Positions 1-64,000 of a stretch of 64,000 bases of DNA are shown in pieces. The stretch's first letter is position 1. Each line of letters starts with the position of its first letter. The translations under genes were made by a program, and so were the position numbers. The stretch is from Parapedobacter koreensis (lineage in GTDB: Bacteria > Bacteroidota > Bacteroidia > Sphingobacteriales > Sphingobacteriaceae), in assembly GCF_900109365.1 (NCBI RefSeq), contig NZ_FNZR01000007.1, positions 124,001 to 188,000 of the forward strand, given 5' to 3'. The notes below the pieces were generated by a model. The model ran no database searches and was not told where the DNA came from. It worked only from the letters and a program-made list of their open reading frames with translations.

Positions 1-2
1 GA

Positions 3-1319
3 GGATCTGGCGGTGGAGAAGACCCAATGGATTTATTCGAAGAATTTTTTGGCATGCCCCGACAGCGGCAACAGCGTTCGCAACCGCCTGCCCAAGCTAC
101 CGGATCTGGCGTGATTATCTCTGAGGATGGCTATATCGTCACCAACAACCACGTGGTGGAAGATGCCAACAAAATCGAGGTACAACTAACCGACAAGCGC
201 GTAGTAGAAGCAAAAATCATTGGCCGTGATCCGAACACGGATCTCGCTTTGATCAAAATCAGCGAAAAAGGGCTTCCTTTTGTACGCTTCGGCGATTCAG
301 ATGATGTGCGCATTGGCGAGTGGGTATTGGCTGTAGGCTATCCGCTGGGGCTGGAATCAACGGTGACGGCAGGTATCGTCAGCGCCACCGGGCGCTCCAC
401 CGGCATCATTGCCCGCGAATTGCAGCAACGCCAGTACCAGCAACGGGGTTATCCGCAATCCAGCGAAGAGCCCCTGCTGAATACAGCCGTAGAATCGTTC
501 ATACAGACTGATGCCGTCATCAACAAAGGAAATAGTGGCGGCCCCTTGGTCAATGCCAATGGCGAACTTATCGGCATCAACTCCAACATTATGACCCCAA
601 CGGGCACCTATGCTGGATATGGCTTTGCGGTGCCTGTCAACCTCGTTAAGAAAATTGCCGACGACTTTATCAAATTCGGCATGGTGAAACGGGGCTTAAT
701 AGGCATCTCCTTTACGGAGCTTAATCCCGCAACTGCCAAAGAACTGGAAATAAGCGATGTAAACGGCCTTTATGTCAACGATGTTGTTCCAAGCGGCGCA
801 GCGGAAGATGCCGGCCTTAAAAAAGGCGACATCATTACCAAGCTGGACGGTCGTGTCATCGCTTCTTCCTCCGATTTACAAGAGCGCGTATACCGATTGC
901 GTCCTGGCGATAAGGTCAGACTTACTTACAAACGGGATAACAAGGAGCGCGAGGTGACCGTGACGCTTAAAGAAGACACCCGTGCAACGGAGAGTGCAAA
1001 AGAAGAAAGTGAGGCAAAACGCAGCGCTACTGAAATCTACAATAAGTTGGGTGCTGGATTTGTACCCGCTACCGACGCCAAGAAAAAAGAATTGGGCATT
1101 TCTTCCGGTGTAGTGGTTACCCAAGTTCATCAAGGCGGACTGTTTGACTATTTCAACGTACAGCGCGGCTTGGTTATTACACACATCAATGGCAAACCGG
1201 TAAACAGCGCAGATGACGTAGAAGCGGCACTAGCCGACTCCCAAAGAGGCATTGTACGCATTGTGGGTGTACCGCAGCGCGGCAGCCGCGTAGAGCTGAA
1301 CGTACCAATCGAATACTAA
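3..1319 (+). CDS. HtrA/DegP-family periplasmic serine protease (5' truncated by window)
   Basis: Trypsin-like protease with PDZ domains that degrades or refolds damaged envelope proteins. Counting from the Met at position 27, the catalytic triad is visible as His42 (TNNHVV), Asp72 (NTDLALI) and Ser170 (GNSGGPL). Two PDZ domains follow, at about residues 225-320 and 350-430. The frame is open to the window edge (GSGGGEDP precedes that Met) and no signal peptide is visible, so the true start lies upstream. The gene ends at a strong hairpin terminator shared with the convergent bacilliredoxin gene. The family is certain. Which of several HtrA paralogues this is cannot be told. Confidence 0.93.
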   Translation, partial: GSGGGEDPMDLFEEFFGMPRQRQQRSQPPAQATGSGVIISEDGYIVTNNHVVEDANKIEVQLTDKRVVEAKIIGRDPNTDLALIKISEKGLPFVRFGDSDDVRIGEWVLAVGYPLGLESTVTAGIVSATGRSTGIIARELQQRQYQQRGYPQSSEEPLLNTAVESFIQTDAVINKGNSGGPLVNANGELIGINSNIMTPTGTYAGYGFAVPVNLVKKIADDFIKFGMVKRGLIGISFTELNPATAKELEISDVNGLYVNDVVPSGAAEDAGLKKGDIITKLDGRVIASSSDLQERVYRLRPGDKVRLTYKRDNKEREVTVTLKEDTRATESAKEESEAKRSATEIYNKLGAGFVPATDAKKKELGISSGVVVTQVHQGGLFDYFNVQRGLVITHINGKPVNSADDVEAALADSQRGIVRIVGVPQRGSRVELNVPIEY

Positions 1320-1350
1320 ACAACAAATAGGGATATAAAACACCAAAAAA

Positions 1351-1378
1351 ATCCCGGCTGGCATGCCGGGATTTTTTT
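1351..1378. terminator. Bidirectional rho-independent terminator
   Basis: Perfect 8-bp stem (ATCCCGGC at 1351-1358, GCCGGGAT at 1365-1372) with a 6-nt loop. It is flanked by A-rich sequence on the left and a T-run on the right, so it can stop both the protease gene (+) and the bacilliredoxin gene (-). Confidence 0.9.
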
Positions 1379-1412
1379 ATAATTCAAAAATTTAAAAAAG
1401 CAACAAAAGAAA

Positions 1413-1823
1413 TTAGCAATATTCGTCGAACGCTGCCACCAGGTTATCGGCAATCATCTGAGCCGGACGGCCTTCAATCTGGTGCCTTTCAATCATATGT
1501 ACCAGCTTACCATCTTTAAACAGCGCCATGGCGGGTGAGGAAGGCGGGTAAGGCAACATATAAGAACGGGCTTTGTCCACCGCGTCTTTTTCCATACCAG
1601 CAAACACAGTCACCGTTTTACCAGGACGTTTTTCGTTTTTAACCGCAGTGATAGCAGCTGGGCGTGCGTTAGCCGCTGCACAACCGCATACGGAATTTAC
1701 CACTACAAATACGGTCCCTTCCTGCTTAATGGCCGTATCAACTTCTTCCGGGGTTTTCAATTCTTCAAAGCCGACATCGGTCAGCTCTTTGCGCATCGGC
1801 GCTACCAAGTATTCGGGATACAT
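1413..1823 (-). CDS. BrxA/BrxB-family bacilliredoxin
   Basis: 136-residue thioredoxin-fold protein of the YphP/YqiW family. It carries the typical CGC active site (SVCGCAA, Cys46 and Cys48) and ends in a further Cys. In Firmicutes these proteins remove bacillithiol from oxidised proteins. Bacteroidota homologues probably do the same kind of de-thiolation, which is inference. It stands alone, convergent with the HtrA gene, and has its own well-formed promoter on the minus strand (-7 box at 1868-1875). Length is normal for the family. Confidence 0.93.
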   Translation of the reverse strand: MYPEYLVAPMRKELTDVGFEELKTPEEVDTAIKQEGTVFVVVNSVCGCAAANARPAAITAVKNEKRPGKTVTVFAGMEKDAVDKARSYMLPYPPSSPAMALFKDGKLVHMIERHQIEGRPAQMIADNLVAAFDEYC

Positions 1824-1867
1824 CGTGTTCAGTCCTTTCTATTTAGTTTGTAAATCCAATTAAAATG

Positions 1868-1898
1868 CAAAGATAAGGCACAGTAACTCCTTAAGCAA
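1868..1898 (-). promoter_or_regulatory. Bacteroidota promoter of the bacilliredoxin gene
   Basis: On the minus strand, TATCTTTG (CAAAGATA at 1868-1875) is preceded by TTG (CAA at 1896-1898) with a 20-nt spacer. This is an excellent match to the -33/-7 consensus and lies about 45 nt upstream of the ATG. Confidence 0.8.
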
Positions 1899-1950
1899 AT
1901 CCCGAGCTTCAAATGAATGTCAGAATTTGCAGGCCAGTGCACAGGCTCCG

Positions 1951-1982
1951 CTTGTTATTCGTTTTAAAAACAGCTATCTTTG
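1951..1982 (+). promoter_or_regulatory. Bacteroidota promoter of ahcY
   Basis: CTTG (1951-1954), a 20-nt spacer, then TATCTTTG (1975-1982). The box ends 46 nt before the ATG at 2029. The leader is too short for a SAH or SAM riboswitch. Confidence 0.8.
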
Positions 1983-2028
1983 CCCGCTATTATTCATCAT
2001 AATCATTAAAAGTAAACGTTTCAATACC

Positions 2029-3342
2029 ATGTCAGTAGCCGCCACATACATCCCATATAAAGTAAAGAATATCGATCTCGCCGAATGGGGTCGCAAAGAA
2101 ATCGAACTCGCCGAGGCAGAAATGCCGGGCCTTATGGCGCTCCGTGAAGAATTTGGTGCTGCTAAGCCGCTGAAGGGCGCCCGCATCGCCGGATGCTTGC
2201 ATATGACCATTCAAACGGCCGTGCTTATCGAAACGCTTATCGAACTTGGTGCTGAGGTCACTTGGTCATCCTGCAACATTTTCTCTACCCAGGATCATGC
2301 CGCTGCTGCCATCGCCGCCACAGGTATACCGGTATATGCATGGAAAGGCATGACGGAAGAAGAGTTCAACTGGTGCATCGAGCAAACGTTATTTTTTGGT
2401 GAGGAGCGTAAGCCGCTCAACATGATATTGGATGATGGCGGTGACCTTACCAATATGGTCTTCGATAAATATCCCGAATTGATTAGTGGCATAAAAGGAT
2501 TATCTGAGGAAACCACCACAGGCGTACACCGCCTTTACGAACGCATGAAAAATGGCACCCTACACCTGCCAGCCATCAACGTCAATGACTCCGTTACCAA
2601 ATCCAAATTCGACAACAAATATGGCTGCCGCGAATCGTTGGTAGATGCCATCCGCCGTGCCACAGACCTCATGTTGGCTGGCAAAGTAGCCGTGGTAGCC
2701 GGGTACGGCGACGTAGGTAAGGGCTCCGCAGAGTCACTCCGCAGCGCAGGGGTACGGGTTATCGTCACTGAAATTGATCCCATTTGTGCCCTTCAAGCTG
2801 CCATGGAGGGCTATGAAGTGAAGAAATTTGCCCATGCCGTCCAAGAAGCGGATATCATCGTGACTGCCACCGGCAATCGTGACATCGTTCGCCCAGAACA
2901 CTTCAAGACCATGAAAGATAAAGCGGTGGTCTGTAACATTGGCCATTTCGATAATGAAATCGACGTCGCTTGGCTCAACACAAACTATGGGGATACCAAG
3001 GTAGAAATTAAACCGCAAGTGGATAAATACACGATTGACGGTAAAGATATCATCCTGCTGGCCGAAGGGCGGCTGGTCAACCTGGGCTGTGCCACTGGGC
3101 ACCCTTCATTTGTGATGAGCAACTCATTCACCAACCAGACACTGGCTCAAATTGAGTTGTGGACCAACAGTGAAAACTACGAAAACCAAGTTTATACGTT
3201 ACCCAAGCACCTTGATGAAAAAGTAGCCCGGTTACACCTTGCTAAAATTGGCGTGGAGTTGGAAACGCTTGATGAGCATCAAGCCGAATACATCGGTGTG
3301 CCCGTGGAAGGCCCGTATAAGCCGGATCATTACCGCTATTAA
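2029..3342 (+). CDS. ahcY: Adenosylhomocysteinase (S-adenosyl-L-homocysteine hydrolase)
   Basis: Cytosolic NAD-dependent enzyme that splits S-adenosylhomocysteine into adenosine and homocysteine, relieving methyltransferase product inhibition. The 437-residue protein covers the whole family: N-terminal substrate domain (GCLHMT near residue 56, TQDHAAAA near 87), Rossmann glycine motif GYGDVGKGS near residue 225, and the C-terminal motif ending KPDHYRY. The open frame extends back to 1927, but [10 protein letters not shown] at 2029 matches the usual start and lies just behind a clear promoter. The upstream in-frame codons lie partly inside that promoter. Downstream is an unusual long inverted repeat. 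Confidence 0.97.
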
Positions 3343-3368
3343 AGGGTATTTCACGCAAAAGAACATCT

Positions 3369-3430
3369 TTAAATCGCACGAAGCCACAGAGGCAAGTGTA
3401 TTACTCACTTCGTGGCTTCGTGCGATTTAA
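3369..3430. repeat. Long inverted repeat spanning the stop codon of the NadR-like gene
   Basis: Perfect 19-nt arms (TTAAATCGCACGAAGCCAC at 3369-3387, complement at 3412-3430) enclose a smaller 5-bp stem (3394-3398 with 3406-3410). The right arm encodes the last residues of the minus-strand gene and its TGA sits in the loop region. No T-run follows on either strand, so it is not a canonical terminator. It may be a mobile-type intergenic hairpin element. Confidence 0.85.
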
Positions 3431-3959
3431 GGTAGTGATTAATTGCTGCCAACGCATTCGCGAACCTATCCACGCCCAAGCCGGATACCACCACATAGTT
3501 TGCATGAATGGCTTGCAACTCCGTATGCCATACTTCCATAAAATGTTTCCGTAGATTCGGAAAATCCCGCAACGGATCATCCACCCATGGCAAGTCAATA
3601 TCCATCAGCAGGTAATAATCATACTGCATGGTTTGGAGCGCTTCAAGTACGGCGTCCGGTGTGTAGTCAAACAGGTGGTCGCACCATACTTTGATCGTGA
3701 GTATCATCGTGTCACATACCAATAGGTTGTTTTGAGCAAGCGGCACCAAACTACGTTCCAATGCCAGCTGCCCGTAAAACATATTCAACTCGTCCTGCAA
3801 TGTGTATTCACGATTCAGGTACTTGCAGTATTCCCTTGCATACTCCGGCACGCATACCGTACCATAATACCTGGCCAATTGCTCGGCAATGGTTGATTTG
3901 CCGGTAGACTCGGGGCCTACTACCGCTATTTTAATCAATTGGCCACTATCATGCTTCAT
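3405..3959 (-). CDS. NadR-like ATP-binding protein (AAA_28, nicotinamide-nucleoside kinase-like)
   Basis: 184-residue P-loop protein resembling the C-terminal ribosylnicotinamide-kinase domain of NadR. The Walker A motif GPESTGKST lies at about residues 15-23, followed by the family motif VPEYAREYC near residue 37, and DIDLPWVDDPLRD near residue 119. No HTH or adenylyltransferase domain is present, so it is the kinase half alone. The likely role is phosphorylating nicotinamide riboside for NAD salvage, which is inference since no transporter gene is adjacent. Its last codons (KSHEAT) lie inside one arm of a perfect inverted repeat, suggesting the native C-terminus was replaced by repeat insertion. 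Confidence 0.8.
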   Translation of the reverse strand: MKHDSGQLIKIAVVGPESTGKSTIAEQLARYYGTVCVPEYAREYCKYLNREYTLQDELNMFYGQLALERSLVPLAQNNLLVCDTMILTIKVWCDHLFDYTPDAVLEALQTMQYDYYLLMDIDLPWVDDPLRDFPNLRKHFMEVWHTELQAIHANYVVVSGLGVDRFANALAAINHYLKSHEATK

Positions 3960-4043
3960 CTGTTATCGGCACAAGATAAAAAAATTGCCATCAGCGCTAT
4001 ATGCTAATGGCAATACGATTAAAAACCTTCGATTGCCAAATGG

Positions 4044-4565
4044 CTAAAAGGTATATCGGGCAGCTACTCCCAGGTTCGGGAAAAAGTTTCCCCGCTGCTT
4101 CAGTCCGTCAATATAAATCGTCGGTCTCAAATCAGCTGACAGGTTTAATGGGATGTTATCAAACTTATAATCGGCCCCACCTGTCGGGTAGATGCCCGCA
4201 CCGAACCCTTGGAAATCATCCAAATCAGAAAATGCTGTATAAAGGGACATCCCTCCACCGACAAACCATTTTAGTCCCGGCACCTCCGGAATATCAAAAT
4301 GATATTGATAAGTACCCGATAACGCTAACGACGACCAATCCCAGTCATTCCCACCCCATCTTCTATCAGCCCCGCTAAACCCAAGATTAAACTCCAAGGC
4401 CACAGGTTCGGCAATGAACATCTTATACGATGCCGCAACCCAATCATAATGGCCAGAACCGAATCGCAACCCGACCGACCGATTATACTCGCTTTGTGCG
4501 AATGATGCCGTCGCGCAAACCAAAAAAAGAGCTGATAATAACAATCTAATTTTCATCTGTTTCAT
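4044..4565 (-). CDS. Small outer-membrane beta-barrel protein
   Basis: 173-residue protein with a clear Sec signal peptide (hydrophobic run about residues 6-20, cleavage after SFAQ). The mature part alternates aromatic and polar residues and ends in Phe (ARYTF), as outer-membrane barrels do. It is probably an 8-stranded OmpW/OmpX-size barrel, but I recognise no specific family. An alternative start is Met4 at 4556. It is a monocistronic minus-strand gene with its own -7 box and a 15-nt palindrome in the leader. Function unknown. Confidence 0.75.
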   Translation of the reverse strand: MKQMKIRLLLSALFLVCATASFAQSEYNRSVGLRFGSGHYDWVAASYKMFIAEPVALEFNLGFSGADRRWGGNDWDWSSLALSGTYQYHFDIPEVPGLKWFVGGGMSLYTAFSDLDDFQGFGAGIYPTGGADYKFDNIPLNLSADLRPTIYIDGLKQRGNFFPNLGVAARYTF

Positions 4566-4591
4566 TTTTTCTTCAATGGCGATGAAGCTGT

Positions 4592-4606
4592 CATGATTTA
4601 ATCATG
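4592..4606. promoter_or_regulatory. 15-nt palindrome in the leader of the barrel gene
   Basis: CATGATT-T-AATCATG is a perfect odd palindrome. It lies between the predicted minus-strand -7 box and the start codon of the outer-membrane protein gene, so it may be an operator or a leader hairpin. No other copy was seen. Confidence 0.4.
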
Positions 4607-4640
4607 GCGGTTTCATCTTAATCCTATTTATACCTGTCGC

Positions 4641-4648
4641 CAAAGGTA
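4641..4648 (-). promoter_or_regulatory. -7 box of the barrel gene
   Basis: TACCTTTG on the minus strand (CAAAGGTA at 4641-4648), about 75 nt upstream of the start. No convincing -33 element is present. Confidence 0.55.
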
Positions 4649-4782
4649 AACTATTATACCAAATTACACTAATGACGAAAAACAAATCCCCAAAATTAAA
4701 CCAATGAAACAGCAAAATAAACCTATAGACCAGCGGTATGAGATATTGAAAATTATTCACGGATTATTCCGCAAAAAAAGTA

Positions 4783-4790
4783 TACCTTTG
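4783..4790 (+). promoter_or_regulatory. -7 box of carB
   Basis: TACCTTTG at 4783-4790, leaving a leader of about 100 nt before carB. A 6-bp hairpin (4794-4799 with 4806-4811, TCCGAC/GTCGGA) would form at the very 5' end of the transcript. No good -33 element. Confidence 0.6.
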
Positions 4791-4896
4791 CACTCCGACA
4801 AAACAGTCGGAATATCCTACCCGAATAATCCCAGGCATTCTCGCTGTTTTGGCATCGTAGTATTGTTGAAACATTGTTAACGTTTTTCACCATATA

Positions 4897-7713
4897 ATGC
4901 CCAGAAACACTTCCATCAATTCTGTTTTGATTATCGGCTCAGGCCCCATTGTCATCGGACAAGCCTGCGAATTTGACTATTCCGGCTCCCAGGCGGCGCT
5001 TTCACTGAAAGAGGAGGGGATTGAAGTATCCATTATCAACTCCAATCCGGCCACCATTATGACGGACAAAGTCATTGCCGACCATGTCTATTTATTGCCA
5101 CTCACCTGTGAGAGCATTGAAAAGATTCTCCAAGAACGGCACATTGATGCCGTATTACCCACCATGGGCGGTCAGACAGCACTCAACCTGTGTATCGAAG
5201 CGGACGAGCGTGGCCTTTGGACAAAATACAATGTACAGGTCATCGGTGTAGATGTAGCCGCCATTGAAAAAACGGAAAACCGGGAGGAATTCCGAAAACT
5301 GATGGTAGAAATCGGCGTGGGCGTTGCCCGGTCAAAAATCGCCAACTCCTTTTTGGAAGGAAAAGAAGCCGCCCAAGAAATCGGTTTTCCCTTAGTCATC
5401 CGTCCATCTTATACCTTAGGCGGCACCGGGGGCGGTTTTGTACATAAGAAAGAAGAATTTGAAGCTGCCCTCAGTCGCGGGCTACAGGCCTCTCCTACCC
5501 ATGAGGTGCTGGTCGAACAAGCTGTACTGGGCTGGAAAGAGTTTGAGTTGGAATTGTTGCGTGACGGAAATGACAACGTCATCATCATCTGTACCATCGA
5601 AAACTTCGACCCGATGGGCATCCATACCGGCGACTCCATTACGGTAGCGCCCGGCATGACGCTCAGTGACCGTTGCTACCAACAAATGCGCAACCAAGCT
5701 ATCCGGATGATGCGTGCCATCGGCAACTTCGCCGGGGGCTGCAACGTGCAGTTTTCGGTGAATCCGGAAAACGAAGACATCATCGCTATCGAGATTAACC
5801 CACGCGTGTCACGTTCGTCGGCACTGGCTTCCAAAGCGACTGGGTATCCCATCGCCAAGATTGCGTCGAAGTTGGCCATTGGTTACAACCTTGATGAACT
5901 GGAAAACCAGATCACCAAGACCACCTCAGCATATTTCGAGCCTACGCTGGATTACGTCATCGTGAAGGTGCCACGCTGGAACTTCGCTAAATTCAAGGGT
6001 GCCAACCGTGAGCTTGGCCTGCAGATGAAATCAGTGGGTGAAGTCATGGCCATCGGCCGCACCTTCATTGAGGCCTTGCAGAAAGCCTGCCAGAGCTTGG
6101 AAACCGGCCGCCATGGCCTTGGTGCCGATGGCAAGCAGCTCCGCAACCTGGAAGAAATCATGCATAGCCTTGAGCATCCCAGCAGCGATCGCCTCTTCCA
6201 CATTAAGGACGCCTTTGAACTGGGTGTCCCATTGGAGTCTATCCGCAAAGCTACCCACATTGATAAGTGGTTTTTGCTGCAAATCCAAGAGTTGGTACAC
6301 CTGGAAGCCGAGTTGCGTCGTTACCAATTGAATAACATTCCTAAGGATTTCTTCCTTACACTCAAACAAAAGGGATACTCGGACGAACAGATTGCTTGGC
6401 TGTTAGGCAATGTCACAGCAGATGAGGTCTATGACAGACGCAAAGAACTGGGCATACGGCGGGTTTACAAAATGGTGGATACTTGTGCTGCTGAATTTCA
6501 AGCACAGACACCTTATTATTACTCCACTTTTGAAGAAGAGAATGAGTCCGTTGTATCTGACAAGAAGAAAATCATTGTCCTCGGCTCAGGCCCCAACCGC
6601 ATTGGGCAGGGCATAGAATTTGACTATTCCTGCGTGCACGGCCTACTCGCGGCCAAGGAAGCCGGATACGAGTCCATCATGATAAACTGCAATCCCGAGA
6701 CGGTATCCACGGATTTCAACATGGCAGACAAGTTGTACTTTGAACCCGTCTATTGGGAGCATGTCCGCGAAATCATTGAATTGGAGAAACCCGAAGGCGT
6801 AATCGTGCAATTAGGCGGCCAGACCGCCCTGAAAATGGCCGAGCAGCTGGAATCCAATGGCATCAAAATCATCGGTACCTCATTCAAGGACATGGATTTG
6901 GCCGAAGACCGCGGTCGCTTCTCCGACCTGCTCAAATCACTGGACATCCCCTATCCCAGGTATGGTGTCGCGGAGAGCGCCGAAGAAGCCCTGAAAGTAG
7001 CCAAAGAAGTCGGCTATCCGGTGCTTGTTCGCCCGAGTTATGTGCTGGGCGGCGAGCGCATGAGCATCGTCATCAACGATGAGGAACTCGAAAGGGCCGT
7101 AGTGAAGCTGCTGCGCAACCTTCCCGGCAACCGTGTACTCATCGATCATTTCCTTGACCGTGCCGAGGAGGCCGAGTCCGATTCCATCTGCGATGGTGAA
7201 GATGTGCACATCATCGGCATGATGGAACACATTGAACCTGCGGGTATCCACTCCGGCGATTCAAGTGCCGTGCTCCCGCCGTTCAGCCTCTCCGAAAATG
7301 TGCAACGCCAGATGGAAGAATACACCATCAAGCTTGCCAAGGCACTTCATGTACGGGGGTTGCTCAACATCCAGTTTGCCGTCAAGGACGAAAAGGTATA
7401 TGTCATCGAAGCCAATCCACGGGCATCACGCACTGTACCCTTCATTGCCAAGGCGTACGACGTGCCCTATATTAACATTGCCACCAAGATCATGTTGGGC
7501 GTTAATAAACTGAAAGACTTCAACATCGAACGCAAGCTCACCGGCTATGCCATCAAGGAACCTATCTTCTCTTTCGATAAGTTCCCCGACGTAGACAAGC
7601 AATTGGGGCCTGAAATGAAGTCGACAGGTGAGGCTATCCGTTTCATCAAAGACTTGGACGACCCGTTTTTCCGGGAGATGTATGCCAAGAAGTCCATGTA
7701 TCTGAGTAAGTAG
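4897..7713 (+). CDS. carB: Carbamoyl-phosphate synthase large subunit, short form without the C-terminal allosteric domain
   Basis: Makes carbamoyl phosphate from bicarbonate, ammonia (from glutamine via CarA) and two ATP, feeding arginine and pyrimidine synthesis. The two homologous halves are both complete: N-terminal half with [17 protein letters not shown] and the ATP-grasp motif [12 protein letters not shown], then oligomerisation region, then C-terminal half with [17 protein letters not shown] and [11 protein letters not shown]. At 938 residues it is about 130 shorter than the E. coli protein. It stops just after [10 protein letters not shown], so the MGS-like domain that binds UMP and ornithine is absent. 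I believe this short form is found in other Bacteroidota. No carA is adjacent. Confidence 0.96.
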
Positions 7714-7733
7714 GGCATATTCCCGAAGCAAAC

Positions 7734-7774
7734 AAAACCGCCTGAAGCCTGACCGGCTTCGGGCGGTTTTGTTT
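7734..7774. terminator. Bidirectional terminator between carB and the alcohol dehydrogenase
   Basis: 16-bp stem (7734-7749 with 7755-7770, one G-T pair) and 5-nt loop. A-run on the left and TTTTGTTTT on the right suit termination of both convergent genes. Confidence 0.9.
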
Positions 7775-7781
7775 TCCACGC

Positions 7782-8816
7782 TTAATTATTCACGATGATT
7801 TTCATCGCCTTTTCCCGGGAGGCGTTCAAAAATACATCATAGGCCTTTTCAACCTCGTCCAGCCCAAACCGGTGGGTGATCAGCTTAGACAAGTCGAACC
7901 GGTTGGCCGAAACCGCCTTGATAAGCATCGGGGTGGTGTTGGTATTGACCAAACCCGTGGTGATGGTGAGGTTCTTTATCCAAAGCTCCTGGATTTCGAA
8001 ATCCACTTTCTTGCCATGCACGCCCACGTTGGCGATATGTCCACCCGGCCGGACGATGCGCTGGCAGATATCCCAAGTCTGCGGTAGCCCCACCGCTTCG
8101 ATGGCTACGTCCACGCCTTCGCCGGCAATAGCCAATATTGCGTCCACTGCATTTTCCTGCCCCGAATTGATGGTATGAGTAGCCCCCATTTCTTTCGCCA
8201 AGGCCAGGCGGTTGTCGTCCATATCCACCACGATGATGGTAGAAGGTGAATAAAACTGGGCAGTCAACAGCACCGACATACCGATGGGGCCACCCCCTAC
8301 GATGGCAATGGTATCGCCGGGCCGTACATTGCCATATTGTACGCCAATCTCATGCCCGGTGGGCAGGATATCGCTAAGTAATACCGCTATTTCATCATCA
8401 ATTGCCGCAGGCAATTTAAACAGACTGTTGTCTGCATGAGGTATACGCACATACTCAGCCTGCGTGCCGTCGATAAGGTGCCCCAAAATCCAACCGCCAT
8501 CTTTGCAATGCGCATACAATTGCTTTTTACAGCTTTCGCAGGAGCCGCAGGATGTGATACACGAGATCAATACTTTATCTCCCTTTTTATACTGCCGTAC
8601 CCCCTCACCTACTTCCTCCACGATACCGATCCCTTCATGTCCCAGGATACGGCCATCTTCCACTTCCGGATTTTTTCCTTTATAAATGCCCAAATCCGTT
8701 CCGCATATGGTGGTTTTCAGCATCTTGACGATAACGTCAGTTGGTTTCTGAATGGCGGGTACCGGTTTGTCTTCCAACGCAATGTTGTGGTCGCCGTGAA
8801 ATACGAGAGCTTTCAT
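7782..8816 (-). CDS. Zinc-dependent alcohol dehydrogenase (medium-chain family)
   Basis: NAD(P)-dependent oxidation of an alcohol to an aldehyde or ketone. The 344 residues show the catalytic-zinc ligands (TICGTD, GHEGIG), the structural-zinc four-Cys cluster (CITSCGSCESCKKQLYAHC) and a Rossmann motif VGGGPIGMS near residue 174. Overall it resembles isopropanol-dehydrogenase or threonine-dehydrogenase-like members. I chose the ATG at 8816 because MKALVFHG is the typical start. The frame is open upstream to 8897 but that part is not family-like. It stands alone and its substrate is not predictable. Confidence 0.9.
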   Translation of the reverse strand: MKALVFHGDHNIALEDKPVPAIQKPTDVIVKMLKTTICGTDLGIYKGKNPEVEDGRILGHEGIGIVEEVGEGVRQYKKGDKVLISCITSCGSCESCKKQLYAHCKDGGWILGHLIDGTQAEYVRIPHADNSLFKLPAAIDDEIAVLLSDILPTGHEIGVQYGNVRPGDTIAIVGGGPIGMSVLLTAQFYSPSTIIVVDMDDNRLALAKEMGATHTINSGQENAVDAILAIAGEGVDVAIEAVGLPQTWDICQRIVRPGGHIANVGVHGKKVDFEIQELWIKNLTITTGLVNTNTTPMLIKAVSANRFDLSKLITHRFGLDEVEKAYDVFLNASREKAMKIIVNN

Positions 8817-9212
8817 GATAACTGGTTTTTTAATATTCCCTCTTAGTGAAGAAATGGTGTGAACAATTAAGTTTGCTTTCCTGATGCCGAGGAACACTCA
8901 GCAATTGATAACACTAAGTTACACAAGCATTTCTGCATACAGAAATCAAAGACACCTTATTTAAGCTGATGTGACGAGAATCATTTTCAAAAGTTGATCA
9001 AGACACAATCTGCCCTTTCCGCTCTCCAAGGTCCTATTACATTGTCACCAACTCTTATAGTTATTGTTAACTAATAGATAGGTTATTCGTAGTTTATAGG
9101 GATTTGCCCCTATAAAGTCCCTACAATCTTCTTATAACTTCCCTATATATTCACTATTAGTAGGCGTGCTGGTCATAAGCAGATAGCTCCTTAGTAACCA
9201 GAAAGGAGCAGA
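8817..9212. other. 396-nt intergenic region with a small inverted repeat
   Basis: No gene seen. It contains a perfect 9-nt inverted repeat (TTTATAGGG at 9093-9101, CCCTATAAA at 9108-9116) in AT-rich sequence, and a 7-bp hairpin (9186-9192 with 9203-9209) just behind nrdG without a T-run. It serves as the upstream region of the dehydrogenase, but I find no good TAnnTTTG box on the minus strand. Confidence 0.5.
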
Positions 9213-9890
9213 TCACTCGCGCACCACCACTTGTATGCTATCGGTAAACAACGTCGATAGGTACTTGTTTTTTACGGATCGGCCCAACATGCCCAGCACC
9301 GGCACACCGTTTACATAATGCTGGAGGTAATACGAACCGGTGTAACCCGCCTGTTGCAAAAACTGGACCATTGCCTGCAAATCTTCCACACTGATCAACT
9401 CGCTGTGCACGGTGGTACGCACCTCAAAGGGCACCCCGGCTGCCATAAGCAGTGACAAGCTCGCTTCAAATGCAGGAAACAAATCCGAATGGGTAATGGC
9501 ACGGTACCGGCCCGCAAGTGCTTTGAAATCAAGTGCCACGTAGTCCACCAATCCCTGCTTTGCCAGTGCCGCCAGCACGCCCGGCCGCGAACCGTTGGTA
9601 TCTATTTTTATGTCAAAACCATATTCCTTTGCCGTCCGCGCCAGGGACACGATATCCGCATGCAAGGTACACTCACCGCCGCTCAGCACTACACCTTGCA
9701 GCAATCCCTGCCGTGCCCGCAGGAACCGCAAGGCATCGGGTATGCCTATGCGGCCCTTGCCCAGCACAATATCCGGGTTATAGCAATAGACACAGCGCAT
9801 ATTGCACCCCGCAAACCATAGGATGCAGGCGGTCTTGCCGGGATAATCCAGCAAGGTGAAGGGCGTGATGCTATAGATGGGCGTAGGCAT
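9213..9890 (-). CDS. nrdG: Anaerobic ribonucleoside-triphosphate reductase activating protein
   Basis: Radical SAM enzyme that uses a [4Fe-4S] cluster and S-adenosylmethionine to generate the glycyl radical on NrdD. The cluster motif is CNMRCVYC near residue 29 (CxxxCxxC), preceded by FTLLDYPGKTACILWFAGC, typical of this family. SGGEC further on matches the SAM-binding glycine motif. The frame opens with TTG at 9902, but the ATG at 9890 (MPTPIYSITPF) is the natural start. It overlaps the end of the small glycyl-radical ORF by about 20 nt, implying translational coupling in an nrdD-small ORF-nrdG operon. Confidence 0.93.
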   Translation of the reverse strand: MPTPIYSITPFTLLDYPGKTACILWFAGCNMRCVYCYNPDIVLGKGRIGIPDALRFLRARQGLLQGVVLSGGECTLHADIVSLARTAKEYGFDIKIDTNGSRPGVLAALAKQGLVDYVALDFKALAGRYRAITHSDLFPAFEASLSLLMAAGVPFEVRTTVHSELISVEDLQAMVQFLQQAGYTGSYYLQHYVNGVPVLGMLGRSVKNKYLSTLFTDSIQVVVRE

Positions 9891-10053
9891 CTTTCTCGGC
9901 AAAATGCCGGCGTTGCCCGTGTTCGCCCTTTTTACCGATGTTGAAGCTTTCCACGGGGCGATGGTAGCCCATCACGCGGGTGTAAACCAAACATTTACTC
10001 CGTCTTTCCTGGTTTTGTTGCAAAATCAGGTCATCTTGCTGTTGTATGTTCAT
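9871..10053 (-). CDS. Separate glycyl-radical domain of class III ribonucleotide reductase
   Basis: 60-residue protein whose core, KCLVYTRVMGYHRPVESFN then GKKGEH, matches the C-terminal glycyl-radical segment of NrdD (RVxGY, Gly29 here). The upstream large NrdD ORF lacks any such motif, so the radical-bearing glycine appears to sit on a second polypeptide, comparable in principle to YfiD for pyruvate formate-lyase. It has its own ATG, overlaps the nrdD end by 23 nt in another frame, and overlaps nrdG. Its N-terminus (DDLILQQNQ) resembles the linker at the end of NrdD (DELILATHQ). A +1 frameshift, programmed or a sequencing error, would fuse the two and is the main alternative. Confidence 0.82.
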   Translation of the reverse strand: MNIQQQDDLILQQNQERRSKCLVYTRVMGYHRPVESFNIGKKGEHGQRRHFAEKDAYAHL

Positions 10054-12154
10054 GGGTTATTTGTTTTTGATGAGTCGCTAAAATAAGTTCGTCACATTTC
10101 GGACAGTATTCGTGTTCACCGTTGAGGTAGCCGTGTACCGGGCAGATGCTGAATACCGGTGTCACGGTGATATAGGGCAATTTAAAGTTGGAGATGACTC
10201 CACGCACGAAATTGCGACAGGCATCGGGCGAACTGACCCGTTCGCTCATATACAGGTGCAGCACCGTACCTCCGGTGTATTTGCATTGCAAATCGTCCTG
10301 CAACAGCAGCGCCTCAAACGGATCTTCCGTATAATCCACCGGCAGCTGCGAACTGTTGGTATAGTAGATATGCTCGCCATAGCCCGCTTGCAGGATATCG
10401 GGGAACCGCTTCTTATCTTCCTTGGCAAAGCGGTAGGTTGTTCCCTCAGCAGGTGTAGCTTCCAGGTTATACAAATTGCCTGTACTTTCCTGAAATTCGC
10501 GCATACGCCTACGTATATGCTCCAGTAGTGCGGCGGCAAAAGCGATGCCGCTGTCCGACGTGATGCAATCCCTGTCATCCGTGAAATTCCGGATCATCTC
10601 ATTCATGCCGTTGACGCCAATGGTCGAAAAATGATTGCGGAAATGGGGAAGGTACCGTTTGGTATAAGGATACAATCCCCTGTCGTACATTTCTTGGATA
10701 AACCGTCGTTTCTTCTCCAGAGTGGATTTGGCGATGTCCAGCCAATGATCCAGTCTCCGGTAGATCCCCTCCTTATCGCCACGGTACAGGTAGCCCAGGC
10801 GGGCCATATTGATGGTTACCACACCGATACTGCCCGTCATCTCGGCACTGCCAAATAAGCCATTACCGCGCTTGAGCAGCTCCCGCAAATCCAGTTGCAG
10901 CCGGCAGCACATGCTTCGTACGGCATTAGGCTTATAGGCCTCTGGGTTTTCCACCCGATTGCCCGATGTATCCGTCATGTACTGGCTCCCTACGAAATTC
11001 TGGAAATACGAAGAGCCTATTTTGGCCGTATTCTCAAATAACAAGGTCGCGTTTTCACTCTCCCAGTCGAAATGTTCCGTGATGTTCACGGTAGGAATCG
11101 GAAATGTAAAGGGTTGGCCATTGGCGTCGCCTTCCGTCATCACAGTGTAATAGGCCTTGTTAATCATATCCATCTCCCGTTGGAAATGCTTATAACATAA
11201 ATCTTCCAGTGACATCACACCCCTGCGGCGCGCCAGGTGCAGCAGTTCGGCATCCCGCGCATCGGCAAATAGGTGCTTATCTTGTTTGGTTGGGATCTGC
11301 TCTTTCAAATCATCCGGTACGTTCCAGTCCAGCGTAATGTTGGTGAAAGGTGACTGCCCCCAACGTGCAGGCACATTGAGGTTGTACACAAAACTGCGCA
11401 CGGCTTTCAGCACTTCGACGTAGGGCAAACGATCTTTAAATACATACGGCGCTAGGTACGTGTCAAATGAGCTGAATGCCTGCGCACCGGCCCATTCGCT
11501 TTGCAGGATACCCAGAAAATTGGCCATCTGGCCCAGTGCCTCCCTGAAATGGGACGGCGGCCGGCTTTCCACCCTGCCACGCACGCCATTGAAGCCTTCG
11601 TTGAGCAATACACGCAAGCTCCACCCCGCGCAGTAGCCCGTGAGGCAGTCGAGGTCGTGGATGTGGATATCACCATTGCGATGGGCATATCCCTCTTCCT
11701 TGCTATATACATTATCCAGCCAATAGTTGGCAATGATTTTCCCTGCCGTGTTGTTTACCAGTCCAGCGTTGGAATACGAGGTATTGGCATTGGCATTGAT
11801 ACGCCAGTCCGTCTGCCGGATGTATTCCTCGATGGCCTGCGTGCTGTCAACATACGTCGTATCCTCATTAAAGCCACCGATGTGTTCGCGCTGGAGTTTA
11901 CGTGTGTGGCGGTACAGCATAAACGAACGCATGGTTTCGAAATATTGTCGTTCATAAAGCACCTTTTCGATATGGTCTTGTATCTCCTCCACCGCCCACG
12001 TGTCCTTACCGTCCAATACGTGCATCACTGCTGCAAATACACCGTTGTCCGGTGGCATGGAAACACTTTGGAACCCCTTTTCTATCGCGTCCCTGATTTT
12101 GTAAGGCATGAATGGCTCGTAAGCCCCGTTTCGTTTGATGACGTATTTTTCCAT
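10031..12154 (-). CDS. nrdD: Anaerobic ribonucleoside-triphosphate reductase, large part without the glycyl-radical segment
   Basis: Class III ribonucleotide reductase making dNTPs without oxygen. An ATP-cone domain occupies about residues 1-90 (KRNGAYEPFMPYKIRDAIEK), followed by the NrdD barrel. Near the C-terminus is the zinc-site region CPVHGYLNGEHEYCPKC. The 707-residue chain then ends in ATHQKQITHEHTTAR without the expected RVxGY radical motif, which is on the next, overlapping ORF. I chose the ATG at 12154 (MEKYVIKRNG). The promoter box lies about 30 nt upstream with a palindrome in the -33 position, pointing to anaerobic activation. Confidence 0.93.
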   Translation of the reverse strand: MEKYVIKRNGAYEPFMPYKIRDAIEKGFQSVSMPPDNGVFAAVMHVLDGKDTWAVEEIQDHIEKVLYERQYFETMRSFMLYRHTRKLQREHIGGFNEDTTYVDSTQAIEEYIRQTDWRINANANTSYSNAGLVNNTAGKIIANYWLDNVYSKEEGYAHRNGDIHIHDLDCLTGYCAGWSLRVLLNEGFNGVRGRVESRPPSHFREALGQMANFLGILQSEWAGAQAFSSFDTYLAPYVFKDRLPYVEVLKAVRSFVYNLNVPARWGQSPFTNITLDWNVPDDLKEQIPTKQDKHLFADARDAELLHLARRRGVMSLEDLCYKHFQREMDMINKAYYTVMTEGDANGQPFTFPIPTVNITEHFDWESENATLLFENTAKIGSSYFQNFVGSQYMTDTSGNRVENPEAYKPNAVRSMCCRLQLDLRELLKRGNGLFGSAEMTGSIGVVTINMARLGYLYRGDKEGIYRRLDHWLDIAKSTLEKKRRFIQEMYDRGLYPYTKRYLPHFRNHFSTIGVNGMNEMIRNFTDDRDCITSDSGIAFAAALLEHIRRRMREFQESTGNLYNLEATPAEGTTYRFAKEDKKRFPDILQAGYGEHIYYTNSSQLPVDYTEDPFEALLLQDDLQCKYTGGTVLHLYMSERVSSPDACRNFVRGVISNFKLPYITVTPVFSICPVHGYLNGEHEYCPKCDELILATHQKQITHEHTTAR

Positions 12155-12183
12155 AATGTACCCGGTAAATGAAATCTTACCTA

Positions 12184-12191
12184 CAAAAGTA
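12184..12191 (-). promoter_or_regulatory. -7 box of the nrdD operon
   Basis: TACTTTTG on the minus strand (CAAAAGTA at 12184-12191), 29 nt upstream of the nrdD ATG. There is no TTG at -33. A palindrome occupies that place instead. Confidence 0.7.
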
Positions 12192-12212
12192 CCCCTCACT
12201 GACGGGCCGTTT

Positions 12213-12228
12213 TATGACGAGGCTCACA
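12213..12228. promoter_or_regulatory. Candidate Crp/Fnr-class site upstream of nrdD
   Basis: TATGAC-GAGG-CTCACA resembles TGTGAC-N4-GTCACA (two mismatches). Its near edge is 21 nt from the -7 box, the same geometry as the sites in front of crp and the nos operon. Confidence 0.6.
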
Positions 12229-12317
12229 ATTAATGGAAAAAAGATATCCACATCAGGAATCAGATGTGGATATGTCCGCGGGAGAAATCCAGCACTTCTT
12301 TCAATATCACAGGCAAA

Positions 12318-12647
12318 TCAAATCAACCCCAATTGCGCCTTGCCCGATTCCGAAATCCGATCGTAATTCCATTCGGGTTCCCATACCAGATTTATTTCGA
12401 CCTCCCTATCCGGAAAACAAGCCTTCAATACATTTACCACCCCGCTTTGGATGGCATCGCCCATCGGGCAATAGGGTGTGGATAAGGTCATGGTGACCAC
12501 CGCCTTGCCGGCATCGGAAAAATCGATTCCGTACAACAATCCCAGATCGATGATGTTGACGGACAGCTCCGGATCGATGACTTGCATCAGCGCGGTCTGC
12601 GCCTTCACGTATTCTGCCACATAAGGGCTGCTAAGTGATAGTTCCAT
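12318..12647 (-). CDS. DUF59/MIP18-family metal-sulfur cluster assembly protein (PaaD/SufT-like)
   Basis: Small protein of the DUF59 family, which helps load iron-sulfur clusters. The N-terminal half carries the typical IDPELSVNIIDLGLLYGIDF and VTMTLSTPYCPMGDAI, with the single conserved Cys. The frame is open to 12692, but MELSLSSPYV at 12647 is the natural start and gives 109 residues. It overlaps the end of the upstream oxidase-like gene by 17 nt and is the last gene of the nos/Ric cluster. With Ric and the DUF2249 proteins it suggests an iron-centre maintenance module, which is inference. Confidence 0.85.
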   Translation of the reverse strand: MELSLSSPYVAEYVKAQTALMQVIDPELSVNIIDLGLLYGIDFSDAGKAVVTMTLSTPYCPMGDAIQSGVVNVLKACFPDREVEINLVWEPEWNYDRISESGKAQLGLI

Positions 12648-13908
12648 GATGAAATACCGGTTTATGAAAAAGAACCTTGACCACATTGACAAGGTAAATG
12701 ACCGCGAGTGCCAGCCATAGGAACAATGCCGTGCGTATCACCCACGTTTCATTGGTCACCATTCCGATTACCAACGACGAAAACGCACCTAAATATAAGT
12801 AGAATTGATAAATGGTGAGCCGCTCGTTATACAATTGTTTTGGTAAAGGTACATGCGCTTTGCCATGCAGCTGCTGATAGCGGATATTCCATACGATAAA
12901 CGGCAATGTCTTGAACGTCTTGCCCAGTATGATACCCGTAATCCAGCCTAAAAAGAGAAACGTACCATACAGGGTAGCCCACCGGACATCAGCTGCATGA
13001 TAGGCCATGGGAAGCAGGATAAACCCCGCAATCAGGTAGCCAAACGAAACCGCCGTATGCCGCATCAACGTCTCCACCTTCTTGCGTAGACGATGGCAGT
13101 AGGTATCCACCAAGTAGCCAAGCCAAGCCAGTGTGCCAAGCCCCACGATACCGGCGTACCACAGCATCTTACCGGTGATCGGATTGAAATAGCCATCCGC
13201 AAGGAAAAGCACCAGTCCCATGTTTTGAAGCAGGAGTGCAGCATAGAGCAGCCAGGTCTTCTTCGATTTTCCCAAAAGAAACATCGGGACGAGCTTGGCG
13301 CTTACTCCGGTAATCAATTGCAGGAACCAGCCGGCAAGCCCGGCATGGGCATGGAGCTTCAGTACATCCACGTGAGGCCGGGGGATAAAGGTATGTGACA
13401 GATTAATGGCCAATAAAAGCCCGATGACCGCCGTAATAAGCAGCCACAGGGCAGAAACCATCATGAAAAGTCGATGAATGCCGAGCTGCCGCGACGAAAA
13501 TGCCGTGCCGCAAGCGTTTATCCCATATAGCAGCGTCGAAGCGACTACAAGGGCCCCACCCCAAATCAGGCTTACTCTCACACGGAACCCCCAAAATGAC
13601 CATACCATCAACAACGTGCCCACGGTCAGCAAGCAATAGGAAGCCACGGCCATTGGGATGCTGAACAAGTCGCGCTCACAAATGACAGGCAGTAGCTGGT
13701 AGGCTGCTCCGAAAATGACCATCGTACCCCATCCCAATGCCGCTGTATGCACGATTGCCAGTACATGCGGACTGAAATAATGCCTGGTCAGCTCATCAGC
13801 AGCGAGCAGCATCAATACACACAAGACCAGAAAAAACACGGCCGCGGTACCGTAAAATGGGAGCACCGCAATGCCTGCCGGGATTTTGCCAATGGGGGTA
13901 CTTGTCAT
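12631..13908 (-). CDS. Polytopic membrane protein related to heme-copper oxidase subunit I / NnrS
   Basis: 425 residues with about twelve transmembrane segments. Conserved-looking helices carry paired histidines: H48 and H54 in PHVLAIVHTAALGWGTMVIFGA, and H186 and H188 in LKLHAHAGLAGWFLQLI. This resembles subunit I-like proteins annotated near NO-related genes, and NnrS. There is no complete set of six heme and copper ligand histidines that I can assign, and no partner subunit II. It lies 14 nt downstream of the DUF2249 gene in the nos cluster. A role in nitric oxide metabolism or sensing is inferred from context only. Confidence 0.65.
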   Translation of the reverse strand: MTSTPIGKIPAGIAVLPFYGTAAVFFLVLCVLMLLAADELTRHYFSPHVLAIVHTAALGWGTMVIFGAAYQLLPVICERDLFSIPMAVASYCLLTVGTLLMVWSFWGFRVRVSLIWGGALVVASTLLYGINACGTAFSSRQLGIHRLFMMVSALWLLITAVIGLLLAINLSHTFIPRPHVDVLKLHAHAGLAGWFLQLITGVSAKLVPMFLLGKSKKTWLLYAALLLQNMGLVLFLADGYFNPITGKMLWYAGIVGLGTLAWLGYLVDTYCHRLRKKVETLMRHTAVSFGYLIAGFILLPMAYHAADVRWATLYGTFLFLGWITGIILGKTFKTLPFIVWNIRYQQLHGKAHVPLPKQLYNERLTIYQFYLYLGAFSSLVIGMVTNETWVIRTALFLWLALAVIYLVNVVKVLFHKPVFHHGTIT

Positions 13909-13922
13909 GTCTTTTCTTCCTT

Positions 13923-14768
13923 TTATCCCGTCCGTACTACCAATAGTTGTACGTCCCCTTCCCCAACCTCATGGATATGGATAGCATAGGGCTGTCCCTC
14001 CAATGCGTCCAAGAGGTGGAGCGGTACGCGCTTGTGCCGCACGTATAACGCTTCATCCGATCCCAACGTCGGGAGCGTCTCCAAAACCGCTTGCATGGGC
14101 TGGGGCATGGGCAGGTGCCGTACATCCAGGCGCTGCAACCGGCTTTCAGGATACAGGTTGATTATCCGGACAAACGAATCAGCATCGTGCATCACCACAG
14201 GGCTTGTCGCTGGCTTACGTTCAGTTTCCCTGCCTAACACGCCTTTGAAAAACCACGTATAGTGCAGATCGCTGCTTTTCGTATCGACAGTGCACTCCGC
14301 CCCTTTCTTCTCCAGCAGATGAATGAGGGGATAAGGGACGAACGAGTTGATGATACACAACAGATGGCCCGGTGGTAAGGCACCGTACCGTTGCAGGATC
14401 GCTTTTAAGGGGTCGTCGCCCGAGTCGATAAGCTTCCGCACATCGAAATAATCTTTGTGGTTATCATCGGCGGCCGTAAGCCATTCCGACAGTTGGGATG
14501 CCTGTAATAAGGCAGCGGGAGACGTGTTACCGTCCGTGCTGTCCTCCACGAAAGCAAATCCCAAAGGCTCCAATACCTGCCTGAAATCCACTACCGAACA
14601 TCCCGCCATGGCGGCTGCTTCCGCTATCGTCACCCTCGGAGCCATCAACCTGCGCAGTATGGGGTTTCTCAACTTGCGCAATGGTTTCGCCAGTCCGGCA
14701 ATGGCCTCAATGCTGGCATCATTGGCCCTGATAAGCTCCGAAATCCTAGTATGTTGGCTAATGATCAC
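13923..14768 (-). CDS. DUF1858 plus tandem DUF2249 protein
   Basis: 281-residue soluble protein. An N-terminal DUF1858-like helical domain (about residues 5-70, ISELIRANDASIEAIAGLA) is followed by a first DUF2249 domain (YFDVRKLID to YTWFFK, about 105-175). A second DUF2249-like domain is at the C-terminus (LDVRHLPMPQPM to GDVQLLVVR, about 210-280). Both domain types are of unknown biochemical role and recur next to Ric and NO-detoxification genes. It begins 1 nt after the stop of the DUF2249-Ric gene and so is almost certainly cotranslated with it. Domain boundaries are my estimate. Confidence 0.75.
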   Translation of the reverse strand: MIISQHTRISELIRANDASIEAIAGLAKPLRKLRNPILRRLMAPRVTIAEAAAMAGCSVVDFRQVLEPLGFAFVEDSTDGNTSPAALLQASQLSEWLTAADDNHKDYFDVRKLIDSGDDPLKAILQRYGALPPGHLLCIINSFVPYPLIHLLEKKGAECTVDTKSSDLHYTWFFKGVLGRETERKPATSPVVMHDADSFVRIINLYPESRLQRLDVRHLPMPQPMQAVLETLPTLGSDEALYVRHKRVPLHLLDALEGQPYAIHIHEVGEGDVQLLVVRTG

Positions 14769-14769
14769 C

Positions 14770-15711
14770 TTATCCGTGTGCTAAGCGTTCCTTCTCCAGC
14801 GTGATTGTCTTGGGAAACAGGATGTTATTTTCCAAATGAATATGCTGAAACAGATCGTTCTCAAACGCCTTAATGCGGTCATACAGGTAAGTATACGAAT
14901 TGCACGCATTGGCCGGCAATTGGTAGTCCCTTGTCAGCGTACGGAATCTGCGCAATTCACCGCCTGCCGATTCATGTTCATCTTCCATGCATTTTACCAC
15001 TTCGCTCGCCTGCAATGATACATCCTCCGCGCCCACTTCAAGCTTTTTAATGATGGGAAACAACGTCTGTTCCTCCTTTTGGATATGGCTATATAAATCT
15101 GCCATGAACGCATGCACACCTTCGGCCAAGGCCAGCAACTCGTGGTGTTCGACGCCGTGGCGTAAAGCCACCTTGTCTGCGAGTTGTTCGATAATGGGAC
15201 CCTGCTCGCGAATATAGCGATGGTGCACATTGCAGATGTAATCAGCGAGGAAACCGGGATTCCAACGGTCGAAATCGTGCCCGGCTTGTTCCGTTTTAAT
15301 TTCGGCGGCATGTTCCAGTTCCTGCCGCACCAACTGTTCGTCCAGTCCTACCGCATCGGTTGCCTCTTTCAGTGTTTGCTTCCCACCGCAGCAGAAGTCG
15401 ATGCCCAGCTTCTTGAACACCTTCGCTTTCCGCAGGTCCTTGGCGGCAATCTCGCCCACGGTTTCTTCATGGGTTTCTGCTACAGGTTTGGCAATCCGCA
15501 CGCGCCACCATTCCGGGCCGGCCTCCAGGTATTCCCATGTAAAAAAATTCCCCCGCTCACCCAGTAGTTGGTAGTATAGCGGCTTGGGATCATGGTCGTT
15601 CAAGATGACGAACGCTTCTCCCGGCTCCAATGCATCGAAGTGCTCGAAAATCGTGGGATGTTTCAGCCGGGGTTCAATCCGGGTGACATTCAGTAATGCT
15701 GTTTTTATCAT
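14770..15711 (-). CDS. DUF2249-Ric fusion: di-iron repair of iron centres protein (ScdA/YtfE family)
   Basis: 313 residues. The N-terminal DUF2249 domain (about 15-75, ending in FTWEYLEAGPEWWRVRI) is fused to a complete Ric/ScdA/YtfE protein. The ScdA_N part carries GIDFCCGG near residue 103. A hemerythrin-type four-helix di-iron domain follows, with CNVHHRY near 160, HIQKEEQTLFP near 209, a DEH motif and HIHLENNILFP near the end. Ric proteins repair iron-sulfur and di-iron centres damaged by nitric oxide or oxidants. It follows nosY by 103 nt without an obvious promoter, so it may be the distal part of the nos transcript. Confidence 0.9.
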   Translation of the reverse strand: MIKTALLNVTRIEPRLKHPTIFEHFDALEPGEAFVILNDHDPKPLYYQLLGERGNFFTWEYLEAGPEWWRVRIAKPVAETHEETVGEIAAKDLRKAKVFKKLGIDFCCGGKQTLKEATDAVGLDEQLVRQELEHAAEIKTEQAGHDFDRWNPGFLADYICNVHHRYIREQGPIIEQLADKVALRHGVEHHELLALAEGVHAFMADLYSHIQKEEQTLFPIIKKLEVGAEDVSLQASEVVKCMEDEHESAGGELRRFRTLTRDYQLPANACNSYTYLYDRIKAFENDLFQHIHLENNILFPKTITLEKERLAHG

Positions 15712-15727
15712 GACGTTATTTGTTTAA

Positions 15728-15760
15728 TTCGGCTGTCAGCTATCAGCGTTCAGCCCCCTG
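15728..15760. repeat. Short degenerate repeat between nosY and the Ric gene
   Basis: GGCTGTCAGCTATCAGCG followed by TTCAGCC contains several interleaved TCAGC/GCTG copies and can fold. It resembles the low-complexity spacers common between Bacteroidota genes. Function unknown. Confidence 0.4.
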
Positions 15761-15814
15761 ATTTATTTATTATCTACTGTCTGTTGCTTAACATTTAATA
15801 TCTCCTGTTTCACC

Positions 15815-16582
15815 TCACAAATCCTTCCGCTTAAAAAACCTTATGGAAAACCAAAAAGGCAGCACGGTCCATAATACCAGTATTGTTGCCGTAATCGCCA
15901 TGCCCCCATCCGTGCCAAAAAACTTGCGGAATATCGCACCCGTATAGCCCATCATGGCCGACACATCCACCTGCAATAGAATCAGTATCCTGCTGGTGTC
16001 TATCGGGTTGAGCATGGATAACGCTACCATGCCGTTTTCGATGGGATAGTCCGAAAACTGGAACAGCAGGAACAGCACCACTGCATCAAACAATAGCGCA
16101 AAATACAGCCACAGGAGGATGGACAGCCCGATGCCCCTTGCTTTGTCGCGCACCCGTACAGTGGCCCACAGGGCCACCGACACAAAAATCAGTGACAATG
16201 CAGCGCCGCAGAGCATCAGCATCACACCCGATGCGGTGGCGGCATAAAGCACCACCGGTATCCCGACTCCCACCATAAACGCCAACGACATGGCCACGGC
16301 CAGTCCGACGAAGATGCTGATCCATATCGTATCCCGCCGCAACGGCTGGCTCACCAGCAGTTCGATAAACTCCGCGCTGTTGTACAGATACACCGTGGAA
16401 AAGAGGAGGCTTACCAACGGCACCACAAAGAGCACGATGTTCAGCAAGCTCACCACCCCCTTGCCGGCACTGTCTTCCATGCTAAACACACTGACCGATA
16501 GCACCGCTAACACCGCCGTGTACACCATGATGGTACGGCTCCTCAGCAGGTCGGCTATCACATATTTGATAATCTTGTTCAT
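15815..16582 (-). CDS. nosY: NosY, ABC transporter permease for the nitrous oxide reductase maturation
   Basis: 255-residue integral membrane protein with six predicted helices of the ABC-2 permease type. It pairs with the ATPase NosF and the periplasmic NosD to supply the sulfur species and copper assembly needed for the CuZ centre of NosZ. The start overlaps the nosF stop by 4 nt (ATGA), as expected for a coupled pair. The sequence alone would only give an ABC permease; the assignment as NosY rests on the gene order nosL-D-F-Y. Confidence 0.92.
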   Translation of the reverse strand: MNKIIKYVIADLLRSRTIMVYTAVLAVLSVSVFSMEDSAGKGVVSLLNIVLFVVPLVSLLFSTVYLYNSAEFIELLVSQPLRRDTIWISIFVGLAVAMSLAFMVGVGIPVVLYAATASGVMLMLCGAALSLIFVSVALWATVRVRDKARGIGLSILLWLYFALLFDAVVLFLLFQFSDYPIENGMVALSMLNPIDTSRILILLQVDVSAMMGYTGAIFRKFFGTDGGMAITATILVLWTVLPFWFSIRFFKRKDL

Positions 16583-17307
16583 AGCGTTCCCTCCATCAGT
16601 TCGTGTGTAGCCATCACCTGCGCGATCGCCTTTGATAACCGGTCGGCCCCCGTTTCCGCTTTGAGCGCTTGCAGCGATTTATGGAACAGCGGCTTACCGT
16701 CCTGCATGTAGATGACCTCCGTCACCAGATCGTCCAAATCGCTCAATACATGCGAGGTAATGACAATCAACTTATCCTGTTGCTTCTCGGCACGGATTTT
16801 ATCTTTCAGCAATTCAGTCGAAAGCGGATCCAGCCCGGCCGTCGGCTCATCAAGGATGAGCACCTCGGGGTTGAACATAAAAGCCAGGCAGGCGCTCACC
16901 TTCTGACGCGTCCCGCCGGAGAGCGTACGCATCCGTTTATCCAGCATGCCATCCAGCCCAAAGGCAATGAAAAGGTGGTTGTCCAATGCCGATTCCGGCA
17001 TTTTACGGATGTCCTTCATCATATTCAATACCTGGCCGATGGTCATGTTTTCGGGGTATCGGCCCATCTGCGGCATGTAGCCGATCTGATTGCGGTACCG
17101 CCACTCATGGGCGATGTCCTTGCCTTTGAAGGTAATGTTGCCCGACTGCGGCACAATCATGCCCAGTATGGCTTTAATCAGCGTGGTCTTGCCGCTACCA
17201 TTGGGCCCGATGAGCGCAATGCATTGCCCCCCTTCGAGCGTAAGCGAAACGTCGTCGAGCACATGGAGCTTTCCGAACTTCTTAGACAGGTGCTGGATGG
17301 TAATCAT
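16579..17307 (-). CDS. nosF: NosF, ABC transporter ATPase for NosZ maturation
   Basis: 242-residue cytoplasmic ATPase. The motifs are all intact: Walker A GPNGSGKTT near residue 34, Q-loop region IGYMPQMGRYPE, ABC signature LSGGTRQK near 129, Walker B VLILDEPTAGLDP near 150, and switch His in ITSHVLSDL. It energises the NosDFY complex. The gene overlaps both neighbours by 4 nt. Confidence 0.94.
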   Translation of the reverse strand: MITIQHLSKKFGKLHVLDDVSLTLEGGQCIALIGPNGSGKTTLIKAILGMIVPQSGNITFKGKDIAHEWRYRNQIGYMPQMGRYPENMTIGQVLNMMKDIRKMPESALDNHLFIAFGLDGMLDKRMRTLSGGTRQKVSACLAFMFNPEVLILDEPTAGLDPLSTELLKDKIRAEKQQDKLIVITSHVLSDLDDLVTEVIYMQDGKPLFHKSLQALKAETGADRLSKAIAQVMATHELMEGTL

Positions 17308-18554
17308 AGTGCCACAGGTTGCATCAACGGATAGTCGTCTTTCAGGTTTTCGGGTGTGAGGCTGGGCAATACCCGCTCGGTACGGTCGAGCAGCGTGACC
17401 ATGAAGCTGCGGAACAGCAGCATGGCCATGGGATATTTCTCCACCACCATCGAATACAGGCTGACGGGCCGGTAAGGCACGTCGCCCTCTTTATCGTTAT
17501 CCAGGTCGTATCCTTCGTATTTATCCCAATAGTTGCGCTCAAAGGTATTGAGCACCAGCGAACCATTGGTGGCTACGTCAAAGGTGTTGTGGATGAAATT
17601 ATTCCGTGTCACGGTGTTGTCCATGCAACTGGCCTGTATTTTCAGTGCCCATCCGTTGTTTTCAAATCGATTGCGCTGGATACGGATACGGTTGCTCCCC
17701 TCCATGAGGATGCCCGTCGTATTCTTGGCAAATGTATTGTCCGCGATGTGGCTGTCGGTAATCTCCTTGAGCAGCAGTCCATACGCAGCATCGCCCCAGT
17801 TTTCGTTGAACACGTTGTGCTCCATCCGCACGTGCTTGGTGTACATCACCGCCACGCCGGCCCCATTGCCGGTAAACGTATTGCGGTAATAACCGTTGTC
17901 ATGCGAAAACATGAAATGCAACCCATAGCGGACATTCCGGTGCGATTGGTTGCCCTGCACATCGGTATGTGTCACAAATTCGAGGTAGATGCCGTCCCGG
18001 TGCCCCGTGATGGTGTTGCCTGCTATGTCCAAGCGATCGCATTTCCAGCCGTGTATCCCGTTGCCGATCAATTGTTCGGCCTTGCCATAGGCCACCAGCC
18101 GATTGTTGCGGATGGTGCAATTGCGGGCATTTTGCAGGTAAATGCCGAAGAAATTATCGTCCAGCACATTGTCCGTTATCATCACGTGATGGGTGTCGTA
18201 AATCTTGACACCCGCCATGTCTTTCATCGACGAATGGCCGGAACGGCAGATGGTAAACCCTTTGATGACAACATACGGGGCATGCACGGACACCGGCTCG
18301 TATTTTTGCTCCCCGTCGATGACCGGATTGCCCACACCCACGAGCATCAGCCGTTTGCGGATGCCGATGTTGCCTTCGCGGTACACGCCGCCGTCTACCT
18401 GAATGGTATCGCCGTCGGCTGCCAGCTCCAGGGCTTTGGTGATGGTGTGCACAGCATGTTGCTTGCCTACCTTGATGGTAGCGGCACGGGGCATGCCGAC
18501 TACCAACAGGCAAACACACAAACTCAACACATAGTTAACCCATCCGTTCATCAT
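17304..18554 (-). CDS. nosD: NosD, periplasmic beta-helix copper/sulfur-processing protein
   Basis: About 416 residues. A Sec signal peptide (VNYVLSLCVCLLVVGMPRAA) is followed by right-handed parallel beta-helix repeats of the CASH/PbH1 type, seen as a ladder of xxNxIxxN motifs (DNVLDDNFFGIYLQNARNCT and many more). It docks on NosFY to deliver what is needed for the CuZ site. The open frame begins with TTG at 18584 inside nosL, but the tandem ATGs at 18554 and 18551 directly precede the signal peptide and leave an 8-nt gap after nosL. The long antisense reading frame over this gene is a codon-usage shadow. Confidence 0.94.
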   Translation of the reverse strand: MMNGWVNYVLSLCVCLLVVGMPRAATIKVGKQHAVHTITKALELAADGDTIQVDGGVYREGNIGIRKRLMLVGVGNPVIDGEQKYEPVSVHAPYVVIKGFTICRSGHSSMKDMAGVKIYDTHHVMITDNVLDDNFFGIYLQNARNCTIRNNRLVAYGKAEQLIGNGIHGWKCDRLDIAGNTITGHRDGIYLEFVTHTDVQGNQSHRNVRYGLHFMFSHDNGYYRNTFTGNGAGVAVMYTKHVRMEHNVFNENWGDAAYGLLLKEITDSHIADNTFAKNTTGILMEGSNRIRIQRNRFENNGWALKIQASCMDNTVTRNNFIHNTFDVATNGSLVLNTFERNYWDKYEGYDLDNDKEGDVPYRPVSLYSMVVEKYPMAMLLFRSFMVTLLDRTERVLPSLTPENLKDDYPLMQPVAL

Positions 18555-18562
18555 GTTTATTC

Positions 18563-19009
18563 TTATTTCCACAAATCGTCCCAAGCGATTACCTCGCCCC
18601 CATATTCACTACGGGCAGCTTCCAAATCGACCTCGTTGACAAAGGCGGCAATATCGCCCCGCATGGGACTTTTAAGCGATTCGCTTTTCAGCAAAAACAG
18701 CTGTTCTGCCGGCAGCAGCTTGCCGTCATTGGTATAATCCGGCAGGTAAAATGCCGCAACATCTTCGCGGGATACACTCCCCGCCTGTATAAAGGCAACC
18801 ATGCACTGCGCATCGTCAAAAATATAGGCACGACCTTTCTTGGTGGCCAATTGGGTACCGAACCGTGCATCGCTCACCGTCATTCGGCAATGTGCACACT
18901 GGTCCTTGCCGAAGTTGATGGGTTTGGGACCATCGCTGCCGCAGGCCAGTAACCCAAAGGCCAGCAACAACACCGCCCTTATCGGACCGAACATCGTCTT
19001 GTTTCTCAT
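18563..19009 (-). CDS. nosL: NosL, outer-membrane or periplasmic copper-chaperone lipoprotein
   Basis: 148 residues. A lipoprotein signal (LLLAFGLLACGS, lipid Cys23) is followed by the NosL copper-binding motif DQCAHCRMTV near residue 36. The rest fits the NosL fold (FDDAQCMVAFI, YLPDYTNDGKL). NosL donates Cu(I) to NosZ. Its ATG overlaps the stop of the preceding membrane protein gene by 4 nt. Confidence 0.93.
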   Translation of the reverse strand: MRNKTMFGPIRAVLLLAFGLLACGSDGPKPINFGKDQCAHCRMTVSDARFGTQLATKKGRAYIFDDAQCMVAFIQAGSVSREDVAAFYLPDYTNDGKLLPAEQLFLLKSESLKSPMRGDIAAFVNEVDLEAARSEYGGEVIAWDDLWK

Positions 19010-19602
19010 GATTTCAAACTATTTTTAGCCAGCCGCCACTCGGCAAAGACACAATAGGCAAGCAGCACACCGCAGACCACGAATATCCAGCCGCCCACGG
19101 CCGGTATGGAAAACGCACCGAAGTTGAGCAGCTGCTTGAACCCAATCAGCGGGGGTTGGTACGCCATGCCTGGTACCTTGATGGGTGCATTGGGGTCGAG
19201 GTGGTGGCCGTAATCGTACTCCCACATCCAGAAGTCGACCATGGCGACAATGCCGAAAAGCAGGAATGCCACAAAAAGCATGTTGACAAGTTTCCTGCGC
19301 CCGACGGCCCCCACAGCGATAAATGCCAGCCCATACGCACCGATGATGTAGGGCAATACCGTAAACTCGATGAAATCATCGGCGTGCAGCGTCCGCATGC
19401 CGATGTAATGGTTGAGCCCGTTGATGATATCCACCTGCCCATCCAGCTTATAGCTGTAAATGAGTAGTTCAAGCCCTTCGGGATACTGTGCGGCATCCAG
19501 CTCGATGCGCCAGATCGGCAGGGCAATCACGGCAAACAGGGCCAGACCGCATACAATCAGTAGGGCTCTGTGCAGTTTGATGATGACATCGTTGCGTTTC
19601 AC
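19006..19602 (-). CDS. NosB-like membrane protein of clade II nos clusters
   Basis: 198 residues with four predicted transmembrane helices (about 12-32, 83-102, 108-127 and 167-188) and a conserved-looking periplasmic stretch with DFWMWEYDYGHHLDPNAPIKV. Clade II nos clusters typically carry a membrane protein of this size directly after nosZ, called NosB, with an essential but poorly defined role. I assign it by position and topology. It starts 11 nt after nosZ and overlaps nosL by 4 nt. The histidine- and tryptophan-rich loop could bind metal, which is speculation. Confidence 0.75.
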   Translation of the reverse strand: MKRNDVIIKLHRALLIVCGLALFAVIALPIWRIELDAAQYPEGLELLIYSYKLDGQVDIINGLNHYIGMRTLHADDFIEFTVLPYIIGAYGLAFIAVGAVGRRKLVNMLFVAFLLFGIVAMVDFWMWEYDYGHHLDPNAPIKVPGMAYQPPLIGFKQLLNFGAFSIPAVGGWIFVVCGVLLAYCVFAEWRLAKNSLKS

Positions 19603-19613
19603 GGTCTGTTCGT

Positions 19614-21596
19614 TTATTCCCCGGCAGACGGGTTCACACCGGTACTGAATGCAAGCTGTACATTACTTCCTTTGGGCGATACCCGCACATAACCCGACAT
19701 TTCCTGGTGCAGCGCACTGCAAAAGTCGGTGCAGTACATCGGGAATATCCCTGTACGGTCGGGCACCCATTTAAGCGTCTGCGTCTCGCCCGGCATCACG
19801 AGCAGCTCGCTGTTGCCCGCGCCCTTGATGGCGAAGCCATGCGGCATATCCCAGTCCTGCTCGATGTTGGTCACGTGGAAATACACCTCATCCCCCAGCT
19901 GGATACCCTCAATGTTATCCGGCGTAAAGTGCGACCGGATGGTGGTGAGGTAAACATGCACGGTATTACCGTTTCGTTCTACGCGGGCCTCGGATTCCCC
20001 CTTGGCGATATAAGGATGCTTGTTGGCATTGATGTCGTAGATTTTCACACTCCTGTCTTTAATCAGGTCGGCCGGAACTGCCTGTGCATAGTGCGGTTCG
20101 CCGATGGTCGGGAAATCCAGCAGCAGTTCCATCTTTTCGCCGCTGATGTCAAACAGCTGCGCAGCGTGGCAAAGCTCCGGGCCGGTGGGCAGGAAGCGGT
20201 CTTTCGTAATTTTGTTGTAAGCCACGAGGTATTTGCCATAAGGTTTTTTGGAGTTACCGCCGGCAACCATCAAGTGGCCAACGGAGTAATAGGTCGGCTG
20301 CCGATCGATCACTTCCAGTTTTTCGATGTTCCATTTTACAATTTCTGACGAAACAAAGAAAGAAGTATAGGCATTGCCCTTATCGTCAAACTCGGTATGC
20401 AAAGGACCCAACCCCGGCTTCTCTACCTCTCCGTGCAATGCCGATTCGTATTTTACAACAGGGATACCACCATACTGCTCTGCTTCAAAATCTTTATTAG
20501 CAATAGCATTCTGCAACTTATCGAAGCTGAAAACAGGAATTAAGGCGGCCAGTTTACCGCTTCCGATGATATACTCGCCCGTGGGGTTGACGTCGGTACC
20601 ATGCGGCGATTTCGGACAGGGAATCAAGTATGCCAGGTCTTCAAAATCGGCAACATCAAGCACTGTCACTTCCGTCTTGATTTCGGAAGTAGCCGAATGC
20701 GTCTCCTCGTTATACTTATTGTGGGCATACCGGACCGCTTGCTTCGTGCCCCTGCCGGCCTTGAAATATTCTTCGGCTTTTTTCCAATTGATCGCCAGGA
20801 TAAAATCCTTGTCATTTTGGGAAGCGCTTACTTCCAATAGCGTATGTGCCTGTTCAGAATTGTAGCAGCTGAGGAAAAGCCAACCGTTTGATTTACCTTT
20901 TCCGGCGCTGGACAAATCAAAATTCAATCCGGGGGTCTTCAACTGGAAGGCAATATCAAACTCGCCGGTTTCTTTGTCTACACGCACAAAGCTGATGTGT
21001 CCCTTGAAATTCTCCTTGTACGAGCTGATCGGCACATCGCCGCCCGGTCCGTCGGGCGGAACACTAAAACGGGTTGCTGCTATCACATACTCCGAGTTCT
21101 CGGTTGTAAACGGCGAACAGTGGTTGCCCCCGGTATTGGGAATCTCGATGATTTCGGCCGTGCGGTGAGTTGCCAGATCAATCCTTGCCAACCGCGGGGT
21201 ATTGTTGGAGTTGGCAAACATCCATTTGCCGTCTGGCATCCCGTCGGTAAACGACGCTTCGATGTGGTGCAGGTCGTCCCAGGGGATAAAACCATGCGAT
21301 GTCTCCAGCATGGGTTTGGTTTCTTCGCTGAATCCCCACCCTTTTTCGGGATCTACCGAAAACACAGGAATGACACGGAACAGCCGGCCACTTGGCAGGC
21401 CATAGACGCTCATCTGCCCACTGAATCCGCCCGACACGAAGTTGTAGAATTCGTCGTACTGCCCCGGCGGTACATACGTTCGTGCCGCGGCATTGCCGGT
21501 CACGGCACTTCCTGCCCCCCGGGGTTTGCAGGCGCTGAATGATATGGACACGACCATTGCGGCCAGCAACCATAATAGGTGTTTTCTTCGTTTCAT
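19614..21596 (-). CDS. nosZ: Nitrous oxide reductase, clade II (Sec-type, probable lipoprotein)
   Basis: Reduces N2O to N2, the last step of denitrification. The 660 residues begin with a Sec-type signal lacking a twin-arginine motif and ending in SFSACKP, so Cys23 may be lipidated. The seven-bladed propeller carries CuZ histidines such as His110 and His111 (DDLHHIEASFTDG, the clade II form). The C-terminal cupredoxin domain has the CuA motif CTDFCSALHQEM (Cys622, Cys626, His630, Met633), with an upstream DWDMPHGF. Electrons are probably supplied by the lipoprotein cytochrome c encoded 45 nt upstream. All catalytic motifs are intact, so it should be functional. Confidence 0.97.
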   Translation of the reverse strand: MKRRKHLLWLLAAMVVSISFSACKPRGAGSAVTGNAAARTYVPPGQYDEFYNFVSGGFSGQMSVYGLPSGRLFRVIPVFSVDPEKGWGFSEETKPMLETSHGFIPWDDLHHIEASFTDGMPDGKWMFANSNNTPRLARIDLATHRTAEIIEIPNTGGNHCSPFTTENSEYVIAATRFSVPPDGPGGDVPISSYKENFKGHISFVRVDKETGEFDIAFQLKTPGLNFDLSSAGKGKSNGWLFLSCYNSEQAHTLLEVSASQNDKDFILAINWKKAEEYFKAGRGTKQAVRYAHNKYNEETHSATSEIKTEVTVLDVADFEDLAYLIPCPKSPHGTDVNPTGEYIIGSGKLAALIPVFSFDKLQNAIANKDFEAEQYGGIPVVKYESALHGEVEKPGLGPLHTEFDDKGNAYTSFFVSSEIVKWNIEKLEVIDRQPTYYSVGHLMVAGGNSKKPYGKYLVAYNKITKDRFLPTGPELCHAAQLFDISGEKMELLLDFPTIGEPHYAQAVPADLIKDRSVKIYDINANKHPYIAKGESEARVERNGNTVHVYLTTIRSHFTPDNIEGIQLGDEVYFHVTNIEQDWDMPHGFAIKGAGNSELLVMPGETQTLKWVPDRTGIFPMYCTDFCSALHQEMSGYVRVSPKGSNVQLAFSTGVNPSAGE

Positions 21597-21641
21597 TGTT
21601 ATGGATGTTTAAGGTTATTAAAATCAATTCCGTTGTCTTTA

Positions 21642-22130
21642 TTAATTCACGCCGTCATTTTCCCGCATAAATTCCAATATCTTGCGGGCGTCCTCATCCG
21701 AAAGGTTTTGGTTGGGCATGCGTACCAAGCAGATTTCCAGCTGGGCCTGCAATTCAGGGTCTTTATCAATCATCGGATCCGGATTGGTGATGAAATTCAT
21801 GATCCACGCGGGCTGGTGTTTTTTGGTCACCCCCGACCAGCCCGGCCCGACCAGCCGTTCGCTGGTATATTTATGGCAGCTTGCGCACTTGACATCCGCG
21901 ATGAGTTTCCCTTCCTGTGCCAGTGCTGCATCCAGCGTGTTCCCCACATCGACCTTGTCAAACTTTCCCAAGCCCCGTTTCGGGTCATAGTCTGAAGGCT
22001 GTGCAGCCGTTGTCTGTGCGGATTGGCTGTCTGCGCTTTGTTTACCTCCCTGCGAGCAGGCATAAATCACGATGCCAAGCATCAGCAATAGCATTAGTTT
22101 CTTCTCGTTTAGTTGTGTTTTGTTAGCCAT
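21642..22130 (-). CDS. Lipoprotein c-type cytochrome of the nos operon (NosC-like)
   Basis: 162 residues. A lipoprotein signal ends in GIVIYAC (Cys25). A flexible Gln/Ser/Ala-rich linker leads to a single class I cytochrome c domain with heme motif CASCH near residue 82 and axial Met in VRMPNQNLSDEDA near 137. First gene of the nos operon, so it probably passes electrons to NosZ on the same membrane face. Clade II clusters often carry cytochromes here. Transcription is predicted from a -7 box at 22181-22188 under an Fnr-like site. Confidence 0.92.
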   Translation of the reverse strand: MANKTQLNEKKLMLLLMLGIVIYACSQGGKQSADSQSAQTTAAQPSDYDPKRGLGKFDKVDVGNTLDAALAQEGKLIADVKCASCHKYTSERLVGPGWSGVTKKHQPAWIMNFITNPDPMIDKDPELQAQLEICLVRMPNQNLSDEDARKILEFMRENDGVN

Positions 22131-22180
22131 GACGATCTGTTATTTTATGGTGCGTATGTGACTTATGTGATTTGTTTATG

Positions 22181-22188
22181 CAAAGTTA
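22181..22188 (-). promoter_or_regulatory. -7 box of the nos operon
   Basis: TAACTTTG on the minus strand (CAAAGTTA at 22181-22188), 50 nt upstream of the cytochrome start. No TTG is found at -33; a pseudo-palindrome lies there instead. Confidence 0.7.
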
Positions 22189-22209
22189 TCCTTGCCCGAC
22201 TCGTCCTTT

Positions 22210-22225
22210 TATGCGTACAGTCATA
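22210..22225. promoter_or_regulatory. Candidate Crp/Fnr-class site of the nos operon
   Basis: TATGCG-TACA-GTCATA, within a larger inverted repeat TTTATG-N8-CATAAA (22208-22227). It is 21 nt from the nos -7 box, centred about -43 relative to the predicted start of transcription. The GTCATA half matches the crp and nrdD sites well; the other half is weaker. Confidence 0.55.
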
Positions 22226-22341
22226 AAGCGAATCCATCTTGGATTTTTCAGCTTATTTGCATACCTTTGTCAATTATAAACACCTATTTTATAGTTATTT
22301 AAAAACAAAATACGGTTTCAGTGATTCCTGTCACCTCGCCA

Positions 22342-22357
22342 TGTGACGTGCGTCATT
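22342..22357. promoter_or_regulatory. Candidate Crp/Fnr-class site upstream of the crp gene
   Basis: TGTGAC-GTGC-GTCATT has a perfect TGACG/CGTCA core. It ends 20 nt before the crp -7 box, the class II activator position, and suggests autoregulation. Confidence 0.65.
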
Positions 22358-22377
22358 ATGGTAGCGTAGGTTACTTG

Positions 22378-22385
22378 TATCTTTG
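22378..22385 (+). promoter_or_regulatory. -7 box of the crp gene
   Basis: TATCTTTG at 22378-22385, 44 nt before the ATG at 22430. No TTG at -33. Confidence 0.7.
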
Positions 22386-22429
22386 CGATAGGTGTGCAAT
22401 TGTGCAACCTGGCTAAACATGCTTCAGCT

Positions 22430-23038
22430 ATGATTCCGACAGACTTGCTCATCCAAAGGGGTGCTTCTTACCGGAAGGCCACAACCGGAGACATCATCTT
22501 TAATGAAGGTGCACCAGCAGCGTATTATTACCAACTGGTGTCCGGCCGTGTGCGGTGGTGCAACATCACGGACGACGGACGGGAAATCCTGCACAAAGTG
22601 GTGGAAGCCGGGGAGAGTTTTGGCGAGTTTCCCCTGTTTGATGGAGGGACGTATGCTGCCAGCGCCATTGCCGATACACCCTGCCTGATGCTGCGGCTGT
22701 GCGTATCTTCCTTCCATCAATTGCTCAGGGAGCATCCCGATATTCACTTCGCATTCACAAAGTCATTGGTGCAGCATTTACGATTCAAGTTTTTACTGAC
22801 CGATCTATTGTCAAAGAATAGCCCGGAAACGGTGATTGCCAAGCTGATTAGCCATTTCAACCAGCAAGGGAAATTCATCTGCCAGGATTGCAACCGGCTC
22901 ATGCTTACCCGCCAGCAACTGGCCAACATGACCGGGCTGCGTGTAGAAACCATCATCCGAGCCATCAAGCATATGGAAAAGGAAGAACGGCTCAGCATCG
23001 TCAAGGGAAAAGTCTTTGTGCCGGCCGACGGCTTATGA
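22430..23038 (+). CDS. Crp/Fnr-family transcriptional regulator
   Basis: 202 residues with an N-terminal cyclic-nucleotide-binding-type domain (TGDIIFNEGAPAAYYYQLVSG, GESFGEFPLFDGG) and a C-terminal winged helix whose recognition region reads LTRQQLANMTGLRVETIIRAIKHMEKE. There is no N-terminal Fnr iron-sulfur Cys cluster, so it is closer to Dnr-type NO sensors or cAMP-independent Crp proteins. Two Cys lie in FICQDCNRL before the HTH. It is divergent from the nos operon and followed by an oxidase-like gene, making it the likely regulator of N2O respiration. I chose the ATG at 22430, since upstream in-frame codons are not family-like. Confidence 0.9.
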   Translation: MIPTDLLIQRGASYRKATTGDIIFNEGAPAAYYYQLVSGRVRWCNITDDGREILHKVVEAGESFGEFPLFDGGTYAASAIADTPCLMLRLCVSSFHQLLREHPDIHFAFTKSLVQHLRFKFLLTDLLSKNSPETVIAKLISHFNQQGKFICQDCNRLMLTRQQLANMTGLRVETIIRAIKHMEKEERLSIVKGKVFVPADGL

Positions 23039-23082
23039 GCCCGCTCATAAAAGCCTCGGAGAATAAGTGATATTTTGGCCAC

Positions 23083-24330
23083 GTGATTGATTTTCAAAAA
23101 AAAATAACGGTCCACCATTGGATGGTATTGGGCACATTAAGCCTCCTGCTGGTAGCAGCATCAGGATTGTTGATGCGGATGAAATTTTTAACCGCGCTGC
23201 CGGCAATCAACCAAAAATTCCTGCTGCATGCCCATTCGCATTTTGCATTCTCGGGGTGGATATCCCACGCATTGATGGTGCTCATCGCAGCGGCTGTATG
23301 CGGCACGGGAAGCCGCGAAAACCTACCGCGGAGATATCAGGTGCTTATCGCTGCCAACCTATTGGCCGCATACGGCATGCTGGTCAGTTTTTTCCTTCAG
23401 GGCTATGGATTTTATTCGATTTGCGCATCCACGCTTACCGTGGCGCTTTCCTATATTTTCGCCGTGAGGTGCTGGCGAGATACCGCACGGCCTATACTCG
23501 ACAGCCATACCCGGCGCTGGCTACGGGCAGCATTGTTTTTTTTGGTGCTTTCCTCGGTCGGCACATTTTTTTTGGCCTACCTGATGGCTTCCCACAACAC
23601 CGATTCCAAGCTGCAACTGACTGCTGTATACTTTTTTCTGCACTTTCAATACAATGGCTGGTTTTTCTTTGCCTGCATGGGATTATTCCACCATTGGCTA
23701 CGGCGCTGCGGAATCGTCGCCAAGCATCCGTCATTTGTGTTCTGGGCTTTTGCATGGTCTTGTATACCCACCTATTTCCTTTCGATACCCTGGTGGGATA
23801 TGCCCGGCTGGCTTTACACCATTGTGGTTGGCGCGGCAGCCATGCAAGCCATCGCGTGGGGCATCGGGTTGCATTCGTTGCCGGGGAAACTGATAGGGTA
23901 TACACATCGCCCCGCTGCGGTTGCAAAAGGATTGCTCATCGGGACCGCCATCGCTGCTACCATCAAAATCCTCCTCCAAGGGCTATCGGCCATCCCATCA
24001 TTGAGCCAGTTGGTCTATGGTTTCCGTCCCATTGTCATTGGTTACCTTCACCTTGTTTTGCTGGCCATCATCACACTTTTCATCATGGCCTATGCCTATA
24101 TGAATGAAAGTCTATTGATCAACCGCCGTGCGGTTGTCTCAACGGTGGTGCTCGCAACAGGTATTGTTTTGAATGAAGTGTTACTGTTTTTGCAGGGAGT
24201 ATCCGGGTTAATGGGTATTTTCATTGGCCATATCCCCTATGCTTTGGCCTGGGCAGCAGGTATCATGGTCGTTGGATTAGCGGGGTTGATTTGGAGTCAA
24301 TATATTTCCACATCTCCCATATCTTCTTAA
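23083..24330 (+). CDS. Second heme-copper-oxidase subunit I-like membrane protein
   Basis: 415 residues and about twelve predicted helices. Histidine-bearing helices include [18 protein letters not shown] (His49, His51, His53) and [23 protein letters not shown] (His188, His204, His205), reminiscent of NorB/subunit I-like proteins. It starts with GTG ([14 protein letters not shown]), 44 nt behind the crp gene, and is probably cotranscribed with it. I do not recognise an established enzyme. It is only distantly like the other oxidase-like protein at 12631-13908. Proposed association with NO or N2O metabolism is from context. The +1 frame ORF inside it is a shadow. Confidence 0.65.
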
Positions 24331-24335
24331 CTTTG
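24328..24335 (+). promoter_or_regulatory. -7 box of fumC
   Basis: TAACTTTG at 24328-24335 overlaps the end of the upstream membrane-protein gene and ends 26 nt before the fumC ATG. No good -33 element. Confidence 0.6.
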
Positions 24336-24361
24336 TGGGCATAATCAAAAACAACAATTCC

Positions 24362-25759
24362 ATGTCATATAGAATAGAACACGATACCATGGGCGAGGTG
24401 CAAGTGCCTGCCGATAAGTATTGGGGTGCCCAGACCGAACGTTCGCGCAACAACTTTAAAATCGGACCGGCAGCTTCCATGCCCAAGGAAATTATCGAAG
24501 CCTTTGCTTACCTCAAAAAGGCTGCAGCATACACCAATGCAGACGCAGGTGTGCTGCCCGCAGAAAAACGGGATCTGATTGCACAGGTGTGCGACGAGAT
24601 CCTCGCCGGGCAACTGGCCGATCAGTTTCCACTGGTTATCTGGCAGACTGGCTCGGGCACACAGTCCAATATGAACGTGAATGAGGTGGTATCCAACCGT
24701 GCACATGTCATCCAAGGCAATAATTTGGGCGAAGGCAAGCCCTTCATCCATCCCAATGATGACGTAAACAAATCGCAGTCATCCAACGACACCTACCCCA
24801 CAGCCATGCACATCGCGGCGTACAAGAAAGTGGTGGAAACCACCATCCCCGGTGTAGGAAAGCTGCGCGATACGCTCAAGGCAAAGTCCGAAGCATTCGC
24901 CAATGTGGTCAAAATCGGCCGTACCCACCTCATGGATGCTACGCCGCTGACCCTGGGACAGGAATTTTCGGGGTATGTAGCCCAACTCGATTACGGTCTG
25001 AAAGCGCTTAAAAACACGTTGGCACACCTTTCCGAGCTGGCTCTGGGCGGTACTGCTGTCGGCACAGGCATCAACACACCCAAGGGTTATGCGGAGAACG
25101 TAGCCAAATACATTGCCGATTTTACGGGATTGCCATTCCGCACGGCCCCCAACAAATTCGAGGCGTTGGCGGCACATGATGCCATCGTGGAGACCCACGG
25201 CGCATTGAAGCAATTGGCCGTATCGTTGCATAAAATTGCTAACGATATCCGTATGCTGGCCTCCGGCCCACGCTCTGGCATCGGCGAAATCCTAATTCCA
25301 GAGAACGAACCCGGTTCGTCCATCATGCCCGGCAAAGTAAACCCCACGCAGTGCGAGGCGCTTACCATGGTCGCTGCACAGGTTATCGGCAATGACGTGA
25401 CTATCTCCTTCGGCGGTGCCAACGGCCATTATGAGCTTAACGTGTTCAAACCTGTCATGGCTGCCAACTTCCTGCAATCTGCTCAATTGATTGGTGATGC
25501 CTGCGTGTCATTCAACGATCATTGCGCCATCGGCATTGAACCCAGCTACGATGGCATCAAGAAGCATCTTGAAAATTCGCTCATGCTCGTCACGGCACTC
25601 AATCCGCATATCGGCTATGAAAATGCAGCGAAGATTGCCAAGAAAGCCCATAAGGAAAATAAATCCTTGCGCGGGGCCGCGTTGGAATTGGGCTTGCTCA
25701 CCAACGAGCAATTTGACGAATGGGTACGCCCGGAGGACATGATTGGCGGGTTGAAATAA
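24362..25759 (+). CDS. fumC: Class II fumarate hydratase
   Basis: Interconverts fumarate and malate in the citric acid cycle, without an iron-sulfur cluster. 465 residues with the lyase-superfamily motifs: [14 protein letters not shown], the substrate-binding [17 protein letters not shown] and the signature [15 protein letters not shown]. The start [13 protein letters not shown] at 24362 is typical; the frame opens at 24335 inside the promoter. A small lipoprotein gene follows after 5 nt. Confidence 0.96.
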
Positions 25760-25764
25760 TATAC

Positions 25765-26298
25765 GTGATTCGTCATATCCCATATCGATTACAAGATACG
25801 GTATACCGGCTATTTGTGGCCGGTATACTTTTTCTATGCGCTGGTGGTTGCCGTTTCAATCCCGATATCCAAAGCGGAGGAGCGGATTACTTGCAAGGCA
25901 CCTGGGTACAGGACACCATTCCCATGCAGGATGCACTCCTGCAATACACCCTGCATGAATTGAAATTTACCTGTGATTCCATCTATGCGACACTGCATAC
26001 CACCTCCAAGGCCAAGAATGTAGCCGATTCCTGCTATAACGAAGGGCAGTGGACCGAATATGCCAAAGGTGTCTATGTGGTGAGAAGTGATAGCCTGTTG
26101 GTAGACGGTCAATATACAAAGCCTGATTGGCGGCAGAAAATCTCCGGTTGCTACCGTACCGGGCAATACCTACCACGTTTTAGGATTGTCCATTATACGG
26201 TTGACTCCCTTGTGCTCGAAAACCGCTACGACCAGCGTCCAATCCTGCTACGTAAGACTGCGGATATTACCTGTATACCCAAGAAGCGCTGGGAATAA
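25765..26298 (+). CDS. Small lipoprotein encoded behind fumC
   Basis: About 177 residues from the GTG at 25765. The N-terminus has a hydrophobic stretch ending in a lipobox (FVAGILFLCAGGC). The mature part reads like a compact single domain (YLQGTWVQDTIP, ELKFTCDSIYATLHTTSKA, SLVLENRYDQRP) with four or more Cys. I recognise no described family beyond a Bacteroidota lipoprotein that tends to sit beside fumC. The 5-nt spacing implies cotranscription with fumC. Function unknown. Confidence 0.7.
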   Translation: MIRHIPYRLQDTVYRLFVAGILFLCAGGCRFNPDIQSGGADYLQGTWVQDTIPMQDALLQYTLHELKFTCDSIYATLHTTSKAKNVADSCYNEGQWTEYAKGVYVVRSDSLLVDGQYTKPDWRQKISGCYRTGQYLPRFRIVHYTVDSLVLENRYDQRPILLRKTADITCIPKKRWE

Positions 26299-26310
26299 GG
26301 GAGGAAACAA

Positions 26311-26340
26311 AAAAGGCAGCACTCATCGCGCTACCTTTTA
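26311..26340. terminator. Probable bidirectional terminator
   Basis: AAAAGGCAGC (26311-26320) pairs with GCTACCTTTT (26330-26339) apart from one C-A mismatch. It is flanked by A-rich sequence on the left and TTTTATT on the right, between the convergent lipoprotein and DUF3127 genes. Confidence 0.65.
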
Positions 26341-26372
26341 TTGATTTATTATCAACTAAAACTATATTCAAG

Positions 26373-26762
26373 TTAGAATGGTAAATCGTCGTCTTTTCCG
26401 TCATCAGCCGAAATATCCACTGTGGGGGGCGCATCAAACGCCTGCGGCCCGGGAGTCGATTGTCCAGCCTGCGCGGGGGTAGCCGACACTTTGGCCACAC
26501 GCCATGCGACCAATGAATTGAAGTAGCTTGTTACCCCATCCCTATTGGTCCAAGGACGTCCACGCAGATTGAATGAAACTTCTACCTCATCACCTACACT
26601 CAGGTTGTCGAACAATGTCGTCCGATCCTGGGTAGCCTCAAAACGGATATATTCGACAAATTGGGGGTTTTCTGCATACTGAATAATCAAATCCCTTTTC
26701 TTGAATGTATCGGTAACTTGTTGCACATCACCAATTTCGTGTACTTTTCCTCGTATTTCCAT
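26373..26762 (-). CDS. DUF3127 protein, single-stranded-DNA-binding-like
   Basis: 129 residues. The N-terminal part (about 1-90) fits DUF3127: MEIRGKVHEIGDVQQVTDTFKKRDL and VGDEVEVSFNLRGRPW. This is an OB-fold-like domain common in Bacteroidota. The C-terminal tail is Pro/Ala-rich and ends DDGKDDDLPF, much like the acidic interaction tip of SSB proteins. That similarity suggests nucleic-acid binding with partner recruitment, but no function is established. Single gene, convergent with the fumC operon. Confidence 0.85.
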   Translation of the reverse strand: MEIRGKVHEIGDVQQVTDTFKKRDLIIQYAENPQFVEYIRFEATQDRTTLFDNLSVGDEVEVSFNLRGRPWTNRDGVTSYFNSLVAWRVAKVSATPAQAGQSTPGPQAFDAPPTVDISADDGKDDDLPF

Positions 26763-26820
26763 TACTTGCCTCTTTTATTAAAACCGTAAAACTACATATT
26801 TTTTAGCTAACAATAATAAC

Positions 26821-26828
26821 TAACTTTG
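26821..26828 (+). promoter_or_regulatory. -7 box of the RNA methyltransferase gene
   Basis: TAACTTTG at 26821-26828 ends only 10 nt before the ATG at 26839, implying a nearly leaderless transcript. Confidence 0.6.
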
Positions 26829-26838
26829 CCAAAATCTT

Positions 26839-28020
26839 ATGGAAGTTTTCAACACCCCCAGCAAAATCATTATTACCTGCAATAGACGACTGTCGCCCTA
26901 TTTACAGCAGGAAGTCAGGCAACTTGGCTTCGATATCAAACGGGCTTTTGCAACTGGCGTAGAACTCATCGCCTCGATCAATAATTGCATCCGGCTGAAC
27001 CTCAACCTGCACTGTGCCAGCCAGGTGCTTTATTCATTGAAAACCTTTAAAGCCAACAATCCGGAGGATCTTTATGACGCCCTGATAGCCATTCCCTGGG
27101 AAGATCTCATTGCGTTCGACGGGTACGTTTCGGTCACCTCCAATGTCAACAATCCAACCATCACCACGCCCTTGTTTGCCAACCTGAAGGTAAAGGATGC
27201 GATTGCAGACCGCATTAAAAGCAAGAAAGGCCTGCGGCCGGATAGTGGCCCCGATTTACATAAAACAGTCGTACACCTTTATTGGCAGGACGACCAAGCC
27301 GAGATCTTCTTCGACACATCCGGTGAAACACTGGCCAAGCATGGCTATCGCAAACATCCCGGCAAGGCACCGATGTTGGAGGCACTCGCCGCGGCCGTCG
27401 TATATGCTACTGCCTGGGACGGCCAGTCGGCCTTTATCAACCCCATGTGTGGATCGGGCACATTGGCTATCGAGGCTGCACTCATTGCGACCAACCGCAA
27501 ACCTGGCCTCTTCCGGATGAACTATGGTTTTATGCATATCCTGGGGTATGACGAGCAGGTTTTTTTTTCCGAACGGCGGCAGCTGAAAGAACAGGTCAAC
27601 AAAAAGAAACCCATCCAGATCATCGCATCCGATCTATCGCGGGAAGCCGTTGATATCGCCATCATGAACGCCAAAACCGCAGGGGTAGACCAACTCATCG
27701 ACTTCCATGTCTGTGATTTTGCAGACACACCGTTGCCTGACGGCCCGGGAGTGGTGGTATTCAATCCCGAATACGGAGAGCGATTGGGGATACATACCCG
27801 TCTCGAAGCCACCTACAGCCGTATCGGCAATTTCCTCAAGCAGCAGTGCACAGGCAAGCATGGTTATGTTTTTACCGGCAATCCCGACCTTGCAAAGAAA
27901 ATTGGCCTTCACACTTCACAGCGGATCGAATTTTATAACGGCAAGCTGGACTGCCGCTTGCTGGTATATGAGTTATATACAGGAACAAAAAGGGGAAATA
28001 GGCCTGATGACGTACAATAA
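26839..28020 (+). CDS. THUMP-domain class I SAM-dependent RNA methyltransferase (RlmL N-terminal-like)
   Basis: 393 residues. N-terminal ferredoxin-like/THUMP region (about 10-165) binds RNA. The C-terminal methyltransferase carries the SAM motif INPMCGSGTLAIEA near residue 202, the acidic SDLSREAVDIA and motif IV NPEYGERLG near 313. The best-known relative methylates G2445 of 23S rRNA; that target is inferred here. Motif IV has Glu where NPPY is usual. The ATG at 26839 follows the -7 box by only 10 nt. The stop overlaps the next gene by 14 nt. Confidence 0.9.
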   Translation: MEVFNTPSKIIITCNRRLSPYLQQEVRQLGFDIKRAFATGVELIASINNCIRLNLNLHCASQVLYSLKTFKANNPEDLYDALIAIPWEDLIAFDGYVSVTSNVNNPTITTPLFANLKVKDAIADRIKSKKGLRPDSGPDLHKTVVHLYWQDDQAEIFFDTSGETLAKHGYRKHPGKAPMLEALAAAVVYATAWDGQSAFINPMCGSGTLAIEAALIATNRKPGLFRMNYGFMHILGYDEQVFFSERRQLKEQVNKKKPIQIIASDLSREAVDIAIMNAKTAGVDQLIDFHVCDFADTPLPDGPGVVVFNPEYGERLGIHTRLEATYSRIGNFLKQQCTGKHGYVFTGNPDLAKKIGLHTSQRIEFYNGKLDCRLLVYELYTGTKRGNRPDDVQ

Positions 28021-28660
28021 GCCGCTCATTGAACAAACGGCTGAATTCGTGCGCCAACAGCTTGCGGGAGCTGAAGCAGGCCACGATTGGTGGCATATCC
28101 ATCGGGTATGGAACAATGTGAAACTTATCCTTCAGCATGAGCAGGCCGATCATCAAATCTGCGAACTGGCTGCACTCCTGCACGATATCGCCGACAGCAA
28201 ATTTCACGGTGGAGACGAGTCTCTTGGACCAAAAGTTGCAGGCGAGTTTTTAAGCCGTCTCCATGTGCAAGAAGATTCCATCCAGCATGTCCAGGCCATC
28301 ATCCTCCATATGTCGTATAAAGCAAGCTTAGGTGATGTGGCCTTTCATTCCAAAGAACTTGAAATTGTCCAGGATGCCGATCGTTTGGATGCTATCGGTG
28401 CCATTGGCATCGCCCGCGCCTTCCACTATGGCGGGTTTAAAAATCGGGAGCTGTACAATCCGGAAATCGTACCTAACCTACGTCAGGATAAAGAAACTTA
28501 CAAAAACAGCACAGCGCCTACCCTCAATCATTTTTACGAAAAACTCCTCCTATTAAAAGACAAGATGAATACGAACGCGGCCAAGCAGATTGCCGAGGAA
28601 CGGCACGCCTTTATGGAGCGGTATTTGGAGCAGTTTTACCGGGAATGGGAAGGCTATTAA
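28007..28660 (+). CDS. HD-domain phosphohydrolase
   Basis: 217-residue metal-dependent phosphohydrolase of the YedJ/PncC-like HD group. The metal ligands are visible as His in HDWWHIHRVW (about residues 25-34), HD in LLHDIADSKFHGG (about 63), and Asp in VQDADRLDAIGAIGIARAF (about 125). Substrate unknown, probably a nucleotide. I chose the ATG at 28007 (MTYNKPLIEQ), which overlaps the methyltransferase by 14 nt and implies translational coupling. The stop codon interlocks with that of the convergent TM2 gene. Confidence 0.88.
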   Translation: MTYNKPLIEQTAEFVRQQLAGAEAGHDWWHIHRVWNNVKLILQHEQADHQICELAALLHDIADSKFHGGDESLGPKVAGEFLSRLHVQEDSIQHVQAIILHMSYKASLGDVAFHSKELEIVQDADRLDAIGAIGIARAFHYGGFKNRELYNPEIVPNLRQDKETYKNSTAPTLNHFYEKLLLLKDKMNTNAAKQIAEERHAFMERYLEQFYREWEGY

Positions 28661-29016
28661 AACCCACCCATCACCATCATGGCCGATTCGCGCGCCATCC
28701 GCTGGTTGTACTCGTCCGTCATGCTTTTGTGATTGATCAAATCTACAATGGTGCCGATGAAACAAAATCCCATGGTAAGAAAATAGATGATTCCCATCGC
28801 CACCTGATTGAGGATAAACCGCTGTATGCCGGCAAACCCCAAAAATCCCAGCAAGGTAAACAGCAAAATATCCTGGGCATTCTTTCGCTTGCCGTGATAG
28901 ATGAACACGAAATGTTTTACCTGATCCTCCGTAAATGTGCGTGTTGCGTGTTCGAGGTACATCAGTTCCTCCGGGGAAATGCCCCTAATGGTCATCAATA
29001 TATTGCGGTTGCTCAT
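28657..29016 (-). CDS. TM2-domain membrane protein
   Basis: 119 residues. A soluble N-terminal part (about 1-45) precedes two helices typical of TM2 proteins: ILLFTLLGFLGFAGIQRFIL and MGIIYFLTMGFCFIGTIVDLI, with the DLIN turn. Function unknown. Its start overlaps the DUF2752 gene by 32 nt, so the two are coupled. The Bacteroidota pairing of TM2 and DUF2752 membrane proteins suggests they act together, which is inference. Confidence 0.85.
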   Translation of the reverse strand: MSNRNILMTIRGISPEELMYLEHATRTFTEDQVKHFVFIYHGKRKNAQDILLFTLLGFLGFAGIQRFILNQVAMGIIYFLTMGFCFIGTIVDLINHKSMTDEYNQRMARESAMMVMGGF

Positions 29017-29338
29017 GGTTTTGATCTATTAATCGATTATTGTATTCATTTATCAATAAGGTATATATCCGATGGACGATAATAAAAAAAGCCGGTATGC
29101 CAAGCCAATGCATGTGAAATGATGCTACTACCTCTCCATGCATAAACAAGCCGATGGAACGCCCTAACCCGCATCCTGGACACCAATCAAACCCTGCATT
29201 TTCCAATGGACACAGTGTAAAATGAGGATTGTGCCCGCCGGAAACGTAAAGGAATACGAGTGCTGCTACCCAACATATCAGCTCCGTTGGAAACGCCGCG
29301 TGCCATTTGCTCCATATTCCTCTTTCGTAACCCATCAA
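28985..29338 (-). CDS. DUF2752 membrane protein
   Basis: 117 residues with about two or three helices and the family signature CPLENAGFDWCPGCGLGRS (CPGCGLGR, about residues 43-60). DUF2752 proteins are small membrane proteins of unknown role. A tail of about 20 polar residues follows the last helix. Forms an overlapping pair with the TM2 gene. Confidence 0.87.
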   Translation of the reverse strand: MMGYERGIWSKWHAAFPTELICWVAALVFLYVSGGHNPHFTLCPLENAGFDWCPGCGLGRSIGLFMHGEVVASFHMHWLGIPAFFIIVHRIYTLLINEYNNRLIDQNHEQPQYIDDH

Positions 29339-29397
29339 AAATAAGACTATTTATCCATGCTGATGTTACATTTGCCAAACAAATATAATAAACGATG

Positions 29398-29979
29398 TTA
29401 GTCTTTGCCCATCTCGGCAATCCGCCGCTTTACTTTCCGTGCTTGGAAGGCAAGCAAGCAATGGAAAACGCCCGCTACAATGAAAGCAAATCCAGTCCAG
29501 CCTACCAATGTGATGGCACCGATTAATGGATTGAATATCACCAGCAGCCCAAAAAGCCCGACAAGGACTCCACCAACGATAAGCCAGCCCCAGCCCTTTA
29601 TCCCGTAAGCGCGCAAGTCAATGGCATAGGTGATAAGCCCTGCTCCCGCCAACAACACATAAAACCCCACTACAAATGCCAATACCAGCATGGACAAGTC
29701 CGGATGGAAAAAGAGAATAAACCCCAATACCATGTCCAAAATACCCGTGGCCAACGTCCAACCCCATCCCTCCAATGCCTTCCTGTTGCTGATGGCGAAT
29801 GTTGTACGCAATACACCGGTGATAAAAATCAACCATCCAAACAGTAACGACAATGCCAAATAACTCGCCAATGGACGAGAAAATGTGTAGCCACCTATAG
29901 CAATGAAAAGGATGCCTACCAATAAGAAAAGCCACCAATTCTTGATGCTCTTCTTCAATGTGGAAATAATGGAAGCCAT
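29398..29979 (-). CDS. HdeD/DUF308-family membrane protein
   Basis: 193 residues with six predicted helices arranged as three DUF308 hairpin repeats (WWLFLLVGILFIAIGGYTF, GWTLATGILDMVLGFILFF, GWGWLIVGGVLVGLFGLLVIF). E. coli HdeD contributes to acid resistance at high cell density; here the role is unknown. The tail is basic (ARKVKRRIAEMGKD). Monocistronic. Confidence 0.88.
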   Translation of the reverse strand: MASIISTLKKSIKNWWLFLLVGILFIAIGGYTFSRPLASYLALSLLFGWLIFITGVLRTTFAISNRKALEGWGWTLATGILDMVLGFILFFHPDLSMLVLAFVVGFYVLLAGAGLITYAIDLRAYGIKGWGWLIVGGVLVGLFGLLVIFNPLIGAITLVGWTGFAFIVAGVFHCLLAFQARKVKRRIAEMGKD

Positions 29980-30140
29980 AACAAATTAGTTTTCAATAAA
30001 ATTACATAGTTTTTTAAGCAGAATAAATGACAGCAGGCAGTTAAAAAACTGACCTTTGTATCGCTTTTTTAACAAAATGACTACCTTTAGCCAACAATAC
30101 GCTAACACAAATAGGCTAAATAGCGGCCAAAATTGAGAAC

Positions 30141-30926
30141 ATGAAAGCATTGACACGTATTTTTTTCACTTTAATGGTATGCGCCATGTCGCACATCTCT
30201 TTTGCCCAATTCATCCAAAACCAAGCTATCGCCCATCGTGGGGCGTGGAAAGTAGACGGACTGCCCCAAAACTCCCTGGCATCGCTGCACCGCGCGATTG
30301 AGCTGGGATGTGCCGGCTCCGAGTTTGATGTACATATCACCAAAGATGACGTACTGGTCGTCAACCACGATGCTGAATTTTACGGCATCGATATCGCCAC
30401 AGCCACTTATGCCGAGTTGCTGGCCAAGAAGCATCCCAACGGAGAATCCATCCCCACGGCCGAGGAATACCTACGCGAAGGGATGAAGCAGCAAAAAACC
30501 AAGCTCATCTTTGAACTCAAAACATCCAAGTTGGGAAAAGAACGTACGCTTTATTCCGCCGATTTGGCTGTACAGCTTGTCAAAAAGCTGGGTGCTGAGG
30601 CATGGGTGGAATACATCGCATTCGATTACGATGCCTGCAAACGCCTCGCCGAACGCGACCCAAATGCCAAGGTGTATTACCTCAATGGAGATATTGACCC
30701 CGAGCAGGCCAAGCAAGACGGGTTATATGGTTTGGATTACCATTTCAGCATCTACAAGAAAAACCCGACCTGGGTAAAAGAAGCAAAGAGCCTCGGCCTC
30801 GTCATCAATGCATGGACGGTAAATACCGAAGATGAAATGCTTGTGTTGCTCAACCAAAATGCAGAGTTCATCACGACAGACGAGCCCGCATTACTTCTAG
30901 ACGTCATCCAAAAACATAAAAAATAG
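30141..30926 (+). CDS. Secreted glycerophosphodiester phosphodiesterase
   Basis: 261 residues with a signal peptide cleaved after SFAQ. GDPD barrel motifs are intact: IAHRGAW near residue 29, the GSEFDVHITKDDVLVVNHD metal and acid-base cluster near 60-75, FELKTSK near 120, and INAWTVNTEDEM near 225. It releases glycerol phosphate from deacylated lipids, probably in the periplasm. Separated by 4 nt from an endonuclease/exonuclease/phosphatase-family gene, suggesting a phosphodiester-scavenging operon. Confidence 0.92.
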   Translation: MKALTRIFFTLMVCAMSHISFAQFIQNQAIAHRGAWKVDGLPQNSLASLHRAIELGCAGSEFDVHITKDDVLVVNHDAEFYGIDIATATYAELLAKKHPNGESIPTAEEYLREGMKQQKTKLIFELKTSKLGKERTLYSADLAVQLVKKLGAEAWVEYIAFDYDACKRLAERDPNAKVYYLNGDIDPEQAKQDGLYGLDYHFSIYKKNPTWVKEAKSLGLVINAWTVNTEDEMLVLLNQNAEFITTDEPALLLDVIQKHKK

Positions 30927-30930
30927 CGCT

Positions 30931-31767
30931 ATGAAACGGATTTTCAGCACCGTCGTTTTTGTTTTCCTGTGTGTTGCCATTGGGTTTGCACAGCAATTTA
31001 TCGTGGCTACCTACAACATCCGATATGACGCCTCAGGCGACGAGGGCAACCTCTGGAAAGACAGGCATCCGCACCTCGTACAACTCATCCGGTTCCATGG
31101 ATTCGACATTTTCGGTACGCAGGAAGGCCTTAAACATCAATTGGAGGATATCAAGAAAAACCTGCCCGGTTATACTTACATCGGCGTGGGCCGTGATGAT
31201 GGTAAGGACGGGGGCGAGCATTCGGCGATATTCTATAACGTCGATAAATTTGAAGTGACCAAGCAGGGTAATTTCTGGCTTGCTGAAAACACGGAAGCGC
31301 CCAACAAAGGGTGGGACGCCGCGCTCCCCCGCATCTGTACGTGGGGGCTCTTCAAAGATAAGCGTACAGGTTTCGAATTTTTCCTTTTCAATGCCCACTT
31401 TGATCACGTGGGTGTCGAAGCGCGTAAAGAAAGTGCCAAGCTTATTGTGAAAAAAGCCCACGAACTGGGCAGCGGTGTCCCGATGATCATCACCGGCGAC
31501 TTCAATGTAGACCAACGGAATGAAAGCTACCAAGTGCTCAACAATAGCGGGGAGGTGACTGATGCGTATGAATTGTCGCCGCTGAAATATGCACCGAACA
31601 ATACCTATAACGGTTTTGACATTAAAAGAACGGGAGACAGCCGTATCGACCATATCTTCCTGTCAAAGCCATTCAGCGTCGTCCGTTATGGTATCCTGAC
31701 GGATAGTTATCAAGGGAAAGCACCATCTGACCATTTTCCGGTAATGGCAGAAGTACGGTATCAATAG
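30931..31767 (+). CDS. Secreted endonuclease/exonuclease/phosphatase-family hydrolase
   Basis: 278 residues with a signal peptide ending IGFAQ. The family motifs are present: ATYNIRYD near residue 27, GTQEGLKHQ near 64, NAHFDHVGVEAR near 152, TGDFNVDQRNES near 187 and the terminal SDHFPV. Members cleave phosphodiesters in DNA, RNA or phospholipid headgroups; with GDPD next door, a phosphate-scavenging role is plausible. Substrate unknown. Confidence 0.9.
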   Translation: MKRIFSTVVFVFLCVAIGFAQQFIVATYNIRYDASGDEGNLWKDRHPHLVQLIRFHGFDIFGTQEGLKHQLEDIKKNLPGYTYIGVGRDDGKDGGEHSAIFYNVDKFEVTKQGNFWLAENTEAPNKGWDAALPRICTWGLFKDKRTGFEFFLFNAHFDHVGVEARKESAKLIVKKAHELGSGVPMIITGDFNVDQRNESYQVLNNSGEVTDAYELSPLKYAPNNTYNGFDIKRTGDSRIDHIFLSKPFSVVRYGILTDSYQGKAPSDHFPVMAEVRYQ

Positions 31768-31785
31768 TAGCGAACGGTTTTAAAA

Positions 31786-31817
31786 CTTGCATATAAAGGG
31801 CAAGTTACCTAAGTTTG
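31786..31817 (+). promoter_or_regulatory. Bacteroidota promoter of the DUF4197 operon
   Basis: CTTG (31786-31789), 20-nt spacer, TAAGTTTG (31810-31817), about 38 nt before the ATG. Confidence 0.75.
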
Positions 31818-31855
31818 AATAATATTCGTTTTTGGATATATAACGATCATCCATT

Positions 31856-32617
31856 ATGAGCTGTCTAAAAATACTGCCCGTGGCTTTATGCCTGTTATTA
31901 TTTACCCAATGTGATACACTTAATCAGGTGGCTGCTACGGGCGGGGCGAACGGGCCAGGATCATCTACTACACCGTCCTCCACTTCCATCAGTTCAAGTG
32001 AAGCTGCTTCTGGAATCAAACAGGCACTCAGCCAGGGATTGGATCGCAGCATCAAATCATTGGCCGTTCAGGACGGTTTTTTGGGCAACGCCGCTGTGAA
32101 GATATTGATGCCACCGGAAGCGCAAAAAGTAGAAAGTGCCCTCCGTGGTATTGGGCTGGGTTCGCTCTGCGATAACCTCATCCAAAGCCTCAACCGCGCG
32201 GCCGAAAGTGCCGTAAGCGAAGCGGCCCCGGTGTTTGTATCAGCGCTATCCCAGCTGACTATCCGCGATGCGACCAATATCCTACTTGGCGGCCAGCAAG
32301 ATGCTGCCACTGATTTTTTCAAGCGGACAACCACCAGCGAGCTGACAAAACGGTTTAGCCCCATTGTGGAAAGTGCACTTGGCAAACACAACGTGGCAAA
32401 ATACTGGAGCACTGTGGTGACGCGCTACAATCAAATTCCACTGGTCAACGAGAAAATAGAAACGGATTTAAACAAGTACGTTACCCAGAAAGCCATCGAT
32501 GGGCTTTTTTACCAAGTGGCACAAGAAGAACTCAAAATACGGAATAATTTAGGTGGTACGCGTACTACGCCATTGCTGCAAAAAGTATTCGGATACGCCG
32601 ATAAACAGAAAGGATAG
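31856..32617 (+). CDS. DUF4197 lipoprotein
   Basis: 253 residues. A short signal ends in LLLFTQCD, so Cys19 is probably lipidated. A Ser/Thr/Gly-rich linker (about 25-50) leads to the all-helical DUF4197 domain (ASGIKQALSQGLDRSIKSLA to the end). Typical phrases such as LMPPEAQKVESALR and KYWSTVVTRYN fit the family. Function unknown. Four nucleotides separate it from a universal stress protein gene, so they share a transcript. Confidence 0.87.
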   Translation: MSCLKILPVALCLLLFTQCDTLNQVAATGGANGPGSSTTPSSTSISSSEAASGIKQALSQGLDRSIKSLAVQDGFLGNAAVKILMPPEAQKVESALRGIGLGSLCDNLIQSLNRAAESAVSEAAPVFVSALSQLTIRDATNILLGGQQDAATDFFKRTTTSELTKRFSPIVESALGKHNVAKYWSTVVTRYNQIPLVNEKIETDLNKYVTQKAIDGLFYQVAQEELKIRNNLGGTRTTPLLQKVFGYADKQKG

Positions 32618-32621
32618 GCAT

Positions 32622-33452
32622 ATGAAGACATTTCTGATACCGGTAGATTTTTCTGATGTATCCTATACCGCAGCCCAGTATGCGGTAGATATGGCCACGT
32701 ACCTTCACGCCAGCAAGCTCATATTTTACCATTCTTTTGCCCATAGGCCATCTGATGGGTATGACGAACATACCGAATACAAACAAGCAACACACAGGCA
32801 TTTGGAGAAAATGGTACGTAAGCTACACATCCCTTCCTTTTTCTCTCCCGATCAGTTCGTGTTCGTGGCTGATGACAGTCCCGTAAAAGTTGGTGTTGAA
32901 GCTATTGTAGCCGATCATGCCGTATCGCTGATTGTCATGGGCATTGCAGGGCTTTCCGATATCGAGAATACACTCATTGGCCGAAACACCATGGATGTGG
33001 CAAAATCCGGTGCCGCACCGTTACTCATCGTGCCTCGAAACCATGGGTTTAAGCCGATACGAAAAGTAGTATATGCCACTGATTTAAAGGATGTAGGACA
33101 CATCACACCAGCAGCAAGCATTATTCGGCTTGCTGGCCAATTGGGGGCTGAAACCCACGTCGTACACGTAGATCCAGCGACCCAGGGGCAGACCCCCGAA
33201 AAAATTTTAGGCAAGCAGGAAGTGCTCCGCATGCTGGAACCGCTGAACCCGGAGTTTGAAGTAATCAGTGAATTGAAGGATAAGGCAAGCGGAATATTTG
33301 ATTATGTCAAGAAACATCACATCGATCTTATCCTGATGGCATCAAAGAATTACGGTTTTTTTGAGAAACTCTTTCACAGTAGCGTCAGCAAAAAACTCTT
33401 GAATATCGCCGATGTGCCCGTCGTGCTATTGAAAAACAAACCTGTTAATTAA
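32622..33452 (+). CDS. Tandem universal stress protein
   Basis: 276 residues, two UspA domains (about 1-145 and 150-276). The first opens MKTFLIPVDFSDVSYTAAQYA and contains VSLIVMGIAG; the second opens RKVVYATDLKDVGHI and contains IDLILMASKNYGFFEKLFHSSVSKKLLN, close to the nucleotide-binding G-x2-G-x9-G(S/T) pattern but degenerate. Cytoplasmic stress protein of undefined biochemical role. I chose the ATG at 32622; the frame opens inside the preceding gene. Confidence 0.9.
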   Translation: MKTFLIPVDFSDVSYTAAQYAVDMATYLHASKLIFYHSFAHRPSDGYDEHTEYKQATHRHLEKMVRKLHIPSFFSPDQFVFVADDSPVKVGVEAIVADHAVSLIVMGIAGLSDIENTLIGRNTMDVAKSGAAPLLIVPRNHGFKPIRKVVYATDLKDVGHITPAASIIRLAGQLGAETHVVHVDPATQGQTPEKILGKQEVLRMLEPLNPEFEVISELKDKASGIFDYVKKHHIDLILMASKNYGFFEKLFHSSVSKKLLNIADVPVVLLKNKPVN

Positions 33453-33566
33453 TCCTCCCGGCTATTCCACAGCGGTTTCCAATCGATATTCAACCATAAG
33501 CTTCGAAAAAATTGTCCCCCATACATCGAGGAACTTACCAGCCGATGGCAAACAATCAATAATTCC

Positions 33567-33574
33567 TATCTTTG
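33567..33574 (+). promoter_or_regulatory. -7 box of pepT
   Basis: TATCTTTG at 33567-33574 ends only 8 nt before the pepT ATG, implying a leaderless mRNA. No clear -33 element. Confidence 0.6.
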
Positions 33575-33582
33575 GCTCAACT

Positions 33583-34845
33583 ATGCGTACTTCGACAATA
33601 AATGCCATCACTACGTTCACTGCAGCACAGCGATTTTTGCGCTATGTACAGGTAGATACACAATCCGACCCGTTGTCGCCAACATGCCCGTCGACCGGAA
33701 AACAAAAAAACCTCGGCAAGGTGTTGGTCGAAGAGCTGGCAGCCATGGGTGTTACCGATGCGACAATCGACGATCAGGGATATGTCTATGCAACCATTCC
33801 GTCAAACAGCCCAAAAGAAGTACCGGTAATTTGCTTCTGTTCGCATATGGATACCTCACCCGATTGCTCGGGCACGAATGTGAAGCCCATTGTCCATCGC
33901 GATTACCAGGGCAAAGACATTACCCTTCCCGATGATCCATTGATCGTCATCAAACCTGCTGAACATCCCGACTTACAAAACCAGCTCGGCAACGACATCA
34001 TCACAGCAAGTGGCACCACCCTGTTGGGTGCTGATGACAAGGCGGGCGTAGCGGAAATTATGGCGGCCGCCCAGCTATTGATGGATTACCCCGAAATCAA
34101 GCACGGTACGATCAAAATACTTTTTACACCTGACGAGGAAATCGGCCGTGGTGTAGATCGCGTCGATCTGGACAAATTGGGTGCTGACTATGCCTATACC
34201 ATTGACGGGGAAACTGCGGGTTCCATCGAAGACGAAACGTTTTCCGCTGACGGTGTGACGGTGACCATCCACGGCATCAGTGTGCATCCCGGATTTGCCA
34301 AAAACAAGCTCCAGAGTGCCATCAAAATTGCCGCCGATATCATCAATTCGTTGCCAGCCGATCGGCTGAGCCCCGAAAGCACCAGTGACCGGGAAGGATT
34401 TATACATCCCGTGTCCATAAAAGGAAGCGTCGAACAAGCGATCATTGAATTTATCGTGCGCGATTTTACGGATGACAAGCTAAGCGCCCATGAAGCCGAG
34501 CTTGAGCGTATCGTGAAAAGCGTCGTCGCCCGTTATGCAGGGTGCAGCTACCATTTCAGCGTGCATGAGCAGTATCGCAACATGAAGCAAGTGCTGGACA
34601 AGCATCCCCAAGTGATTGCTATCGGCTTGGAGGCTATCAGGCGGGCTGGCATGCAACCTATCCAGCGGAGCATACGGGGAGGCACCGATGGTTCCCGGCT
34701 TTCTTTCATGGGGCTTCCCTGCCCGAATATTTTTGCCGGTGGCCATGCATTCCATGGCAAGCAGGAATGGGTATCTGTACAAGATATGGAAAAAGCCGTC
34801 AGAACCATCTTACATATCGCAACGCTGTGGGAAGAACAGGTTTAA
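33583..34845 (+). CDS. pepT: Peptidase T (tripeptide aminopeptidase)
   Basis: M20-family dinuclear zinc aminopeptidase that removes the N-terminal residue of tripeptides in the cytosol. 420 residues. RFLRYVQVDTQSD near residue 17, CSHMDTSPD (zinc His and catalytic Asp) near 87, LLGADDKAGVAEIMA near 147, the catalytic FTPDEEIGRG near 180 and the zinc His in FAGGHAFHGKQE near 387. No in-frame ATG exists between the start and the conserved core, so the start at 33583 is firm although it lies almost on the transcription start. Confidence 0.95.
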   Translation: MRTSTINAITTFTAAQRFLRYVQVDTQSDPLSPTCPSTGKQKNLGKVLVEELAAMGVTDATIDDQGYVYATIPSNSPKEVPVICFCSHMDTSPDCSGTNVKPIVHRDYQGKDITLPDDPLIVIKPAEHPDLQNQLGNDIITASGTTLLGADDKAGVAEIMAAAQLLMDYPEIKHGTIKILFTPDEEIGRGVDRVDLDKLGADYAYTIDGETAGSIEDETFSADGVTVTIHGISVHPGFAKNKLQSAIKIAADIINSLPADRLSPESTSDREGFIHPVSIKGSVEQAIIEFIVRDFTDDKLSAHEAELERIVKSVVARYAGCSYHFSVHEQYRNMKQVLDKHPQVIAIGLEAIRRAGMQPIQRSIRGGTDGSRLSFMGLPCPNIFAGGHAFHGKQEWVSVQDMEKAVRTILHIATLWEEQV

Positions 34846-34860
34846 AGTCGGAAGTTCAAT

Positions 34861-34906
34861 ATCTATTGTCTAACGTCTATCATCTAATATCTAACGTCTA
34901 ATATCC
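34861..34906. repeat. Short tandem repeat between pepT and the nitroreductase
   Basis: TCTAACGTCTA occurs at 34869-34879 and again at 34890-34900 (period 21), interspersed with TCTAATATC variants. Low-complexity spacer with no gene. Confidence 0.65.
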
Positions 34907-34907
34907 A

Positions 34908-35477
34908 ATGAACGATTTTCAAACCATCCAGCACATCATGCAGCACCGGAGAAGCATCTTTCCGGTGAGCTATACAAAAAAGGAAATAACCAAAGACACC
35001 TTAATCCAGTTGCTGGAATGCGCCAACACTGCGCCAACGCACAAGCTTACCCAACCTTGGCGATTCGTCGTATTTCGGGAAGAGGGCCTTACGCGGCTGG
35101 CAAACCAGTTGGCGGATCTATACAAGGCGCTTACGCCTGCCGAGCAGTTCCTGCAAAAAAAGTACGAGAATACACGCGAAAAGATTTTGCAGTCTGGAGC
35201 CGTCATTGCTATTGTGGCATCTTATAGCGGTGCTGTGCCACAATGGGAAGAACTTGCCGCTACCGCCTGTGCCGTGCAGAACCTTTGGTTAGCAGCTTCA
35301 GCCGCAGGTATTGGTGGCTATTGGAGCAGCCCCGGTGCCATCAAGCACGTCGGCGACTTCTTAGCGCTCGCAGGCAACGAAGAATGCCTTGGTTTCTTTT
35401 ACATGGGCTACCACGACGAGCCACCACGTACCGGGAATCGGAAGCCGGTAACAGAAAAAATCAGTTGGGAAGATTAG
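34908..35477 (+). CDS. Nitroreductase-family flavoprotein
   Basis: 189 residues of the FMN-dependent nitroreductase fold. RRSIFPVSYTKKEI near residue 15, the FMN-contact NTAPTHKLTQPWRFVVF near 40-55, and AVQNLWLAASAAGIGGYWSSPG near 125 are characteristic. It reduces nitro compounds or quinones with NAD(P)H; physiological substrate unknown. Length is normal. It follows pepT after a repeat spacer and converges on the anti-sigma gene. Confidence 0.9.
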   Translation: MNDFQTIQHIMQHRRSIFPVSYTKKEITKDTLIQLLECANTAPTHKLTQPWRFVVFREEGLTRLANQLADLYKALTPAEQFLQKKYENTREKILQSGAVIAIVASYSGAVPQWEELAATACAVQNLWLAASAAGIGGYWSSPGAIKHVGDFLALAGNEECLGFFYMGYHDEPPRTGNRKPVTEKISWED

Positions 35478-35501
35478 CGGGCGAGTAAACAATGCCGTAG
35501 G

Positions 35502-36155
35502 TTATTCCACAGCAATGGTTATTTTTGCTTTGGTACCCTTCCAGGCTGGCCCTTCCTCCAATAGCTGTTGCATTTCGGTTAACAATAATGCATCGGTCGT
35601 CCCTATGCTTTGGATAGCGGCAGGCTTTCCTTCTGCATCAATCTCAAAGGTCAACTCTGCTTTCCCCGCCACTGTGAGCTTATCGGTGCTTTCAGCAAGG
35701 TAGGCATTGAACAGGTTCCATCCACCTTCCGGTTGCGCATCAAAACCGGCTTCACCAACGTCCTCGGCATGTATATGTGTTACTTCTTCGGAAGGGGCCA
35801 ATTCCACCTTCACTTCCTTCTCCGTCGCTTTTGGCTGCATGTGGTAGTTGCGCATCCACAGCAAGACCAGCACAAGCACCATCAGCACGCAGGCCGTGGC
35901 CGCGATAGCTAACCGCTGCCAGCCGAAATAAAACGCGTTGCGTTCATTAGCCTGCCCAGCTATACGGGCAGCAAGACGTTGCTGCAATAGGCTTAATTGG
36001 CGGTGGCTGACTTCTTTTTGCATCCGATACCCGTCAATGGCATCCTGCAACAAAGGGTCGTCAAGGGCTTCCCTTTCCAGCTGGTACATTTCGTCCTTGC
36101 CCAGTTCGCCATTTAAATACTGCTGTATACGTATAATGCTGTAATTAGTATTCAT
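35502..36155 (-). CDS. Anti-sigma-factor-like membrane protein with TonB-like C-terminal domain
   Basis: 217 residues from the ATG at 36155. The cytosolic N-terminus (IIRIQQYLNGELGKDEMYQLEREALDD) resembles the zinc-less anti-sigma helices of Bacteroidota. A single transmembrane helix follows (about 82-101). The periplasmic C-terminus (LTFEIDAEGKPAAIQSI, then LLEEGPAWKG) looks like a TonB C-terminal fold. Its ATG overlaps the TGA of the sigma gene (ATGA), so the two are translationally coupled. It probably holds the sigma factor at the membrane and senses an envelope signal. Function is inferred from architecture and position. Confidence 0.72.
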   Translation of the reverse strand: MNTNYSIIRIQQYLNGELGKDEMYQLEREALDDPLLQDAIDGYRMQKEVSHRQLSLLQQRLAARIAGQANERNAFYFGWQRLAIAATACVLMVLVLVLLWMRNYHMQPKATEKEVKVELAPSEEVTHIHAEDVGEAGFDAQPEGGWNLFNAYLAESTDKLTVAGKAELTFEIDAEGKPAAIQSIGTTDALLLTEMQQLLEEGPAWKGTKAKITIAVE

Positions 36156-36700
36156 TGCTGATTTCTCTCCATACAAATTTTCAGGTTACGTTTGCCGTTT
36201 TGGATATAGCTTTTAACCTTGTTGAGATCATACCCCGTAAGTTCTGCGACCTCCCGATAGCATTTCTGCTCCAAGTAAAATAACCGGATGCAGCGCTGTT
36301 GCTCTTCATTGAGTTCCTTTAAGCATGACTCCATCAATGCAAGCCGTTCTTCCGGGATTTGTTCTCCACTATGATGTTGATGCAAAAAAAGGTCACTTTC
36401 CACAATGTAGTCATCGATATCCACGGTATTGATGCGGTTGGCTGCGCGCAAATCCATCAAACAGTGGTTTCGTGCCAAGGTGTACAACCAACTTTTGAAG
36501 TTTGTCACTTCATGTATGCGCAGCTTAGCAATCAGCGACTCAAAAATCTGCATCACGGCATCTTCGCTTTTCACCTCGTCTTTGTAGTACTTAAAACACA
36601 ATCCATAAACCAGCGGCATATAGGGTTCGTACAGCCTGCCTAACAGTTGTAGATCCCCTGTTTTTCGGTATTCCTCCAAAAGACGCTGCTCGTCTGACAC
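36152..36700 (-). CDS. ECF-type RNA polymerase sigma factor
   Basis: About 182 residues. Region 2 is seen in YMPLVYGLCFKYYKDEVKSEDAVMQIFESL and FKSWLYTLARNHCLMDLR, and region 4 in EEQQRCIRLFYLEQKCYREVAELTGYDLNKVKSYIQNGKRNLK. The open frame reaches TTG at 36748, but a TATGTTTG box covers that codon. I therefore favour the GTG at 36700 (SDEQRLLEEYRKTGD), which matches where such proteins usually begin. Coupled with the downstream anti-sigma gene. Its regulon is unknown; the divergent YceI/porin genes are candidates. Confidence 0.85.
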   Translation of the reverse strand: MSDEQRLLEEYRKTGDLQLLGRLYEPYMPLVYGLCFKYYKDEVKSEDAVMQIFESLIAKLRIHEVTNFKSWLYTLARNHCLMDLRAANRINTVDIDDYIVESDLFLHQHHSGEQIPEERLALMESCLKELNEEQQRCIRLFYLEQKCYREVAELTGYDLNKVKSYIQNGKRNLKICMERNQQ

Positions 36701-36745
36701 CAATGTAGATTTATCTTTAAGTATTACCCTATCGCTTACTCGTAC

Positions 36746-36753
36746 CAAACATA
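36746..36753 (-). promoter_or_regulatory. -7 box of the sigma/anti-sigma operon
   Basis: TATGTTTG on the minus strand (CAAACATA at 36746-36753). If used, transcription begins near 36740 and translation must start downstream of the TTG at 36748. Confidence 0.5.
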
Positions 36754-36826
36754 CAAAATTCTTTACGGTTTGCCCTAAAATGGATGCACGATACTACCCA
36801 TTTCCACAATGCCGTGATGGCCCGAA

Positions 36827-36842
36827 TGTGATCAGCGTCACA
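36827..36842. promoter_or_regulatory. Near-perfect Crp/Fnr-type palindrome
   Basis: TGTGA-TCAGCG-TCACA, equal to the classic TGTGA-N6-TCACA. It lies in the divergent region between the sigma gene and the YceI operon, 73 nt from the sigma -7 box and 140 nt from the YceI -7 box. Confidence 0.6.
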
Positions 36843-36943
36843 AATCGCCGTGGCTCCAAACCCATTACCTGCCTCCAATAAGCAAAAAAATGCATTTAGC
36901 ACACCAAATCTGAATATGAAAAACTTAACGAAGATTACTTTTT

Positions 36944-36959
36944 TGGCTGTTTAAAGCCA
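36944..36959. promoter_or_regulatory. Palindrome TGGCT-N6-AGCCA upstream of the YceI operon
   Basis: Perfect 5-6-5 palindrome, 23 nt upstream of the YceI -7 box, in the position of the missing -33 element. Possibly an activator site. Confidence 0.4.
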
Positions 36960-36982
36960 TGTGGCACACTAAAGCTACGCCA

Positions 36983-36990
36983 TAGTTTTG
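36983..36990 (+). promoter_or_regulatory. -7 box of the YceI operon
   Basis: TAGTTTTG at 36983-36990, 33 nt before the first ATG. No -33 element. Confidence 0.5.
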
Positions 36991-37023
36991 TGGTGTAATC
37001 AAAAGGGTTACGAAGCGTAATAG

Positions 37024-37644
37024 ATGAACACCGTAAAAATAACGACAATGAAAGCAACAATGAAACTGGCAACCTTGGGAGCTGTCGCTCTTTTGATCGC
37101 CGCCGCACCTTTTGGCCTATTGAAAGCACAGACAACGTACCAGTCTAATGCGACACAAACCACCATAAAAGGAACATCCACTTTGCACGATTGGGACATG
37201 ACGTCTACCAAAGGGCAAACCAAAGCCACCTTTAAGGTTGAAGGTGATCAAGTGACCGGAATAACCGCACTGACGTTTGCAGTACTTGCAGAATCCTTAA
37301 AAAGCGACAGAAGTGGATTGGATAAAAATGCCTATAAGGCCTTGAATACCGATAAACACAAAAACATCGGTTTTACCTTGACCTCCGGCACGGTCACATC
37401 AACAGGCAAAAACACCTTTCAGGTAAAGGCTACGGGAAACCTGACGATTGCCGGCACGGCCAAGCAGACAACCATTACAGCAAACGGACAGTTCAACCCT
37501 GCTGATAAAAGCATTTCCATAAAAGGTGCTACCACATTCAACATGACCGGCTACAATGTAAAGCCACCAACGGTCATGATGGGTACCATCAAAACCGGTG
37601 ATGAGATTACCGTCGATTACAGCGCAAAACTGGCTGCACAATAA
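37024..37644 (+). CDS. YceI-family secreted lipid-binding protein
   Basis: 206 residues with a signal peptide (hydrophobic run to APFGLLKAQ). The mature part is a YceI lipocalin-like barrel: STLHDWDMTSTKGQ, AESLKSDRSGLDKNAYKAL, HKNIGFTLTSGTV, LTIAGTAKQTT and the terminal EITVDYSAKL. YceI proteins bind isoprenoid-type lipids in the periplasm. Alternative starts at Met9 (37048) or Met13 would give a more typical signal peptide. First gene of a YceI-barrel-YceI run divergent from the sigma operon. Confidence 0.9.
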   Translation: MNTVKITTMKATMKLATLGAVALLIAAAPFGLLKAQTTYQSNATQTTIKGTSTLHDWDMTSTKGQTKATFKVEGDQVTGITALTFAVLAESLKSDRSGLDKNAYKALNTDKHKNIGFTLTSGTVTSTGKNTFQVKATGNLTIAGTAKQTTITANGQFNPADKSISIKGATTFNMTGYNVKPPTVMMGTIKTGDEITVDYSAKLAAQ

Positions 37645-37683
37645 ATGGATAACAAGTCCTTACCTTTTAACTATATAATTATC

Positions 37684-39069
37684 ATGAAAACGACATTTAC
37701 AACCCTCGCGACCATAGCTGCATTTATGGCCTCGACCATTCCAGCAATCACATTCGCCCAAACAAGCGAGGATGATAAAGATGCAATCATTACCTATGGA
37801 AAACCTGATTTTTTCAGAGATTACGATAAAAAAGGTCTCCATGTTTTCGAGACGACAAAGGATGACCTCAATAAGCCGTACACCGGCCGCCGTATCAATA
37901 TCGGTGCAGGCTTTACCATGCAATTCCAATCACTTGAACACGAGAATCCCGGTGCATTGAACAACCACAGTAAGCTGGCCAACCACCTGTACCCCATAAA
38001 ACCGGGCTTCATGACGTCCCAAGCAAACCTGTACTTTGACGTTCAGCTGATGGAAGGCATCACCATGAACTTATCAAACTACATGTCTTCACGTCACCAC
38101 AATGAATTTTGGGTAAAAGGAGGATACCTGCAAATCGATAAATTCCCCTTTGAAGGACAGTTTTGGGATGAATTGAGCAAAGTAATGACCATCAAAGCGG
38201 GCCACATGGAAATCAACTACGGTGATGCGCATTTCCGCAGGCCTGATGGTGGCCAAACGTTCTATAGCCCCTTTATGGAAGGCAACATCATGGATGCCTT
38301 TGCTACTGAAATCGGTGCGGAAGTATACTTGAAGAAAGACGGCTGGATGGGGATGATTGGTTTGAGCAACGGGATGATCAAAGGACATGTAGACTCTGCC
38401 GCCGCCAATGCCGACGGCACCGAAAACCGGGCCCCTTCCATCTACCTCAAGGGCGGATATGATAAGCAAGTAACCCAAGATGTACGGCTTCGCCTTACGG
38501 GCAGCTGGTACCACAACGGCGGTACCAATGGCAGCGGGCTTACCTTATACAGCGGCGACCGTACCGGATCCAACTACCAAAATATCATGGAACAAGGGTA
38601 CAATGCAGCTGGCGCCCTCAAAGGCTACACAGAGATGCGTTCATCCGGACGCTTCGACCCGAACTTCAATGGCAAGATAGATGCCGTAATGATTAACGGA
38701 TTTGCCAAAGTACAAGGATTGGAATTCTTCGGTACCTATGAATATGCCACAGGGTATTCGAAAAACCAAACCGAAAGCCGGGTGGCTTCACAATATGCGA
38801 TAGAAGGACTATACCGCTTCGGAAAGAACGAAAACCTCTACGGTGGCTTACGCTATAATGCCGTCAATGCTGAGATGCCTTATGGTGCTACGACTATCGA
38901 GGATGTGAAAATCGACCGCTTTGCCGTGGCCGGTGGTTGGTTTATCAGCAGAAACATTCTGGTGAAAGCTGAATATGTGACACAAAGCTACAAAGACTTC
39001 CCCAATACCGACTTCCGTCACAACGGCAAGTTCAACGGGGTCGTATTAGAGGCCGCAATCAGCTTCTAA
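37684..39069 (+). CDS. Porin-like outer-membrane beta-barrel protein
   Basis: 461 residues with a signal peptide (TTLATIAAFMASTIPAITFAQ). The mature protein reads like a 16-18-strand barrel: INIGAGFTMQFQSLEHEN, GITMNLSNYMSSRHHNEFWVKGGYLQID, MEINYGDAHFRRPDGG, and a terminal strand ending VVLEAAISF. It resembles uncharacterised Bacteroidota porin-like proteins rather than TonB receptors. No plug domain is present. The ATG at 37684 starts the signal peptide; the upstream in-frame codons are not signal-like. Sandwiched between two YceI genes, so it may act in the same lipid or small-molecule pathway. Confidence 0.78.
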   Translation: MKTTFTTLATIAAFMASTIPAITFAQTSEDDKDAIITYGKPDFFRDYDKKGLHVFETTKDDLNKPYTGRRINIGAGFTMQFQSLEHENPGALNNHSKLANHLYPIKPGFMTSQANLYFDVQLMEGITMNLSNYMSSRHHNEFWVKGGYLQIDKFPFEGQFWDELSKVMTIKAGHMEINYGDAHFRRPDGGQTFYSPFMEGNIMDAFATEIGAEVYLKKDGWMGMIGLSNGMIKGHVDSAAANADGTENRAPSIYLKGGYDKQVTQDVRLRLTGSWYHNGGTNGSGLTLYSGDRTGSNYQNIMEQGYNAAGALKGYTEMRSSGRFDPNFNGKIDAVMINGFAKVQGLEFFGTYEYATGYSKNQTESRVASQYAIEGLYRFGKNENLYGGLRYNAVNAEMPYGATTIEDVKIDRFAVAGGWFISRNILVKAEYVTQSYKDFPNTDFRHNGKFNGVVLEAAISF

Positions 39070-39086
39070 CCAGTAAAAGAAGTCGT

Positions 39087-39118
39087 CCAGAAAGCCTTGG
39101 TGGGGGAAGGTTTTCTGG
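39087..39118 (+). other. Intercistronic hairpin between the barrel and second YceI gene
   Basis: 12-bp stem (39087-39098 with 39107-39118, one G-T) and 8-nt G-rich loop, not followed by a T-run. It may protect or process the transcript rather than end it. Confidence 0.6.
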
Positions 39119-39147
39119 GCGTTCCCAATAACAGATAAGATTGTATC

Positions 39148-39783
39148 ATGAAAGCAACAAGTTACATAAGACGACACGCTATCCTCCTGTGCCTTGGCAT
39201 ACTGTGTACGTTTGTTTCTTTCAAGTATGCCAATCCTCAATATACCACACATACCGGCGAACTGCATTGGACGGTGTTGCCCAATAGTTTCATTACCATC
39301 AACGGCCGTTCCAACATTAATACCTTCGGGTGCGATGCCTCCGGCACCTTCAAAGCGGAGCCATTGCATGGCAGCCTGGCAAAAGACGGCAAAAGCGTCA
39401 CGATGAAAGGCGCGATTACCATCGCCATCAACCAGTTTGATTGCCACAATCGGATGCTCAATGCCGATCTCAGGAAAACCCTGAAAGCAGATGAATATCC
39501 ACAGATGACCATTCGTTTCGTCTCCTTAGAACGGATGCCACTATGCGATGGTGGAGAAGACTTTATATCGGGCGGGGTTATTATCGAGCTGGCAGGCCAA
39601 CGCAAACCCTTCAATCTTCGCTATGCTTTCTCAAAGACCAATACAGGTTATAAGCTGGAAGGCAGCAGGGGATTTTCGTTCGCAGATTTCAATCTTACCC
39701 CACCCAAGAAGATTGGCGGCTTGGTCAAAGTGAAAGACGAGTTCGACGTGGCGTTCACCCTGCTCCTGGATAATTGCAAATAA
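39148..39783 (+). CDS. Second YceI-family protein
   Basis: 211 residues with an N-terminal hydrophobic signal (HAILLCLGILCTFVSF) and a divergent YceI domain (SFITINGRSNINTFGCDASGTF, CHNRMLNADLRKTLKADEYPQMTIRF, SFADFNLTPPKKIGGLVKVKDEFDVAF). Four Cys in the mature part could form disulfides. It lacks the SxHDW motif of its partner, so ligand choice may differ. The stop lies 1 nt from the stop of the convergent acyl-CoA dehydrogenase gene. Confidence 0.85.
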   Translation: MKATSYIRRHAILLCLGILCTFVSFKYANPQYTTHTGELHWTVLPNSFITINGRSNINTFGCDASGTFKAEPLHGSLAKDGKSVTMKGAITIAINQFDCHNRMLNADLRKTLKADEYPQMTIRFVSLERMPLCDGGEDFISGGVIIELAGQRKPFNLRYAFSKTNTGYKLEGSRGFSFADFNLTPPKKIGGLVKVKDEFDVAFTLLLDNCK

Positions 39784-39784
39784 T

Positions 39785-41575
39785 TCAAAAACACCATCCA
39801 TTTGCCTCAATCAATTGCTTCGCCACCCGTTGCCGTGCGTCCTTGGCATTATAAGGTTCGGCTTTGGTAAAGCGCCTTAGGCCCATCAACATCATCTTCA
39901 GTTCGTCACCCTCGGCAAAAGCGTTGAGCGCTTCCTTGCCCGCAAGGTATATGCTGTCGGTGGCCGTATACAAATATATCCGCATCAAATCCAATTGTCC
40001 TTTTACCGCTTCTTCACCTTGCTGATGCACCAGTTTTTCCACACGCAGCAAGGCAGACTCAGCCAGGTAGACATAGCCGATGATATCCGCAATATTCATC
40101 AATATTTCCTGTTCTTTCTGCAAGGTCATCATCAGCTTTTGAACCGCTGCCCCTGCCACCAGTAGCCCCGCTTTTTTAAGGTTGGCAAGGGTTTTCTTTT
40201 CGTAGGCAAATAACGTTTCATCCGTCTCCCCGAAATCAGGAATTGCCATGAGTTCGGCCGCCACGGCCTGGGCTGGCCCCATGAGGTCAAGCTCCCCCTT
40301 GAGTGCCCGCTTGAGCAGCATGTCCACAATGAGCAGGCGGTTTACCTCGTTGGTGCCCTCAAAAATGCGGTTGATACGCGAATCGCGGTAAGCACGTTCC
40401 ATAGGTGCATCGGCCGAATAGCCCATTCCACCATAGATTTGCACGCCTTCATCCACCACATAATCCAACATCTCCGAGCCCCATACTTTCAGGATGGCGC
40501 ATTCAACGGCAAACTGTTCGGTAGCTTTCAGCTTCGCCTTCGCTGCATCCATACCCCCGGCAAGCAAGGCCTCATGAGCATCATCAATGTTTTGTCCGGC
40601 ACGGTAAGCCGCGCTCTCCACCGCAAAATTGCGCACCGCCATCTCAGCCAATTTGTAGCGTATCGCACCAAATTTGGAAATCGGCAAGCCAAACTGCACG
40701 CGCTCATTGGCATAGTTAATCGCCTGATTGATGACGCGGCGTGAGGAGCCGATGGTAGCGGCGCCAAGCTTGATACGGCCTACATTGAGGATATTTACCG
40801 CAATCTTGAATCCGTTTTCACGTTCGGACAGCATATTCTCCGCCGGCACGGGGCAATCGTTGAAAAACACCTGCCGGGTAGAAGATCCTTTGATGCCCAG
40901 CTTATGTTCCTCCGGGTTCATGGTGATACCGCCAAACTCCCGTTCGACGATAAAGGCCGTATGGTTTTTATCACCATCGATCTTGGCAAACACGATGAAC
41001 ACATCGGCAAAGCCGCCATTGGTGATCCACATCTTCTGCCCATTGAGCAGGTAATGGGTGCCCTCGGCATTGAGCACGGCACGGGTACGGCCGGAGTTGG
41101 CATCGGAGCCCGCGTTGGGTTCCGTCAGGCAGTAGGCAGCTTTCCATTCGCCAGTAGCCAACCGGGGAATATATTTTTCCTTTTGCGCATCGTTGCCGTA
41201 GTATAGGATGGGCAATGTACCGATGCCCGTATGCGCTGAAAGCGCCACAGCAAAAGAGTGACCCGCGCCAATCACGTCGGCCACCAGCATGGAGGTGTTG
41301 AAATTTTTACCAAACCCGCCATATTGCTCAGGGATGGATACACCGAGCAGTCCCAGTTCGCCCGCCTTATCCAACAGGGACTGCATCAACCCTTCTTCTT
41401 GCGCATCGATGCGTTCAAGATTCGGGAAAACCTCCGCTTCAAGGAAGTCCTGGCAGGTTTGCCGGATCATGATTTGCTCTTCATCAAATTCCTCAGGAAT
41501 GAATATTGCTTCAAAAGGTGTCTCCTTGATGATGAACCCTCCACCCTTTATCGCTGGCTGATTTGTCGTTTGCAT
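39785..41575 (-). CDS. Acyl-CoA dehydrogenase
   Basis: FAD enzyme for the first step of beta-oxidation, passing electrons to ETF. 596 residues: N-terminal helical domain, middle motif AYCLTEPNAGSDANSGRT and WITNGGFADVFIVFAK, C-terminal domain with RAYRDSRINRIFEGTNEVNR, and a further helical extension of about 180 residues as in very-long-chain enzymes. The catalytic Glu is probably the one in FEGTNE-type context or its neighbour IYGGMGY. Start MQTTNQPAIKGGG at 41575. Last gene of the marR-HADH/ECH-thiolase-dehydrogenase operon. Confidence 0.94.
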   Translation of the reverse strand: MQTTNQPAIKGGGFIIKETPFEAIFIPEEFDEEQIMIRQTCQDFLEAEVFPNLERIDAQEEGLMQSLLDKAGELGLLGVSIPEQYGGFGKNFNTSMLVADVIGAGHSFAVALSAHTGIGTLPILYYGNDAQKEKYIPRLATGEWKAAYCLTEPNAGSDANSGRTRAVLNAEGTHYLLNGQKMWITNGGFADVFIVFAKIDGDKNHTAFIVEREFGGITMNPEEHKLGIKGSSTRQVFFNDCPVPAENMLSERENGFKIAVNILNVGRIKLGAATIGSSRRVINQAINYANERVQFGLPISKFGAIRYKLAEMAVRNFAVESAAYRAGQNIDDAHEALLAGGMDAAKAKLKATEQFAVECAILKVWGSEMLDYVVDEGVQIYGGMGYSADAPMERAYRDSRINRIFEGTNEVNRLLIVDMLLKRALKGELDLMGPAQAVAAELMAIPDFGETDETLFAYEKKTLANLKKAGLLVAGAAVQKLMMTLQKEQEILMNIADIIGYVYLAESALLRVEKLVHQQGEEAVKGQLDLMRIYLYTATDSIYLAGKEALNAFAEGDELKMMLMGLRRFTKAEPYNAKDARQRVAKQLIEANGWCF

Positions 41576-41585
41576 ACTATTTTGG

Positions 41586-42761
41586 TTATAACAATTCAAA
41601 GATTCCTGCTGCGCCCTGCCCCGTACCCACACACATGGTCACCATGCCATATTTCTGGTTCCTGCGCTTCAATTCGTGGAACAGTTGCACGGATAGTTTA
41701 GCCCCGGTGCACCCCAATGGATGGCCGAGCGCAATGGCACCGCCGTTTACGTTGAGGATATCCGGGTTGATGCCCAGTTTCCTCACCACCGCCAGCGACT
41801 GGGAAGCGAAAGCTTCGTTCAATTCAATAAGGTCGATCTCATCCAACTTCATTCCGGCCATTCCCAGCGCTTTCGGGATAGCGAAGATAGGCCCGATACC
41901 CATAATGCGGGGCGGTACACCGGCTACGCCATAGCTTACCAGGCGAGCAATGGGTTGCACGCCAAGTTCCTTCAGCTTCCGCTCAGATACCACCAGCACG
42001 AATGCAGCCCCATCTGATGTTTGCGAAGAATTGCCCGCGGTCACGCTGCCCCCAGCCGCAAAGACCGGCCTCAACTTGGCCAGCGCTTCAGGGCTGGTAT
42101 CCGCCCGGGGCCCTTCGTCGGTATCCACCACGTATTCGCGGGTTTTTATTTTCTTCCCATCCTCCAGATAGCGCTCTGCTACCGTAATCGGCACCACGCC
42201 ATCTTTAAGATTTCCGTTCTGGATGCCTGTGATGGCTTTTTGATGCGACTGGAAAGCAAACGCGTCCTGGTCTTCCCGGCTCACCTTATACTCCTTCGCC
42301 ACCGCTTCTGCGGTAAGTCCCATATTCCAATACCAATCGGGGTGATGCTTGGCCACCTCCGGATTGGGCACCAGCTTCCATCCGCCCATGGGCATGCCCG
42401 ACATGACTTCCACGCCGCCAGCAATGATGGTATCCGCCATGCCCGCTTTGATTTTGGCGACCGCCGTAGCAATGGTCTCCAAACCTGAGGCACAGTACCG
42501 GTTTACCGTCACTCCCGGCACCTTATCGGTATCCAAGCCCATCAGCGAAATCAGCCGACCGACATTCAGCCCCTGCTCGGCCTCGGGCGTAGCATTGCCC
42601 ACGATCACGTCGTCTATCTGTTCGTTATCCAAGTTAGGCACTGAAGCCACCAAATGCTTGATGACTGCCGCTGCGAGGTCATCTGCCCGCGTAAAACGGA
42701 AGACCCCACGCGGCGCTTTGCCTACGGCTGTACGAAACCCTGCTATGATATACGCCTCCAT
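41586..42761 (-). CDS. Acetyl-CoA C-acyltransferase (3-ketoacyl-CoA thiolase)
   Basis: Cleaves 3-ketoacyl-CoA with CoA, the last step of beta-oxidation. 391 residues with the nucleophilic Cys in VNRYCASGLETI near residue 90, the C-terminal NGGAIALGHPLGCTGAK and the second active-site Cys in VTMCVGTGQGAAGIFE near 380. Lies 3 nt downstream of the multifunctional beta-oxidation gene and 10 nt upstream of the dehydrogenase, so cotranscribed. Confidence 0.95.
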   Translation of the reverse strand: MEAYIIAGFRTAVGKAPRGVFRFTRADDLAAAVIKHLVASVPNLDNEQIDDVIVGNATPEAEQGLNVGRLISLMGLDTDKVPGVTVNRYCASGLETIATAVAKIKAGMADTIIAGGVEVMSGMPMGGWKLVPNPEVAKHHPDWYWNMGLTAEAVAKEYKVSREDQDAFAFQSHQKAITGIQNGNLKDGVVPITVAERYLEDGKKIKTREYVVDTDEGPRADTSPEALAKLRPVFAAGGSVTAGNSSQTSDGAAFVLVVSERKLKELGVQPIARLVSYGVAGVPPRIMGIGPIFAIPKALGMAGMKLDEIDLIELNEAFASQSLAVVRKLGINPDILNVNGGAIALGHPLGCTGAKLSVQLFHELKRRNQKYGMVTMCVGTGQGAAGIFELL

Positions 42762-42764
42762 ATC

Positions 42765-45194
42765 TTAGTTTCTTAATGGTTTACCTTTGGTTAACATGTG
42801 TTGAATACGCTCTAATGTTTTCCGTTCTCCACATAACGACAAAAACGCTTCGCGCTCTAAGTCCAGTAGATACTGTTCGGACACCTCCGTCGGTGCAGAT
42901 AAGTCTCCACCGCACAGCACCCAGCCCAATTTTTCCGAAATTTTCTGGTCATGTTCGGAGATGTAGTTGCCGGCGCGCATCGAGTTGGCTCCCGCATAGA
43001 CGATGCCCAGTCCCTGTTTGCCCAGCACCTTAATATCCTTACGTGGTACAGGTTGCGTATAACCTGCCTCGGCCAGTTCAACGGCTTTGGCCTTGGCGTC
43101 GGCCAGCAGGCGGCTCCTGTTCATGCTAATGGCGTATTTACCCGCCTGTAGGTACCCCAGTTCGAAAGCTTCTGCGGCCGAGGTGGAGACTTTGGCCTGC
43201 CCGATAGTGAGGAAACGGTCGCGCAGTACATTCTGCTCAATCTGTCCCTCCTTGAATTCGTCAGACGCGCGTAACGCAAACTCCTTGGAACCGCCGCCGC
43301 CGGGGATGACGCCCACACCAAACTCCACCAGCCCCATATAGGTTTCAGCATGCAGCTGCACGAAATCAGCATGCATGGAAAATTCGCAGCCCCCGCCCAG
43401 GGCCAGTGCAAACGGTGCTGCAACTACCGGAATAGCTGAGTAGCGTAGGCGCATGGATGTATCCTGAAAGGTCTTTACGGCCGTATTCAGCTCATCATAA
43501 TCCTGCTCCACCGCCATCATGAATATCATGCCGATATTCGCCCCCGCGGAGAAGTTGGCCCCGTCGTTGCCGATGACCAACCCCCGGAAATCTTTTTCAG
43601 CCAAGTCGATGGCCTTATGCAGCCCCTGGATGACGTCCCCGCCTATCGTATTCATCTTGGTATGAAACTCGGCATTGAGGATACCGTCGCCAAGGTCGGT
43701 GATGGTGACCCCGCCATTCTTCCATACCGTCTGCTGTGCGCGGATGTTGTCGAGGATAATGAACCCTTCCGTACCGGGAACAGGCTTGTATGACTTGCTT
43801 GGGATGTCATAATAATGCCTGATGCCCGCATCTACCTTATAAAATGAATCGTATCCCCCTTCCAGCATTTCCTGCACCCACGCTGCCACCTCGCCGCTTT
43901 GGCCCGGTATCCGTTTCTCCTCGACCTTTATTTTTTCAAGCGTTTCCTTCACGCCCAAGGCGTCCCACACCTCAAAGGGGCCGAGCTCCCAGCCGAATCC
44001 GGCACGCATGGCATCGTCGATACGGAAAAATTCGTCCGTGATTTCCGGCACGCGCCGCGATACGTATTCGAACAGTGGATAATGCATGGCCCGGAAAAAC
44101 GCACCGGCTTTATCCGTCCCTTGCTCATATACTTTCATGCGCTTTCGGATGTCGTCTACCGGCTTGGTTGCCTCCAGCGTGGCGAACTTTACCTTCCCTT
44201 GCTGGTGGTATTCCAACGTCTTCAGGTCGAGTGCCAATATTTCGCTATTCCCCTTGTTGTCTTTTATTTTCTTGTAGAAACCCTGGCCGTTTTTTTCGCC
44301 CAGCCATTTTTTCTCCACCATCTGCCGGAGGTAGGTTGGCAACTGGAATACGCCACTGGCCTCGTCATCTTTTGCATTTTCGGCGAGTCCATTGGCCACA
44401 TTGACCAGCGTATCCAGTCCCACCACATCAGCCGTGCGGAATGTCGCGGATTTGGGATGACCCATCGCCGGGCCGGTAAACTTATCGACCTCCTCTACCG
44501 TGAGGCCAAGCCGCTCGACCAGGTGGGTAAGGGCCAGCATGGAATACACGCCGACGCGATTGCCGATGAATGCCGGCGTATCCTTGCAGAGCACGGTAGT
44601 CTTTCCCAAAAACTTATCACCGTAATGCATGAGGAACTGCACAACTTCCGGCTTGGTCTCTGCCGTAGGGATGATTTCGAGCAACCGCAGGTAACGGGGC
44701 GGGTTGAAGAAGTGCGTGCCGCAGAAGTGAGCCCTGAAATCGTCGCTCCGCCCTTCCGCCATCAAGTGGATAGGGATACCCGAAGTATTGGAAGTGATAA
44801 GCGTACCGGGCTTGCGGTACTGTTCTACCCTATCGAAGATCTGTTTTTTAATGTCCAGCCGCTCCACCACCACTTCGATGACCCAGTCCGCAGATGCAAT
44901 GGCGGCCATATCATCGTCAAAGTTCCCCGTGGCTATCCGTTTGATGGCCTGTTTGCTGAATACGGGTGATGGGTTGCTGCTGACGGCGGTTTCAAGCGAT
45001 CGGTTCACCATGCGGTTACGCACGGCTTTGCTTTCCAAGGTCAATCCCTTCGCTTCTTCGGCAGGCAGTAACTCGCGGGGTACGATGTCCAGCAGCAGTA
45101 CATCTACACCGATGTTCGCAAAATGGCAAGCTATGCGCGAACCCATTACGCCCGAGCCCAATACCGCTACTTTTTTGATGCGTCTCCTAATCAT
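42765..45194 (-). CDS. Bifunctional 3-hydroxyacyl-CoA dehydrogenase / enoyl-CoA hydratase
   Basis: 809 residues. The dehydrogenase comes first (Rossmann motif VAVLGSGVMGSRIA near residue 8, SNTSGIPIHLM near 130, GNRVGVYSML near 210), with a second C-terminal dehydrogenase-type domain. The hydratase/isomerase domain is at the C-terminus (GNDGANFSAGANIGMI near 545, VAAPFALALGGGCEFSMHAD near 600). This order is the reverse of E. coli FadB/FadJ and is typical of the Bacteroidota form. It performs hydration and NAD-dependent oxidation in beta-oxidation. Confidence 0.93.
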   Translation of the reverse strand: MIRRRIKKVAVLGSGVMGSRIACHFANIGVDVLLLDIVPRELLPAEEAKGLTLESKAVRNRMVNRSLETAVSSNPSPVFSKQAIKRIATGNFDDDMAAIASADWVIEVVVERLDIKKQIFDRVEQYRKPGTLITSNTSGIPIHLMAEGRSDDFRAHFCGTHFFNPPRYLRLLEIIPTAETKPEVVQFLMHYGDKFLGKTTVLCKDTPAFIGNRVGVYSMLALTHLVERLGLTVEEVDKFTGPAMGHPKSATFRTADVVGLDTLVNVANGLAENAKDDEASGVFQLPTYLRQMVEKKWLGEKNGQGFYKKIKDNKGNSEILALDLKTLEYHQQGKVKFATLEATKPVDDIRKRMKVYEQGTDKAGAFFRAMHYPLFEYVSRRVPEITDEFFRIDDAMRAGFGWELGPFEVWDALGVKETLEKIKVEEKRIPGQSGEVAAWVQEMLEGGYDSFYKVDAGIRHYYDIPSKSYKPVPGTEGFIILDNIRAQQTVWKNGGVTITDLGDGILNAEFHTKMNTIGGDVIQGLHKAIDLAEKDFRGLVIGNDGANFSAGANIGMIFMMAVEQDYDELNTAVKTFQDTSMRLRYSAIPVVAAPFALALGGGCEFSMHADFVQLHAETYMGLVEFGVGVIPGGGGSKEFALRASDEFKEGQIEQNVLRDRFLTIGQAKVSTSAAEAFELGYLQAGKYAISMNRSRLLADAKAKAVELAEAGYTQPVPRKDIKVLGKQGLGIVYAGANSMRAGNYISEHDQKISEKLGWVLCGGDLSAPTEVSEQYLLDLEREAFLSLCGERKTLERIQHMLTKGKPLRN

Positions 45195-45197
45195 GTC

Positions 45198-45644
45198 TTA
45201 TTCTTCTGGTTTATATTGTATTGCCAATTGGTTGATGCGTTTCAGTGTATAAATAGCCGCAGCCCGCTCTTCCTGCGATAGGTGCTCATCCAAGTACGCA
45301 TTGAATTTCCGAACCACATCTTTAGCCTGTTCCCTTTTTACTTTCCCCAATTCCGTAAGAAAAACCTTTACCGAACGCTTGTCGGCACTATTGGTCTCCC
45401 GGTAGATCAACCCCAAAACTTCCAAGTTGTTGAGGATACGCGATAAACTGGTGGTCTTCACCCCCAAGAGGTTGGCAATCTGCGATACCGGCGTCCCTTC
45501 CTTATGGATATGGATGAGCACATAGCCCGTTGCCTGGGTAATCCCGAAACGGGCGGCAATCTGGTTATACTTATTAGCTGCGGATTGCCACGCTGCCTTT
45601 AAATAGTAATCAATGGTATTGTCATCATTCATATTGGCCAGCAC
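45198..45644 (-). CDS. MarR-family repressor of the beta-oxidation operon
   Basis: 148 residues with the winged-helix core (TQATGYVLIHIHKEGTPVSQIANLLGVKTTSLSRILNNLEVLGLIYRE) and the wing DKRSVKVFLTELGK. First gene of the operon, 3 nt before the HADH/ECH gene. The promoter -7 box lies inside a 9-nt inverted repeat, which predicts autorepression. An acyl-CoA ligand is plausible from the genes controlled, but this is inference. Met5 at 45632 is an alternative start. Confidence 0.92.
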   Translation of the reverse strand: MLANMNDDNTIDYYLKAAWQSAANKYNQIAARFGITQATGYVLIHIHKEGTPVSQIANLLGVKTTSLSRILNNLEVLGLIYRETNSADKRSVKVFLTELGKVKREQAKDVVRKFNAYLDEHLSQEERAAAIYTLKRINQLAIQYKPEE

Positions 45645-45647
45645 ACA

Positions 45648-45687
45648 AATTATTATGCATGCATAGCAAATTTATGGGATAATAATT
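45648..45687. promoter_or_regulatory. Candidate MarR operator of the beta-oxidation operon
   Basis: Perfect 9-nt inverted repeat (AATTATTAT at 45648-45656, ATAATAATT at 45679-45687) centred on the -7 box of the marR operon, with the palindrome ATGCATGCAT (45655-45664) inside it. Confidence 0.6.
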
Positions 45688-45697
45688 GCAGTTGCAA
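45667..45697 (-). promoter_or_regulatory. Bacteroidota promoter of the marR/beta-oxidation operon
   Basis: On the minus strand TTG (CAA at 45695-45697), 20-nt spacer, TAAATTTG (CAAATTTA at 45667-45674). The match is near ideal and the start codon is about 23-35 nt downstream. Confidence 0.75.
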
Positions 45698-45732
45698 ATT
45701 TTTTATGGAAATAAACGTCATGATTTGCTTTT

Positions 45733-45762
45733 TTGCAAATCCTTCCCAAACCCTTATCTTTA
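45733..45762 (+). promoter_or_regulatory. Probable promoter of the oxygenase gene
   Basis: TTG (45733-45735), 19-nt spacer, TATCTTTA (45755-45762, one mismatch to TAnnTTTG). Confidence 0.5.
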
Positions 45763-45782
45763 CCTGAAAATTAAGCACGCTT

Positions 45783-46712
45783 ATGACGTCCATGATAAAC
45801 ATTCCCCGACTGGATTTGTACCATTATACCCAAGGAACTCCTGAGCAACGCCATCAATTTTCAGAAGCTATTGGCAAAGCTTTTAACGAAACCGGTTTTG
45901 TCACCATTGCCAATCATGGAATGGACAAGGCTTTGATTGACGAGCTGTACAAGGTAGTGGAGGCCTTTTTTGCCCTGCCGGAAGCCGCAAAATTGAAATA
46001 CGAAATCCCCGGGCTTGCCGGACAACGCGGCTACACATCAAAGGGCAGGGAAAAGGCCAAGGATGCCAAGGTACCTGATCTGAAGGAGTTTTGGCAGCGG
46101 GGACAGCATGAAAATCCCAGCGTGGAGGAGCTTCCCCGTTTTGACGAGGTTACAGGGACGGTATTCCGGCACCTTGAAACCGCCGGGCGGGAGCTACTTA
46201 AAGCCATTGCCGTTTACCTGCAATTGCCGGAAGATTATTTTGAGCCCAACGTGATTCAAGGAAATTCCATTCTGCGGGCTATCCATTACTTCCCCATTGA
46301 AGATCCCGATAGCCTGCCCGACGATGCCGTCCGCGCAGGGGCACATGAAGATATCAACCTGATCACGCTACTTATCGGAGCCAGTGCCGACGGGTTGGAA
46401 GTGCTTACCCGCGAAGGCACATGGTATCCCGTCAAAGCCCATGGCGAGGATATCGTGGTGAATGTAGGCGACATGCTGCAACGGCTTACCAACAACAAGT
46501 TGAAATCGACCACCCACCGGGTGGTCAATCCGCCACGCGAACTCATGAAGACTTCCCGCTACTCCGTGCCCTTCTTCCTGCATCCCAAAGCCGACATGAG
46601 CCTGGCTGCATTGGAATCCTGTATTGACGCAGGCCATCCCAAGGCTTATACCGATACAACGGCAGGAGAATACCTGGATGAGCGGCTCAGAGAGATTGGA
46701 CTGAAGATGTAA
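45783..46712 (+). CDS. Isopenicillin N synthase-family 2OG-Fe(II) oxygenase
   Basis: 309 residues. The N-terminal DIOX_N domain (FSEAIGKAFNETGFVTIANHGMD) precedes the 2OG-Fe(II) barrel with the iron ligands in GAHEDINLITLL (His and Asp) and LKSTTHRVVNP (His). Members oxidise varied small molecules, so the substrate is unknown. The frame starts at 45783; Met5 at 45795 (MINIPRLDLYHY) is equally possible. Its 3' end overlaps the convergent thioredoxin-like gene by 26 nt. Confidence 0.88.
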   Translation: MTSMINIPRLDLYHYTQGTPEQRHQFSEAIGKAFNETGFVTIANHGMDKALIDELYKVVEAFFALPEAAKLKYEIPGLAGQRGYTSKGREKAKDAKVPDLKEFWQRGQHENPSVEELPRFDEVTGTVFRHLETAGRELLKAIAVYLQLPEDYFEPNVIQGNSILRAIHYFPIEDPDSLPDDAVRAGAHEDINLITLLIGASADGLEVLTREGTWYPVKAHGEDIVVNVGDMLQRLTNNKLKSTTHRVVNPPRELMKTSRYSVPFFLHPKADMSLAALESCIDAGHPKAYTDTTAGEYLDERLREIGLKM

Positions 46713-47265
46713 CGTCGCTCAGCAGCAACATCAACTCCTGCTGTATGGCGCTCCCCTTATCGGTATTGTACCAATTCTGAAGTGCTACTTTCTGGATTTC
46801 GAAATCCGCACCTTCGGCTTTCAGGCGATCATACAACTGTTGGCAGCCGACCGGCCTCGGGCCCCACACGGCCAAATCATTCCCTTCCTCATCGCGGATG
46901 ATGAGTTTTGGAATGGATTTGCTTCCATTTGTCAGGTACTCGTTGATCGTGAAGGGGAGTGAATCCCGCAGTTCATACTCAACAGTGATCGCGGCATTAT
47001 GCTGAGCCATCAACTGGATGAACGGCACGGAATGGGCTGCATCCCCGCACCACGGTTCGGTGATGACGATCCAATGCAACGGTTTAGCAATCCGTTCAAG
47101 CATTGCCTTTGTTTCCGTCCTCAATTCCCCCTTTTTCAACCAGCGATGCATACGTGACCAATTCAGCTTGGCATACTCCAAATACGCCGGATTGTCATAA
47201 GGCGCTGCGGGCGAAGGGCTATTCAAAATGTATTCAAATTCAACCAAATAACGAGCAAAATCCAT
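46687..47265 (-). CDS. Thioredoxin-like protein with a single-Cys WCGD site
   Basis: 192 residues of the thioredoxin-9-like group common in Bacteroidota. The active-site position reads ITEPWCGDAAHSVPF near residue 72, with Cys only at the first position, so it lacks the CxxC disulfide of true thioredoxins. ISIPKLIIRDEEG-type cis-Pro sequence follows (SKSIPKLIIRD). No signal peptide, so cytosolic. Start MDFARYLVEFEY at 47265; the frame opens earlier. Function unknown, possibly monothiol redox. Confidence 0.8.
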   Translation of the reverse strand: MDFARYLVEFEYILNSPSPAAPYDNPAYLEYAKLNWSRMHRWLKKGELRTETKAMLERIAKPLHWIVITEPWCGDAAHSVPFIQLMAQHNAAITVEYELRDSLPFTINEYLTNGSKSIPKLIIRDEEGNDLAVWGPRPVGCQQLYDRLKAEGADFEIQKVALQNWYNTDKGSAIQQELMLLLSDVTSSVQSL

Positions 47266-47343
47266 AACAATCGAAAAATTAGTCGGCAAATGTAATGGAA
47301 TAGTAAAAGAAATCGGTCGGGCAAATGTCATAACACCATCGCT

Positions 47344-47706
47344 TTACCAGTCGCCCCGCAATGCTTCCCTGTCTTGTTTACGCAAACCCGCCACAACCAA
47401 TTCATAACTATGGCTAATGAGATCTTCCAATGCCCGGTCACTTAATTCACCGTTGCAGATCACCTCATTCCAATGCCGCTTATTCATGTGATAAGCTCCC
47501 TTTATGGTATGTGGATGTTGTTCGCGGAGTTCGACCGCATATTCCGGATCGCATTTCGCACTGAAAGACAACGGTTGGCTATCCAACCCCGTAAGCAGAA
47601 ACATTTTGCCTGCCACCTTAAACACCAAGGTATCCGGACCGAAAGGACAGCCCTCAGTCACCCCAGGTTTATTTAAGCAGTAATTGCGTAATTGTTCGAT
47701 GTGCAT
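47344..47706 (-). CDS. MmcQ/YjbR-family protein
   Basis: 120 residues, the whole YjbR fold: IEQLRNYCLNKPGVTEGCPFGPDTLVFKV, then FSAKCDPEYAVELREQHP and GAYHMNKRHWNEVICNGELSD. These double-wing proteins are annotated as DNA-binding, but no role is proven. Single minus-strand gene divergent from dnaK. Confidence 0.9.
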   Translation of the reverse strand: MHIEQLRNYCLNKPGVTEGCPFGPDTLVFKVAGKMFLLTGLDSQPLSFSAKCDPEYAVELREQHPHTIKGAYHMNKRHWNEVICNGELSDRALEDLISHSYELVVAGLRKQDREALRGDW

Positions 47707-47792
47707 ATAATTAAAAGTAAAAGACTATCATTAAAAGCTAAGTATCAAAAGTCGAAATTAAAAAAACAAAACTTAAATCGAAGCACACAAAA

Positions 47793-47830
47793 ATGACACA
47801 TTGTCATGACGACGTCATAGATAAATGACG
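47793..47830. promoter_or_regulatory. Overlapping palindromes upstream of dnaK (candidate enhancer sites)
   Basis: ATGAC-N5-GTCAT (47793-47807) and ATGACG-A-CGTCAT (47806-47818) share ATGAC half-sites; a further half-site ATGACG lies at 47825-47830. They are about 70-100 nt upstream of the predicted sigma-54 start, the usual place for activator binding. Confidence 0.6.
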
Positions 47831-47871
47831 TATTTCCCGTTATCCCGTGCTAATTAGTGTCAGGAAAACGA

Positions 47872-47888
47872 TTGGCACAAGGCTTGTT
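47872..47888 (+). promoter_or_regulatory. Predicted sigma-54 promoter of dnaK
   Basis: TTGGCAC-AAGGC-TTGTT matches the -24/-12 consensus TGGCAC-N5-TTGC with a single change (GC to GT) and exact spacing. The start of transcription would be near 47898, 44 nt before the ATG. No TAnnTTTG box is found in 47707-47941. Confidence 0.65.
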
Positions 47889-47941
47889 AAACAACTATGA
47901 ACATATTGATTTATCATCAACGTAGAAAAAGGAACATAGAT

Positions 47942-49858
47942 ATGGCAAAAATTATTGGAATCGACTTAGGAACTACCAACTCCTGCGTAGCCGTGATGGA
48001 GGGTAACGAGCCGGTAGTCATCACGAACAACGAAGGAAAGCGAACTACGCCTTCGATTGTGGCTTTTGTGGAGAATGGCGAGCGCAAAGTAGGTGACCCT
48101 GCGAAACGCCAAGCCATCACCAATCCAAAGAAAACCGTTTATTCCATCAAACGGTTTATGGGCACAAACTACGACGAAGCCCGTAAAGAAATTGAACGCG
48201 TACCCTATTCCGTTGTAAAAGGCGACAACAATACCCCCCGGGTAGAAATTGACGACCGTAAATATACACCGCAGGAAATTTCTGCAATGATTCTGCAGAA
48301 AATGAAAAAGACCGCAGAAGATTTTTTGGGTCACGAAGTCACAGAAGCCGTTATTACGGTGCCAGCATACTTCAACGACGCGCAACGCCAGGCTACCAAA
48401 GAAGCCGGCGAAATCGCGGGCCTGAATGTAAAACGCATCATCAACGAGCCAACCGCGGCTGCGTTGGCCTATGGATTGGATAAATCCAATAGAGACATGA
48501 AAATTGTCGTATTCGACTGCGGTGGTGGTACACATGACGTATCTGTACTGGATTTGGGAGACGGTGTCTTCGAAGTAAAGTCTACAGATGGCGATACGCA
48601 CCTCGGTGGTGACGATTTTGACCAAGTGATTATCGATTGGTTGAACGACGAATTTAAAACCGACAACAATGGATTTGATCTGAGCAAAGATCCCATGGCC
48701 TTGCAACGGTTGAAAGAAGCGGCCGAGAAAGCTAAGATTGAACTTTCAAGCGCTTCATCCACCGAAATCAACCTGCCCTATATTACGGCAGACCAAACCG
48801 GGCCGAAGCACTTGGTACGTACGCTGAGCCGCGCCAAATTCGAACAATTGGCTGACAGTTTGATTAAACGTACCATCGAACCCTGCAAATCGGCATTGAA
48901 AAATGCAGGTTACTCCGCTTCGGATATCGACGAAATTATTTTGGTGGGTGGTTCTACCCGTATTCCGGCTATCCAGGATGCGGTGAAAAAGTTCTTCGGC
49001 AAAGACCCTTCAAAAGGTGTCAATCCGGATGAGGTCGTTGCCTTGGGCGCTGCCATACAAGGTGGTGTATTGACCGGCGAGGTAAAAGACGTGTTGCTTT
49101 TGGACGTCACCCCGCTTTCGTTGGGTATCGAAACCATGGGCGGCGTGATGACCAGGCTCATTGAAGCCAACACAACCATCCCGACCAAGAAATCGGAAGT
49201 ATTCTCTACGGCTTCAGACAATCAGCCGTCCGTAGAAATCCACATCCTGCAAGGCGAACGGCCCATGGCTGCCCAAAACAGGACCATCGGACGCTTCCAT
49301 TTGGATGGCATCCCACCCGCACCGCGCGGTGTGCCACAAATCGAGGTGACGTTTGATATCGACGCCAACGGTATTCTCCATGTATCTGCAAAAGATAAAG
49401 CTACCGGCAAAGAACAAAAAATCCGTATCGAGGCTTCTTCCGGCTTGACCGAAGATGAAATCAAGAAGATGAAGCAAGAAGCGGAAGTCAATGCCGAAGC
49501 TGATAAACGGGCAAAAGAAGAAATCGAAAAATTCAATGCTGCGGATGCCCTGATTTTCTCTACCGAGAAACAGTTGAACGAATATGGCGACAAGATCAGT
49601 GCTGAGAAAAAGGCTCCAATCGAAGAAGGCTTGAAGAAGCTGAAAGAAGCCTATGCAGCTAAAGACTTCGCTGCTATCGATGCAGCACAAGCCCAATTGC
49701 AAACAGCTTGGAATGCGGCTTCTGAAGACATGTATAAAGCTTCACAAGAAGGATCGGCCGGACCGCAAGCCGGAGATACAGGCCAATCGGCTGGCAGCAC
49801 TGGAGGCGACGACGTGACTGACGTGGAATACGAAGAAGTGAAAGACGATAAGAAGTAA
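47942..49858 (+). CDS. dnaK: Chaperone DnaK (Hsp70)
   Basis: ATP-dependent folding chaperone of the cytosol. 638 residues with the Hsp70 signatures [35 protein letters not shown] and [13 protein letters not shown]. The substrate-binding domain follows ([20 protein letters not shown], then [21 protein letters not shown]) and the acidic tail is Gly/Ser-rich, ending [14 protein letters not shown]. The linker-proximal phosphate loop has Cys-Gly-Gly-Gly. ATG at 47942 ([10 protein letters not shown]) is the normal start. No dnaJ or grpE is adjacent. Ends in a strong terminator. Confidence 0.98.
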
Positions 49859-49880
49859 AGAGTCCGAAAGACTAAAATGA

Positions 49881-49916
49881 AAAACCTCGGCGGGTGATCC
49901 GCCGAGGTTTTTTTAT
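49881..49916 (+). terminator. Terminator of dnaK
   Basis: Perfect 13-bp stem (49881-49893 with 49899-49911), 5-nt loop, then T-rich tail. The A-run on the other side lets it also serve the convergent nucleotidyltransferase gene. Confidence 0.93.
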
Positions 49917-49935
49917 TTACTGTATAACTTACTTA

Positions 49936-50847
49936 TTAAAATAGTTTTTCAGGATACACCCCGCCTTTTACCAATTGGGCAATATTTTCCTGCACAATGG
50001 GCTTGTCTTCCGGGTAGGTGACGCCAAACCATTTCTGCGACGTAGGAATGACCTTAAACTCAGCCTTACCCAGTTTGATGAGTTCGTCTGCTACCTTGGG
50101 GATCAAGAATTCAGCTTTCGGGTTGTTTTCGTTCGCTGGCACGAAAGCCTTAAACAGCTCCTCACTTACTTCAAAAATAGCCGGTGTGAACCCCCAGAAA
50201 TTCATGGAAACACGGCTGCTCTGCGGCAATTCCGTTTCCACGCCATCTTCTTCGAAGAAAATACGTTTCTCGCCCGCTACCTCCTTGAAATACACTTTCA
50301 ACCGCTCATTAATCTCGGTCATGTTGCCATTGTCATCCACCTTACACACACCGCGCGACACAGACCCATGTTCTGACAACGTTTTGTCGATTTGGTAGCC
50401 CATCAACGAGAATTTATTGTCCGTAACCTCTTCGTTGAGAAACTCCGCCATCTTTTCGAATGCCTCATAACCATAAAAATCATCCGCATTGATCACACAA
50501 AACGGTTCATTTACCTGGTTGCGAGCAGCCAATACCGCATGCGCCGTACCCCAGGGTTTGGAGCGTTCGATCTCCCGGTCGATGCCAAACGGTGAAAGGT
50601 CATAACTTTGGAACACATAATCCGTAGCTATCTTCCCTGCCAGCTTTGGTTCAAAAATCGACTTGAACTTATCAGCAAATTCTTCGCGAATGATGAAACT
50701 TACTTTTCCAAACCCTGCCCGAATGGCATCATAGATGGAATAGTCAATAATTGTTTCGCCATTGGGCCCAAAAGGGTCAATTTGTTTCATACTTCCATAG
50801 CGGCTGGCCATTCCGGCCGCGAGAATCAACAAGGTGGGTTTACTCAT
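49936..50847 (-). CDS. Sugar-phosphate nucleotidyltransferase-family protein
   Basis: 303 residues of the GT-A nucleotidyltransferase fold. The N-terminal loop is LLILAAGMASRYGSMKQIDPFGPNGETIIDYSIYDA, a variant of the GxGxRxxP-type NTP loop, and CVINADDFYGYEAFEKM carries the metal Asp. It probably transfers a nucleotide to a sugar phosphate for envelope polysaccharide synthesis. I cannot name the sugar. Single gene between dnaK and the HerA-like gene. Confidence 0.85.
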   Translation of the reverse strand: MSKPTLLILAAGMASRYGSMKQIDPFGPNGETIIDYSIYDAIRAGFGKVSFIIREEFADKFKSIFEPKLAGKIATDYVFQSYDLSPFGIDREIERSKPWGTAHAVLAARNQVNEPFCVINADDFYGYEAFEKMAEFLNEEVTDNKFSLMGYQIDKTLSEHGSVSRGVCKVDDNGNMTEINERLKVYFKEVAGEKRIFFEEDGVETELPQSSRVSMNFWGFTPAIFEVSEELFKAFVPANENNPKAEFLIPKVADELIKLGKAEFKVIPTSQKWFGVTYPEDKPIVQENIAQLVKGGVYPEKLF

Positions 50848-50917
50848 CGTTGGAAAATAATTTATAGTTACTGAAATAAATGCTCGATACGGCCAAATAT
50901 ACGACTTCTATGTTATC

Positions 50918-52465
50918 TCAACGTTTTCTTCGAAACATGGCAGCCAATATCCCGCTGGCAATCTTACCCAATAGTTTCACGCCTTCCCTTGCCAGCGTTG
51001 TCGTGGCCGCTTTTTGCGCCGCTTCGAGGGGTGTTTGCCGGGTACTTGTCCGGCCGGTGCGAGTTGTTGTCTTTTTCCGGTCAATTTCCTCCCTAGCCTG
51101 CTGCGCAGCATGCGCCTGCAGCTTATCTTCCAATATTTCGGCCGCGCTCCGCCTATCCACAGGCTGGTGGTATTTGGCATAAAAAGGCGAGCTATTCACC
51201 AATTGCGTATACGTGTGTGCATCCACAGGGCCCATTACAGCACGTGGTGGAATAAGGTGCGTGGCCACCACCTCCGTAGGGATCCCCTTGTCATTGAGTA
51301 CCGTGATGAGGGCTTGCCCTGTACCGATTGCCGTCAGCACCCGGTCTATCTCATAAAAATCTGATTTCGGATACGTCTTGACGGTTTTTCGCAATGCATC
51401 AGCATCATTCGGCGTAAACGCCCGCAATGCATGCTGCACGCGGTTGCCCAACTGTCCCAGCACACTTTCGGGAATATCAGTGGGGGCCTGCGTGCAGAAA
51501 AAGACCCCCACGCCTTTAGAGCGGATGAGCCGCACGATCTGTTCTACCTGGGTGAGGAATGCTTTGGATGCATCCTTGAATAGCAGGTGGGCCTCCTCAA
51601 AGAAAAAAACCAACTTCGGTTTATCCAAGTCGCCCACTTCGGGCAGCTGTTTAAATAGCTGCGCCAGCAAGCTCAGCAAAAATGTCGAAAACAATACCGG
51701 TTGGTCTTGAATATCCGAGATGTTCAGCAAGCTGATGACCCCTTTGCCATCCACCCGTTCAAACAGGTCGTTGATATCAAATTCTTTTTCACCAAAGATA
51801 TCGGATACCCCCTGTTGTTCCAGCGCGACCAGCTTACGCAATATTGTTCCTGATGTACTTCCGCTGATACGGCCATAACTATCTTTGATTTCCTCGGCAC
51901 CCGGCCCGTCCGTGAGGTAGCTGAGCAGCTTCTTCAAATCTGCAAAATCCACCAACGGCAGTTGGGTATCTTCCGCATACTTAAACAGCGCAGCCAGTAC
52001 ACCCGTTTGCGTATCGTTCAGCTCCAAGATGCGCGCCAGCATCACCGGCCCGAAATCTTCCACCGTGAGCCGCATGGGGTTACCTATTTTGCCAGATAGC
52101 GAAAATAGTTCTATGGGGAAGCCCGATGGTGCAAAAGGCCATGCCAAAGCCTCCCCCCGCTCCACCAACGCAGGGTTGGATTCGCCGGGCTGATGCAAGC
52201 CGGATAGGTCGCCCTTTACGTCCAGCAAGAATACCGGCACGCCCGCATCAGAAAGTTGTTCGGCAATCAGTTGCAGCGTACGGGTTTTGCCCGTACCTGT
52301 AGCCCCCGCAATCAAGCCGTGGCGGTTCATCATTTTTAAGGCGAGGTTTACTTTTGCCTGGGCCACAACTTTTCCGTCGAGTAATCCCGCCCCAAGGAAA
52401 ATAAAAGCCCCCTTTGGATTGTAGGAGGCAACTATTTTTTCAATAAATTCGGCTTGAGTTCCCAT
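50918..52465 (-). CDS. HerA-like ATPase (DUF853, YjgR family)
   Basis: 515-residue AAA+-like ATPase. Walker A GATGTGKTRTLQL near residue 74, Walker B region KLVFFFEEAHLLFKDA near 290, arginine-rich C-terminal LAAMFRRKR. The DUF853 family includes E. coli YjgR, whose role is unknown; related HerA proteins pump DNA. The ORF opens with GTG at 52477, but MGTQAEFIEK at 52465 is the better start. A Lys/Thr/Arg-rich linker (KKTTTRTGRTSTRQT) near residue 470 could contact nucleic acid. Confidence 0.9.
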   Translation of the reverse strand: MGTQAEFIEKIVASYNPKGAFIFLGAGLLDGKVVAQAKVNLALKMMNRHGLIAGATGTGKTRTLQLIAEQLSDAGVPVFLLDVKGDLSGLHQPGESNPALVERGEALAWPFAPSGFPIELFSLSGKIGNPMRLTVEDFGPVMLARILELNDTQTGVLAALFKYAEDTQLPLVDFADLKKLLSYLTDGPGAEEIKDSYGRISGSTSGTILRKLVALEQQGVSDIFGEKEFDINDLFERVDGKGVISLLNISDIQDQPVLFSTFLLSLLAQLFKQLPEVGDLDKPKLVFFFEEAHLLFKDASKAFLTQVEQIVRLIRSKGVGVFFCTQAPTDIPESVLGQLGNRVQHALRAFTPNDADALRKTVKTYPKSDFYEIDRVLTAIGTGQALITVLNDKGIPTEVVATHLIPPRAVMGPVDAHTYTQLVNSSPFYAKYHQPVDRRSAAEILEDKLQAHAAQQAREEIDRKKTTTRTGRTSTRQTPLEAAQKAATTTLAREGVKLLGKIASGILAAMFRRKR

Positions 52466-52583
52466 AAAGCGTACCACGAATATGATGGGTGAAAGTACAT
52501 ACTTCCTCGGGGAAATCCAAATTAAGGAAGACTTTGCTGAAATCGAACAAAATTATCCCTTAGGGGTTATCAAAATAAAAGTC

Positions 52584-52802
52584 ATGTTGAAGAACCCTAC
52601 ATTCGCCATAATAGCAGTAACGGCTTACTTGATAATTTTTGTGGCAATGACCAGGCTGTACCCCGATCCTTCCTTATTGTTCGCCATGTATTCATTATCC
52701 CCATTGCTGGTAATCTGGATGGTATATACCATCATCCGCTATGGCCACTATGATGGGCCGGAGCTAAGGGAAGATCAGGAATGGGGTTATGAAAAGATTT
52801 AA
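52584..52802 (+). CDS. Small two-helix membrane protein
   Basis: 72 residues from the ATG at 52584: MLKNPTFAIIAVTAYLIIFVAMTRLYP, then LLFAMYSLSPLLVIWMVYTII, then a charged tail with GPELREDQEWGYEKI. Two transmembrane helices with both ends facing the same side. An open frame continues upstream to 52482, but that part is not membrane-like or clearly coding. Its stop interlocks with the GH43 stop through TTAA. No named family. Function unknown. Confidence 0.6.
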   Translation: MLKNPTFAIIAVTAYLIIFVAMTRLYPDPSLLFAMYSLSPLLVIWMVYTIIRYGHYDGPELREDQEWGYEKI

Positions 52803-53896
52803 GGCAATACACGCAATATTCCCTTGTCGTTTATTTCCATTTCATTGATGAAAACCATCCGGTCGTCGCCGGTCTTTTTGGTACGGCCGTGATATACACA
52901 CCACATCCGGCCATCCGGCAGGAATACCACACTATTGTGGCCCGTACCCGTCACATCACCACCCTTTGCTGTATTTTTCTCCAGCACCGGATTATTGGCC
53001 GCCTTGGTATACGGTCCCAAGGGATGTTTTGCAGTGGCGTAACCCACCGCATAATTTTCCCCCGCAAAGTGGTTGGCCGAATACATCAGGTAGTACGTGT
53101 CGTCCTGTTTGAACGTAAAGGAGCCTTCCGTCCAGCGGCGGTTGACCTCGCGGCTAGTCACCGAGCGGCTCTCCCATTCGGCCTGGGCATCGTCCATCGT
53201 GACAGGCGGACGTAAGAGCAATACAGGCTCCCCGATGACGCCTGAAAAGTCCGGTTTGAGCTCCACACCATACACCCAACTTTCTTCGATTTCCTCAAAC
53301 CACCCTTTGTTGCGTGCCCAATCAGCCACTTCGCTCTCCACGGGATGTTTGTAGCAGCAACGGGAATAGTACAGGTAGAGCTTCCCATCTTCGGCGAAAT
53401 AAACATTGGCGTCAATAATGGGATACCCGGGGTCGAATATCGGGTGGTTTTGCAGGTCGATAAAAGGTCCTGTGGGCTTGTCGGCCACGGCAACGCCAAT
53501 ACGGAAGTTTTCCAGTTCCTTACCGGGATTGTCTTTCCATTGCGCGCTATAGAACATATAAAATTTGTCCTTATGCGCATATACTTCAGGTGCCCAGTAT
53601 GCTCCACCCCATGCAGCGGTGGAATCACTCCAGCCATTTTCGTTGCTGGCATCATAAACTTGACCTTCGTTCTTCCAGTTCGCCAGATCAACAGCGGAAT
53701 AGACCGCGAAACCGTTCTTGGCACCTCCTCCGGTACCATACATGTAATAGCGATCCGTCGCATCGTCATAAATGACGTACGGATCGCCGAAGGCAACATC
53801 CAGTGGGTTATTGGGTAGCGACAGGGCTTCCTGTGTATTACCGACGTGCGGCATTGCGAATAAAACGGCGGCAATAATTATACTGAATTTCATCAT
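52799..53896 (-). CDS. Glycoside hydrolase family 43-type enzyme
   Basis: 365 residues with a signal peptide (MKFSIIIAAVLFAMPHVGNT). The five-bladed propeller of GH43 is suggested by NPLDVAFGDPYVIYDDATDRYYMYGT (catalytic base Asp), AWGGAYWAPEVYAHKDKFYMFYSA and WTEGSFTFKQDDTYYLMYSA (catalytic acid Glu), and GTGHNSVVFLPDGRMWCVYHGR. Such enzymes release arabinose, xylose or galactose residues from plant polysaccharides. It lies 3 nt behind the esterase gene, so they are cotranscribed in the polysaccharide region. Confidence 0.9.
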   Translation of the reverse strand: MMKFSIIIAAVLFAMPHVGNTQEALSLPNNPLDVAFGDPYVIYDDATDRYYMYGTGGGAKNGFAVYSAVDLANWKNEGQVYDASNENGWSDSTAAWGGAYWAPEVYAHKDKFYMFYSAQWKDNPGKELENFRIGVAVADKPTGPFIDLQNHPIFDPGYPIIDANVYFAEDGKLYLYYSRCCYKHPVESEVADWARNKGWFEEIEESWVYGVELKPDFSGVIGEPVLLLRPPVTMDDAQAEWESRSVTSREVNRRWTEGSFTFKQDDTYYLMYSANHFAGENYAVGYATAKHPLGPYTKAANNPVLEKNTAKGGDVTGTGHNSVVFLPDGRMWCVYHGRTKKTGDDRMVFINEMEINDKGILRVLP

Positions 53897-53899
53897 ATT

Positions 53900-54745
53900 C
53901 TATTTCTTTGTCAATTCGTTTACATGATGCAACAGGATGTGAAATCCGGGTGCGGCCATGGCGCCATGGTCAAAGCCATCCAGCTCGTACAAATACACCT
54001 GTTGGTGGCCTGCAACCTTCATCATTCGGTAGAAATAGGCGCTCTCCTCATACCTACCGAGCATTTCCAGCTCGCGGTCGCCCGACACCAACACCAGTGG
54101 CGGTGCATCGCTGCGCACGTGGTACAGTGGGGCATATTCGTCCACGATGGGTTGCGTATCTTTTATGCCACGTTCTGCTCGGATAGTCATATGCGTAATG
54201 GCATGGCCGCTGAAATCGATGATACCTGCCAGCTGGTCGGCATCCACGCCATACCGTTGCAACCAAGACTTGTCCAATCCGACCATCGCCGCGAGGTAAC
54301 CTCCGGCGGAATGTCCGGTAGCGAATATCTTGCCCGGATCTCCCCCATATTCGCCGATGTGCTGAAATACCCAAGCTATCGCTGCGGCAGCGTCATCGAT
54401 ATAGGCCGGGTTTTTGACTTTCGGACTAAATCGGTAATTAACGGCTACCACGGCAATGCCTTTTTCCTGAAGTTCTTCGGGAATAAATTTCTCGCCCCCG
54501 GTCAAGCCGCCGCCATGGAACCATACCACCGTGGGGAAATCTTTCGCTTGCTCGGGATAGTAGATATCGAGCACGCAACGCTCGCGGATATAGTCGTCAT
54601 CGGCGACATCCGGACGGTAGTTGATGTTCTGCACGAGCTGATAGGTAACGGGCGTAGTACCTTGTTGTGCATATGCGGCAAGCACAAAAGCGACCAAGCA
54701 CCAGCCTATTACTAAGGGATAGTACCTTTTTCTATTTATAGTCAT
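53900..54745 (-). CDS. Secreted alpha/beta-hydrolase, probable carbohydrate esterase
   Basis: 281 residues with a signal peptide ending AAYAQQ. Hallmarks of the BD-FAE/hormone-sensitive lipase-type fold are VVWFHGGGLTGGE (oxyanion hole, near residue 75), the nucleophile elbow ATGHSAGGYLA near 147, and the C-terminal His in LDGFDHGAMAAPGF. It likely removes acetyl or feruloyl groups from polysaccharides; this is inferred from the neighbouring GH43 and Sus genes. 3 nt from GH43. Confidence 0.88.
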   Translation of the reverse strand: MTINRKRYYPLVIGWCLVAFVLAAYAQQGTTPVTYQLVQNINYRPDVADDDYIRERCVLDIYYPEQAKDFPTVVWFHGGGLTGGEKFIPEELQEKGIAVVAVNYRFSPKVKNPAYIDDAAAAIAWVFQHIGEYGGDPGKIFATGHSAGGYLAAMVGLDKSWLQRYGVDADQLAGIIDFSGHAITHMTIRAERGIKDTQPIVDEYAPLYHVRSDAPPLVLVSGDRELEMLGRYEESAYFYRMMKVAGHQQVYLYELDGFDHGAMAAPGFHILLHHVNELTKK

Positions 54746-54817
54746 ACCTAACTATGTTGATTCTAACTTTTCGATATCGAATTGCTAAGGTACACAATGC
54801 TGCCGAAAATGGAAAAC

Positions 54818-56362
54818 CTACTCTCGTCGCGGACTTTGTGGCCGCGGGGGCATCGCTGCCGGGTGTCGTCCAAGAATTGACTGAAGCGTAGCCCTTACCT
54901 CCGGCTGTTCATCGGCGATGTTCGTTATCTCCATCGGGCCATTTTGATAGTCATACAATTCATATGCTGCGGCTTCCGCCGGGTCATCGATTTTCGTCCA
55001 CTCCACCAAGCGGTAGCGGTCGGTGCGGATAGCCCTTCCCAATCGACCACCCCTTGGAAAACTATGGTAAGCATGGTCGCGTATCCGTGCCTCCGGATTG
55101 TTGAGCACCGATACCATGCTTAATCCGTCAAGCGACTGCGTTACCTCGGGAGCAGGAAGACCGGCGAGATCCGCCAAGGTAGGATAGATATCCACGGTCT
55201 CAGCCAGCTGCGTGGTATGCGCCCCCTTAGAACCCATATCCGGCGCTGCGATGATCAACGGGATACGGTTAGCCAGCTCATAATTGACGTGTTTGGTCCA
55301 CATACCCATCTCTCCGAGCATATAACCATGGTCGCCCCAAAGCACCACGATCGTGTTATCGTCGAGTCCAAGCGCGGCCAATTCATTCAACACCTTACCA
55401 ATTTGGACATCGACATAGCTGACTCCGGCATAATAACCATGAATCAACTTACGGGAGAGGCTATCCGGAAATGGCGCTTCGGTCACGGTCGTTGGGATCG
55501 GAATATACTGATCGATTTCGTCGCCATATTTCACGGCATACGACGGTGCCCCCTCCGGTCGGCGGGTATGTTGCGGCAACGGGAGTGCACTTTCGTCATA
55601 CATATCCCAATATTTTTTCGGCACCGAAAAGGGAAGGTGTGGCCGAGCAAAACCTACGGCAAGGAAAAATGGGCGATCCGGATTCGATTTCAAGTTCCTA
55701 AGCCGCTCGATGGCCCGATTTGAAATACGCCCATCTGCATACGCATCGTCGGCGACATCCGGTGATTCCCAGGCCAATCCCCTGGGCAGCGATCGCGCGT
55801 ATCCCCACTCCATATTGGAAAACAACGCCTCTTCGCGGGTAAATCCTTCTTTTTTACTGGCCGAATCCACATACTCGATAACCCGATCTTTGTAGTGCGG
55901 TACGCTCCAAGAGGCCGTATCGTCATACGTGTTGTGCCCCACATGAAACACCTTGCCCATCGATTCCGCATGATAGCCGTGTTGCTTAAAATATTGCGGC
56001 AGTGTCACCGCATCGGGGTAATGGTCGCGGAAATCACTCCCGAAGTTATAGATTCCTGATGACGTGGACCGGCTGCCGAGCAACAGGTTATACCGGGAAG
56101 GGCCACAAACGGCTTGATTGGAATATGCTCGCTTAAACAGCAGGCCTTTTGCAGCCAACTTATCCATATTGGGCGTAATGGCTATGGAGTCTCCATAGGC
56201 ACCGATTGCGGGACGCAGATCGTCGACCAGGATCAGTAATACATTGGGCTTGTCCGGTTTGTGCGCCGTAGTACAAGAAATGCCAACCCAAAGCCCAACA
56301 AGGACATATACCGTCGTCCATTTGGTCTGTCTGTGTCTTGGTTTATGGTTACGTCTGGTCAT
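54818..56362 (-). CDS. Sulfatase with Cys-type formylglycine site
   Basis: 514 residues. A lipoprotein-like or Sec signal (TVYVLVGLWVGISCTT) leads to the sulfatase fold: PNVLLILVDDLRPAIGAYGD (metal Asp-Asp), the formylglycine precursor motif VCGPSRYN (Cys95 in the frame from 56389, so Cys86 here), GKVFHVGHNTYDD and VVLWGDHGYMLGEMGMWTKH (metal Asp and His). The C/S-x-P-S-R Cys needs a formylglycine-generating enzyme, which is not in this window. Close in layout to iduronate-2-sulfatase-like enzymes. Desulfation of a sulfated sugar is the inferred role. Start Met at 56362 (MTRRNHKP). Confidence 0.9.
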   Translation of the reverse strand: MTRRNHKPRHRQTKWTTVYVLVGLWVGISCTTAHKPDKPNVLLILVDDLRPAIGAYGDSIAITPNMDKLAAKGLLFKRAYSNQAVCGPSRYNLLLGSRSTSSGIYNFGSDFRDHYPDAVTLPQYFKQHGYHAESMGKVFHVGHNTYDDTASWSVPHYKDRVIEYVDSASKKEGFTREEALFSNMEWGYARSLPRGLAWESPDVADDAYADGRISNRAIERLRNLKSNPDRPFFLAVGFARPHLPFSVPKKYWDMYDESALPLPQHTRRPEGAPSYAVKYGDEIDQYIPIPTTVTEAPFPDSLSRKLIHGYYAGVSYVDVQIGKVLNELAALGLDDNTIVVLWGDHGYMLGEMGMWTKHVNYELANRIPLIIAAPDMGSKGAHTTQLAETVDIYPTLADLAGLPAPEVTQSLDGLSMVSVLNNPEARIRDHAYHSFPRGGRLGRAIRTDRYRLVEWTKIDDPAEAAAYELYDYQNGPMEITNIADEQPEVRATLQSILGRHPAAMPPRPQSPRRE

Positions 56363-56440
56363 TACTGTTTTATATCTTGATTTTGCCATTCAAAAGCGGT
56401 CCTAAAGCTACAAACGATTAACATTATAATTGTATTGCGA

Positions 56441-57994
56441 TTAATCCAAAAGCTTCAGCAATTCCAATTCAAAACTGCTTTCGCTCGGCCTGTAAAAATC
56501 CTCATCCAATACCCTCCCTTCATTATTGATCACCAAATACCGGGGAATATTCCGTATGTTCAATAATTTGGTTAATGGGGATTCCCTAAAGTTCGCTAAT
56601 CGATATTGATTAGGTTTGTTATAAATTGCGTTCTTTTTTGCAACTGCAACCCATTTATCAACATCTTCTTCCTTGTCTATGCTGATTGCCAGAAATCGGA
56701 TAGGCTTATCCCGGAACTTTTCCGCTGTTTTTTTCAAATCGGGCATCTCCATAATACAGGGTACGCACCAGCTTGCCCAGAGATCAACCAACGTTAACAT
56801 ATAGTCCTTGTTCATGACAATACGCTTGAAATCAGATTTGTTTCCTGCGAAATCATGCAACTCAACCGGAGGCAAATCAGTTATGACTTTCATTTCGTGG
56901 TTCGCCGACTGCTCATTATCTTCAATGATAAAGCGATAGCGGCCACCCGCAAAAGCTTTTAACGCTGCTTTTGCCTGGCTGAAATCGGTAAAGGTTGCTG
57001 ACAAAATGTTTGTCAGTTGATAGAGCGTATCTAAAAATGGATCTTGTGTATGTATGGATTGAAGCTCCTTATTGATAGCTGTTATCTCTTTAGGCGAATG
57101 AACAAAGGTTCCGGCGACGGCGGAAACAAGGTGTTGCTTATACATATCAGTTTGTTTCAACTGCTGGTCCGCATAAGCAGCAGCTTCCCACATATCGGTT
57201 TTATCCACGTCTCCATGTTGTTTCTTGGCATTGTACGCAATGAGTGCCCCAAAAATAGTTCCCTTGGTTGTTGCGTCAATCGAGCGGATTTCATCCATGT
57301 GTTGGAATAGATCTTCGTATAAACTATCCGTCAATCCGGAGCTGGCTACAGCCGGATCGGCTAACAAATGCGCGATGGCCGTATATTTGATGTTGCTGTT
57401 CAGGCTACTTAATAAGCGGGCTTTTACTTCGGGCATAGCGAGGGCGGCAATAGCGGTTTCGTTTTTCTGAAACGCTGCGTCAATATCTTGCGTTATACCC
57501 GCTACACCTATTTCCGCAAGGCGTTTTTGCTGTCGCTTACCATCGTGTTCGTAAAAATCTTTCGGTACGACAATCAAGCTATCAACGAAGTTTGGCAACC
57601 CGGACGAATAGTGCATGGAAAGCGCACCGTCATCGTGCCTATCCAATACCACACTGTCGCCGGGACTTAGTAGCAGGCCATATATCCGAAGTATCGGATC
57701 GCCGTCCGGGACGACCAAAACATTTCCAGAAACCAAAAGCAACGGCTTATCAATCCATATTTTTTCTTCGAATAAGGAGTCCTTTGTCGTAGCATTTTTA
57801 AGGGCAATGCTACGGCGGTACACATCGAAGACATTGAATATGGCCCTTTCGCCGGGCTTTAAGGATATGGAAAGTGACGCTTGAAGTATGTCTTGTTCAT
57901 GATTTTCCGTCTTGGAATGTTTTGATTCCTCCCGTGAAAAACAGGAAACAAACATTAAGGAGGAAATCGACAAGATAATAAAAAAGACTTTCAT
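56441..57994 (-). CDS. TlpA-type thioredoxin lipoprotein with large N-terminal region
   Basis: 517 residues. A lipoprotein signal (LMFVSCF, Cys19) anchors it in the envelope. About 380 residues of helical region without a known motif are followed by the TlpA thioredoxin domain with WASWCVPCIMEMPDL (active-site Cys410 and Cys413) and cis-Pro in RNIPRYLVIN. Such proteins often sit beside Sus genes in Bacteroidota and reduce or shuffle disulfides in exported proteins. It is separated from the DUF3823-SusD-SusC operon by a terminator, so it has its own promoter. Confidence 0.88.
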   Translation of the reverse strand: MKVFFIILSISSLMFVSCFSREESKHSKTENHEQDILQASLSISLKPGERAIFNVFDVYRRSIALKNATTKDSLFEEKIWIDKPLLLVSGNVLVVPDGDPILRIYGLLLSPGDSVVLDRHDDGALSMHYSSGLPNFVDSLIVVPKDFYEHDGKRQQKRLAEIGVAGITQDIDAAFQKNETAIAALAMPEVKARLLSSLNSNIKYTAIAHLLADPAVASSGLTDSLYEDLFQHMDEIRSIDATTKGTIFGALIAYNAKKQHGDVDKTDMWEAAAYADQQLKQTDMYKQHLVSAVAGTFVHSPKEITAINKELQSIHTQDPFLDTLYQLTNILSATFTDFSQAKAALKAFAGGRYRFIIEDNEQSANHEMKVITDLPPVELHDFAGNKSDFKRIVMNKDYMLTLVDLWASWCVPCIMEMPDLKKTAEKFRDKPIRFLAISIDKEEDVDKWVAVAKKNAIYNKPNQYRLANFRESPLTKLLNIRNIPRYLVINNEGRVLDEDFYRPSESSFELELLKLLD

Positions 57995-58033
57995 AAAATA
58001 TGACTTGACACCACCTCTTCAACTATAAAAATA

Positions 58034-58063
58034 ACCGCTACCGCCCCAATCGACGATAGCGGT
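58034..58063 (-). terminator. Terminator of the SusC-SusD-DUF3823 operon
   Basis: On the minus strand ACCGCTA (58057-58063) pairs with TAGCGGT (58034-58040) around a 16-nt loop, followed by TTATTTTTATAG. It lies about 25 nt behind the DUF3823 stop. Confidence 0.6.
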
Positions 58064-58085
58064 AAAATTATAAGAAACAAACAAG

Positions 58086-58760
58086 TTATCGCAACTTCAC
58101 TACCTGCGAATAAATTGCCTGATCCTTACCTGCTGGGCGTAATCCCACACGGGCGAACAAGGCTCTACCTGAGTTGAAGTCGGCATTATTCGTGAGGTCA
58201 AGTGCCCCTGTGACGGTATTTCCTGCGGTCACGCCATTGATATCGAGCCGAGCGGTATATGACACATCATCGACGAAGGACGTTTTGCCCACCAAAATCA
58301 TTACATACTCGATATCCCTACCACCCGCCACTTCGTTGATCTGAAACGAGGCGTTAGCACTATTGCCACTCAGTGACAGCTGTACATTCGACAAGGTATA
58401 GAACGGCGTAACTTCGACATCTACATTGGTTGTACCGCTCAGGTTAATCACGGTAGTATCCCGATCGTTTACCCACGGGCCATTGTTGTCGCGAGTGACC
58501 AGTTTGTACTCACCGTCAAATACTTTCGCCTCAAAGGTGCCATCCTGCCCTACGTAGACCGGGATGGGATTACGTAATTCGTAACCATCTTGATATAGTT
58601 GAAGCTGTACCGCCTCTCCCGTACCCCGCACGCCGACCGGCTCACCATTGTAGACGACGCGTCCATATATGGTCGATTCTGGAGCGTCATAATTATCCAA
58701 TCCGCAACTGCTTACCACAACTACCGCTGGAAACAGCAACATATTCAAATATTTTCTCAT
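58086..58760 (-). CDS. DUF3823 lipoprotein of the Sus-like operon
   Basis: 224 residues. Lipoprotein signal VVVVSSCG (Cys19), then a carboxypeptidase-regulatory-like/Ig-like domain of the DUF3823 family (STIYGRVVYNGEPVGVRGTGEAVQLQLYQDG, then DGEYKLVTRDNNGPWVND), and a second beta-rich half. Family members are encoded after susD and sit on the cell surface, probably binding glycan. Eighteen nucleotides separate it from susD. Confidence 0.9.
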   Translation of the reverse strand: MRKYLNMLLFPAVVVVSSCGLDNYDAPESTIYGRVVYNGEPVGVRGTGEAVQLQLYQDGYELRNPIPVYVGQDGTFEAKVFDGEYKLVTRDNNGPWVNDRDTTVINLSGTTNVDVEVTPFYTLSNVQLSLSGNSANASFQINEVAGGRDIEYVMILVGKTSFVDDVSYTARLDINGVTAGNTVTGALDLTNNADFNSGRALFARVGLRPAGKDQAIYSQVVKLR

Positions 58761-58777
58761 TTTCTTTCAACTAAAAT

Positions 58778-60610
58778 TTACTGAAACGGATTCAACACAA
58801 TCTTCGGATTTGCATTCTGCCACGCCAAATCGATGAAGTTATAATAGTTCCTCAACTCAAAGAACCGGGGATGCAAGGAATTGCTAAATGTTAGCCTATC
58901 GAACACATATTTCCCATCATTCGGTGTGCCGGGAGCGACCACCAAGTAGGGGAATAAAGCCCATTGTTGGGCCGTTGGGCTATTCACTACACCATTCCAT
59001 ACAATGTGGGCCAAACGGAAACGTTTCAAATCCCAATAGCGGTGATCTTCAAATGCAAATTCCACCCGGCGTTCTTGCACGATATCGTCCAACGTCACGG
59101 AGGTCAGCGGCTGTATCCCAGCACGCTCGCGCACTTGGTTGATGTAACCAACCGCTACAGATTGCTGGCCTAATTCCATCGCGGCTTCGGCAGCAATCAA
59201 TACCGCTTCGGCAAAACGGAAGCGGGGGAACCACATTTCGCTGTTACGACCACGGGTGGATGCCCCAGCGGCCTCGTCCAAAAACTTACGGAAGAAAAAG
59301 CCTGTTTTATTAATATACTGCTCATTAGAACGATTCGGACCATTAGATGAGGTAATCAGCCTGCCTTGGCTATCCCGCTCACCGGGCTGTCCGGTAATCG
59401 TCTGCCAAGCGCCATTCGTCCAAACTTTCTGGCCAGCTTGCAATACAACAGGAGTTCCTTTGAATATCGCATTAGGCGTGATTACTGACCCGCCCAGCCT
59501 CGCATCCTTATTGGCGAACGCATCAGCCGGATCGTCATAGAAAACATAATTTCCCTGATTATCCCGAATGTGAATCGAACCATCCCTGTCGTTTACGTAT
59601 TCGAAGTCCTCGACCAGATTGAGTATTGGTCCCGCAGCAGCACGATCAATATCCTCTGCATGTGATCCTGGGATATTTTGTGTGGTAAAACCAACGGTTT
59701 GGCCCGGATAACGATAATCCCTTGCCCATATTACCTCCGTATTATTGTCCTTTACACTCAAAGCCTCGTAAAAATTACGTTCCAAATCATCAGGCTTGTT
59801 TAGCTGTAGTTCATAAGGGCTGTTATTGATAATGTCCTGTGCTGTGGCTAACGCTTGTTCATAATACCCGTTGGCTCGCTCTGCGGGAATACCAACTTCA
59901 CCGCCCGCAGTACGAATCGGGCTATTCATTTTGTTGTTATAATTTGCCAATGATCCTGCATAAATGGCCGCACGGGCTTTCAACATCAGCGCTGCCCATT
60001 TATTGGCTCTTGCAGAATTGACAGTCTTCACATCGTCGAGCATGGCTGACACCGCCTCGCATTCTTCAATGATATAGTCATATATCCCCGCCTCTGTGGA
60101 ACGCGGATACTGCAATGTGGTAATATCCATACCGCTTTCATAATCGAACACCTCGTCGCCTACAATGGGCATCCCCCCTAATCCACGGGCCATGTTGAAA
60201 TAGGTCCATGCCCGAAGGAATCGGACTTCTCCCTCATATACCTGCTTCTCAATGTCAGTAATCACCGTAGTGGCACGAAGGCTTTGAAGAAACTGATTGA
60301 TGTTACGGATTAAAGTATAATCATATACCCGCCATTGCTCATTGCTGTAATTCTGAATATTATCTGGCCCTCCATCGGATTTGCCAGCTTCGTCCAATAC
60401 AGTGTACTGAATCCAGTCACCAATATGTTGACTCCAGGTCACACGACCATAGAAGTTAGCCAACACGGATTCGATCATGACGGCATCGCTAAACACCTGA
60501 TCATCCGTTAGAATTTCGTCGGGTTCGCGTTCAAGGAATTCCGAACAGCTGCTAAAGCACGACAGTCCTCCGGCCAACAACAACACTTTGAATATGCTTG
60601 ACTTTTTCAT
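58778..60610 (-). CDS. SusD/RagB-family surface glycan-binding lipoprotein
   Basis: 610 residues with lipoprotein signal LSCFSSCSEFLEREPDE. TPR-rich SusD fold: FLRAWTYFNMARGLGGMPIV, MLKARAAIYAGSLANYN, and the C-terminal EAVLIAAEAAMELGQQSVAVGYINQVRERAGIQPL then RRVEFAFEDHRYWDLKRFRL. It caps the SusC transporter and captures oligosaccharides. 33 nt behind susC, one operon. Confidence 0.95.
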   Translation of the reverse strand: MKKSSIFKVLLLAGGLSCFSSCSEFLEREPDEILTDDQVFSDAVMIESVLANFYGRVTWSQHIGDWIQYTVLDEAGKSDGGPDNIQNYSNEQWRVYDYTLIRNINQFLQSLRATTVITDIEKQVYEGEVRFLRAWTYFNMARGLGGMPIVGDEVFDYESGMDITTLQYPRSTEAGIYDYIIEECEAVSAMLDDVKTVNSARANKWAALMLKARAAIYAGSLANYNNKMNSPIRTAGGEVGIPAERANGYYEQALATAQDIINNSPYELQLNKPDDLERNFYEALSVKDNNTEVIWARDYRYPGQTVGFTTQNIPGSHAEDIDRAAAGPILNLVEDFEYVNDRDGSIHIRDNQGNYVFYDDPADAFANKDARLGGSVITPNAIFKGTPVVLQAGQKVWTNGAWQTITGQPGERDSQGRLITSSNGPNRSNEQYINKTGFFFRKFLDEAAGASTRGRNSEMWFPRFRFAEAVLIAAEAAMELGQQSVAVGYINQVRERAGIQPLTSVTLDDIVQERRVEFAFEDHRYWDLKRFRLAHIVWNGVVNSPTAQQWALFPYLVVAPGTPNDGKYVFDRLTFSNSLHPRFFELRNYYNFIDLAWQNANPKIVLNPFQ

Positions 60611-60642
60611 AATGCTTTCTTTCTTTAAATATGTTCAACCTA

Positions 60643-63600
60643 CTAAAACCTGACGTTGAGTCCAAAATTCATAATCCGATACGTGGGATATCCCAATCCG
60701 TTTGTGGAATCCATTTCTGGATCGATGCCAATCAGGTTCGTCAACGTATATAGATTTTGGCCAGAGAAATATACTCTTACGCCAGTAATTGAAAGTGGCT
60801 CAAGAATACGCGCGGGCAACGAGTAGCCAAAATCCAAGTTTCGGAGTTTAATATACCGAATACTCTGTTTCCAAAAATCGCTATTCCAATAGTTGCTGTG
60901 CGCGCTGTTACCAATCAGGGGCATAGGATATTTACCCGGGATCAACTCACTATTGGCATCCCAGATATCGGATAATCCCCAGGCATCATCGAAGTAATAT
61001 TGCGGGTTGTTCCCTCCATCGTGGAAGGGGTTACGCATTTCCCATTCTTTGTAGAAAGTAAACATACCTCCGCCGGAAAAATCGAGTGACAAATCGAATC
61101 CCTTATAAGCGAATGAAAAATTTAAACCAAAATTGAGTGCCGGAGTAGAATCTTGGCGATATCCAATTGGACGTTCGTCCAGTCCGTTGATCACACCATC
61201 GCCATTTAAGTCTTTATACTTGACATCACCGGGGCGCAACGTGCGGTTACCTTGGCGGTCGTTATCGATCGGCCAACTGGCAATTTCTTCCCAGCTTTGG
61301 AATTGTCCATCGGATTGGAGTCCCCAGTTTAGGTAGCCAAATCTTTCCACAATCGAATTACGATACACATCCCATGAGTTGCTGAAGCGGGGCTTGTATC
61401 TTTCCCAATCATAAAAACGGGAAAATGTAACGTTGCCTGCCAATGAATAGGTCAATTCCCCCGCACGGTCATTCCAACGCACCGCCACTTCATAACCACG
61501 ATGCATATCAGAATTGAGGTTTTCATTCGGCAAACCAAAACCGACTTCATTGGGCAACAAAACGTCATACCGTGCCGCTGGAAGGCCTGTACGTTTACGT
61601 TGGAAAAACTCAACTGTTGTGGTCAATCGATTACGGAGAAAGCCGGCATCAAAACCAATATTGGCCATTCTGGCACGTAACCAAGATAGCGTGGTAACCG
61701 GAAGTCCCCGAGGCTGTGTACCAACAACATATGCACCATCAATTACCGAAGAGGCGACGTTTACCCAATCGCCATTGGCATTACGGTATCGTTTGTAATT
61801 ATAACCGCTCATGTAGTCGAACGGATTATAACCTGGCGTGTTGTCATCTCCCACCAGGCCATATGATCCCCTCAACTTCAAATAATTGACTACGCTTCCA
61901 AGCTTGCTATCTTTCCAGAATGACTCTTCGGAAGCCACCCAACCACCTGTCACGCCGGGGAAGAAGCCCCAACGATCATTGGGCGGGAATTTCCAGGAAC
62001 CATCATACCGTCCGATAAACTCTATTAGGTATTTACCCGCATAATCATAGTTGACTTTTCCAATGTAACCAACGCGAGCCTGCGGATTCTCCCCGACATC
62101 ATCATAGGTATCCATCGTTTCGTAGTCGATCAAGCCTAACGCATTGGAAGTCGGTATAGAGTGTACCCACGTGGTAGGCTCCTTCCTCAATATAGTCTCC
62201 ACACCACCAACCAAGGCAAGATTATGATCGCCGAATGACTTGACGTAGTTCAATTGTACATTGGACGTCATCTCTTCCTTATGCCCCATGCGACGTTCCC
62301 GCCACGGGTTATTGTTTTCGAAGATTACGGGATAGGTATCCGTAGCCTCGTCATAGTTGTACAATTTATAGGTAAATTCGTGATTATCCAATCGCTGGTT
62401 TTCAAAAAAGTAGCCAACCAACGCCCTCGCGGTCAATCCATCAATAATGTCGTATGAAGCGTCAAAGTTTAACTGGGCCACACGCTTAGTATCCTGAAAT
62501 TTACCTGACAAGTCGTAGGTTAGCCAGCCGAAGTTTGTACCAGGGTCATTCGACGTTAGTGTTGGATATTCAGGGTTATCGTTTGCAAACGGACGTACTG
62601 TGGGCAAGTTGCGGAACGTACCGAACCGGGGAAGCCATAAATCGTCTCCGCCAGGTACTCCAGGGTTCAATTTTTGTTGGTGCCGGGCGTTAAAAGTAAC
62701 CCCTACACGAAAACGATCGGAAATATCAGATGTGATGCCCATTTGCACATTTGTTCGTTTGAAACCACCGTAGTTCACAATGACGTCGTTCTGGTTGAGG
62801 TGGCCCAGACTGAAATAGTAATTAATTTTGTCGGATCCACCCGACACATTTGCATTGAGATAAACCTGGGGAGAAGTCTCCCAAATGTAATCATACCAAT
62901 CAAACGGCACATAACCCCTTTCTGTCCCTTGACGCCATTTCGCCAGATCATCCGCATCATATCGGTAATTAGTCGCTCCCTGAACGGTTTCAGATTGGAT
63001 GTAATTTTCGACATAGGTTGCCGCATCTGCAGGCTTCGGAAATGTCGATAAATTTTGAAACCCATAATTAGAAGTCAAACTGATGGTATTCTTCGTATTT
63101 TGCCGTCCACGCTTGGTGGTTACGACGATAACGCCATTTGCCGCACGTACCCCGTAAATCGCCGCCGAGGCGTCTTTCAATACGGAAATGGATTCTATAT
63201 CATTGAAATCCAAGTTATTGAATTGCTCGGCGTCTTTTTGCACCCCATCAATAACGTATAGGGGAGTGCCCATGTTACGGATTTGGATGTTGGTCGTCGC
63301 TCCGGGTCTCCCATCGTTTTGGCGAAAGTTTAAGCCGGGGATCTTTCCGACCAAGGCACCCGAAGTGGTAGACGCCAATGAACGGCTAATATCCTCCGCA
63401 CCAATGACCGAGATCGAACCGGTCAACGACTCTTTCTTCTGTGTCAAACCAAACCCCGTCACCACCACTTCATCCAGCGATTCGGACGAAGGCGTAAGGG
63501 CAATTGACACCGTATTCTGCGTGGATCCCACAGCAACCCGTGCGTCCTCATATCCGAGAAAAAAGACCAGCAGGGAGTCGCTCCCCGAAGCCACTTCAAT

Positions 63601-63783
63601 GGAAAACATCCCATCCGCCCCGGATGAGGTGGTTCGCTGGCTACTCAACACTCGGATAGTAGCCCCGCCGATCGGTGATTGATCCGCTGCATCCCTTACC
63701 GTCCCCGTGATGGAACGGGTTTGGGCCATTGCTATGGATAGTCCAACGCACCATAGCAACGCTACAAGTAAAGCTTTACTCAT
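60643..63783 (-). CDS. SusC/RagA-family TonB-dependent outer-membrane transporter
   Basis: 1046 residues. Signal peptide ending SIAMAQ, an N-terminal carboxypeptidase-regulatory-like domain (SITGTVRDAADQSPIGGATI, about 23-105), the TonB box region EVVVTGFGLTQ near residue 108, a plug domain (about 120-235, with KDASAAIYGVRAANGVIVVTTKRG), and a 22-strand barrel ending MNFGLNVRF. It imports oligosaccharides bound by SusD using TonB energy. First gene of the SusC-SusD-DUF3823 operon. No sigma/anti-sigma or hybrid two-component gene lies next to it in the window. Confidence 0.96.
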   Translation of the reverse strand: MSKALLVALLWCVGLSIAMAQTRSITGTVRDAADQSPIGGATIRVLSSQRTTSSGADGMFSIEVASGSDSLLVFFLGYEDARVAVGSTQNTVSIALTPSSESLDEVVVTGFGLTQKKESLTGSISVIGAEDISRSLASTTSGALVGKIPGLNFRQNDGRPGATTNIQIRNMGTPLYVIDGVQKDAEQFNNLDFNDIESISVLKDASAAIYGVRAANGVIVVTTKRGRQNTKNTISLTSNYGFQNLSTFPKPADAATYVENYIQSETVQGATNYRYDADDLAKWRQGTERGYVPFDWYDYIWETSPQVYLNANVSGGSDKINYYFSLGHLNQNDVIVNYGGFKRTNVQMGITSDISDRFRVGVTFNARHQQKLNPGVPGGDDLWLPRFGTFRNLPTVRPFANDNPEYPTLTSNDPGTNFGWLTYDLSGKFQDTKRVAQLNFDASYDIIDGLTARALVGYFFENQRLDNHEFTYKLYNYDEATDTYPVIFENNNPWRERRMGHKEEMTSNVQLNYVKSFGDHNLALVGGVETILRKEPTTWVHSIPTSNALGLIDYETMDTYDDVGENPQARVGYIGKVNYDYAGKYLIEFIGRYDGSWKFPPNDRWGFFPGVTGGWVASEESFWKDSKLGSVVNYLKLRGSYGLVGDDNTPGYNPFDYMSGYNYKRYRNANGDWVNVASSVIDGAYVVGTQPRGLPVTTLSWLRARMANIGFDAGFLRNRLTTTVEFFQRKRTGLPAARYDVLLPNEVGFGLPNENLNSDMHRGYEVAVRWNDRAGELTYSLAGNVTFSRFYDWERYKPRFSNSWDVYRNSIVERFGYLNWGLQSDGQFQSWEEIASWPIDNDRQGNRTLRPGDVKYKDLNGDGVINGLDERPIGYRQDSTPALNFGLNFSFAYKGFDLSLDFSGGGMFTFYKEWEMRNPFHDGGNNPQYYFDDAWGLSDIWDANSELIPGKYPMPLIGNSAHSNYWNSDFWKQSIRYIKLRNLDFGYSLPARILEPLSITGVRVYFSGQNLYTLTNLIGIDPEMDSTNGLGYPTYRIMNFGLNVRF

Positions 63784-63875
63784 AATTGTTTTGTTTTAAT
63801 TGTTTATAACTGTATTGGTTAACTGGATTTCGGACACGCTATCCGAAATCCGAAAAATGAAGATTTTTAGTTACC
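63784..63875. other. 92-nt region upstream of susC
   Basis: AT-rich, with no TAnnTTTG box on the minus strand that I can recognise. It contains TCCGAAATCC and GGATTTCGGA as a loose inverted repeat around 63821-63852. Confidence 0.4.
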
Positions 63876-64000
63876 TCAACGCAACAATGCCATGCCAAAT
63901 CCCGGCGCATTTGGTGGAACCAAACGCCCGTCTTTGATCGTGTAGCCGCTAAGGTCTACATCATCTGACGTACTCGTGACACCCTCAATCGTCACCGTAT
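63876..64000 (-). CDS. C-terminal end of an upstream enzyme, possibly enolase superfamily (truncated by window)
   Basis: The last 41 codons of a minus-strand gene running off the right edge. The readable sequence includes TVTIEGVTSTSDDVDLSGYTIKDGRLVPPN and ends APGFGMALLR. The IKDGRLVPPNAPGFGMAL phrase resembles the C-terminus of mandelate racemase/muconate-lactonising enzymes (xDGxxxVPxxPGLG). If so, it would dehydrate a sugar acid, which suits the polysaccharide context. Only the end is visible, so the family call is tentative; the coding status is fairly sure. Confidence 0.55.
   Translation of the reverse strand, partial: TVTIEGVTSTSDDVDLSGYTIKDGRLVPPNAPGFGMALLR

Follow-up and report, generated by a model that had tools for sequence, protein, structure and literature searches.

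Work on class III (anaerobic) ribonucleotide reductase (RNR) treats it as a glycyl radical enzyme made of one chain, with a glycyl-radical domain (GRD) that moves in and out. For NrdG to activate it, the GRD of one-chain enzymes flips out (PMC12662201). Binding of dATP makes this domain mobile in the NrdD of Prevotella copri (PMC11226230), and in StNrdD, according to the abstract of the Sci Adv paper, its position is unaffected. The P. copri protein shares the ATP cone, barrel, zinc site, RVxGY loop and NrdG partner with the system described here; its GRD (residues 676–739, comprising the zinc site and Gly711) is a domain of a single chain (PMC11226230), whereas our locus has the zinc site on one chain and the glycyl loop on another. 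An RNR catalytic subunit made as two polypeptides is represented by NrdJa/NrdJb of Pseudomonas aeruginosa (PMC4860495), but this is a class II enzyme that uses cobalamin and has no glycyl radical. A GRD carried on a separate small protein and activated by the target's own activase is found in YfiD/GrcA and Y06I (PMC8683613); these, however, repair pyruvate formate-lyase (PFL), which has a GRD of its own, and they belong to a different family from the small protein considered below. RNR genes in pieces occur in 16 of 128 phage genomes, such as nrdA-a/nrdA-b of Aeh1 and nrdD of phiAS4 (PMC3653736); several are associated with introns, inteins or homing endonucleases, and the accessible portion of that paper makes no mention of a GRD-only piece. 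A full-text literature search found no account of an NrdD subunit that consists of the GRD only; two papers outside its reach, Siedow et al. (1999) on the Cupriavidus necator enzyme and Jordan et al. (1999) on Pseudomonas, may mention the split.

In the window, by which we mean the whole 64,000-nucleotide stretch analysed from Parapedobacter koreensis, the minus strand encodes an NrdD body at 10031–12154 (707 residues; ATG at 12154, TGA ending at 10031), for which an alternative upstream GTG start would give 722 residues. It is followed by a separate gene for the NrdD tail, the GRD, at 9871–10053 (minus strand, 60 residues, with its own ATG) and by nrdG, encoding the radical-SAM activase, at 9213–9890 (minus strand, ATG at 9890, stop at 9213). 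The body and tail genes overlap by 23 nt in different frames (10031–10053, minus strand), and the tail gene and nrdG share 20 nt. The nrdG product, searched from 9887, matches NCBIfam TIGR02495 with 187.8 bits against a cut-off of 131. An earlier note on this DNA, made from its letters, had described an NrdD frame ending without RVxGY, a 60-residue frame that supplies the motif and an overlapping nrdG; the open reading frames and the Pfam matches bear this description out.

The body matches the Pfam NRDD profile (PF13597, 562 positions) at positions 2–528 with 545 bits and NCBIfam PRK08270 (ribonucleoside triphosphate reductase) with 1077 bits (cut-off 548). It contains an ATP cone (residues 3–86, 11897–12148, minus strand; PF03477, 59.6 bits), a barrel, a finger loop and a zinc site, and lacks the glycyl-radical loop. 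The finger-loop motif MCCR (residues 415–418, 10901–10912, minus strand), a cysteine motif described in PMC9669993, holds the candidate thiyl-radical cysteine. Both this motif and the zinc-site pattern CxxHx9CxxC (C671/H674/C684/C687, 10094–10144, minus strand) are invariant in a 19-row alignment that includes the window, and by analogy with homologues the latter probably binds zinc. The NRDD fold, ATP cone, finger-loop cysteines, zinc-site residues and neighbouring NrdG are those of a class III RNR, but RVxGY is absent from the same chain, the loop being supplied in trans by the 60-residue protein. An AlphaFold model of the body built from the 19-row alignment was of poor quality (mean pLDDT 57.9, pTM 0.51). 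The closest match to NrdD among PDB sequences is 8p23, which we take to be P. copri NrdD.

The 60-residue protein, YTRVMGYHRPVESFN, contains the stretch YTRVMGYHRP and matches PF13597 at positions 530–562 with 26.8 bits, slightly above the cut-off of 26.2, so that the body (2–528) and the tail (530–562) are complementary pieces of one profile. The expected radical glycine, as read from the sequence, is Gly29 in YTRVMGY (codon 9967–9969, minus strand); it is invariant, as is the tail core as a whole, in a 23-row alignment that includes the window. In 22 of these 23 rows the protein starts with Met near one position, and the remaining row was trimmed one codon past its Met. Among ten pairs from five Parapedobacter genomes, pN/pS is 0.06 in the tail core (codons 18–52), 0.28 in the N-terminal extension and 1.0, i.e. 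no constraint, in the last eight codons; the ten pairs cannot be treated as independent, and synonymous differences approach saturation (core pS 0.64). These values indicate strong purifying selection on the tail core. A search of PDB sequences with the tail profile gave no match.

The NRDD profile found two matches only in the 5.5-Mb genome, the body and the tail, and the PFL-type Gly_radical profile (PF01228) found none, leaving the 60-residue protein as the sole radical-glycine domain detected there; the same genome has one large RNR subunit of the PF02867 type. Since the body has no GRD and the genome yielded no other, we propose that the small protein is more likely an obligate subunit, and that body and tail very probably make up together a two-polypeptide catalytic subunit of class III RNR. 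The two chains are predicted to form one complex, with the radical expected on Gly29 of the small protein. The 60-residue subunit would insert its RVMGY loop into the barrel of the 707-residue body; NrdG would install the glycyl radical in this small subunit, either free or docked, and the radical would then move, as it does in the one-chain enzyme, to the finger-loop cysteine. Activity might also be adjusted through the amount or exchange of the small subunit. A natural two-chain form would allow radical loading, docking, exchange and allosteric control to be measured with a swappable or labelled 60-residue partner; conversely, an `NrdD' cloned from such an organism as the long reading frame alone would be devoid of its radical site.

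The same layout recurs among relatives. Seven of 60 relatives carry the tail, all seven with a body, and a search of 399 genomes of the family located the body in 34. In 29 of the 30 family loci fetched the tail is a short frame of its own, the exception being one fused gene (genome G070, locus L032), which implies that the split is dispensable for function. The tail profile matched 11 of 395 genomes of the class, always in a frame of at most 85 residues; nine of these genomes belong to other families, and in all nine the body lies directly upstream of the tail. A named collection yielded at least 594 pattern matches, of which at least 586 code for the tail, and 79 of the 80 loci kept from it are split; the 80th (L103) lies on a contig that stops 56 nt before the tail, with the body out of sight, and was left uncounted. 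Among 21 matches of a phylum-level search, 11 are fused genes of more distant relatives, 48–55% identical to the body (all 11 read), and the other ten are split. A motif scan of 145 split loci, in which some genomes are counted twice, placed an NrdG-like frame next in 137 and detected none in the other eight. The position between a truncated nrdD and nrdG that the earlier note had asked about is the usual one in these loci, and the outcome that it had named as fatal, close relatives all fused and one base apart, did not materialize. These sequence comparisons show a genuine split of long standing that many relatives share.

Two readings would make the separate tail gene illusory. A sequencing error or a recent pseudogene in the window strain would leave a short overlap between body and tail, as is seen, and nothing else speaks for it; retention of the split in independent genomes and the constraint on the tail core speak against it, and we give it practically no credence. 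Programmed frameshifting or stop read-through yielding a single NrdD chain might be suspected from the frequency of overlapping junctions, some of them of only a few codons (overlaps of 4–92 nt in 41 of the 79 split named loci), and from the existence of fused relatives. However, relative to the body the tail is read in frame 1 in 49, in frame 0 in 18 and in frame 2 in 12 of these 79 loci, the other 38 junctions are gaps of 5–1412 nt, and the Met start lies at about one place in 22 of the 23 tail rows. The 1412-nt gap, in a metagenome-assembled genome (L147), is itself occupied by a 446-codon ORF. With three offsets, gaps and an intervening ORF, no one shift or read-through mechanism fits all loci, and we regard this explanation as highly improbable. 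Sequencing error, frameshifting and read-through were accordingly all rejected on the comparisons of relatives and the junction geometry.

The earlier note had further noticed similar linker sequences in the two pieces (DELILATHQ and DDLILQQNQ) and suggested that the split arose by partial duplication, an origin that would be compatible with a two-polypeptide enzyme. The resemblance is visible in the window, where comparison with shuffled sequences gives p = 0.005, and one other locus (L012) also gives p = 0.005; it is not general, however, as p falls below 0.05 in only five of 105 unique pairs with a median of 0.34, which is the level expected by chance. Own pairs score hardly higher than cross pairs (mean 16.2 versus 15.4), and in 15 fused loci a mere 4–12 residues separate the zinc site from the xVY/xVW stretch. 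Duplication of the linker is thus very unlikely as the origin of the split.

The history of the split was followed on a tree of bodies. Clustering of 133 different sequences at 93% identity left 73, to which five plasmid rows were added and from which L076 was lost to gaps, giving 77 rows; five of these, L125, L204, L160, L194 and L214, had gaps or sat on long branches, and without them a more careful tree of 72 bodies was built. On the latter the split/fused label requires four changes, of which well supported branches force at least three. The fused G070 groups with the split L028 (99/89) and with the split L025 and L027 (100/94), and the fused Acidiphilium (L203) and Actinomyces (L206) genes fall inside a mainly split clade of Pseudomonadota (99/93), their exact placement being less certain (89/48 and 71/85). 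The plain reading of this tree would be a single ancient split and three later re-fusions, one of them in the family of the window, with the qualification that alternative counts of gains and losses reach the same total and that the tree program flags long branches at deeper levels. The fused protein of G070, CPDCEDTKCLVYTRVMGY, suggests that both pieces are able to form one enzyme.

The earlier note had confined its proposed search to Bacteroidota, a limit that the plasmids do not respect. Plasmid searches returned 28 records with the window tail and 27 with the C. necator body, and 16 regions, from other phyla, were read out of these records. Thirteen are split (C. necator H16, C. metallidurans CH34, Paracoccus, three Bradyrhizobium, Shinella, Azospira, Aquabacterium, Sulfuricystis, Cereibacter, Thiothrix and Sulfuricurvum) and three are fused (Acidiphilium, Actinomyces and Geoalkalibacter); an NrdG-like frame is present in 15 of the 16. 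In two of the split plasmid loci (L204 and L213) the body next to the tail is itself broken into two frames. NCBI names the small gene nrdD in nine of the 13 split regions, lists it under the same product name without a gene name in one (L216) and omits it from the annotation in three (L205, L207 and L212). On plasmid pHG1 of C. necator the NCBI pair `ribonucleoside triphosphate reductase' and short `nrdD' (WP_011154155 and WP_011154154) corresponds to the same two genes, the small one having 66 codons; these are database names, and the split passes unremarked in the tables shown. For the strain H16, in which we find nrdD to be split, what is available of PMC2864759 counts in favour of a two-polypeptide enzyme. 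In CH34, the portion consulted of a PLoS One paper on that strain assigns NrdD to Rmet_5137 and NrdG to Rmet_5139, skipping 5138. We suppose that Rmet_5138 is the CH34 tail; in L207, where the record leaves it unannotated, the tail lies between the body and nrdG.

The surroundings of the locus hint at its physiology. Upstream of the body in the window lies a gene for an iron–sulfur assembly protein (12318–12647, minus strand; PF01883, searched as 12318–12632), followed by two DUF2249 genes and a nos cluster (13923–21596, minus strand; PF10006, PF12679, PF00005, PF05048, PF05573 and PF18764), so that the DUF2249 pair and the iron–sulfur assembly gene stand between the nrdD operon and the nos cluster. 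The latter comprises an ABC-2 permease, an ABC ATPase, NosD, NosL and a nitrous-oxide-reductase protein of 660 residues (19614–21596, minus strand). Near the split nrdD of pHG1 are a nitric-oxide reductase, a metal–sulfur assembly gene and DUF2249; napA is close to that of Sulfuricurvum and nosL to that of Shinella. In other plasmid regions no such genes were found within the stretch read. The nos, nitric-oxide reductase and napA neighbours at some of the loci make a role of the split NrdD in anaerobic respiration likely, and the enzyme would presumably supply dNTPs during anaerobic or denitrifying growth.

A different role for the 60-residue protein would be that of a spare part that rescues oxygen-cleaved NrdD rather than an obligate subunit. 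The earlier note had likened it to YfiD, and the likeness holds as far as the protein is a detached GRD, the form in which YfiD and Y06I act on PFL (PMC8683613). It ends there, because YfiD repairs an enzyme that has its own GRD, whereas the body has none to lose; moreover, the tail matches NRDD rather than PF01228, and the genome holds no second NRDD or Gly_radical match. We consider a spare-part role for the bacterial protein very unlikely, and the stand-alone GRDs of viral contigs appear to fit it better, making them the closer analogue of YfiD. A scan of viral contigs (IMG/VR) with the tail profile gave 50 loci, in 44 of which the GRD is a short ORF of its own (40 complete and four broken off after the conserved N); the other six gave no ORF by motif. 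The G, K, E and R are invariant in the 40 complete proteins and the N in all 44, these residues lying mostly outside the patterns YTRVMGY and ESFNIGK by which all the viral loci were chosen. Two of the 50 have an NrdD body within 4 kb; in a second scan of 45 newly fetched loci a body occurs within up to 10 kb in two and an NrdG-like ORF in one. Whole-record searches of 33 viral records gave an NRDD match in 32 and a body in two, with an extra weak 27-position NRDD match in one further record (G1127), but no viral contig is rated as a near-complete genome, which makes the absence of nrdD there weak evidence. Searches of named phages with three GRDs by tblastn returned none, three weak and one record, respectively, so that the viral result rests on the IMG/VR contigs only.

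In the portion available of PMC8683613, YfiD and Y06I are the only validated spare parts, and others are allowed for other glycyl radical enzymes. The viral GRDs, if real, would be such spare parts directed at NrdD, and together with the split NrdD they make the idea directly testable. We also entertain, as a possible if rather doubtful scheme, that the GRD is an exchangeable module: an obligate subunit in denitrifiers of several phyla, and in phages a stand-alone protein, mostly unaccompanied by nrdD, that re-arms or takes over the host NrdD, with a mobile GRD perhaps having begun the bacterial split. All six viral GRDs submitted to PHROGs match phrog_4132, a family of unknown function. A single protein tried beside one viral GRD (L176) had no match; the neighbours of three others include a holin, a CHAP endolysin and an integrase (L156), an amidase (L172), and Mu portal, MuF and virion morphogenesis proteins (L178).

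Among the 50 viral-contig loci (L151–L200, from IMG/VR), 44 carry an NrdD-type glycyl-radical domain (GRD) as a separate short ORF, and an NrdD body, the chain lacking this domain, adjoins the GRD in just two. The GRD ORF is flanked by holin and endolysin genes at L156 and overlaps an amidase gene at L172. At L178 (positions 3402–3990 and 4001–4108 of that locus), an ORF ending near PDAERQPCEV, followed by an ORF judged by eye to be HNH endonuclease-like, directly precedes the piece bearing RVMGY, an arrangement that looks as though the GRD gene of this phage were interrupted by a mobile intron where the radical site lies. In four other viral loci (L191, L192, L193 and L195) the GRD frame stops immediately past the conserved N of the motif, and this break is possibly a further insertion point.

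On plasmids, the body adjoining the tail, as we term the separate small protein with the GRD, is broken in two frames and lacks annotation in Bradyrhizobium japonicum p2S06B (L204) and Thiothrix fructosivorans pTfr153 (L213); p2S06B has another, annotated body elsewhere (hit H27). The match of six plasmid bodies (L203, L205, L206, L207, L211 and L213) to our profile starts only at about position 96–112, so that, unlike the window's body, they appear to have no ATP cone. One paper gives the mass of Pseudomonas aeruginosa NrdD (PA1920) as 76 kDa, a size approximately that of a split body (PMC12284477).

The NrdD of L032 (genome G070), which lies inside the clade of split forms in the family of the window, is re-fused and both junction extensions are missing. 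The body and tail genes of L147, a Flavobacteriaceae MAG, lie 1412 nt apart, with a 446-codon ORF inside the gap that appears by eye to encode a secreted protein. A Bacteroidota-type tail is also found on a MAG contig titled Klebsiella pneumoniae (L103), which is probably mislabelled or contaminated.
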